Positions 1 through 34,374 of a stretch of 34,374 nucleotides of DNA are shown piece after piece. This stretch comes from Verrucomicrobiales bacterium (GTDB taxonomy: Bacteria; Verrucomicrobiota; Verrucomicrobiia; Verrucomicrobiales; DEV007), in the NCBI GenBank assembly GCA_029213065.1, contig JARGPH010000041.1, positions 11,013 to 45,386 of the forward strand, given 5' to 3'. Under the pieces are notes generated by a model. That model was given only the letters and a program-made list of their open reading frames with translations, did no database searches and was not told the DNA's origin. Each line of letters begins with the position of its first letter. Positions within the stretch are counted from its first letter, which is position 1. Both the position numbers and the translations under genes were made by a program.

Positions 1-137
1 CCGAGCTCGACAACGCGAATCTGAAAGGCCTGCTCCGTCGGGTCATGGGTAAGATTTTCAACGATCTCGAAATCAAAGGCTGGTGCCGCGAGTTCGAGGT
101 GAAAAACGGCGTTCGCGAAGACGAAGTCGAGGCTTAA
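1..137 (+). CDS. C-terminal end of an unidentified protein (5' partial)
   Basis: The reading frame is open from the first bases of the window (codons from position 3) to a TAA at 135-137 and encodes the last 44 residues of a protein. The tail is charged and ends in a very acidic stretch (REDEVEA). Codon use is like that of the surrounding genes, so it is probably a genuine gene end. I do not recognise the family from this fragment, and no function is claimed. Confidence 0.6.
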   Translation, partial: ELDNANLKGLLRRVMGKIFNDLEIKGWCREFEVKNGVREDEVEA

Positions 138-147
138 GTCGTTATCA

Positions 148-236
148 CTGTGACAGGGCTTCGCCCACAGTAGTCATCTCGCTCCGGGAGATGCGGCAGA
201 GCCTATCCACCTCAGAAAATTTTGTAGGTGAGGCTC
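148..236. other. Cluster of three hairpins in the 138-384 gap
   Basis: The 247-base gap before the next gene holds three adjacent inverted repeats. CTGTG (148-152) pairs with CACAG (166-170). CATCTC (175-180) pairs perfectly with GAGATG (188-193). GAGCCT/CACCT (199-204, 208-212) pairs with AGGTG/AGGCTC (226-236), giving 11 bp with a 3-nt bulge. No U-tract follows, so an ordinary intrinsic terminator is not obvious. It may be transcript-end structure or a repeat-family element. The rest of the gap shows no gene. Confidence 0.4.
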
Positions 237-384
237 GCGACCTCGCTCTCTGGCCGTTCGGGAATCACTGGAGGTTCGTTCCGGGCCCGCGGGACTCGGC
301 TACAGGCTCGCGCAGATTGTCGGTAGTCATTTCGTGATTCTCCATTGCAAGTGGGTGACCATTCTGATTACCTGTCACTCAGCT

Positions 385-675
385 ATGCGTCCGTTCCTCA
401 TTTGTCTTTCACCTGCGATTCTCGGGTTTGTTTTAGTTCTCGCCGTAGCCCTCGGTGATCGCGCCTCTGACGGGCTCATCGTAGTGGCGATGTATCTGTT
501 CGGGCTGGGAGCGCTCATTTCCGGAGGCTGTGTCGCTCGAAAAATCGTGTTGAGCTCCCTTGACCCAGCCTGGTGGAAATGGACCGCGGCCGTTCTCGCT
601 TTCATCGGTGTCGCAGCTGCTTATTTCGCGATGACGATGGGCGGCTGTTGTGGTTTGGTTATGGCGACTCAATAG
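385..675 (+). CDS. Small three-helix membrane protein, unknown function
   Basis: This 96-residue protein begins at the ATG that directly precedes its first hydrophobic stretch (MRPFLICLSPAILGF). An in-frame ATG at 334 would add an unconvincing 17-residue leader. Three membrane helices are visible, at about residues 3-23, 33-53 and 67-88. The last ends in a Gly/Cys-rich turn (MGGCCG). It lies 12 bases upstream of the radical SAM gene, so the two could be co-transcribed. I recognise no family, and the assignment rests on the hydrophobic pattern and the spacing. Confidence 0.5.
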   Translation: MRPFLICLSPAILGFVLVLAVALGDRASDGLIVVAMYLFGLGALISGGCVARKIVLSSLDPAWWKWTAAVLAFIGVAAAYFAMTMGGCCGLVMATQ

Positions 676-687
676 AACTGACTTTCC

Positions 688-2085
688 ATGCCTCCTACCA
701 GTTCACTTCTTAAGAAAACGACCAGCTACTGCGCCCGTTGCCGTGAGTCGGTTCCGGGTGAGGTCGAGTCGCGCACCACCTCGGGCGGAGAGGAAGTCTG
801 GCTGCGAAAGCAATGTCCTGCCTGCGGGGAAAGTGAAACGAAGCTCAGCTCCGACGCCCGTTTTTACTGGCTCTCGGAGGGACAACGTGATCCGGAGGCC
901 TCTGCCTGCGGAGCGGGATGTGGCTGTGCGAGTCCGGCTTCGGGCGAACAAATTGGTTTTCTCGGCGGGAACGCTTTGCGGGAAATTCCGACGCTGGAAT
1001 CACAAGTGCGTCCCGTCGATGTCATGTCGACCTGCCTCGCGCTCATTGAGATCGTGGACTCCTGTAATCTGACTTGTCCGACCTGCTTCGCGGATTCTCC
1101 TCCGGGGACGGGGGATCAGGTCGATGCGGTTCCGCTGGAGGAGCTGAAAGCGCGCATTCAGGGGGTGATTGACCGAAAGGGAAAGATCGAGATTCTGCAG
1201 ATGTCAGGCGGCGAGCCGACCTTGCACCCGCAGTTTTTTGAACTGATTCGCTGGTGTCAGGAAAACAAGGAGATCGACTACGTTCTCGTGAACTCGAATG
1301 GGGTGCGGCTCGCGGGAGACAAAGCCTTTGGCGAGGAACTCGCTGCACTCGTTGAATACGGGCATTTCCAGTTCTATCTCCAGTATGACGGTCCTGACAG
1401 TGCCGCCGAAAAGGTCCTTCGCGGTGCCGATCTCGGGAAGATGAAGCGCCGTGCCATTGAGCGGGCGGGGGAGTTGGGGATTCCTATGACTTTGGCGATG
1501 ACGGTGATTCCCGAGAACCTTGGTCATCTCTGGGAAACGGTGGCGCTGGGGCTTTCGTTTGATCATGTCCGCGGGGTTGCCTTTCAGCCCATGTTCGGGA
1601 CGGGGCGCACGCATAAAGCGGGACAAGCCGCTTCACGGCTCAATGTTGCGGATATCATTGTTGGATTGATAGAGCAGTCGAACGGCGGAGTGAGAGCCGA
1701 TGATTTCACCCCGCTTCCCTGTGGCGATCCGAATTGTGCGACAATAGGGTATTTGCTCAAGATGGAGGACGAGGTGCGTTCGATCAGTGACTTCGTTGAT
1801 TTCGGAACCCTGCAGGGATTTCTCAGTGACCGGGTCCGCTACCGCCTCGAAGATCTCATCAAGTGCGGGTGTGAGTCGGAGCCTCTTGGCGAGCTTCTCC
1901 ACGAGTTCGAGATGGATGAGAAGAATACTTTTCGCCTTTTTATCAAACCGTTCATGGATGGGGAGGATTGGGACGAAGACCGGATTGATCGCTGCTGCAC
2001 TCATGTGATTCGTCCGGACGGAAAGCTGGATTCATTCTGCCGCTACTACTTGAACGGTGGTGGCAAAGCCTACCAAAGTGCTTGA
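688..2085 (+). CDS. Radical SAM enzyme of the MJ0619/tetraether synthase (Tes)-like type
   Basis: This is a 465-residue iron-sulfur enzyme. The radical SAM CX3CX2C motif is CNLTCPTC (C126, C130, C133), with the SAM-binding turn MSGGEPT near residue 172. An N-terminal CxxC pair of pairs (C15/C18 and C43/C46) looks like a rubredoxin-type metal site. Further cysteines occur in CGAGCGC (74-80), PLPCGDPNC (342-350), CGC (393-395) and CCTHV...FC (436-451). This layout resembles the archaeal family first annotated as pterin methyltransferase and later shown to join lipid tails (Tes: several FeS clusters plus a rubredoxin-like iron). Family membership is inferred from these motifs; the substrate here is unknown. 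The stop codon overlaps the start of the Lgt-like gene, which suggests a membrane-lipid role. Other radical SAM C-C bond-forming activities remain possible. Confidence 0.75.
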   Translation: MPPTSSLLKKTTSYCARCRESVPGEVESRTTSGGEEVWLRKQCPACGESETKLSSDARFYWLSEGQRDPEASACGAGCGCASPASGEQIGFLGGNALREIPTLESQVRPVDVMSTCLALIEIVDSCNLTCPTCFADSPPGTGDQVDAVPLEELKARIQGVIDRKGKIEILQMSGGEPTLHPQFFELIRWCQENKEIDYVLVNSNGVRLAGDKAFGEELAALVEYGHFQFYLQYDGPDSAAEKVLRGADLGKMKRRAIERAGELGIPMTLAMTVIPENLGHLWETVALGLSFDHVRGVAFQPMFGTGRTHKAGQAASRLNVADIIVGLIEQSNGGVRADDFTPLPCGDPNCATIGYLLKMEDEVRSISDFVDFGTLQGFLSDRVRYRLEDLIKCGCESEPLGELLHEFEMDEKNTFRLFIKPFMDGEDWDEDRIDRCCTHVIRPDGKLDSFCRYYLNGGGKAYQSA

Positions 2086-2840
2086 TGGCGGCGCTGAAGG
2101 TGGATTGGGCGGAACGCGCCTCGGCCGGGAGCGTTTACACGCTGATTACGATTGTGGGCCTGACGCTGGGCGGCTGGCTCTGGTCGAGACGATTCAGGAG
2201 CGAGTCATGTTCCTTTGCGGTGTTTATCGGAGCGATTGCGGGAGCCTACCTCGGGGCGAAGTTGCTCTACCTCGCCGCGGAGGGGTGGATGCACTACGGA
2301 ACTGACCTCTGGCTCTATCAACTGGCGGCGGGGAAAACGATTGTGGGCGCTTTGTTAGGAGGCTACGGAGGCGTTGAAATTGCGAAGAAGCTGATCGGAT
2401 ACAGCAAGCCGACGGGGGACTGGTTCGCGGTCGGTGTTCCGCTGAGCATTGCGGCGGGGAGGCTGGGGTGTCTGCGCTATGGCTGTTGTCCCGGAAAAGT
2501 GTGTGCGGAGCCTGACTGGCTCACGATCACGGATCGCGCGGGCGTCGAGCGATGGCCGGCGGTTCCGCTCGAACTCGGTTTTAACCTCCTGTTCGTCGCG
2601 ATGATTTTGCCTCTCGTGATGAGGCGAAAGGTTTTAGAACGCTCGCCTCTCGCGGGGCAGCTTTTTCATCTTTACCTGGTCACATACGGGATCTTTCGAT
2701 TCTGGCACGAGTTTCATCGCGAGACACCGACCTTGTTCTTCGGCCTGACGGGGTATCAGTTTGGCGCGGTTGGATTGATTGCCCTTGGGGTGGTTCGTGG
2801 GATTTCCCGCGCGAGAGGGGCTTTGGGATCGTTGGTGTGA
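2085..2840 (+). CDS. Divergent prolipoprotein diacylglyceryl transferase (Lgt)-like membrane protein
   Basis: This is a 251-residue polytopic membrane protein with about seven helices. The Lgt signature region reads GRLGCLRYGCCPG (about residues 124-136) instead of the usual GR(I/L)GNF.N.E.., so the Asn and Glu of true Lgt are replaced by cysteines. A C-terminal YGIFRFWHEFHRE retains the Arg and Glu of the Lgt RF..E..R motif. The ATG at 2085 shares its A with the upstream TGA (2083-2085), so translation is probably coupled to the radical SAM gene. True Lgt moves diacylglyceryl from phosphatidylglycerol to lipoprotein cysteine. This variant may act on another lipid or acceptor; that is inference. 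It is unlikely to be the housekeeping lgt because the signature is altered. Confidence 0.75.
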   Translation: MAALKVDWAERASAGSVYTLITIVGLTLGGWLWSRRFRSESCSFAVFIGAIAGAYLGAKLLYLAAEGWMHYGTDLWLYQLAAGKTIVGALLGGYGGVEIAKKLIGYSKPTGDWFAVGVPLSIAAGRLGCLRYGCCPGKVCAEPDWLTITDRAGVERWPAVPLELGFNLLFVAMILPLVMRRKVLERSPLAGQLFHLYLVTYGIFRFWHEFHRETPTLFFGLTGYQFGAVGLIALGVVRGISRARGALGSLV

Positions 2841-2919
2841 GGTTTATCCGATCGGTGTCGATCTGATTTTGTCCGTGAGGGCTAAGGGGCGAGGCGGTCT
2901 TCCTTTCCGACCTTTTCCG

Positions 2920-3002
2920 GCGTCCCTTCAGGACGCGCAGGGTGGTTGGTCTTAAACCCCGGGTTGAAACCCGGGGCTTTTTCGGGTTGGGCTTTCAGCC
3001 CC
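2920..3002 (+). repeat. REP-like hairpin cluster, possible terminator
   Basis: Three hairpins follow the Lgt-like gene. GCGTCC/GGACGC (2920-2936) is perfect with a 5-nt loop. CCCCGGGT/ACCCGGGG (2957-2976) has a TGAA loop and is followed by CTTTTT. GGGCT/AGCCC is at 2989-3001. The second could terminate the radical SAM-Lgt transcript. Clusters of this kind (a C-rich hairpin, then GGGTTGAAACCC, then GGGCTTTCAGCCC) are typical of dispersed intergenic repeats in PVC genomes, which is stated from general experience and not searched. No gene is seen between 2841 and 3218. Confidence 0.5.
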
Positions 3003-3160
3003 GAGAGATACGGTCGGCGCTGCGAAATCAGGTTGGGATTCCGTGCACCAAAGGTAGGGTGCGAATTCGAAACGGGGCGGGGTTTCAGCACCTCGTGAAT
3101 GCCTTTTCGCAAAAAGCATCTACCCACTGCCTCTGATATGAGGTATTACGTAAAAACAAA

Positions 3161-3191
3161 ACGCAATTGGCTTAAAGTAAAGCAATTGCGT
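3161..3191. terminator. Perfect 9-bp inverted repeat between convergent genes
   Basis: ACGCAATTG (3161-3169) is exactly complementary to CAATTGCGT (3183-3191), with a 13-nt A-rich loop. It lies between the plus-strand Lgt-like gene and the minus-strand gene ending at 3219. A role as bidirectional terminator fits the position, but the stem is AT-rich and has no clear T-tract, so a protein-binding palindrome is also possible. Confidence 0.35.
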
Positions 3192-3218
3192 CTAAGTTTC
3201 GGGGGCAAAAGGGGGGCC

Positions 3219-3617
3219 TTAGATGGGCGCGTAGAGGATCCACCAGCCGATTGCGCAGGCAGCGCAGAGGAGGCCGAGGAACTGGACTCCGTTCTTGCTG
3301 CGCTCGCTGTGGTAGCGACGCTTTTCTGCCAATGAGAGGGCGCTGGGGCGTGCTGCCCGGGCTGCGTAGTGCTCGGGCGGGGGGAGAATGTTCTCCGATT
3401 TCATCTTGAGGCGGCACACTTCCGCTTCGTGATGATTTTGTAGAAAGGATTCGAGGGCACCGATTTGTGCGTTGAGTTTGTGTGCTTGATCGCCGGCATT
3501 TCGTGATGCCTTCTTTCCTGACCCGGGCTTATCGGTTTTTGATGACTCATCCCAGAATTTGTTCGGGGAACGATGATTGCGACGACGTTTGCGGTTTTTG
3601 TTTTTCGAGGGAAACAT
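3219..3617 (-). CDS. Basic protein with a C-terminal membrane anchor, unknown function
   Basis: This 132-residue protein has a very basic N-terminus (Lys/Arg/Asn-rich, residues 1-40), a central helical part with charged heptad-like spacing, and one hydrophobic helix at the very end (about 112-130, ending GWWILYAPI). That is tail-anchored topology with most of the chain in the cytoplasm. It is the third gene of a minus-strand run after the permease and another tail-anchored coiled-coil protein, with a gap of 89 bases. No family is recognised. The shared topology with its upstream neighbour argues that it is real, although it is short. Confidence 0.5.
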   Translation of the reverse strand: MFPSKNKNRKRRRNHRSPNKFWDESSKTDKPGSGKKASRNAGDQAHKLNAQIGALESFLQNHHEAEVCRLKMKSENILPPPEHYAARAARPSALSLAEKRRYHSERSKNGVQFLGLLCAACAIGWWILYAPI

Positions 3618-3706
3618 TGTAGATCAATCAGGTTTTCGTGTTGAGAAGACACGGTGGTTCAGATTCGAGAGTGGCGACCGAACCGGGAAAAGGGTTAATA
3701 ACGGGG

Positions 3707-4369
3707 TTAGGAAAAGACGCTGATGAGAAAAGCGATAATTCCGAATCCAACGAAGGGGAGTGAAAAGGCGAGTCCGCTTTTCACCCAGTAACTGAAAGAG
3801 TGCTCCGAATGCGCTCCTGCGGATTGGCTCAACTTGGGAGTGGATGCCTTCATTTTGAAGAGCCCTCCTCTTTTGCCAAAGCCATCAATGAGAGGGCTCA
3901 CTGAGTCGATCTCGTCTTCGGCTGCCTCAACATAGCTGAGGGCGCGAGCGAGCTCGGCTTTGCGATCGGCGCGACTCCATGTTTCAGGACGGAGAGCGTT
4001 GATGTTGGAAAGGTGAAGGTCGAGACGTTCCTGAGCAGCGGCGCAGTCTTCTACAATGCGCTGAGCGTCGTTGGACTCACGCTCGAGAATGGCGAGGTAG
4101 CTGGTGAGGTCTTCACAGACTTCGGTGCGACCGGTTTTGAACTGCTCTTCTTTTTGAGTGAGTTCTTCAAGTTCAGCGGCCTGACGCTTGATTTGTTCTT
4201 CCTGCTGTCGGAGCTGGCGAAGCTGATCCTGAGCCTGTTGATACTCATCGTTGAGATCTTCGGTGTAAGGCGTTACCGCCTCAAACTGTTTGGGATCGAA
4301 CTGAATTTCGAGGTCGTTACCCCCGTCTTCATCGAAAAACATCGGTTGGATTTCAGCAGCAGCAGACAT
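3707..4369 (-). CDS. Coiled-coil protein with a C-terminal membrane anchor
   Basis: This is a 220-residue protein. An acidic N-terminus (1-35) is followed by a long Gln/Glu-rich coiled coil (about 40-80, heptads such as QLRQLRQQEEQIKRQ) and a second helical block to about residue 145. A Gly/Lys linker (GKRGGLFKMK) leads to a terminal membrane helix (about 195-219). The protein therefore probably sits at the inner membrane with its coiled coil in the cytoplasm. It begins 37 bases downstream of the permease gene on the same strand, so the two are likely in one operon. No enzyme motif is visible and the function is unknown. Confidence 0.65.
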   Translation of the reverse strand: MSAAAEIQPMFFDEDGGNDLEIQFDPKQFEAVTPYTEDLNDEYQQAQDQLRQLRQQEEQIKRQAAELEELTQKEEQFKTGRTEVCEDLTSYLAILERESNDAQRIVEDCAAAQERLDLHLSNINALRPETWSRADRKAELARALSYVEAAEDEIDSVSPLIDGFGKRGGLFKMKASTPKLSQSAGAHSEHSFSYWVKSGLAFSLPFVGFGIIAFLISVFS

Positions 4370-4406
4370 ATTGAAGAACTTAAGTTTTAGTTAAGCTCTA
4401 TTAATA

Positions 4407-6149
4407 TTATATAATGCTTAGAATTTCCAGTCTTTTTAGCTTTTTTCGTGAAAAAAAGAGAGGCAATACAGTCACTAAAATCGTTAAACCTAAAATAATT
4501 GCGATTCCTGCCTGACTTTTAGGGGATTCATACCAAAAAGGATCGACGACGCCGTCTTTAAATACATCCCATCGCAGGAAAGCGAGGACGAGAATGAAGG
4601 CAAGGATGTAGATGAAACTCCCGACGAGACAGAGGGTGCCTCCGAAACCGCTCACAATTTTCGCGGCATTGGATTCTTCGAGATTGGGGAAGAGCACCCC
4701 GAGACCGACCGCTAGGCCGTTGAGGCCGATTGCGAGGAGGGCGACGGCAGCGATGAAGAAAAGGGAATCACGAACTCCCAGTTGGAGATTGTAGCCACTG
4801 ATCACGAGGATGACCATGACGAGGGCTCCGCTCGCGAGGGTCGAGCTGATGAATTTTTGCAGAATGATAGACTGCATTTTGAGAGGGGACATCGCGAGAA
4901 TCCAGAGACGCCTTCCTTCGAGGCTGAACTGGGGGAAGACAAACCGCGTGGTCAGGGTCGAGAGGGCGAGGGCGCAGACTGCGAGATTGAGAAAGGCGAC
5001 GAGGTAGAGGTCCCTGACCTGCTCCATGTCACCGTTCATCTTCCTGAGCCCGCTCGAATAGATCGCGAGGAGTCCGAAGACTACGGTGAATTGAACCCAT
5101 TGAGCGGGGTCGCGGAAGAAGGTTTTGAGGTCTTTGCCCGAGATGGCAGCGATGGGGCGTCCGATGAATCGCGCGAGAAAGGGTGTTCGGGGAAAGTCTC
5201 TTAATATCTGCGCGGTGGAACTTCGGTTCCGGAGGTATTTCCGCTGGGCACTGAATGCGGCACTCTGGAGAGAGCGGTTCCACGACTGGTAGAACCACCG
5301 GTTTCCTGCCCAGGTAAGGAGAAGAATTCCCATGAGTGCGTTACTGAGAAGCAGGGTCGGATACATTGCCGACCCGAAGTGGCGGTAGGGACGTGTCCAG
5401 TCGATCACGGAGCTGGAGAGCCAGGCACTGGGCATCCCCCGGTTCACCGATGCGTTGGTATGGTGCAGAACCCGCTGAAAGGTCAAGGCGGCGCTCAAGC
5501 CTGAATCTTTCGCCGCCTTCTCGTCTTCGATGCCCTGCTTCAGTGCGCTTCCGAAACTGATAAGCGCAACAAGCGCCAGACCGAGGAGGAGCTTGCGGGC
5601 TGAAAACCAGCGGGTTGCAATGATGAGGAGGGCGGCTCCGATAGAGCTGACGAGGATGAGAAAGAGAACGAGGACAAAGGCAGTCTTGATAAAAAAGTCG
5701 GGACTGACCTCACGAATTTTCGCGAAGGCGGCGAGGAGCGGGGTGAGAATGAAGATGAGTCCCCAGCTCGACACCATAGCCGATTCGAAGACTTTCCAGA
5801 GAAAGATCGCCTGATGAGAAACCGGCAGAGTGAGGAGCCAGCGCGTATCCCGGTTCCGGTAAAGAGAGATGTAGGAAGTCACCCCGACCGAGAAGATCAG
5901 CATCATCATGAAGCAGAAGAACATCACGAAGATGAGCCGGTCGCTGAGAAGTGAGCCCGCTGCGGGGAGATTGCTGACATACTCAAGGCCTTCACTGAAG
6001 AGCCAGTAAGCGGCGATCATATAACTGATCAGGAAGGTGACGATCGTTCCCGTCATGAGGCGGGAACGCTTCGCTGCAATGAGCGCCTTCACCCTCATCA
6101 TTCGAATGTGCACGCGCAGGAGAATGAGCCACTGGGAGAAGGTCGACAT
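4407..6149 (-). CDS. Large ABC-exporter-type permease, ATPase partner not adjacent
   Basis: This is a 580-residue membrane protein with roughly 12 hydrophobic helices in two halves. Each half begins with a soluble, Arg-rich stretch (for example [17 protein letters not shown] near 110-125 and [14 protein letters not shown] near 340). This fits the ABC-2/putative ABC exporter permease class, in which the sequence DLKTFFRDP is characteristic. Such permeases normally work with a separate cytoplasmic ATPase, but none is encoded beside it: the upstream neighbour is the divergent purT. The substrate cannot be told. The two downstream anchored proteins may belong to the same complex (inference). Confidence 0.7.
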
Positions 6150-6220
6150 GGATGGAAAACGAATACGGAGAATGGGAAATTTCCCTTTGGAAATTGGATT
6201 TTATCCTTAAGGTTGCCGAC

Positions 6221-7405
6221 ATGGCAAGTCTGGGAACTCCATTTACGTCCGAAGCGACCCGCGTCATGCTCTGCGGGTCAGGTGAGCTTGGGAAAGAAGT
6301 CGTGATTGAACTGCAGCGTTACGGCGTTGAGGTGATCGCGGTGGATGCATACGCGAATGCTCCGGCGATGCAGGTCGCGGATCGGTCTCATGTCGTTTCG
6401 ATGCTCGATGGTGCCGCGTTGCGGGCCGTGATCGAATTGGAAAAGCCGCATTTGGTCGTTCCCGAAGTGGAGGCAATCGCGACGGACACCCTTGCTGAAC
6501 TTCAGGAGGCGGGGATCACGACGATCATCCCGACGCCGCGTGCCACTCAGCTGACGATGAACCGAGAGGGGATTCGCTGCCTTGCCGCAGAGGAGCTGGG
6601 CCTGACGACTTCGCCCTATCGCTTTGCTGAAACCGAAGAGGAATATAGAGCTGCGGTTGAGGCGATTGGAGTGCCGTTTGTGATCAAACCGGTGATGAGT
6701 TCATCCGGTAAAGGCCAGTCGACGGTGCGTTCCGCCGATGAAGTCGATGCCGCCTGGGCCTACGCTCAGGAAGGTGGCCGCGCCGGAAAAGGGAAGGTGA
6801 TCATCGAAGGGTTCGTCGAATTTGATTACGAGATCACGATGCTGACGGTGCGCCACGTCGGCGGAACCTCCTTTTGTGAGCCGATTGGGCATATCCAGGT
6901 CGATGGTGATTACCGCGAGAGCTGGCAGCCACAGGCCATGAGTGAGGTCGCGAAAGCGGAAGCGCAGCGCTATGCGAAAGCGGTCACGGATAGTCTCGGC
7001 GGTCGTGGTATTTTCGGTGTCGAGCTATTCATCAAAGGCGACGAGGTGATCTTCTCAGAGGTTTCACCCCGTCCGCACGATACCGGAATGGTGACGATGA
7101 TTTCTCAGGATCTCTCGCAGTTTGCGCTCCACGCCCGTGCCATTCTCGGGCTTCCGATTCCTAACATTGCCCAACACGGCCCGTCCGCATCGGCTGTGCT
7201 TCTCGTCGAAGGCACTTCGCAGAACGTCAGCTATGGCAATCTCGAGGCGGCACTGACCGAGCCTGACACACAGATTCGACTTTTTGGAAAACCTGCCGTA
7301 TCAGGAAAGCGCCGCATGGGTGTTGCTGTGGCACGGGGTGAATCGATCGAGAACGCCCGTGACAAAGCACGCGCCGCCAGCGAAGCGATCAACGTAAGTC
7401 TTTAA
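6221..7405 (+). CDS. purT: Formate-dependent phosphoribosylglycinamide formyltransferase PurT
   Basis: This 394-residue ATP-grasp enzyme makes formyl-GAR from GAR, formate and ATP, the third step of purine synthesis. The N-terminus ([20 protein letters not shown]) and segments such as [15 protein letters not shown] are near-signature for PurT. The ATP-grasp core ([14 protein letters not shown], then [13 protein letters not shown] with metal-binding residues) is intact, and the length is normal. I chose the ATG at 6221 because PurT proteins start just before LGTP and a purine-rich AAGG lies about 9 bases upstream. An in-frame ATG at 6152 would add 23 atypical residues. It is followed after 20 bases by hisC, so an operon is likely. 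Confidence 0.95.
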
Positions 7406-7425
7406 TTAAATCCTGTTCTTCTATC

Positions 7426-8520
7426 ATGTCTTCTATCGTAAACGAAGCTCATCCCTGGCTCGAAAACCTCGTTGCCTACGATCCCGGAAAACCAATCGAT
7501 GAAACCGCGCGTGAGCTCGGCCTCGACCCTGCCGATATCATCAAGATCGCGTCGAATGAGAACCCTCTCGGGCCTTCTCCGAAAGCGATCGAGGCGATGA
7601 AAGAGGCGGCCGAAGGGGTGAATATTTATCCCGACGGTGGCGGTTACAAGCTCCGCACCGCGATCGCTGAAACCTTCGGCCTCGGTCGCGAGAACATCGT
7701 GATCAGCAATGGCTCCAATGAAATCATCGAGCTCGTCGGTCATGGCTTTCTCAACCCCGGTGACAATGTCATCGCAGCGGAGCACGCCTTCGTGGTCTAC
7801 AAGCTCATGGCGACGCTCTTCGGCGCTGAGACGATTGAAGTTCCCGACCCCGGATTTGTTCACGATCTCGATGCGATGGCGGCAGCGATCACCCCGAAAA
7901 CACGGAAGATCTTCATTGCCAATCCTAACAACCCCACGGGCACACTCGTGGATCAGGAGGCCATCGACCGTTTCATGGATAAAGTGCCGGACCACGTCAT
8001 GGTGATCTTTGACGAGGCCTACCACGAGTTTCTCCACGACGCACCGGACACGCTCAAGTATGTCCGCGAAGGGCGCAACGTGGTCATCATGCGGACCTTT
8101 TCCAAGATTCAGGGCCTCGCGGGGCTCCGGATCGGTTACGGAATTACGACTCCGGAGATCGCTGAAGTGCTTCACAAATGCCGTCAGCCCTTCAACACCA
8201 ACTCGATTGCCCAGGCCGGCGCGATTGCAGGGCTCGCTGACGCCGATCACCAGGCGCGGACTCGCGACCTCAATGACGAGGGACTTGCCTTTTATCATGC
8301 CGCCTTTGAGGAGATGGGCCTTGAATATGTTCCCAGCTTCGCCAACTTTGTCCTCGTGAAAGTCGGTGACGGCGATGCCGTGTTCAGTGCGATGCTGAAG
8401 CGTGGCGTCATTATCCGCGCGATGCGCAGCTACAAGCTCCCCGAATGGGTTCGTATCTCCGTCGGGACGATGCCGCAAAACGAACGCTGCATCGCAACCT
8501 TAAAAGAAATTCTGGCATGA
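7426..8520 (+). CDS. hisC: Histidinol-phosphate aminotransferase HisC
   Basis: This 364-residue PLP enzyme of fold type I converts imidazole-acetol phosphate to histidinol phosphate. Visible hallmarks are the substrate region SNENPLGPSP (about 43-52), NPNNPTG (166-172), DEAYHEF with the PLP-contacting D196 and Y199, and the Schiff-base lysine K227 in TFSKIQGLAGLRIGYG. The C-terminus ends with the Arg that binds the substrate carboxylate or phosphate (WVRISVGTM). The length is normal. No other his genes lie near. It sits between purT (20 bases upstream) and a small gene whose ATG overlaps its stop. A broader aromatic aminotransferase role cannot be excluded for the family. Confidence 0.93.
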   Translation: MSSIVNEAHPWLENLVAYDPGKPIDETARELGLDPADIIKIASNENPLGPSPKAIEAMKEAAEGVNIYPDGGGYKLRTAIAETFGLGRENIVISNGSNEIIELVGHGFLNPGDNVIAAEHAFVVYKLMATLFGAETIEVPDPGFVHDLDAMAAAITPKTRKIFIANPNNPTGTLVDQEAIDRFMDKVPDHVMVIFDEAYHEFLHDAPDTLKYVREGRNVVIMRTFSKIQGLAGLRIGYGITTPEIAEVLHKCRQPFNTNSIAQAGAIAGLADADHQARTRDLNDEGLAFYHAAFEEMGLEYVPSFANFVLVKVGDGDAVFSAMLKRGVIIRAMRSYKLPEWVRISVGTMPQNERCIATLKEILA

Positions 8521-8795
8521 CAACTCACGAATGGCACGACCGCGATGAAGAAGGCGTAGTGATCTACTATCGCGCGACGATTCACGCCAGTCGGTGGGAA
8601 TTTTTCTCAACCCTGAAGACAGATCCCGAGTGGAATGAGCACGAGATTCTCTCGCTCGAAGCGATGGAGCTGTTCCGCGAGGTTCTCTGGAACAAGCATC
8701 TCCGCCGCAGGGCTCCGCTCAAGCACGTTGAGCAGATCGACAAGATGATCGCAAAGCTCCGCGAGGAGGAAAGCAGCTGGAGAGGCGACAGCTAA
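8517..8795 (+). CDS. Small soluble protein translationally coupled to hisC, unknown function
   Basis: This 92-residue protein has an ATG that lies in the ATGA overlapping the hisC stop (8517-8520), which fixes the start. It is hydrophilic and mostly helical, with several His, Trp and charged residues. Recognisable stretches are VIYYRATIHASRWEFFSTLK and a helical C-terminal half with alternating Lys and Glu. There is no signal peptide or membrane segment. The coupling to hisC suggests matched expression, but nothing shows a role in histidine synthesis. The family is not recognised beyond being a likely conserved small protein. Confidence 0.7.
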   Translation: MTTHEWHDRDEEGVVIYYRATIHASRWEFFSTLKTDPEWNEHEILSLEAMELFREVLWNKHLRRRAPLKHVEQIDKMIAKLREEESSWRGDS

Positions 8796-8800
8796 TTCGC

Positions 8801-9195
8801 GCTCATTTCTGAATGAACGGGATACTCAAGAGACTGGTCGAGTCGAGTGAGGATCTTAAGACCTTTGCTCTGCGACTCAAAGCGTCCGGAGTTGAGTCGG
8901 TGCGGTAAAACACTCGGGTCTATCACCTGATAGGGGGAAATGCTAATTCTCCGGCGCAGGCTTCTGTGTTGATCTGCGCCCCGTTGCCATGCAGGCACGG
9001 AGTGGCGTGCTTCCAGCCGCCAGATAAGCATCCCGCCGGAGATCCTGCCGTTGGATTCGGACATGCGTGACTTCTGAACGGAGTCTCTGTTGGCAGCAGG
9101 ACGCAGCCACTCCTTGGGCCAAGATCGGCGTGCCCAAGTCAGGCTGTCTTCGGGGGCTTACGTAGCCTTCGATAGAGGGGATCCACCGTCTCTCT
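8801..9195 (+). ncRNA. Hairpin-dense 400-base region, candidate structured RNA of unknown class
   Basis: The gap between the small gene (ends 8795) and rlpA (starts 9306) contains no credible ORF but a series of stems: TCATT/AATGA (8803-8816); CGACTCAA/TTGAGTCG (8873-8899, 8 bp); CTATC/GATAG (8920-8933); GGCGCAG/CTGCGCC (8953-8980, 7 bp); CCGT-GCC/GGCACGG (8981-9000); TGGCG-GC/GC-CGCCA (9003-9022); ATCC/GGAT (9042-9056); CAGCC-CTTGGGC/GCCCAAG-GGCTG (9104-9146); CGGGGGCT/AGCCTTCG (9151-9171, two G-T pairs). I looked for tmRNA, RNase P, SRP and 6S hallmarks and did not find them. The strand is a guess (plus shown, because both neighbours are plus). It could also be a stack of repeat-family hairpins. 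Confidence 0.4.
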
Positions 9196-9305
9196 AAATA
9201 AAATTATCAAACCTGAGAGTCTTTTATTAAATTTTATTAAAAATTAAAATTAATGATTGTTAAATTATTAAAATATATTAATATTATTTCCGAAAGGTTT
9301 TTATT
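9196..9305 (+). promoter_or_regulatory. Very AT-rich rlpA upstream region, probable promoter
   Basis: The 110 bases before rlpA are almost pure A/T, in sharp contrast to their surroundings. TTGTTA (9257-9262) with a 16-nt spacer to TAATAT (9279-9284) is a plausible sigma-70-like pair. CGAAAGG (9291-9297) is a ribosome binding site about 8 bases before the ATG. The exact promoter is uncertain because many A/T hexamers would fit. Confidence 0.4.
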
Positions 9306-10379
9306 ATGCGTGCTATCACACTTCTGTTCATCTTAATGCTCGCTGGTTCGACTCAGTCGGCATTTGCACAGGGTTCCGAATCGGGACTTCTCGGGGTGTA
9401 TCCTGACTATCTCCACGGCAGAGCGACTGCGAGCGGGGATCGTTACGATATGGGTCAACTTTCGGCAGCTCATGCGACGCTTCCTCTGGGGAGTTTCGCC
9501 CGCGTCGCGAATTTCGATACCGGCCTTATGGTCGATGTTAAGATCAACGATCGTAAGGGGGCTGACGACCGTATCGTGACGCTCTCGAAGGCTGCTGCGC
9601 AACGAATCGGGGTCTCTGCGAACGGCGCTGCTCCGGGGTCTCTTCTCGTCATTAGCGGGATTAGGGTGCCGGCTCAGCAGGCTGCCGTTCCCAATAATAC
9701 CCGGACAATGAGCGCTCCATCTGCGGGGGGTCCGATTGGAGCCGCAACCGGGGCGGTGGCAGGTGGTGCGGTCGCGGCCAATGCTCCGCAAGCTCGTGGA
9801 TTCAGGCCCTTCTCAATTTTTAATAAAAAAGATCCGCTCTACGATGCGGTGGTGAACAAGCCGACCGTCGATCCGGTGGCTCAGGGGCAGCAGGTGGTCA
9901 ATCAGGGCGTTGTCAATACTCAGGCTCAGGTGGAACAGAAAAGCGGGGGGCTCTTCAAGAACGGCCTTTTCGGAAACCGCTCACCGAAAAACGCACAGGT
10001 AGCCACTTATGCCCCGGCCGGGCAAAGCGGGTATGCCTATCCGGGCACGTATCCACTGAGCGCACCGTCTTCGATCCCATCCCCTGAAATTACAGCTCCC
10101 GCGCCTCCAAGGCAGGTCGCTCCAGTGGCGGCACCGACGCCTCAGCGTTCGCTTCACCGGGTCCAGTTCGGTGCTTTCCGCAATCAGGCGAACGCCATCG
10201 AGATGGCTCGAGGACTGGGGAATACCGGCATTGCCACTTCAGTGGTTCCTATCCCCAACAGCAAATTGAATGCGGTTGTTCTCAACGGTGGCTTTGCTTC
10301 CGTGCAGGATGCGAACAACTGGATCAACACCGAAGCTGCGAGAAGGGGATGGCGTGAAAAGCCGGTCGTGATTCACTGA
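9306..10379 (+). CDS. rlpA: RlpA-family septal lytic transglycosylase with C-terminal SPOR domain
   Basis: This is a 357-residue secreted protein. The signal peptide is at about 1-21 (cleavage after AFA). A double-psi beta-barrel RlpA domain (about 30-118) shows HGRATASGDRYDM, LSAAHATLPLG (H56) and KINDRKG (D82). A low-complexity Ala/Gln/Pro linker (about 120-275) leads to a C-terminal SPOR domain (about 280-355, HRVQFGAFRNQANA) that binds denuded septal peptidoglycan. RlpA enzymes cut glycan strands lacking stem peptides at the division site. The usual acidic residue in TA.GE.YDM is Asp here (D45), a conservative change. There is no lipobox cysteine, so it is probably periplasmic rather than a lipoprotein. 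It appears monocistronic between an AT-rich promoter and a strong terminator. Confidence 0.9.
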   Translation: MRAITLLFILMLAGSTQSAFAQGSESGLLGVYPDYLHGRATASGDRYDMGQLSAAHATLPLGSFARVANFDTGLMVDVKINDRKGADDRIVTLSKAAAQRIGVSANGAAPGSLLVISGIRVPAQQAAVPNNTRTMSAPSAGGPIGAATGAVAGGAVAANAPQARGFRPFSIFNKKDPLYDAVVNKPTVDPVAQGQQVVNQGVVNTQAQVEQKSGGLFKNGLFGNRSPKNAQVATYAPAGQSGYAYPGTYPLSAPSSIPSPEITAPAPPRQVAPVAAPTPQRSLHRVQFGAFRNQANAIEMARGLGNTGIATSVVPIPNSKLNAVVLNGGFASVQDANNWINTEAARRGWREKPVVIH

Positions 10380-10449
10380 TTTTTTTAACTGGGATTGTCT
10401 TCCCTTCTTCTCAGGAATTGGTTTGAGAGGGGAGAGGGTGAAAGATGTT

Positions 10450-10487
10450 CGGCCCCGTCTGGTTTACCAGCGGGGCCGTTTCTTTTG
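10450..10487 (+). terminator. Strong intrinsic terminator after rlpA
   Basis: CGGCCCCG (10450-10457) pairs with CGGGGCCG (10471-10478). A nested CTGG/CCAG extends the stem, and TTTCTTTT follows. It lies 70 bases after the rlpA stop on the plus strand. Confidence 0.85.
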
Positions 10488-10613
10488 GTGGCAGGATCGA
10501 GCGGTCACTGACCGAATCTTCGGAAGTGAATGCCGGGAAAGGTTTCGAAAAAATTGATTTCGTTCCGAACGAGTCGAGATAATATCTGTCGAACCTCCAA
10601 AACCTTTTTCTTT

Positions 10614-11321
10614 ATGAATCTCTCTCACTTGCTCCAGGGTGGAAACCTCTTCTACTTAATTCTCACGGTAGGAACGATGCTGATCAGCCGTTGGGTTGGT
10701 TCGATGCTTCAGAAGCGATTCGCCGAGTATTCACAGCGTCCCATTTCGCTGTCAGGGGCTCAGATCGCGGAAAAAATGCTCGCTGACAACGGGATCACCG
10801 ATGTGCAGGTAATTTCCACTCCGGGCCAGCTCACCGATCACTACAACCCGATGAAGAAGACCGTCAACCTGAGCGAGGTGGTTCACAGTCAGGCGAACGT
10901 GGCAGCGGCGGCGGTATCCGCTCACGAGTGTGGTCACGCCGTGCAGCACGCGAAGGCTTACGGCGCTTTGAAGATGCGCTCGATGCTTGTGCCGGTTGTC
11001 AGTCTTTCCAGTAAATACCTGAACTGGATACTCATGGGAGGTCTTTTTCTCGCGGCTTCGGGTAGACCTGAGCTCTTGTTCGTCGGTGTCGTTCTTTTCG
11101 GCCTCACCACTCTGTTTTCGGTGGTGACACTGCCGGTTGAGTTTGATGCGAGTAAACGCGCTCTTGTCTGGCTCGATCAAACCCGGGTCATGGGGGACGT
11201 CGATCACGACAAGGCGAAGAACGCTCTCTTCTGGGCCGCGATGACCTACACCGTTGCCGCTATAGCCTCGATCGGGCAGCTGCTCTACTACATCATGCGC
11301 CTCATGGCAGCGCGGCGGTAG
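10614..11321 (+). CDS. Membrane zinc metallopeptidase of the YugP type
   Basis: This 235-residue membrane protein has the zinc-peptidase motif HECGH (104-108) and a downstream acidic residue in LPVEFDASKRA (about 181) as the probable third ligand. Hydrophobic helices are seen at about 10-25, 120-165 and 205-230. This is the layout of the YugP/Zn_peptidase_2 family, integral membrane peptidases of unknown substrate found across bacteria. The start at 10614 (MNLSHLLQGG) matches the family; the upstream in-frame ATG at 10530 would add 28 unlikely residues. It stands alone on the plus strand, and no terminator was identified after it. Confidence 0.88.
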   Translation: MNLSHLLQGGNLFYLILTVGTMLISRWVGSMLQKRFAEYSQRPISLSGAQIAEKMLADNGITDVQVISTPGQLTDHYNPMKKTVNLSEVVHSQANVAAAAVSAHECGHAVQHAKAYGALKMRSMLVPVVSLSSKYLNWILMGGLFLAASGRPELLFVGVVLFGLTTLFSVVTLPVEFDASKRALVWLDQTRVMGDVDHDKAKNALFWAAMTYTVAAIASIGQLLYYIMRLMAARR

Positions 11322-11726
11322 GTGGGGACGCGGAATGGCGAATCTGGAAGCGCAGCTCAGGCGCGTTTCGTGTCGCTCTTCCAGCGCGGGGCTTTTCCAT
11401 GAGGAATTCTCACGCAGAGTCGCGGAACTGCAGAGAATGAGGCAAGGCAAAGAGGCCTTGTATTCAGTCGGTTCGACACCCGGGTGAGTGGTGTTCTAAC
11501 GGTTTTAGGGGCCTTCTCCAGTCAAGGTGCCCGGGTTGTGGGGAGAAGTGCCTTTCATTCTGAAAAGATAAACCGAGGTCGGCTCATATGCAGGAGCGCT
11601 CAAGAGAGATCACGCTTGCACTTGTGATCGAAAATTGATTCAGTTACGATTTCAGAAATGACCCGCGTTCTCCTGTTTGATGAATCGGAAATGGGTGGAA
11701 AAAGGGAATCAAGCAACAAGTGAACA
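11322..11726. other. Intergenic region without a recognisable gene
   Basis: About 400 bases follow the zinc peptidase. A short hairpin (AAGGC/GCCTT near 11443-11459) is visible but has no T-tract. No long ORF with plausible codon use or start was found on either strand. The minus-strand frame crossing it is antisense to the peptidase gene. Confidence 0.4.
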
Positions 11727-11816
11727 ATGAGAGACTGGTTCAAGGCCCGGCAATCTGAGGAGCCCGCGCGACCTGCGGTTATCTCGATGACCCCGAAAGA
11801 AAATGATCTATCATGA
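11727..11816 (+). CDS. Possible 29-residue ORF coupled to the cupin gene
   Basis: ATG at 11727 opens a 29-codon frame beginning [16 protein letters not shown] that ends in TGA at 11814-11816. It overlaps the cupin ATG (11813-11815) in an ATGA arrangement. The overlap would give translational coupling, the usual reason to take so short a frame seriously. There is no clear ribosome site and no known family. It may be a leader peptide, a decayed gene end or chance. Confidence 0.25.
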   Translation: MRDWFKARQSEEPARPAVISMTPKENDLS

Positions 11817-12268
11817 CTGAGCCTCCTTCTCTAATTCGTCAGCTAAACGAAGCGCGTGTGATACGGGCGTTCGGCGATGAAATGATCCTCCACCTCGGCG
11901 CGGATGACACCGGAGGTCGGTTCTCGATGTGGACCAATGTCACGCCGCCCGGAGGCGGGCCTCCGCCGCATTATCATGAACACGAGGATGAGTGGTTCTG
12001 GCCGCTATCGGGGCCGGCTGAGTTTTTGAAGGACGGGGAATGGATTGAGGTGCCGGAAAGAGGGGCTGTTTTTATGCCCCGTGGGACCATCCATACCTTC
12101 CGCAATCCAAACCTGGAGCCCCTCGAGATGTTGATTCAAACCGTCCCCGGTGGTTTCGACCGGTTCTTTGCGGAGTGCGGAGACGCCTTTTCGCGAGGAG
12201 GTGAACCGGACATGGGAGAGATCGTCGCGATCAGCGCCCGCTATGGGATTCACTATCCTGCGCTCTAG
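11813..12268 (+). CDS. Single-domain cupin protein
   Basis: This 151-residue protein carries the two cupin motifs. The first is PPPHYHEHEDEWFWPLSG, with metal ligands H53, H55 and E60. The second is in AVFMPRGTIHTF, supplying the fourth His in the GTIH segment. The size and the GG-PPPHYHxHEDEW pattern fit small quercetinase-like or general cupin_2 proteins that bind a metal in a beta barrel. The reaction cannot be told from the sequence. It is preceded by a possible 29-residue coupled ORF. No signal peptide is present, so it is cytoplasmic. Confidence 0.85.
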   Translation: MTEPPSLIRQLNEARVIRAFGDEMILHLGADDTGGRFSMWTNVTPPGGGPPPHYHEHEDEWFWPLSGPAEFLKDGEWIEVPERGAVFMPRGTIHTFRNPNLEPLEMLIQTVPGGFDRFFAECGDAFSRGGEPDMGEIVAISARYGIHYPAL

Positions 12269-12773
12269 GGCGATGAGAGGTGCCCGCTGCGGCGTGGGAA
12301 TACGGTTTTCGCGCCGTCCTGTAGCCGGTCGCCGTGAGGCCGGTTCAGAAGCCCGGCGCTTTGATCGGGCGGGTTTCGACGATGCTGGAACGCGTCGGGG
12401 GGGGGGCTTTCAACACGGGGAGACTGCGGAGCATTCAACTCTGCCGTTCAGATCCGTGGAAATCGATTCCTCATCCTTTCACATCTGTGCAAAAATCAGA
12501 GGCTGTGAATTTTACCACAGATTTGGAATGGATTGCTCGGATTCACACGGATGGATCTTTCCGACGGCCTCTGAAGGGCGGAGCTTTCTGATACTGCCCG
12601 CAGTTCCGAACACGTGAGTTGGAGAGGTAGCTTCAGTGTTAGTTGCGCGTTAAAAGGTTTGATCTCGCAGCGAGTCATTTGACTTCACCTCTTCGCCTTC
12701 GTAGCTTCTCCAGGGAAGTGGTCAGCCCCCGGATCGGGAGGGCACTGCTTCGGATCGTGAGACTGGATTTCCT
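12269..12773. repeat. Gap with G10 tract and PVC-style dispersed repeats
   Basis: No gene is supported in this 505-base gap. It holds CCGG/CCGG and GCCCG/CGGGC inverted repeats (about 12322-12375), a homopolymer of ten G (12397-12406), and a segment around 12510-12555 (TTTTACCACAGATTTGG and then TTCACACGGATGGAT). The last resembles the degenerate CCACAGAT...ACACGGATGG repeats common between genes in PVC genomes. The repeat family is named from general experience only. Confidence 0.4.
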
Positions 12774-13451
12774 ATGCGGCAATTTTCACCGACCCAGATT
12801 GTGTTAGGGGGCTGCCTTCTCGCGTTTGGCGCCTCGTTCCTGAACACGGGGTTTATCCTTACCGCAGGGACATCGGTGAGTCATTTGACGGGGGATATCG
12901 CGCGGATAGGATCGGGGCTTTCCACGATCGCGAGAGGCGACGGGGTTCACATTGTTAATGTCGCGATCGCCACCCTCGGTTTCATCTTCGGGGCGACGGT
13001 CTCCGGCTTTCTGCTCCACCATCCTACCATTGAGATTACAAAGCCCTACGGGCGTGTCCTCTCAGTGCTCGGGGGATTTCTCGTCATTGCTCATTTTGTG
13101 CTGCCGGCGTATCCGCTCATGGCGATTGCGATCACGAGTGGGGTTTGCGGTGCGCAGAATGCTCTTGCGAGCCGATACCGCGGAGTGGTTCTGCGAACGA
13201 CTCACTTGACCGGAATATTCACTGACTTCGGGATTCACCTGGGGATGAAGCTGCGGGGGCATCGCATCGCAGCCTGGGCTCTTTTGATCCCGATTTGTAT
13301 CACCTTTTCCTTCCTCGTCGGTGCGGTCACGAGCAGCGCTCTGATCTTCTACGATGCGAGGAACTGGATTCTCTTTGCCGGCGTCGGCTACTTCGCCGGC
13401 GGGATACTCTGGAGCTTATACAAGAGCTTCATCCTCATCCGGCGGGAATGA
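12774..13451 (+). CDS. DUF1275 (YoaK-like) membrane protein
   Basis: This 225-residue membrane protein has about six helices. Hallmarks are LLAFGASFLNTGFILTAG and TSVSHLTGDIARIG in the first third, then CGAQNALASRYRGVVLRTTH followed by LTGIFTDFG, the paired TG-rich half-repeats typical of DUF1275/YoaK proteins. The family is conserved and its transported compound, if any, is unknown. Length and start are normal. It converges on yebC, with several hairpins between them. Confidence 0.88.
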   Translation: MRQFSPTQIVLGGCLLAFGASFLNTGFILTAGTSVSHLTGDIARIGSGLSTIARGDGVHIVNVAIATLGFIFGATVSGFLLHHPTIEITKPYGRVLSVLGGFLVIAHFVLPAYPLMAIAITSGVCGAQNALASRYRGVVLRTTHLTGIFTDFGIHLGMKLRGHRIAAWALLIPICITFSFLVGAVTSSALIFYDARNWILFAGVGYFAGGILWSLYKSFILIRRE

Positions 13452-13571
13452 GGCAGAGGCGCTATCTGCCGTCCTTGTCGCTGTGACGAGGGCCGGTTGA
13501 GGCGTCGAAGCGGCCCGGCTCAAGTTCCAGTCCCCAGCTCCGGGTAGAAAGGGGGATCCGGATCCTTTCTA
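13452..13571. terminator. Convergent hairpin cluster overlapping the yebC stop codon
   Basis: Three stems lie between the DUF1275 gene and yebC: GGCAG/CTGCC (13452-13470), CCTTGTC/GACGAGG (13473-13491, one G-T pair) and GTAGAAAGG/CCTTTCTAC (13543-13551 and 13563-13571). The last has the self-complementary GGATCCGGATCC in its loop region and includes the yebC stop codon (13569-13571). They probably end transcription from both sides. Confidence 0.5.
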
Positions 13572-14279
13572 CTCAGCGTTCGTGAAAACGGCCTGAACGT
13601 CCTCGTCGTCTTCGAGCTTGTCGATGAGCTCTTCGATTTCGTTGAGCTGCTCGTCGCTGAACTCAACCGGGCTGCTGGGAATGCGCTGAGTAGACGTCTT
13701 TTTCGCCTCGATTCCGAGTCCTTCGACGGCACTCGTCAAGCTTCCGAAATCGGTGAAATCGGCGTAAGCGTAGGCGACTCCATCATTGATTTCGAGTTCC
13801 TCGAGGCCGGCATCCATCAGCGTGAGTTCGATCTCCTCCATGTTGAGCTCGTCGGTCACTTCAAATTCCACGACGGACTTGCGGTCGAAGAGGAATGCAA
13901 GCGCTCCGCTGGGAAGCATTTCACCGCCGTTTTTGTTGAAAATGGTTTTCAGGTTTGCGACGGAGCGATTCGTGTTATCGGTCGCGCATTCGACGAAGAT
14001 CATGACGCCGTGTGGGCCTTTGCCCTCGTAGTTGATTTCGGTGATGTCAGCCGCGTCTTTGCCTGAGGCACGCTTGATAGCCGCTTCAACATTGTCCTTG
14101 GGCATGTTTTCCGCTTTAGCATTCTGGATCGCGGCGCGGAGCTTAGGGTTGGAATCAGGATCGGCTCCACCCTCCTTGGCTGCCATCGTGATGATCTTAC
14201 CAAGCTTCGGAAACACTTTGGACATTTTGTCCCAGCGTGCCTCTTTTGATTTACGACGATATTCGAATGCTCTACCCAT
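13569..14279 (-). CDS. yebC: YebC/PmpR family protein
   Basis: This 236-residue protein opens with [16 protein letters not shown] and [28 protein letters not shown] and contains [16 protein letters not shown] and [14 protein letters not shown], all standard for the TACO1/YebC family of three-domain proteins. Members have been described as DNA-binding regulators and, more recently, as factors that relieve ribosome stalling. The start at 14279 gives the normal N-terminus. The acidic C-terminus ([21 protein letters not shown]) is typical. No ruvC or other usual neighbour is present here. Confidence 0.95.
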
Positions 14280-14427
14280 GTAGAAAGAGTTGTCCCAGAA
14301 TAGGTGAATGTGCAAGGGGGATTGCTGCGGAATCACTTCCTCAGGAACAATTTTTTGAGGGCCTTTTCCGGGGGATTTCCCGGGCCTGAGCCTGGTATTT
14401 GCGGCCGGAATGAGGCCGATTCGTGGA

Positions 14428-15633
14428 TCACTCAGTTCGGTAAACGAGATCGACGCGGCGCAGTTCTTCCGGTTTCGCCGGGGAATCCTCTGAGCGGGTA
14501 TCCCCGAAAGAGGTCACGTCGACCCTCGATGCCGCGATTTCTTTCTCAATGAGGTAGTCTTTTGCCGCTTCGCTGCGAGCCTTTGCCAATATCGCATTAT
14601 ACTCTGATGAGCCGGAAGGGTCGGCGTAGCCACGCAACTGAAGGGTCAGACGGGGCTCCGCTTTAAGCTTACCCGCCGCATCGCTCAGGGTCTTTTTACT
14701 GCTGTCGCTCAGGCGGGTCGAGTTGAGACCGAAAGTGATGCCTTTGGTGGGCGGAATTTCAGGAGGTGCTTGAGCTTTCTTTGCGACAGGAGCCGGCTGT
14801 TCCAGCGGTGCTGTGCCGGTGCTGCTGGAGCCGGAGGCTATGAGTTGATCCTTGAGCGCGTTGACTTCCTTGACGGCGAGGTTGGCGGAGAGGGTAGCCT
14901 CTTTCAGCTCAGCAACAGATTCCTTGATTTGGGCAACCCCCTCCTTCTTGAGGGTGCTGACTTCCTCTTTCGTCTTCTGCAGTTCGAGACGTGAGGCTTC
15001 AAGTGCCTGCTGGTTCTTTTGCGCACTTGCGAGCGAGCCGTTGAGGAGCTGAATCGTTTCAGCGGGGGCGGTGCCTGTTATTGCATCGATTCGCTTTTCC
15101 ACTTCAGCGAACTCGCTTTTCTGAATCAGCGTCATGATCCTGACCGTTTCCCCGGGATCATAGGAGGGGGGAGCGATGGCATCGGAGGCGGGGGCGGAGA
15201 CTGATTCCGGAGTTTTCACAGCTTCTGCCGCGGCTTCTGTCGGTGACTCAATCAGCGCAATGATAGGCGGCTCGGGTGTCTCCACGGGGGCGAGGGCATT
15301 GACCGATTTTTCCATCTCATTCGTGAGGATCTCGATGGTTTCCTCGTCAGCCGTTTCGGAGAGTGTCAGGAGTGCATTGCGGGCCGATTCAAAATCTGAT
15401 TCGTCGAGAAACTGGAAAAATTCCTCATACTCCGGCGTCTCGCGAAGGCCTGCATCGAACGTCTCGTCGGCGGCGGTCGCTTCCTCAGGTATCTCGACAG
15501 CGGCAAGGGCGGCGGCCAGATCCTCTTTCGGAGTCGGAGGTTCTGCACGTTGAACGAACTTTGGCAGAATAAATGCTCCTGCAACGAGAAGAAGCATCAG
15601 GAGGAGCAGCCCAACCTTGGAGAGATTTTTCAT
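14428..15633 (-). CDS. OmpA-type peptidoglycan-binding protein with N-terminal anchor and coiled coil
   Basis: This is a 401-residue protein. A single N-terminal membrane helix (about 6-27) is followed by an acidic, Pro/Ala/Glu-rich region (30-175) and a helical coiled coil (about 205-280). A C-terminal OmpA domain (about 300-401) has [20 protein letters not shown] and [11 protein letters not shown], containing the conserved Asp and Arg that hold diaminopimelate. It probably links the inner membrane or periplasm to the wall. The start at 15633 was chosen because the membrane helix begins directly after it; an upstream in-frame ATG would add 82 atypical residues. It is divergent from the roadblock-Amt unit across a 117-base gap with a palindrome. 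Confidence 0.8.
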
Positions 15634-15672
15634 AGTGATGATCGATTTTGCGTTTTCAAAAATTAAGTTTGA

Positions 15673-15697
15673 GTTTTTACTTTGTTGGCGTAAAAAC
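15673..15697. promoter_or_regulatory. Perfect operator-like palindrome GTTTTTAC-N9-GTAAAAAC
   Basis: Two 8-bp half sites (15673-15680 and 15690-15697) are exact inverted repeats with a 9-nt spacer, a layout typical of dimeric regulator binding. It lies in the divergent gap between the ompA-like gene and the roadblock-Amt unit, 40 bases upstream of the former's start and 53 upstream of the latter's. It may control either or both. Confidence 0.45.
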
Positions 15698-15750
15698 CAT
15701 CTAACCAGTCCGGGGATGGCAGTGTTAGGCCAAATCTCCAAGCAGGAATC

Positions 15751-16053
15751 ATGACAACAGACAGTTTTTCTCAAATAATGATCGCCGACGATAAAGTGGT
15801 CGGTCTCAGTGGTGATGATTCGGAGTCGACCCGCACTGCCTTTGCCCGGGAAGCGGAAGGACTTCAGTCCCGCGCCCATCAGGTAGGTTTGATGATAGGG
15901 ATGAGAACTTTGACCTGTTGCTCGATCAGCTATGAGGGCGGAGGCATTGCGTTTCGCTTCGCCGCTTCCTCTGACGACAATTTCGACGCCAAGGGTGTCT
16001 TTGTCAGGGGGAGTGACTACACGGTGGAAAGTCTTCGTTTGGCCTCATTGTAA
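15751..16053 (+). CDS. Small roadblock/LC7-like protein
   Basis: This 100-residue soluble protein begins with a short strand-turn (SQIMIADDKVVGLSGDD), continues with an amphipathic helix (STRTAFAREAEGLQSRAHQVG), and ends with beta-rich segments (LTCCSISYEGGGIAFRF). The pattern resembles a roadblock/longin-type fold, in which such proteins bind small GTPases or act as dimer scaffolds. The resemblance is by fold pattern and is not certain. It is followed after 9 bases by a second roadblock-like gene and then an ammonium transporter. Confidence 0.55.
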   Translation: MTTDSFSQIMIADDKVVGLSGDDSESTRTAFAREAEGLQSRAHQVGLMIGMRTLTCCSISYEGGGIAFRFAASSDDNFDAKGVFVRGSDYTVESLRLASL

Positions 16054-16062
16054 AGGCGTCTC

Positions 16063-16890
16063 ATGGATACTCTTGAAACTTACGACGCGGTTCTGAAGGC
16101 GCTTTCGATGATGAAGCGTCTCAAGAAGCTGGAAGGCACTTTATTGATTCACGAGGGAGTCCTCCTGCAGGCTGACACTCTTCTGCTGGAGAGCCAGGAA
16201 AAGGCGTTTGTCAGGGAGATTAATGCGCTGCTTTCCCAATACCGTAATGCCGGTCGCCCACTCGGGCGGGCCATGCTTGGCTTTGATGGGGGGAACGTGA
16301 TGATTTTCCACGCGAACCCCTTCGTGATTTGTCTTATTTATGGAAAGGTCGAGGAGACCGGGAAAGTCGAGGCAGCGGGAGAGGAGTTTCTCAGGCGGTG
16401 GGCCGATTCACTCGGCTTGACGGAGAAGGAACTCATTTCGCGGAGTGCTTTGGATGTTGAGTCAGCGAAGGAGGGGGTGAAAGAGCCCCCGGTTCCGGAA
16501 GAGTCTGACGAATCCGCAGTGGAGGTGACGGTCCTTCCGGAGGCTCTCCCCGCAGCTTCACTCGCCGTTGCACCGATGGACGATCTCCCTGTTACCGGGT
16601 CTGAGGAGGTTGCAGATCGCGTTCCCCCGGTCGTGAAAGATCCGGGCGCTGAATGGAATGCCTTTCGTGAGAGCGTCGAAAACCTTCTCGCCAAGGTTCT
16701 CGGTCGCGGTCAGTCGAGTCGCTTTTTGCAGCGCGAGCTGTCATCGATGGGGATTACCGGTGATTCCTACCTGACTCAGAATCAGTTCCGGCCATTCGGG
16801 CAGGCCCTGACGCTGCGCGTTAAGGACAAAGCGATTCGGAAACAGCTGGACACGGAGCTGCTCGCGATTTTAGACAATTTTACCAAGTAA
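16063..16890 (+). CDS. Two-domain protein with N-terminal roadblock-like domain
   Basis: This is a 275-residue protein. Residues 1-120 look roadblock-like: a helix, the strand GTLLIHEGVLLQAD, the helix EKAFVREINALLSQYR, then GGNVMIFHANPFVICLIYG. A Pro/Glu/Val-rich linker (about 135-200) leads to a C-terminal domain (about 205-275, FRESVENLLAKVLG, then SRFLQRELSSMGI). It is cytoplasmic, with no signal or membrane helix. It lies between another roadblock-like gene and an amt gene with gaps of 9 and 24 bases, so the three are probably one operon. The function is unknown; a link to ammonium sensing is only inferred from position. Confidence 0.6.
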   Translation: MDTLETYDAVLKALSMMKRLKKLEGTLLIHEGVLLQADTLLLESQEKAFVREINALLSQYRNAGRPLGRAMLGFDGGNVMIFHANPFVICLIYGKVEETGKVEAAGEEFLRRWADSLGLTEKELISRSALDVESAKEGVKEPPVPEESDESAVEVTVLPEALPAASLAVAPMDDLPVTGSEEVADRVPPVVKDPGAEWNAFRESVENLLAKVLGRGQSSRFLQRELSSMGITGDSYLTQNQFRPFGQALTLRVKDKAIRKQLDTELLAILDNFTK

Positions 16891-16914
16891 CCGAAGCCTT
16901 TGATCCCATTTACT

Positions 16915-18420
16915 ATGAAAACCTTTTTAGCCATTGTTATGGCTTTCTCATTTCTTCTCTCCGGTGTTTCGAATTCGGTGCACGCTCAGGGGAAGGGCGA
17001 TGCCGACATTGAGCGGCTCAATATGCTGATTGAGCAGGCCAACCGGATGAAGCAGAAGATCGAGTCCGAGAAGCAACAGGAAGCCAGGCTCGATGACCCT
17101 GAGTTTCAGAAAAAGAAGCTGCAGGAGTTCGATCAGAAGTTTCAATCTCTCGATTCACCTCTCGGCGATAACAAGCCGCAGATTCAGAAGAACATCGACT
17201 ACGTCTGGACGGTGACCGCCGCGATTCTCGTGATGCTGATGCAGCTGGGCTTCTGTATGCTCGAGATCGGGATGTCACGGGCGAGGAACGCGATCAACGT
17301 GGCGATGAAAAATGTCCTCGATTTCTCCGTCGCAACGATTTCCTTCATGCTCTTCGGGTTTGTCTTTATGTTCGGCACTTCGGAGACGGGGTGGATCGGA
17401 ACACAGGACCTCGCGATCTGGAGATTCGGAGGTGAGAGTCCGATCTGGACCTTCTTTTTCTTTCAGGTCGTTTTTGTGGCGACTGCCTGCACGATTGCCT
17501 CCGGCGCGATGGCGGAGCGGACCAAGTTTATCGGTTACATGTGTTACACGGTGATTTTGTCAGGATTGATTTATCCGGTCTTCGGTCACTGGGCCTGGGG
17601 CAGTTTCGGCGGAGGCTTTGAGGCGGGATTCGGAGGCAGCCCCGGTTGGCTCGAAACCTTCGGGGTGGGCTTCCACGACTTTGCCGGATCCACCGTGGTG
17701 CATGGCATTGGAGGGGCGAGTGCGCTCGCCGGGATCCTCATTGTCGGAGCGCGCAAAGGGCGTTTCGACGAGGATGGAAATCCACGCTATCTCCCGGGAC
17801 ACAATCTTCCTCTCGTCTGCTTCGGAACGATTATTCTCTGGGTCGGCTGGTTTGGCTTCAACGCCGGTTCGCTCGTCGAGGGTAGTTCCGGGATCGGACG
17901 AATCTGTGTGAACACCGCCGTGGCCGGCGCGGCGGGGTGTGTCATTGCGATGTGCTTTTTCTGGGTGATTCGCGGCGTTCCCAATGTTCTCGTTTCGCTG
18001 AACGGGATTCTCGGCGGGCTCGTCGCCGTGACCGCGTGTGCCGACGTGGTCACGCCGGTTGGTGCCTTGATTCTCGGAGGGGTCGCGGGGATCATCTCAA
18101 CCTGGGGGGCGATGCTTCTCGAGAAAATGCGGATCGACGACGTCGTCGGAGCGGTCCCGGTCCACCTCTTCTGCGGGATTTGGGGAACCTTATGTGTCGC
18201 GCTTTTTCACGAGGAGGGATTCTCGATGGATCGACTCGGCATTCAGGTTTTCGGAACCCTTTCAATTTGTGTGGGAGCCTTTGCGGTTGCCTACGTTCTT
18301 TTCAAGGTGATTGACACCTTCATTGGCCTTCGCGTTTCGGACGAGGAGCAGGAAGACGGGCTCGATTTCTCGGAGCACTCCGCGAATGCCTACCCGGATT
18401 TCGAGACCTCGGAAGGGTAG
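16915..18420 (+). CDS. amt: Ammonium transporter (Amt family) with secreted coiled-coil N-terminal extension
   Basis: This is a 501-residue protein. A signal peptide (1-24, cleavage after VHA) precedes a charged coiled coil (about 30-82), and then the full 11-helix Amt domain starts near 95. Twin-His positions are in STVVHGIGGAS and VPVHLFCGIWG, and FHDFAGS carries the conserved Asp. The C-terminal tail (DEEQEDGLDFSEH) matches the regulatory tail that PII proteins touch, but no glnK lies beside it. It moves NH4+/NH3 across the inner membrane. The extension is unusual and faces the periplasm. The ATG at 16915 was preferred to the TTG at 16900 because it gives a normal signal peptide. It is the last gene of the roadblock unit. 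Confidence 0.92.
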   Translation: MKTFLAIVMAFSFLLSGVSNSVHAQGKGDADIERLNMLIEQANRMKQKIESEKQQEARLDDPEFQKKKLQEFDQKFQSLDSPLGDNKPQIQKNIDYVWTVTAAILVMLMQLGFCMLEIGMSRARNAINVAMKNVLDFSVATISFMLFGFVFMFGTSETGWIGTQDLAIWRFGGESPIWTFFFFQVVFVATACTIASGAMAERTKFIGYMCYTVILSGLIYPVFGHWAWGSFGGGFEAGFGGSPGWLETFGVGFHDFAGSTVVHGIGGASALAGILIVGARKGRFDEDGNPRYLPGHNLPLVCFGTIILWVGWFGFNAGSLVEGSSGIGRICVNTAVAGAAGCVIAMCFFWVIRGVPNVLVSLNGILGGLVAVTACADVVTPVGALILGGVAGIISTWGAMLLEKMRIDDVVGAVPVHLFCGIWGTLCVALFHEEGFSMDRLGIQVFGTLSICVGAFAVAYVLFKVIDTFIGLRVSDEEQEDGLDFSEHSANAYPDFETSEG

Positions 18421-18447
18421 GGAGGATTTGGTTCTACCCCGGCGTGG

Positions 18448-18466
18448 CACGGGATTGCATCCCGTG
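18448..18466. repeat. REP-like palindrome after amt
   Basis: CACGGGAT (18448-18455) and ATCCCGTG (18459-18466) form a perfect 8-bp stem with a TGC loop, 28 bases after the amt stop and between convergent genes. It may serve as terminator; the following TTCT is short. Hairpins of the form GGCACGGGAT-loop-ATCCCGTG are common dispersed repeats in related genomes (general experience). Confidence 0.45.
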
Positions 18467-18498
18467 TTCTCTGCCTGGCGGTTCGCACAGCATCCCTT

Positions 18499-18538
18499 GC
18501 GAGTTGAGATTAAGATTAGGATTATGAAAAAGAAAAAG
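18499..18538 (+). repeat. Dispersed AG-rich repeat, copy 1
   Basis: This 40-base element (starts GCGAGTTGAGATTAAG, ends GAAAAAGAAAAAG) matches, in opposite orientation, the element at 23526-23564 at most positions. The shared core is AGATTAAGATTA followed by a GAAAAAGAAAAAG tail. The two copies are 5 kb apart, so the element is dispersed. Confidence 0.6.
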
Positions 18539-18617
18539 ATTTCAGGGTACGAGGGCTGCTAAACGAGGATTCCAGTTTTTGTGCGAAGGGGGTGAACGGG
18601 AAATCGGTCTGCCTTGG

Positions 18618-20777
18618 TCACTTCACTTCAGGCGATGCACCTGCTGCTTTTTTGTAGATCTGCTTGATTTTATCACTGCTGATGGCGCGGTCAAAAACGG
18701 CAATCTCGTCGAGGCGGCCCTCGAAGAAATCTTTGTTCGTGCAGGGGCCTCCGAAAAAGAAAGTGTCCGGATGTCCTTCTTCAGCTGTATTTTTTGTCTG
18801 TGCTATGAGATGGACGCCGTCGAGAAAGATGTGACTGGTGTCACCCTCGCGGGCGACAGCGAGATGGTGCCATTTCCACCGTTCAACCGGAAAAAGGCTT
18901 TCGGGGCGGCCCGGATCTCCAATTGGGTTGCGGAGAAAACCTTTTCCTTCATAGACTAAGTAGCGTTTTCCATCGGCACTGTCGATGAGGCCGACATGGT
19001 CCCCGGAATTACGGTCTGCGAAGTTTCGTCCGCGAGAGAAAAGCCACTCGGTCTTATCGATTTTTCCGGGGGCTGAACCGCTCCAAAACCACATCGAAAT
19101 GGTGTAATTCCGGTCCGTGAGGTCCGGGATTCGGGCGCTGATGCGGGCGTCGGCGACGTGAACGGCGCGGTTCTTTTCCCCCTTGGAAAAAGCGGAGTGA
19201 TGTGGACCTTGCAGGTAAAAGAGCGTTTGCGGTTCGAAGAGGGCATCGAGCCCGTTGCCGGAGGAGTCGAGGGCGCGAGGACCTGTGAACTCATCGAGGC
19301 GCCAGTAGGCGGTCGGATTCAAGCTTAGAGTGTATTCCGCGGCAGGGCCGTGTTCCTGAGCGGTATTCATCCGACCTTTGCCGGTAAGATCCTCAAGCAT
19401 CGCGAGCGAGGTCTCGACGATCTTCGGTTCAGCGGTCACTTCGAGTCCGGCCGATCGGGCTGCCCAGGTGTTGTAGCCGCCGATGAGATGTTGCTCGGGT
19501 GGGGGAATGTAGCCGTCGCCTCCGTTCGCGAGTTCGATCACCATGGTGTGCTCGGTCGGGCTCGCGCCTTTAATTTTCAGTCCGGTGATCGCGTAGGTCT
19601 CGTTCGGCGTCGTCGTGATCGAGATTTTCTCTCCCAGCCTCAGCGCCTGGACGACGATCTCAGTGTTCTGCTTTTCGTGGAGGATGACCTGCTCGCGAGC
19701 GTAGATTTCCTCTTTGGTTTTGGGGAGGTTCTCTCCGAGCTCTTCGACGATTTTCTGAGACCATTGGAGGAGTTGCTTGTCCGGGGTCCGGTAGTCGAGT
19801 GTCATGCGTGTCTCCATCATCGCGATGGATTCGGGGCGGTGATACTGGATCGATTCGTAGGCCGACATCCCGAGGTCGATCATCCCTTCGGAAAAGTTTT
19901 CGATGGTTGAGTCAGGATCCCGTTCCGTCGATTTTTCGTAGTCCTGTCGCCAGATGTCACCACTGCAACCGTGAGACATCATCGCGACGAAGCCTTCTTT
20001 TCCCTGAGCAATTCGATCCTGGAGCCCGTTGGAAAAGAGGCCGAAGTAATCGGCACTGATGTCGCGGTCGCCGTAGTAGTGCATTGAGAAATTAGAAAGC
20101 AGTCCGATGGGCTCGCCGTCGGTGGATTGAATGGAGATGAGCGATAGCATCGGGTCTTCCGGTCCGGTCTTGCCCACCGAAATTTCCCGATCGCGCCCGG
20201 CGTGCATATTGGCCCGGACTGTGGGGTTTCCAAACGGGTCTTCCTGAACGTGATCCGGATGGATGACCCAGCGGCGCAGAGCGGTGTATTCCCCGGCATC
20301 GATTTCGCCCCAGCCGATTTGGGCGGGCTTCATCTCTTTGAGCGGAGTGAGGATGGCATCGACTAGCTTTTTGGTGAGAAAGAGAACATAGGCGGGATCG
20401 GCATCGGTTCCGAGCGCTCCCATGCAGGAAGGGGCGGTGTGAGTGTGCGTTGCTGAAATGAGGATGTTCTCCGGCTTAATATCCGCCTTCGCGGCCGCGA
20501 GTCCTTTCGCTTTGTCACAGAGATCGCGGGGAACCATGCAGCTGTCGACGACGACGAGAACGATAGTCTCTTTCTCATCGGTGAAGGCAAGGGAACGGGC
20601 ACTCACCGGTGTTTTTACTTTGTCCACGCTCCGGCTCACCATGCTGCCGTTGACGAGCACGGGAAGCGTCTTCGGGGTTACGTCGGTGATCGCGGAACCG
20701 GCTTTGAATTCTGCGAGGGCCGGTGATTGGAGTGCCAGAAACAAGAGGGTCACCAGAGAGCATGAGAAGCGGATCAT
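18618..20777 (-). CDS. Secreted neutral ceramidase-like N-terminal domain fused to a LamG-type domain
   Basis: This is a 719-residue exported protein. The signal peptide is at 1-22 (ALA). The neutral/alkaline ceramidase N-terminal fold (about 25-440) shows AGSAITDVTP, SATHTHTAPS (108-117, metal-binding His) and MSHGCSGDIW. The latter sits where ceramidases have their nucleophile loop, but the GDVSP signature is absent, so amidase action on ceramide is not assured. A C-terminal concanavalin A-like/LamG domain (about 505-715, YWRLDE...ALDSSGNG..., ISMWFW, WHHLAV, FEGRLDEIAVFDRA) suggests carbohydrate or surface binding. The ATG at 20777 was chosen for the signal peptide. It is 81 bases downstream of another secreted protein gene on the same strand. 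Confidence 0.85.
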   Translation of the reverse strand: MIRFSCSLVTLLFLALQSPALAEFKAGSAITDVTPKTLPVLVNGSMVSRSVDKVKTPVSARSLAFTDEKETIVLVVVDSCMVPRDLCDKAKGLAAAKADIKPENILISATHTHTAPSCMGALGTDADPAYVLFLTKKLVDAILTPLKEMKPAQIGWGEIDAGEYTALRRWVIHPDHVQEDPFGNPTVRANMHAGRDREISVGKTGPEDPMLSLISIQSTDGEPIGLLSNFSMHYYGDRDISADYFGLFSNGLQDRIAQGKEGFVAMMSHGCSGDIWRQDYEKSTERDPDSTIENFSEGMIDLGMSAYESIQYHRPESIAMMETRMTLDYRTPDKQLLQWSQKIVEELGENLPKTKEEIYAREQVILHEKQNTEIVVQALRLGEKISITTTPNETYAITGLKIKGASPTEHTMVIELANGGDGYIPPPEQHLIGGYNTWAARSAGLEVTAEPKIVETSLAMLEDLTGKGRMNTAQEHGPAAEYTLSLNPTAYWRLDEFTGPRALDSSGNGLDALFEPQTLFYLQGPHHSAFSKGEKNRAVHVADARISARIPDLTDRNYTISMWFWSGSAPGKIDKTEWLFSRGRNFADRNSGDHVGLIDSADGKRYLVYEGKGFLRNPIGDPGRPESLFPVERWKWHHLAVAREGDTSHIFLDGVHLIAQTKNTAEEGHPDTFFFGGPCTNKDFFEGRLDEIAVFDRAISSDKIKQIYKKAAGASPEVK

Positions 20778-20858
20778 GCGCCGAGAATAGGCGGTTTGGC
20801 AGGATCGGAGCAAGAGGCCTCGCGCCGCATTGGCGTGATGGACAATTCCTCGTGACGG

Positions 20859-22025
20859 CTAGAAGAAAGAGGGAATGCCGGCGAGAGAGAATTCCTTATT
20901 GTTCTCGTCGGCATACTTCAGAAGCCGGGAATCCGAACCGTGAATAGCGACGACCTTGTCTTTGTGTTTCGCGATGACAACATTGCCCCGGTAATCGACT
21001 TCGCCGTTCTTCGCCGACTTCTTCGGCAGCCCGTCGAGAATGCCCACTTTGTGTTTGTAAGTCGCCTCTGATTTGGTGAAGGTCTCGATTTCCCGAATCT
21101 CATTCTGGCGCAATTGCAGGGTGTGTTCCTTCTTCGCGAGGAAGTAGTAGGCGCTCGTATTTTCTGTCTGTCCCAGCATATAGACCGTCACCTTGACCTC
21201 GGTCGGGTGAACCGAGGCATTGCGGATGTTGGTGGTGAGTCTCCAGCGGTATTGATTCATTTTCGAAGGACTGCCATTGATGCTGCTTTCGATGCGAATG
21301 CGGGGCACTCTTTCGAGAGCGCCTTCCGATTCCGCGAGGGCGCGTTCCCAGGACTCCTTTGATTGCTCTCTGGTTTCGCCGAGAGAATTTGTTGCGACGG
21401 GGGCTTCGCGCTTTTGCATCGCCGCGAAGCTCTCCTTTTCATCGATCAGTTTCACGAGCTGGTGACCGAAGGCGAGATCGCGGGCATCCATTTCCTCTCC
21501 ATCCTTTCGCTTTTCCTTGAGGGGGACGATTCGAAGATTGGCGAGCTGGTTGGATCCTTTGGGATAGCGGTGAGCGGGAACGATGAGCTCGAAAATGACC
21601 GGGTCTCCGCTGTGTCGGCCCGAGGTGATGCGTTCCTCGAACTTGCCACTTTCATTGAAAAGCCCGTAGTGGCTGGCGTCCTCCCAGACGTTTAAAATGG
21701 CGTTCGAAGTCACCATTTTTTCGTAGTCACCCATATCTTCACGAAAGTACATCGCCTTGTTCATGAGGCTCTCGGCATTGGTGCTGCCGGAGCGATCTGA
21801 TTCCTCGATCACCTCGATGAGGGAGATCATCCGGGACTTGAGTTTCTTCAGATCCTCGGGATTCGCTTTCTTTGCGGCAGGGGATGGGGCGAGACTCTTC
21901 GCGAGGAGCTGGGCGTTCTTATCAAATTTGGATGATGGTGCCGCCGATGCTGTCTCGCAAAATCCGGAGGCGAAGAGAGCGAGCAGAGCCGCGAGGGTAC
22001 GGGGAGAAAAAAAGGAACGGGGCAT
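20859..22025 (-). CDS. Secreted protein of unknown function
   Basis: This 388-residue protein has a signal peptide (about 1-27, ending SGFCETASA). It begins at the ATG just before that peptide; an upstream ATG would add 40 residues. A helical segment (about 55-115, charged) is followed by a mixed, beta-rich C-terminal half with a YRGNVVIAKHKDK stretch and an immunoglobulin-like strand pattern around RWRLTTNIRNASVHPTEVKV. No catalytic motif or known family is recognised. It is likely periplasmic. It sits between the M20 peptidase (88 bases) and the ceramidase-like gene (81 bases), all on the minus strand. Confidence 0.65.
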   Translation of the reverse strand: MPRSFFSPRTLAALLALFASGFCETASAAPSSKFDKNAQLLAKSLAPSPAAKKANPEDLKKLKSRMISLIEVIEESDRSGSTNAESLMNKAMYFREDMGDYEKMVTSNAILNVWEDASHYGLFNESGKFEERITSGRHSGDPVIFELIVPAHRYPKGSNQLANLRIVPLKEKRKDGEEMDARDLAFGHQLVKLIDEKESFAAMQKREAPVATNSLGETREQSKESWERALAESEGALERVPRIRIESSINGSPSKMNQYRWRLTTNIRNASVHPTEVKVTVYMLGQTENTSAYYFLAKKEHTLQLRQNEIREIETFTKSEATYKHKVGILDGLPKKSAKNGEVDYRGNVVIAKHKDKVVAIHGSDSRLLKYADENNKEFSLAGIPSFF

Positions 22026-22113
22026 GAGGAAGTGGGGGGATTCCAGGCTGTTTATACCTTGGATCCACTTCCGTGTGACAGGAAAAAGTGTTGTCTGTTT
22101 CCTCTCTAACTGC

Positions 22114-23445
22114 CTACTGCTTGCCCAGTTCCTCAAGGAGGGCACGGTTGAGAGCGATGCCGGCTTCGAAGTTGGTCACCGTGAAGCTCTCGTTGGGCGC
22201 GTGGATCTGGCAGTCGGGAAGTGCGAGACCGAGGAGGAGCGTGTCGACTCCGAGAATGTCCTTGATTGCCTGAATGATAGGAATGCTGCCACCTTCGCGG
22301 ATGAGACGTGGTTCACTCTGGAAGGCTTTCTTAAGGGCACTCTGAGCCGCTTTCCCGTAGTCCGAATGCGGGTCCATGACGTAGGCCGGGCCGTCGTGTC
22401 CGAGTTCGACTTCGAGTCGGCAGGAATCGGGGCATTGTGCCTGAAGATGCTCCGAAGCGAGTCGGAGAATTTCCGCAGGATCCTGGTCTGCGACGAGGCG
22501 GAAACTCAGTTTTGCCATCGCGGAGCGGGGAATGACGGTTTTGGATCCTTCTCCCTGATAGCCGCCGCCGATACCGTTCACCTCGGCGGTGGGGCGACCC
22601 CAGCGTTGTTCAAGCGCGGTGTAGCCACCTTCACCCCAGAGCCCTTTAGAGCCGGTCTCGGCAAGGGTGGCGGCATCGCCGTCGGGCAGGCTCGCCCACA
22701 TCTCGCGCTCCCACGGTTCGAGATCGACAACGGAATCGTAGAATCCCGGAATGAGAATTTTACCGTTCTCATCGTGAAGTGAGGCAACGAGCCGTGCTAC
22801 GATTGTGGCCGGGTTCGGGACCGCTCCTCCGTAAACGCCGGAGTGGAGATCGAGGGTGGGGCCGTGGACGGTAAATTCGAGGCAGGCAATGCCGCGGAGA
22901 CCGTAGGTCATCGTCGGAACGCCGGGGGCAATCATCCCGGTGTCGGAAACGGCGCAGACGTCGCAGGCCAGCTCTTCTTTATGCGCTTCGAGGAAAGGAG
23001 CGAGGTTGGGGCTTCCGATTTCCTCTTCACCTTCGAGTAGGAAAATCACGTTCACGGGGAGATCCCCGTGCTCTTTGAGGGCCGCCTCGACTCCGAGGAT
23101 ATGAGCAAAATGCTGCCCCTTGTTGTCGGTTGCGCCACGGCAGAAGATTTTGTCACCGACGAGGGTGGGTTCGAAGGGAGGCGTGTCCCACTCTTCGACA
23201 GGATCGACGGGCTGCACATCGTAGTGGCCGTAAATCAGAACCGTGGGACGATCATCTCTCTTCTCGTTTCGCGCCACGACGATCGGATGTCCCGGTGTCT
23301 CGTGAAGCTCGGGCTTCAATCCCATCCGCGTGAACTTCTGCATCAGAAAGTCAGCACAGTTCCGCACATCTCCTTTATGACGGCTGTCGGTGGAGATGCT
23401 GGGGAAACGAAGAAATTCGAAAAATTCAGTAAGTTCGGGTGTCAT
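22114..23445 (-). CDS. M20-family dipeptidase
   Basis: This 443-residue cytosolic metallopeptidase has the di-zinc ligand set of the M20 family: H74 in YGHYDVQP, bridging D107 in CRGATDNKG, catalytic E140 and ligand E141 in EGEEEIGS, D168 in SDTG, and a late His in CQIHAPNES. The lid/dimer domain between about residues 190 and 340 is intact (THGPTLDLHSGVYGG-like region). The family includes CNDP/PepV-like dipeptidases; substrate preference is unknown. There is no signal peptide. Seven copies of an 8-base repeat lie 22 bases before the start codon, which could affect expression. Confidence 0.93.
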   Translation of the reverse strand: MTPELTEFFEFLRFPSISTDSRHKGDVRNCADFLMQKFTRMGLKPELHETPGHPIVVARNEKRDDRPTVLIYGHYDVQPVDPVEEWDTPPFEPTLVGDKIFCRGATDNKGQHFAHILGVEAALKEHGDLPVNVIFLLEGEEEIGSPNLAPFLEAHKEELACDVCAVSDTGMIAPGVPTMTYGLRGIACLEFTVHGPTLDLHSGVYGGAVPNPATIVARLVASLHDENGKILIPGFYDSVVDLEPWEREMWASLPDGDAATLAETGSKGLWGEGGYTALEQRWGRPTAEVNGIGGGYQGEGSKTVIPRSAMAKLSFRLVADQDPAEILRLASEHLQAQCPDSCRLEVELGHDGPAYVMDPHSDYGKAAQSALKKAFQSEPRLIREGGSIPIIQAIKDILGVDTLLLGLALPDCQIHAPNESFTVTNFEAGIALNRALLEELGKQ

Positions 23446-23467
23446 GGTGAGTTCCGCTGCGCGGAGT

Positions 23468-23523
23468 AGAAGGTGAGAAGGTGAGAAGGTGAGAAGGTGA
23501 GAAGGTGAGAAGGTGAGAAGGTG
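23468..23523 (+). repeat. Seven tandem copies of an 8-bp unit (AGAAGGTG)
   Basis: AGAAGGTG repeats exactly seven times from 23468 to 23523, 22 bases upstream of the M20 peptidase start (which reads leftward, so its transcript carries CACCTTCT repeats). Such simple repeats are prone to slip, and this one sits in the leader or promoter zone. Confidence 0.9.
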
Positions 23524-23525
23524 GT

Positions 23526-23616
23526 CTTTTTCTTTTTCCTACTCTTAATCTTAATCTGATTCGCAGACTTCCTTTCGGGCGTCAGTGCGGAGAGCAAGAG
23601 CAAGATTTAGAAAAAG
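23526..23616 (-). repeat. Dispersed AG-rich repeat, copy 2 plus an inverted partner
   Basis: The reverse complement of 23526-23564 matches the element at 18499-18538. Immediately beyond, 23591-23616 (AGAGCAAGAGCAAGATTTAG, then AAAAAG) is a looser copy in the other orientation. Together they form an inverted pair between the M20 peptidase gene and purB. No gene is present in 23446-23621. Confidence 0.55.
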
Positions 23617-23621
23617 AGTTC

Positions 23622-25040
23622 CTAAAGAATACTACCGGGTTCGTAGCTGGCGGCGCCGTCGATGTTGTCGGCGTAGGCGCCGGCTTCGTTGATGAAGCGA
23701 TCAATCTGCATCTGGACAGCTCCGGCGTTGGCTTTTCCTTCTTCGAGGCTGGCCTGGAGCTGGTCATAGCTCATTCCGAGGCCGCCATCTTCGGCGAGAC
23801 GGGAAACGAGATCGTTCTTATCGGATGCTCCGGTGCGGTATGCCTGGGCGGCGGCAACGGCGTGCTCCTTGATCACTTCGTGGGCGGTCTCGCGTCCGAT
23901 TCCGTTTTTGACTGCCGTCATCATGATCGTGGTGCTGAGTAGGAAGGGGAGATAGTGCTGGTTCTCGCGCTCGATCACTGCGGGGTAGGCCGCCATTTGG
24001 TCGAGAACGGTGACCATGGTCTCGAGGAGTCCGTCGATCGCGTAGAAGGAATCCGGCAACATGACGCGTCGGACAACCGAGCAGGAAACGTCGCCCTCGT
24101 TCCACTGATCACCGGCAAGACCGTTGGCCATCGTGAGGTAACCGCCGAGAATGGTTTTGAACCCGTTGATGCGTTCGCAGCTGCGGCTGTTCATCTTGTG
24201 CGGCATCGCGGAGGAGCCGACCTGGCCTTTAGCAAATCCTTCGCTGGCGAGCTCGTGGCCGGCCATGATGCGGATCGTCTTGGCAAAGCTGGAAGGGCCT
24301 GAAGCGACGCCGTTAAGGGCCGCTACGACCTGAAGATCGAGACTGCGGGGGTAAACCTGACCGACATTGGTGAAGATACGGTGAATCCCGAGGTGAGCGG
24401 CGACCTTGTTCTCGAGCTGCATCACTTTCTCGGCGTCGCCGTCAAAGAGACTCAGCTGATCAAGCTGCGTTCCCACCGCGCCTTTGAGGCCGCGAACGGG
24501 ATAGTCAGCAATCAGTTCACTGAGCTGCTGGCCGGCGATGAGCATCTCCTCACCGAACATTGCGAGACGTTTTCCGAAAGTTGTAATCTGCGCCGCGACG
24601 TTGTGGGTCCTCGCGGTAATGACGAGATCGCGATACTCGTCTGCTTTCAAGGAGAGACGATGAAGCACTGCCGCAGTTTTGAAATGGGTCACTTCCAGAG
24701 AGCGGTAGACCTGGAGCTGTTCGACGTTCTCAGTGAGATCCCGGCTCGTCATTCCTTTGTGGATGTGTTCGTGCCCGGCGAGGTCGCAGAACTCTTCAAT
24801 GCGGGCCTTCACATCGTGACGGGTGACGCGCTCACGGGCATCGATCGATTCGAGATTGATGTCGTCGATGACGCGCTCGTAGGCCTCGATGGCTTCGGCG
24901 GGAATGTCGAGACCCAGATCGCGCTGGGCTTTCATCACCGCAACCCAGAGTTCGCGCTCCAGTTTGACTTTACCTTCGGGTGACCAGACCGCTTTCATAT
25001 CGGCGGTGGCGTAGCGTTCTGCAAGGACGTTTGGAATCAT
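23622..25040 (-). CDS. purB: Adenylosuccinate lyase PurB
   Basis: This 472-residue enzyme of the fumarase/aspartase superfamily cleaves SAICAR and adenylosuccinate in purine synthesis. The superfamily signature is GSSAMPHKMNSR (from G275, flexible loop with the catalytic serine pair S276/S277). The His of TARTHNVAA (H146) and the GMTSRDLTEN segment (96-105) are the other active-site parts. Length and start are normal. With purT at 6221 this is the second purine gene in the window, but the two are far apart and not co-transcribed. A pyrimidine-rich repeat on the coding strand lies directly upstream of the start. Confidence 0.95.
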   Translation of the reverse strand: MIPNVLAERYATADMKAVWSPEGKVKLERELWVAVMKAQRDLGLDIPAEAIEAYERVIDDINLESIDARERVTRHDVKARIEEFCDLAGHEHIHKGMTSRDLTENVEQLQVYRSLEVTHFKTAAVLHRLSLKADEYRDLVITARTHNVAAQITTFGKRLAMFGEEMLIAGQQLSELIADYPVRGLKGAVGTQLDQLSLFDGDAEKVMQLENKVAAHLGIHRIFTNVGQVYPRSLDLQVVAALNGVASGPSSFAKTIRIMAGHELASEGFAKGQVGSSAMPHKMNSRSCERINGFKTILGGYLTMANGLAGDQWNEGDVSCSVVRRVMLPDSFYAIDGLLETMVTVLDQMAAYPAVIERENQHYLPFLLSTTIMMTAVKNGIGRETAHEVIKEHAVAAAQAYRTGASDKNDLVSRLAEDGGLGMSYDQLQASLEEGKANAGAVQMQIDRFINEAGAYADNIDGAASYEPGSIL

Positions 25041-25045
25041 ATTTT

Positions 25046-25087
25046 GAGTAGAAAGTAGAGGGGAAAAGTAGAAAGTAGAAAGGAGGG
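25046..25087 (+). repeat. Imperfect 7-bp repeats (AGTAGAA type) before purB
   Basis: GTAGAAAGTAG is repeated (25048-25058 and 25068-25078) with GGGGAAAA between, followed by AAAGGAGGG. It lies 6 bases upstream of the purB start codon, so the purB leader carries CTACTTT repeats instead of a normal purine-rich ribosome site. Confidence 0.6.
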
Positions 25088-25108
25088 AAGGCTTTTAAAA
25101 TGGCCGGC

Positions 25109-25426
25109 CTAGTCAGCTGCTGCGATGTCTTTGAGATAGTCGAAGGAGTAGATGCCGGTGTTGTGGCCGTCAGAAAATTTGAATTGGAGACCGTAACCTC
25201 CGACCGGAGCCCAGCCCGTTACGGTGACGCCGGAGAAGTCTTTACCCTGCTCGTCGCCGGAGATGGCATTTCCGAGGAGATCGCGCTCCCCCTGAGTCTC
25301 CGCACTGGGTGAAAGCGAGCGGAGACGATCCATTTTAAAGAAATCGTCGCTCTCGTCTGTCCACTTGATAGCGATTTCGTCTCCAATTATCTGGATATCT
25401 TTGATGCCAATCATATGATTTGGCAT
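25109..25426 (-). CDS. DUF971 (GBBH-like N-terminal domain) protein
   Basis: This is a 105-residue protein. DUF971 marks are the N-terminal IKDIQIIGDEIAIKWTDES, the LRSLSPSAETQGERDL segment and the C-terminal FSDGHNTGIYSFDYLK. The domain is the small fold found at the N-terminus of gamma-butyrobetaine hydroxylases and, alone, in bacteria near FeS-related genes. Here the cysteine cluster found in some members (CPCA.C) reads SPSAET, so metal binding by that site is unlikely. The start was taken at 25426; an ATG at 25414 is possible. It lies 68 bases before purB on the same strand. Confidence 0.82.
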   Translation of the reverse strand: MPNHMIGIKDIQIIGDEIAIKWTDESDDFFKMDRLRSLSPSAETQGERDLLGNAISGDEQGKDFSGVTVTGWAPVGGYGLQFKFSDGHNTGIYSFDYLKDIAAAD

Positions 25427-25486
25427 GATTAGCACGTAGCAGAGTGCGAGGCAACAGGGTATAGAGTAAGGTCTCTGTTTTGATTC

Positions 25487-26269
25487 ATGATGCGTTCCGG
25501 AAAATTTCGATTCTGCTATATCTGCTTTGCAGTCCTCGTCGCCCTCGTTCCGTGGCTTCGAGCCGATGTCGAGGAGCCTGAGGCTAAAGACCGGGATGAG
25601 TTTTCGGGGAAAAAGATCGCGACTCAAAATGATGGCTACGAAATCATCAAAGAACGATTCTACAATGCCCCCCGATACGGGGATCCCGCGCCCGACTTTG
25701 AGCTGATCGATCAAAAGACAGGGGAGAAAGTGACTCTCGCGAGTTTACGGGCCGAAAAGCCCGTCGTGCTGATGTTCGGGAGCTGGGGGTGTGACGTGAT
25801 GCGCAACGGTTTCTGGTCCGTCCTGAAATCCTACGAGACCTACCGCGATCGCTATCATTTTGTGATGATTTACGTCCGTGAGGCGCATTCACTGGACGGC
25901 ACGGAAAAAATCGATGTCGAACGAGCCCGTGTCGTGGATCCCGAAACTTTCGCTGAACGGTCCCTGGCGGCGGCCTCCTGTCGGGTTGCTGTTAAGATCC
26001 CTTTTCAGATTCTCCTCGATACGATGGACGATAAGGTTGCCACGCGCTGGGCGGGCTGGCCGGTTCGCCTCTTCGTTGTCGATCGCGATGGAACGGTTGC
26101 TTATTCAGGCAAACCGGGGCCCTGGGGATTCAATCCCGGGGGCGGATTTAAGAGCGAGTTGGCGGATCAACTGAGGCCGCACGCGGAACGCTTCAATCAG
26201 GAATCTCTTGAGGAATTTCTGGCGAAGCGCGAGCAGGAAAAAGAAGAGGATACTGTTGACGGACAGTAG
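25487..26269 (+). CDS. Iodothyronine deiodinase-like thioredoxin-fold protein, exported
   Basis: This 260-residue protein has a signal peptide or anchor (about 7-26). The core (about 62-220) follows the animal deiodinase pattern: FGSWGC (97-102, where deiodinases have FGSCTU), IYVREAHSLDG (128-138, compare YIEEAHASDG) and GKPGPWGFNP (208-217, compare GKSGPWNYNP). C102 stands at the selenocysteine position and the Cys two residues earlier is Trp. A charged C-terminal tail (235-260) follows. Bacterial members probably act as thiol redox proteins or reductive dehalogenases in the periplasm; the reaction here is unknown. It is divergent from the DUF971 gene. A second ATG three bases on is equally possible. 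Confidence 0.8.
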   Translation: MMRSGKFRFCYICFAVLVALVPWLRADVEEPEAKDRDEFSGKKIATQNDGYEIIKERFYNAPRYGDPAPDFELIDQKTGEKVTLASLRAEKPVVLMFGSWGCDVMRNGFWSVLKSYETYRDRYHFVMIYVREAHSLDGTEKIDVERARVVDPETFAERSLAAASCRVAVKIPFQILLDTMDDKVATRWAGWPVRLFVVDRDGTVAYSGKPGPWGFNPGGGFKSELADQLRPHAERFNQESLEEFLAKREQEKEEDTVDGQ

Positions 26270-26350
26270 AAAATATTGAGTATCAAGAGTTTTTGATGTC
26301 GGTCGCGGTAGTCTTGCGTATCCTGTCAGAGGCACAATTTCAGAAGTATC

Positions 26351-27580
26351 ATGAAAATCGCAAAAGACGGAATTCGATCCATTGTTAAAGTCGGCTACGA
26401 CGGTCGGGTTCATAAGACCTTTCGTGGCACAGACAAAGAGATCCGCTTTGCGAACGAAGTGAAGGTGTTGAAAGCGTTGGAGGCACGGGGCTGTGATTTC
26501 GTTCCCCAGTTGCTGGAGTCGGATGAAGAAACTCTGACGATCATTACCACGAACTGCGGTGCACCGGCGGAAAGCACCATCAGCGAGGAAAAGGCGCAGT
26601 CTCTCTTTCAGCGTCTTGATGATGAATACGGGATCGTTCACGATGATCCTTTTGCCCGCAATATCACGTATGACGGGCGACAGGGTCAGTTTTGTGTGAT
26701 CGACTTTGAGCTGGCCGAGATCAAAGCGATGCCGGGCGCAACCGAGATCGAGAACGTTGAAAGCGACGAGGCGCACCGGATTTTGAGCTGGTGCGGCCTG
26801 ACCCGCGACGGGACGCGGAAGCCGGGGAATCAGGATGCGCTCTCGGTCTTTTCTCTCGAAAGCGGCTCCGCCAAAAACGAGGAATTGCTGGGGGACACGA
26901 GTATCGATGAGAACGGCATCATTTTCGCGGTGAGCGATGGCATGGGCGGCCCCAATGCCGGTGATGTCGCGAGCACACTGGTGGTGCGCGAGTTGCACCG
27001 GTTTCTTCCCGCCATGTTGGGCGATTTCCACGGAACCGCTGATCCTGCCGGGTTGCTGAATGGCGCTGTGAAATCGCTCCATGACTACGTGAGCCGCGTC
27101 GGAAACAACAATGAAAAGTTCAAGGGGATGGGGGCAACCGTGGTATGCGGACTCTTTTTCCATACCGTGGTGCATTTCGCCCATGTCGGGGACAGTCGCT
27201 TTTATCTCTTTCGCAAAGGTGAGTTGAAGCAGCTCACTCACGATCACAGCTATCTGGGGTCAAAATTCCGCTCCGGGAAATTGAACGAGCGTGAAGTGCG
27301 GATGCATCCTCATCGCAATGTCCTCGAGCAGGCAATCGGAGGCGGTTGTCGCAAGGTGAGCCCGCAGGTAGCCTCCTGCCGGCTTGAGCACGGGGACTGG
27401 TTCCTGATTTGTTCTGACGGCGTCGTCGACGGGCTATGGAACAAGAATATTGCGCAGGCTTTCGAGGAGGCAGAGGAGAAGGGCAGTTCAGCGGAAGAAG
27501 TCGCGACGCGCATTCTTGACTGGGCAACGAGAGAAGCGGGCGCTGACGATACGACCCTCTTTGTCGTCAAGGTGGTCTGA
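26351..27580 (+). CDS. Kinase-like domain fused to a PP2C-type phosphatase
   Basis: This is a 409-residue cytosolic protein. Residues 1-130 look like a minimal RIO/Bud32-type kinase: K22 in VHKTFRG, E36 in a helix, HDDPFARN (97-104) and IDFE (117-120) as catalytic and metal loops; the glycine-rich loop is weak. Residues 147-408 are a PP2C domain: KPGNQDA (158-163), SDGMGG (195-200), GMGATVV, HVGDSRFY, LICSDGV and ADDTTL, with all metal-binding Asp present. Kinase and phosphatase on one chain suggest a self-contained phospho-switch, which is inference. It is convergent with the cyclase gene, 15 bases apart. Confidence 0.82.
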   Translation: MKIAKDGIRSIVKVGYDGRVHKTFRGTDKEIRFANEVKVLKALEARGCDFVPQLLESDEETLTIITTNCGAPAESTISEEKAQSLFQRLDDEYGIVHDDPFARNITYDGRQGQFCVIDFELAEIKAMPGATEIENVESDEAHRILSWCGLTRDGTRKPGNQDALSVFSLESGSAKNEELLGDTSIDENGIIFAVSDGMGGPNAGDVASTLVVRELHRFLPAMLGDFHGTADPAGLLNGAVKSLHDYVSRVGNNNEKFKGMGATVVCGLFFHTVVHFAHVGDSRFYLFRKGELKQLTHDHSYLGSKFRSGKLNEREVRMHPHRNVLEQAIGGGCRKVSPQVASCRLEHGDWFLICSDGVVDGLWNKNIAQAFEEAEEKGSSAEEVATRILDWATREAGADDTTLFVVKVV

Positions 27581-27595
27581 CTCGTCTGGATCAGA

Positions 27596-29812
27596 CTACT
27601 TCTCTTTCATTACGTAAACGCCGTCCCAGTCTTCCGGCGGGGGATTCTGCGCCAGTTCAACGCAGCGTTCCGCCATGACGAGGGACGGATTCGTTTTCAC
27701 TCCGGGGTGGACTCCGGGTTTCCACGGCTCCAGCTCTGCCGATTTCTCAAAACAGCTGCGCGCTGCCTCCCAATGGCGTTTCAGATACTGATCGATCCCT
27801 TCCTGATAGATTTTGAGACACTTCGTGGTCGTGGCGGAAACGCTGTCTTTGAAGTCGATCACTTCGAAAACCGCGACGGGCTGAGCACGTCCCATCACCA
27901 CGATTTTGTCGAGATAGCGGTATACGATGTTGTCGTTCTCCGCTTTCGCGGCATTCAAGGTCGCCTCGGTGATCATGGTGTAGGCGCCATAGGATTTTGC
28001 CCCGCTTTCGCAACGGGCCGCTAGGTTCACTGCGTCACCGGTCATCGTGAAATTAATGCGCTGGCGGGACCCCATATTCCCCGTGACGACGTCGCCGGTG
28101 TTGATACCGATCCTCGTGTGCATGTCATTGACCTTCTCGGGCCAGCGACCTTCCTCTTTCCATTTGGCACAAAGTTCCTGCTGCTTTCGCTGCATGTGAA
28201 TGCTCGTGGCGACGGCGCGATAGGCGTGATCTTTAAACGGAACGAGAACCCCGAACATCGCCGCGATGGCATCACCCACATACTTGTCGAGGACGCCGCC
28301 GTTCTCGAGAAGCACATCGGTGAGCTCTGACATGTAGCTGATCATGAGGGCGACAAGGTCCTCCGGCGCGAGCTGTTCGGAAAACGAGGAAAATCCCGCG
28401 ATATCGGTGAAGAAAACCGTGATTTCGGTTTTCTCTCCGCCGAGTTCCGGTTTCAAGCCGGAAGCGATGATGCTCTCGACGAGCTCTTTTCCCGCGTAGG
28501 TTCCGAAAACCGCGCGGATTTCCCGTTTCTCTTTCGCCTCAGCGAGAAGACGGTCGGCGATCGCAAAACCGTGCAGCCCGAGAAAGCCGGAGACAGGAAG
28601 AAACAGGGGCAGGACGATGCTTTTCGACGAAAAGAGTAAAAAGGCGAGAGCGAAGTATGCGAGGATGATGAGGGTCGGAACGAAGATCGCGAGGGAAACG
28701 GGGGAGCGGTTGAGCCACCCGATCGTCGCCCAGGCAAAGGCGAGCCAGATCAGCATTGTCGCCCAGAGGGGAAACGTTTTCAGAAAGTCGTTTTGGAGGA
28801 TGTTATTGAGTGCCGTCGCCTGAATCGTGACGAGAGGTTCAGAGCCGCGGTACGGGGTGGGACCGAAATCGGAAAGCCCCGGGGCGACCTGGCCGACGAT
28901 GAGAACCTTGTCCTCGATTTCAAGGAGGTCTTCGCTCCAGGTTCCGGTTTGCTCAAAGGCGGCAAGGTATTCCATGAGCTGCACGTAATCCCACGCCATG
29001 AAGGTTGAGGTGTCCCGGTAATTGATCGGCATTTTCCCGTCGTCTCCGATCGGAATGACCCGCGAGCCATCGCGGCCCGTGATCGTAATCGCTTTCCCGA
29101 TGACAACCTCGACGTCCTCAGAGTTCGCTCCGTCGGCTTGCATCACCATTTGGAGAATCAGCGAGGGATAAATCTTCCCGCCAAAGCTGACAATGAGCGG
29201 CGCGCGCCGTCTAATGCCGTCGATGCTTGACGGGGCAACGTTTACGAATCCGGTCCAGGCACTCTCAGCAATCACGTCGATAGGGACCTGTCCGTTGCTG
29301 GCGCTCAGGAGTTGGGATCGATCACCGCTCACTTTTTGAATCGGCGTGGTTTTTCCGATACTGTCTTTGGCGTAGGGGACCAGCTCCGGTCGGGAATCGT
29401 CGGCGACGGCTCCGGTGATGGCACCGACGTGGAGCGCAAGTTCGTCGGCGAGAAAATTATCGTTACTCTCATCACCGCTTTTTTCCGAAAAGAAAAAGTC
29501 CCAGGCCAGCACGGCAGGGGGCCGCAGCGCGACGAGACTGCAAAACTGGCCGTGGATGCCCCGATTCCAATCCTCCCACCGACCCACCTTTTTGAGCGAG
29601 TATTCGCCGATCCCGACGATGACAATGCGCTCGCTCGCCGGAGGATCCGTTCCCGCCCGTGAGCGGAGTCGCCAGTCCTGAGTGAGGTTTTCAAGTTGCT
29701 GTGCCACCTCGGTCTGCGCAATCAGCACCATGAGGCTGAAAATCAGTGGCGGGGCCAGAAGAGGAACCCAGAATCGTCCCCGGGCGCTCTCCAATTTTGA
29801 AGAAGTGTTCAT
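27596..29812 (-). CDS. CHASE2-domain adenylate/guanylate cyclase
   Basis: This is a 738-residue membrane sensor. TM1 is at about 15-33, an extracytoplasmic CHASE2 domain at about 40-335 (VIVGIGEYSLKKVGRW, then PAVLAWDFFFSE), and three TM helices at about 345-415. A class III cyclase domain (about 455-645) has metal-binding D470 (FFTDIAGFSSFS) and D514 (YVGDAIAAMFG) and the transition-state residues N596 and R600 (GDAVNLAAR). A helical tail (660-738) may bind partners. It makes cyclic nucleotide from ATP or GTP in response to an outside signal. It is divergent from the FecR/exoprotein genes across 199 bases, a combination often seen in such genomes. Confidence 0.92.
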   Translation of the reverse strand: MNTSSKLESARGRFWVPLLAPPLIFSLMVLIAQTEVAQQLENLTQDWRLRSRAGTDPPASERIVIVGIGEYSLKKVGRWEDWNRGIHGQFCSLVALRPPAVLAWDFFFSEKSGDESNDNFLADELALHVGAITGAVADDSRPELVPYAKDSIGKTTPIQKVSGDRSQLLSASNGQVPIDVIAESAWTGFVNVAPSSIDGIRRRAPLIVSFGGKIYPSLILQMVMQADGANSEDVEVVIGKAITITGRDGSRVIPIGDDGKMPINYRDTSTFMAWDYVQLMEYLAAFEQTGTWSEDLLEIEDKVLIVGQVAPGLSDFGPTPYRGSEPLVTIQATALNNILQNDFLKTFPLWATMLIWLAFAWATIGWLNRSPVSLAIFVPTLIILAYFALAFLLFSSKSIVLPLFLPVSGFLGLHGFAIADRLLAEAKEKREIRAVFGTYAGKELVESIIASGLKPELGGEKTEITVFFTDIAGFSSFSEQLAPEDLVALMISYMSELTDVLLENGGVLDKYVGDAIAAMFGVLVPFKDHAYRAVATSIHMQRKQQELCAKWKEEGRWPEKVNDMHTRIGINTGDVVTGNMGSRQRINFTMTGDAVNLAARCESGAKSYGAYTMITEATLNAAKAENDNIVYRYLDKIVVMGRAQPVAVFEVIDFKDSVSATTTKCLKIYQEGIDQYLKRHWEAARSCFEKSAELEPWKPGVHPGVKTNPSLVMAERCVELAQNPPPEDWDGVYVMKEK

Positions 29813-30011
29813 TCAGCAATGCGCTGACTCTATCAATACGGTTACGGTGTCCGAAACAAGGAAAAGTTAAGTTATATACGAAAAATTGAATACCGACATA
29901 TCCTCATTCGTCTGGAATGGGGCTGATAAAGTCTCAGGTTTACCGATTTTCGCATTGATAAGAGGTTCGCCGGCGATAGGATTTACCTGCACAAACACGA
30001 ATAGGGGGAAA

Positions 30012-30527
30012 ATGAAGTTACGATTCGACTGTATACTGATACTGGCATTAGCGCTGGGAGGGCTCAGTGGCTCTCTCCGGGCCGCACCGGAGAGCGGCAA
30101 CGTCACCGTCGCGGTTGGTGAGGTCACTTTTACCGACAAGGATGGAAACGCTGTCGCGGTCAAAGCGGGAGATAAAGTCGCTGTCGGTGGAACCGTGAAA
30201 ACGGGAGCCGGAGCCCGCGCTGTCGTCGTCATCACCCCGCGCTCTGCGATTCGGGTCGCGGAAAATTCCGAGGTCATCATCACGGAAGTGACAGAGACTT
30301 CCACGCCGAAGCGGGTCATGCTTGATCTCAAGACCGGCAGCATGGGAGCACTGCTCAAACCCAACGCAGCCGGTGAGATGGACTTCAAAATCCGCACCCC
30401 AAGCGGGATCGCTGCAGCTCGCGGGACCTTCTACTCGGTTGCGATTGAGGACGGTAAAGGATTTGCCCAGGTGAAGGAAGGTCGCGTCGAGATCATTCCG
30501 GAGGAGACTGAGGAAGACCCTAACTAA
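30012..30527 (+). CDS. Secreted FecR-domain protein
   Basis: This is a 171-residue protein. The signal peptide is at 1-25 (LRAA). A FecR domain (about 60-150) shows GDKVAVGGTVKTGAGARAVV, SAIRVAENSEV and IRTPSGIAAARGTFYSV. The TPSG.AA.RGT element is the clearest mark. Unlike classical FecR it has no N-terminal cytoplasmic part, so it is probably a periplasmic or surface wall-associated form. The ATG at 30012 was chosen for the signal peptide and the GGGGGAA ribosome site; an in-frame ATG at 29886 would add 42 residues. It is 77 bases upstream of the exoprotein gene and probably co-expressed with it. Confidence 0.85.
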   Translation: MKLRFDCILILALALGGLSGSLRAAPESGNVTVAVGEVTFTDKDGNAVAVKAGDKVAVGGTVKTGAGARAVVVITPRSAIRVAENSEVIITEVTETSTPKRVMLDLKTGSMGALLKPNAAGEMDFKIRTPSGIAAARGTFYSVAIEDGKGFAQVKEGRVEIIPEETEEDPN

Positions 30528-30542
30528 TTTCTACAAGGGTGG

Positions 30543-30630
30543 TGCAAAGAGGGTTAGGTCGATTACTGAACCCTCTTAAGTCGAGCACTGAACCCTCTTA
30601 AGTCATGGAGCAAACCCTCTTCAATCCACT
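30543..30630 (+). promoter_or_regulatory. 22-nt-phased repeats spanning the exoprotein start
   Basis: AACCCTCTT occurs at 30569, 30591 and 30613, exactly 22 nt apart. The inverted form AAGAGGGTT is at 30547, again 22 nt away. The last copy lies inside codons 3-6 of the exoprotein gene. The full repeat unit is 22 bases (ACTGAACCCTCTTAAGTC plus four). The inverted copy could pair with any of the three others, giving alternative leader hairpins, or the set could bind a protein on one face of the helix. Confidence 0.6.
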
Positions 30631-33600
30631 GCGATCCGCCCTTCTGCGGCGATTGGTGGCTTTGGTATGTTTGCTCCCCGCATTGGCGCTGGCGAATCCT
30701 GCGGGGGAAACGATCCGCTTTGGCGATGTCGATTTTGTCCGGAACGGAAACCGGCTCGACGTCATTCAGCATTCCAATAAGGCGATCATCGATTGGACTT
30801 CTTTTTCGATAGCGAATGGTGAGACGACCGATTTCAGCCAACCGGGTGCGGCCGCTGCGGCGCTCAACCGGGTCACGGGCGTGTCTGCCTCACAGATCGA
30901 CGGATTGCTGCGATCAAGCGGGCGTATTCTTCTCCTCAATCCCAACGGGATCGTGATAGGGCCGAACGGGCGGGTTGACACTGCGTCCTTTGTTGCTTCA
31001 ACCCTCGATCTCAGTGATGGCGACTTTCTTGCGGGAGGGGATTTGCCGCTGAAGGGAGCTTCCGAGGCATCGGTAATCAATCTCGGCACAATCAGTGCCT
31101 TCGACGGAGATGTCTTTCTGGTAGCGGCTGCGGTCGAGAATCACGGTAGTATTTTTGCACCCAACGGAACGGTCGGGCTCGCGGCGGGCAACGATGTTCT
31201 CATCCGCGAGTCGGGTGAGGAGCGTGTCTGGGTGCGTGGCGCCTCCGGCGAAAAGAAAGAGACCGGTGTCGTCAACACGGGAACGGTTGAGGCGAATGTC
31301 GCTGAACTGAAAAGCTACAACGGCAATATTTACGGCATGGCCGTGAAAAACGAAGGCCGTGTCGCCGCGACGGGGGTGACCAAGCAGGGCGGACAGATTT
31401 TTCTCAGTGCGGGTGGCGGTAAGAGCAAGATTCGAAACACCGGCACTCTTGTCGCTAAGAATCCCACAACCCAATCCGACGGGAAAATTTCAATTCGAAA
31501 CAGCGGTGCGGAGAGTCTCACGGAAGTGGGTGGAACGGTCGATGCGGGAAGTTCAGAACCCGGTGGTGTCGGCGGTGACGTCGTGATTCTCGGGACGCGG
31601 ATCGATGTCTTGCCGGACACGGTGATCCTCGCCGATGGCGAAAATGGCGGTGGTCGTATTCAAATCGGAGGCGGTCGACGTGGTGAGAATCCTGATTTCA
31701 ACAACGCTGAATTTGTCAGTGTCGGAAACGGGGTTGAAATCAATGCGAGTGCGACAGCGAACGGCGATGGTGGCGAGGTGATTCTTTTCGCGACGGATAC
31801 CCTGGATTTTTACGGTCATGCTTCGGTGCGCGGTGGCGATCTCAGCGGGGATGGTGGTTTTGTGGAGCTGTCAGGCAAGCGGAGGGTGAACTTCAACGGC
31901 TTTGTGAATGCGGCTAATACCCGTGCCGTGAACGGTGCGAACGGCAGTCTACTTTTTGATCCTATTGATGTGGTGATTCATGCGGGAACAGGATCCACCG
32001 GAACGGAGATCATTGGAGATACGGTGAATTCACGAACGGACCTCTATGCCGGTGACATTGCCGCCTACCTGCAAAACAGTGGTAATCTCGAGATTCGAAC
32101 GGACGGCGGTGAAAGCGGGGTCGGCGATATTCGCATCGTGAACTCAGCCGATATCTCGTGGACGGGGACGAATGATCTCAAACTCTTCGCGGATGGAAGC
32201 ATCTCAATGGAAGATGATTCGCTGATCAGCTCCGGGATGGGCGATATACATTTTGAGAACGTCAGAGGAAGCAACAACGACGGGATCACGGGCACTTACG
32301 ATGGAATCGCGCTGACGAACGACGCATCGATCGTTAGCACGGGCGGCAACATTACTTTGATCGGAACCGGGAATGCGGATGGCATCGGACGAAGTTCCGG
32401 GGTTTTCATGGGGATGGATACAAGCATTTCCACGGGAGGCGACGGAAACATCACGATCAGGGGAACGGGCGGATTGTCTGATTCAAGCAATGTCGCGGTG
32501 GGCGTTCAAATCGGCATGGCCGGCATTTCCACGGAGAACGGGGACATCACGATTGAGGGAACAGGTGCCGGGGACTATTCCGATACGGGGAACTCGGGCG
32601 TGACAGTGGGGCTCTCCAGTTTGTCTTCGACCGGAGGTGACATTAAAATCAAGGGCACTGGCGGTTTCGGCAGTAGCGGTAATACCGGCGTATTCATCGC
32701 GGGCTATACCATGGAAACCGTGACCGGTAATATTGAAATCGAAGGGACCGGAGGCGTGGGGGACAATTCCGACGGGGTGAGGATTGAGAGCTCGACGGTG
32801 AGAACACGGGACGGAGGAACCATCACGATCTCAGGTCGTGCGTATGCCCCTGAGCCGAAGATTGAGTCAACTGCGGAAACCGAGATAATTACCACTTTCG
32901 TGGCAGTGCCGGATGCATCCAACGGGGTTTCGATGGATTCGGCTCAGATCGACAGCCACAGTGACCTCACTGTCTCAGGTGATGGTGACAACGATGTCGG
33001 GGTGGCAATATCAGGGACAACTATGATTTCGGATACCGGTCGTCTTCAGCTGGACGGAAAGTCGAACGATCACGGCGCGGTCCACATCGGGGATATCGCG
33101 GCAACGTCAATCGAGCTGGTTTCCCGGGGCGGAGATGTCACGATCGAGTCGACCGGAGGGATCGATGCCGGATCACTCGTTCTCCGCGATGAGTCTACAT
33201 CGGGTGCGGATTACATGCTCGATTCCGGATCGATTGATATCGGGAGCGTGACGACGGAATCCACGATCGGTAGTCTGTCTCTGGTCGCTTCGGATCGCTT
33301 CACGGTATCCAGCGTCGATGCGACCGGAAATCTCAATTTCGAGGCGCCCAATGCGATTACTTTTACAGGAGGAACTCACACCAATGGAAATATCACGGTG
33401 GCTTCGACGGTCATCAACGTGACGGGTGATCTCAGCGCTGACGGGAATTTTGATTCCACTCACGATACAACCGGTTTCAGCGCCCACGAATTCAATCTGA
33501 CGGGTTCTATCTTTGCGACAACGACGACTTTTACGAGCGGTTACGTCGGAGGAACGTTTAATGTCGACGGGGGCGGGCTCGCCGGTTCCGACATCCGGTT

Positions 33601-34374
33601 TACGGGGGATGTCGGCTATGACATCATCAATGTCGACGGGGAGTTCGATTTGAATAAGATTAAGTTCAGCGGTTTGGAAGAGATCAACGGAGTCGGTTCC
33701 AACAGTTCGCTGCTGGGGCTGCATTCGGATCAGACCTACCTCATTCAGAACAATAATGAGGTCGTGAACGACGGGTTCACTTTTTCCGGTTTCGACAATC
33801 TCAGAACCGGTCAATCCAGTGACACCATTATGATTGCCACGGGAGCGACAGGCGGTCCCTTCATCGACGACACCGGAGGAATCGATCGATTGATTGCCGC
33901 CTCGGGAGTGAATGATGTTTTTGACATCGACGAGGATAATGAAGGGACCCTCAACGGCATTTTTGAGTTCGCCGGAATCGAGATTCTCGATGCCAACAGC
34001 GGTGACGATGAGTTTATCGTGCGGTCGGCGGCCACGTCCGAGCAGTTTATGGGCGGGAGTGGTTTTGATCGTGTCACTGCATACGGAGCGTATGAAATCG
34101 GGAGCGTTCTCCTCGACAGCGTCGAGGAAATTCGTGGTGGAGGGAACAACGATATCCTCGCGAGTCCGAATTTCGAGCCAGTCGCGGGAACAGTGGCGGG
34201 AAATGATCAGTTCACGCTCACGAGTGATGGAGATGTTCGCCACTCGGGGATCAACTACCTCGATTTCGAGCAGGTCTGGACTGGTGCAGGCAATGACACC
34301 TTCACCGTGGAGGAGGGATTTGCCTCCGCGATCCGGCTCCGTTCATTTGGAGGCACCGACACGCTGCAGGCTTC
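30605..34374 (+). CDS. Large two-partner-secretion exoprotein (filamentous haemagglutinin-like), 3' partial
   Basis: At least 1256 residues are encoded, open to the window end. The signal peptide is at about 1-30 (LALA). The TPS secretion domain (about 33-270) shows IIDWTSFSIANGETTDF, NRV (88-90) and NPNGIVIGPNG (112-122), the elements used by an outer-membrane TpsB partner. The rest is a Gly/Asp/Ser/Thr-rich beta-helix type chain without cysteine clusters. A run of imperfect repeats of about 30 residues (578-745) has the form STGGDITIEGTGG...GV. The ATG at 30605 is fixed by an in-frame stop just upstream (30599-30601). It would be exported to the surface as an adhesin or similar; no TpsB is in the window, so it may lie beyond the right edge. 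Confidence 0.88.
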   Translation, partial: MEQTLFNPLRSALLRRLVALVCLLPALALANPAGETIRFGDVDFVRNGNRLDVIQHSNKAIIDWTSFSIANGETTDFSQPGAAAAALNRVTGVSASQIDGLLRSSGRILLLNPNGIVIGPNGRVDTASFVASTLDLSDGDFLAGGDLPLKGASEASVINLGTISAFDGDVFLVAAAVENHGSIFAPNGTVGLAAGNDVLIRESGEERVWVRGASGEKKETGVVNTGTVEANVAELKSYNGNIYGMAVKNEGRVAATGVTKQGGQIFLSAGGGKSKIRNTGTLVAKNPTTQSDGKISIRNSGAESLTEVGGTVDAGSSEPGGVGGDVVILGTRIDVLPDTVILADGENGGGRIQIGGGRRGENPDFNNAEFVSVGNGVEINASATANGDGGEVILFATDTLDFYGHASVRGGDLSGDGGFVELSGKRRVNFNGFVNAANTRAVNGANGSLLFDPIDVVIHAGTGSTGTEIIGDTVNSRTDLYAGDIAAYLQNSGNLEIRTDGGESGVGDIRIVNSADISWTGTNDLKLFADGSISMEDDSLISSGMGDIHFENVRGSNNDGITGTYDGIALTNDASIVSTGGNITLIGTGNADGIGRSSGVFMGMDTSISTGGDGNITIRGTGGLSDSSNVAVGVQIGMAGISTENGDITIEGTGAGDYSDTGNSGVTVGLSSLSSTGGDIKIKGTGGFGSSGNTGVFIAGYTMETVTGNIEIEGTGGVGDNSDGVRIESSTVRTRDGGTITISGRAYAPEPKIESTAETEIITTFVAVPDASNGVSMDSAQIDSHSDLTVSGDGDNDVGVAISGTTMISDTGRLQLDGKSNDHGAVHIGDIAATSIELVSRGGDVTIESTGGIDAGSLVLRDESTSGADYMLDSGSIDIGSVTTESTIGSLSLVASDRFTVSSVDATGNLNFEAPNAITFTGGTHTNGNITVASTVINVTGDLSADGNFDSTHDTTGFSAHEFNLTGSIFATTTTFTSGYVGGTFNVDGGGLAGSDIRFTGDVGYDIINVDGEFDLNKIKFSGLEEINGVGSNSSLLGLHSDQTYLIQNNNEVVNDGFTFSGFDNLRTGQSSDTIMIATGATGGPFIDDTGGIDRLIAASGVNDVFDIDEDNEGTLNGIFEFAGIEILDANSGDDEFIVRSAATSEQFMGGSGFDRVTAYGAYEIGSVLLDSVEEIRGGGNNDILASPNFEPVAGTVAGNDQFTLTSDGDVRHSGINYLDFEQVWTGAGNDTFTVEEGFASAIRLRSFGGTDTLQA
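32337..32841 (+). repeat. Coding tandem repeats in the exoprotein
   Basis: Five to six imperfect copies of a unit of about 90-100 bases encode blocks such as STGGDGNITIRGTGG, STENGDITIEGTG, SSTGGDIKIKGTGG, ETVTGNIEIEGTGG and RTRDGGTITISG, each followed by a GV.. segment. This is a beta-helix rung repeat. The copies have diverged at DNA level. Confidence 0.7.

Follow-up and report, generated by a model that had tools for sequence, protein, structure and literature searches.

The closest described counterparts of the two enzymes considered here are the tetraether synthase Tes, or GDGT-MAS (MJ0619, NF045702; PDB 7tol, 7tom), and Lgt (PF01790, TIGR00544; PDB 5azb). Met439 and Tyr459 of Tes are reported to be invariant in 1000 archaeal homologues, and the Tes variants Y459F/L and M439A are reported to remain active (PMC9433317). 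Bacterial tetraether synthase homologues number in the hundreds (456 in PMC8941075), and their role is unconfirmed, but they are taken as a guide to which organisms produce membrane-spanning lipids (PMC11868695). For Lgt, mutants of His103, Asn146 and Glu151 are reported to be inactive in E. coli (PMC8689077, PMC4728403). A trio in which relatives of both enzymes are accompanied by a small membrane protein is not described, by title and abstract, among the matches listed for open-licence PMC papers.

Such a trio, all on the plus strand, is present in the window, a stretch of 34,374 nts from a Verrucomicrobiales bacterium (contig JARGPH010000041.1, 11013-45386). The first gene (385..675) encodes a 96 aa protein that has three hydrophobic segments and whose tail reads MGGCCGLVMATQ; it belongs to the unit and was absent from the original prediction. 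The codons for its tail cysteines, C88 and C89, are at 646..651 (tail ...MTMGGCCGLVMATQ), and the C88 column is nearly invariant in an 11-row alignment. The second gene (688..2085) encodes a 465 aa Tes/TrsS-like radical SAM enzyme, recognised by Pfam, NCBIfam, alignment and a structure model, whose [4Fe-4S] site CNLTCPTC (1063..1086) has its three cysteines invariant in 36 sequences. The third (2085..2840) encodes a 251 aa Lgt-like membrane enzyme, recognised by Pfam, alignment and a structure model, which carries the motif GRLGCLRYGCCPG; its altered Lgt signature, RLGCLRYGCCPG, is at 2460..2495. The TGA of the radical SAM gene (2083-2085) and the ATG of the Lgt-like gene (2085-2087) overlap by 1 base, and the reading frames, the motifs and this overlap are as first described. 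The reading favoured here, with a probability of about 40%, is that the cassette is a dedicated membrane-protein modification unit, with the tail cysteine of the small protein as acceptor, lipid transfer by the Lgt-like protein and a radical step by the Tes-like one. Just 5′ of the cassette a gene for a DUF116-polyprenyl synthetase fusion comes to its end (1-137 of the window; 9404-11149 of L017). It was considered as a member of the unit and rejected as too local, being upstream in eight loci, its own (L017) and those of seven close relatives.

The structure model of the radical SAM enzyme (pLDDT 79.7) matches GDGT-MAS 7tom with a Z of 39.1, 384 residues being aligned at an rmsd of 2.8 Å. The next structural family is MoaA, at Z 18.9, and the peptide maturases SuiB and SkfB are at Z 17–18. 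Pfam recognises a radical SAM domain (PF04055, 71.4 bits) and a zinc ribbon (PF23545, 37.4 bits), and the cysteines comprise C126-x3-C130-x2-C133, C15xxC18...C43xxC46 and several further ones. The whole-length fold and the radical SAM site are shared with Tes, as are, by alignment, the rubredoxin-like N-terminus and the C-terminal cysteines. Where Tes has its N-terminal cluster site (C73, C77, C80 and a His), C74, C78 and C80 are present in the window enzyme but are not all invariant in the 36 sequences; residues 66–103, in the region of the N-terminal auxiliary [4Fe-4S] cluster of Tes, are modelled with a pLDDT under 50. The Tes-like fold of the original prediction is borne out. Its placement of the enzyme within the Tes family holds for the whole-length fold, but not for the curated cut-off (NF045702 gives 150.7 bits against 450) or for the two residues reported to be invariant. 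Met439 corresponds to K420 and Tyr459 to V440, and this Lys and Val are themselves invariant in 36 relatives. Because Y459F/L and M439A Tes are active, K420 and V440 mark a failed Tes membership and are not proof of another reaction. From its modelled fold, the enzyme may join lipid alkyl tails.

The same fold can be taken as favouring bulk lipid modification, in which the radical SAM enzyme would join or alter phospholipid tails, the Lgt-like protein would alter head groups and the small protein would be an accessory or a scaffold. The invariant Lys and Val at the two Tes positions count against this, though with the proviso that Tes mutants there are active. Another alternative is RiPP-like: the radical SAM enzyme would act on the small protein, for instance by a thioether or C-C link in the tail, the Lgt-like protein would lipidate that tail, and signal peptidase II could release a short lipopeptide. 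Features of the enzyme speak against this. Pfam finds no SPASM or recognition domain in it, NCBIfam peptide-maturase families match, among the best 25 of 44 hits, weakly and over the radical SAM core alone, and SuiB and SkfB, as given above, are far below the lipid enzyme in structural likeness.

The best NCBIfam match of the enzyme is the TrsS radical SAM (seleno)protein, NF045646, at 208.6 bits against a cut-off of 490. Higher scores, though still short of that cut-off, are reached by relatives from Mycolicibacterium and haloarchaeal plasmids (335.5 and 352.5 bits in the two that were scanned), and these adjoin a methyltransferase gene rather than an Lgt-like one; however, the Lgt-linked radical SAM protein of Persicobacter also reaches 327.6 bits. 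Selenocysteine was rejected for the two flagged stops that were inspected: an in-frame TGA in one genome (G260) is an ordinary stop, and the end of the ORF in another (G320) says the same. Six PHROGs families match the enzyme, all of them generic ones for radical SAM or Fe-S proteins.

The Lgt layout originally proposed for the third protein is upheld by a score of 76.8 bits with PF01790, for which the gathering score is 24.9, and by the fold match of its model (pLDDT 92.8) to 5azb, with Z 13.4, rmsd 4.5 and 218 residues aligned; the next match is at Z 6.2. With TIGR00544, the model for Lgt, it reaches 31.0 bits against a cut-off of 118.9, and a separate, better-scoring Lgt (211.5 bits) is encoded elsewhere in the same genome. 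The counterparts of Lgt Tyr26, Arg143, Tyr235, Arg239, Glu243 and Arg246 are the same in a hand-mapped alignment, whereas His103 is replaced by Val (V87), Asn146 by Cys (C129) and Glu151 by Cys (C134). The residue at the Glu202 position is not kept. C129, C134 and C135 are each present in 73 of 73 aligned sequences, R126 (Arg143) also in 73, Y201 (Tyr235) in 72 and R205 (Arg239) in 71. In 40 sequences no His occurs in the GK(S/T)(I/V)xG stretch that takes the place of His103. Judged by residues mapped with the accounts in PMC8689077 and PMC4728403, the protein retains those for the phosphatidylglycerol headgroup, a point that would suit bulk lipid modification too, and its modelled fold suggests that it may transfer a glycerolipid.

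The cysteines of the Lgt-like and small proteins might, instead, form a thiol relay or a metal site serving the radical SAM enzyme. The three invariant cysteines in Verrucomicrobiota Lgt-like proteins and the many in the radical SAM enzyme are in keeping with this, as is the proximity of CcdA and a disulfide oxidoreductase to a Mycolicibacterium plasmid relative of the latter. A redox or metal role is nevertheless very unlikely, as the lipid-site Arg, Tyr and Glu of Lgt, for which a relay would have no use, are likewise wholly or almost wholly invariant, and other lineages lack the CC pair. Elsewhere in the collection, an Lgt-family paralogue with GRVGCFFGGCCYG is encoded at 6631-7587 of L154 (G005:C28), on a contig other than that of the cassette, and the Cys-type Lgt signature may accordingly be wider than this cassette.

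The two enzymes strictly co-occur. The radical SAM gene is present in 15 of 56 genomes, its own included, and the Cys-type Lgt-like gene is found in the same 15. Comparison of genome lists for 239 sampled genomes of the order places both in exactly the same 61, as is to be expected of the functional pair that had been predicted. In 54 of the 61 they are on one contig within ~5 kb (from tables read by eye), and in six (G320, G356, G375, G390, G416 and G443) on different contigs, which may be due to assembly breaks; the single contig of G389 has them 333 kb apart. The set of loci studied in detail comprises 80 of 162 relatives from a contig scan, nearly all of them Verrucomicrobiota, and with the window's own locus numbers 81. 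Carriers include Roseibacillus persicicus KCTC 12988, R. ishigakijimensis, Haloferula and Chthoniobacter flavus Ellin428. An Lgt-like ORF is downstream of the radical SAM gene and on the same strand in 72 of the 80, so that the conservation of adjacency which the original prediction had proposed to check is found across genomes. As to the other eight, six of the contigs end within ~1.1 kb of the radical SAM gene and two (L054 and L106) have longer flanks yet no such ORF. Clustering of neighbour families, which misses some members, recovers the radical SAM protein in 73 and the Lgt-like protein in 57 of the 81 loci, and no other family in more than 12; those minor families that were inspected proved to be opposite-strand frames or synteny of close relatives and were rejected as parts of the unit. 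That 15 of 56 genomes carry the radical SAM gene, and that the Lgt-like motif cysteines are invariant (73/73), argues that the cassette is not a chance arrangement. A viral origin was rejected (a scan of viral contigs gave seven pattern matches with no relative among them, and PHROGs has no match for the Lgt-like or small protein). Nothing points to a known defence system either, the PADLOC output being limited to a weak match of two viperin models to the radical SAM core.

The small protein evolves fast. Searches of Pfam, NCBIfam, PHROGs and PADLOC, at the limits used, give no match for the 96 aa window protein. Of the 12 genomes of the same genus that carry the radical SAM gene, the window's own included, 10 have an upstream homologue of the small protein; in the other two, the sequence starts inside the gene (G028) or the upstream protein is more divergent (G023). 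Upstream ORFs were chosen in the 81 loci, blind to cysteines, as those ending near the radical SAM start and having at least two hydrophobic segments. Directly upstream of the radical SAM gene such an ORF is present in 70 loci, and all 70 of the encoded proteins have a Cys 5–15 residues from the C-terminus. Other 11-residue windows of the same proteins hold a Cys in 22%, and in a small control a tail Cys is found in four of 22 TM ORFs away from the cassette. The tail cysteine is conserved. The residue preceding it is Gly in 55 of the 70, a count that favours Gly as, where there are several tail cysteines, the one after a Gly was taken first. BLAST detects only 282 of 2415 pairs. The stretch beyond the cysteine is 4–14 residues long in the 70, and the tail, the Cys excepted, varies. 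A strict lipobox is [LVI][ASTVI][GAS]C. It is matched by only four of the 70 tails; the Cys of these proteins is near the C-terminus and after the last helix. Basic residues (K+R) average 2.72 in the loop between helices 2 and 3 against 0.78 in that between 1 and 2, the former loop being the richer in 52 of 64 parsed proteins (seven are equal and five have less), and the median distance from the last K/R to the tail Cys is 24 residues, about one membrane span. From this charge bias and spacing, the tail Cys should sit at the outer face.

The existence of this protein bears on the alternatives. Bulk lipid modification gives no account of its divergence, its fixed tail Cys or its several copies, and is considered unlikely; the bulk synthesis of membrane-spanning lipids, as originally suggested, is not supported in that form, since it leaves a divergent small protein with a fixed tail Cys in the unit unexplained. 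Divergent, duplicated small genes beside a radical SAM enzyme, and the short stretch after the Cys, are what would be expected for a RiPP-like system, and lipidated RiPPs made via the lipoprotein pathway have been reported (PMC12636315). However, the tail is variable apart from the Cys, a peptide precursor needs no two further helices and some copies have ~70 residues after the Cys, which leaves the RiPP-like alternative doubtful.

Deviations from the usual arrangement are of several sorts. In four loci with no such upstream ORF (L067, L077, L102 and L105) a tail-cysteine gene lies instead between the genes of the two enzymes, that of L105 with its Cys as the third residue from the end, and the L042 sequence begins inside the radical SAM gene. 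Six of the 81 (L049, L056, L093, L094, L096 and L109) have no tail-cysteine gene in the stretch scanned; the nearest candidate in L096 ends without a cysteine. With a stricter non-overlap filter, a tail Cys is present in 60 of 78 non-Lgt TM ORFs near cassettes and absent in 18, several of which are paralogue-like (L053, L055, L096) and others unrelated neighbours; L076 and L105 are scored as lacking it solely because their Cys is nearer the end than the range scored.

Some loci have extra copies: two to four tail-cysteine proteins are encoded in at least 14 of the 81. In Chthoniobacter flavus (L078) a Cys follows the last helix in four proteins, one being 287 aa long with many helices and one having 32 residues past the Cys. 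One copy in Roseibacillus persicicus (L070) has ~70 residues past the Cys, and a tandem paralogue at that locus lacks the tail Cys. In the small-protein paralogues at L070 11957-12508 and L072 9704-10192 a long acidic, proline-containing stretch follows the tail Cys, as if the latter anchored a periplasmic domain. The window-type family, searched for in 56 genomes, has 16 copies in 11 enzyme-bearing genomes with the Cys kept in all 16, including one on a separate contig (G005:C18); the count leaves out five weak matches in 583–601-aa frames of other genomes. The only strong copy from a genome without the enzymes, that of G029, reads Ala at the Cys position, a suggestive result. A second family is found at 13 places in 10 of 239 genomes, always with a Cys after the last helix. 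Nine of these genomes hold the enzymes; the tenth, G383, keeps the Cys without a detectable radical SAM or Lgt-like gene and speaks against a strict rule tying the tail Cys to the enzymes.

Trio-like sets also occur in Actinomycetota, in one Bacteroidota record and in distant Verrucomicrobiota, tblastn against plasmids having led there in part. Lgt-like, small 3-TM and radical SAM genes are together in Mycobacterium avium pS2b, M. branderi pJCM12687 and Nonomuraea gerenzanensis, and the actinobacterial small proteins end GxCTG(L/I)NP... In Persicobacter psychrovividus three genes overlap one after the next, those for an Lgt-like protein, a radical SAM protein and a 59-aa protein of two helices that ends TGICGSLLS. 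Among the distant Verrucomicrobiota the trio is present in L132, L133 and L134; L135–L137 have no Lgt-like match and were excluded when trios were counted. Across lineages the Lgt-like proteins have in common the Cys at the Asn146 position, whereas the following CC pair is missing in those of the actinobacteria, Persicobacter and L134. A 28-row radical SAM tree has one branch that can split Lgt-linked from methyltransferase-linked rows (91/85, short of the tool's mark of 95), but when it is rooted on L135–L137 the methyltransferase-linked rows nest among the Lgt-linked ones, and the Lgt-linked radical SAM proteins are therefore not supported as one clade. The methyltransferase-linked genes are on a Mycolicibacterium vanbaalenii plasmid (L129, 3296-8336) and haloarchaeal plasmids (L130, L131), in the order radical SAM and then methyltransferase, and may be nearer to TrsS itself; in L129 a second radical SAM gene is also close by, as are CcdA and a disulfide oxidoreductase. 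The Lgt-like protein at L134 5302-6861 has an extra N-terminal half of ~270 aa with no Pfam match. Mycobacterial plasmid cassettes are near an IS110 transposase and an Xre/RES pair (L125) or IS200/IS605-TnpB genes (L126), and their spread by mobile elements is possible.

Under the favoured reading of a modification unit, the small protein would span the membrane with three helices, the last of which would lead, on the charge bias, from cytoplasm to periplasm, and this would put the tail Cys at the outer face, where the Cys of an N-terminal lipobox would sit. The Lgt-like enzyme could then transfer a glyceryl-lipid to this Cys by a changed thiol chemistry, in which cysteines would replace Asn146 and Glu151 and there would be no His103. 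The Tes-like enzyme, by its fold, might act on the lipid tails of the anchor or of its donor lipid and there make a C-C or C-S bond; alternatively, its target could be the tail of the small protein itself. The acceptor role, the lipid, and the order and chemistry of the steps are in this scheme inferred. An acceptor with its modifying enzymes fits the co-inheritance of the enzymes, the divergent and duplicated small proteins and the one fixed residue at a lipobox-like place, and of the three roles originally offered for the pair the attachment of lipid to an unusual acceptor fits best. Against it, a radical SAM enzyme should be cytoplasmic, and the tail cysteine is predicted to be outside. The four lipobox fits in 70, G383, the cysteine-less paralogues and the six loci without a tail-cysteine gene also count against it, as do the lineage-limited CC pair and the similar Cys motif in the unlinked G005 paralogue. 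A bolder version, in which a Cys at the periplasmic end of a C-terminal TM helix is loaded by a His-less, cysteine-type Lgt as a separate lipidation pathway, and the radical enzyme joins the anchor tails to a lipid of the opposite leaflet to give a membrane-spanning protein anchor, is very unlikely.

The trio looks like a so far undescribed bacterial route by which a lipid, or some other radical-made change, is placed on a membrane protein. If so, protein lipidation would be widened beyond N-terminal lipoboxes. For one clade of Tes homologues there are now partners that strictly co-occur and a candidate acceptor protein, so that its function can be tested directly, and caution is due before every Tes homologue is taken as a tetraether maker: the window enzyme differs from Tes in co-occurring with Lgt-like and small-protein partners. 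A conserved hydrophobic stretch plus a Cys, proposed as lipid acceptor, is also characteristic of MYXO-CTERM and similar C-terminal sorting signals. The cassette differs from these in the position of the Cys, beyond the last helix in a 3-TM protein, and in the partners, an Lgt-like protein and a radical SAM enzyme.
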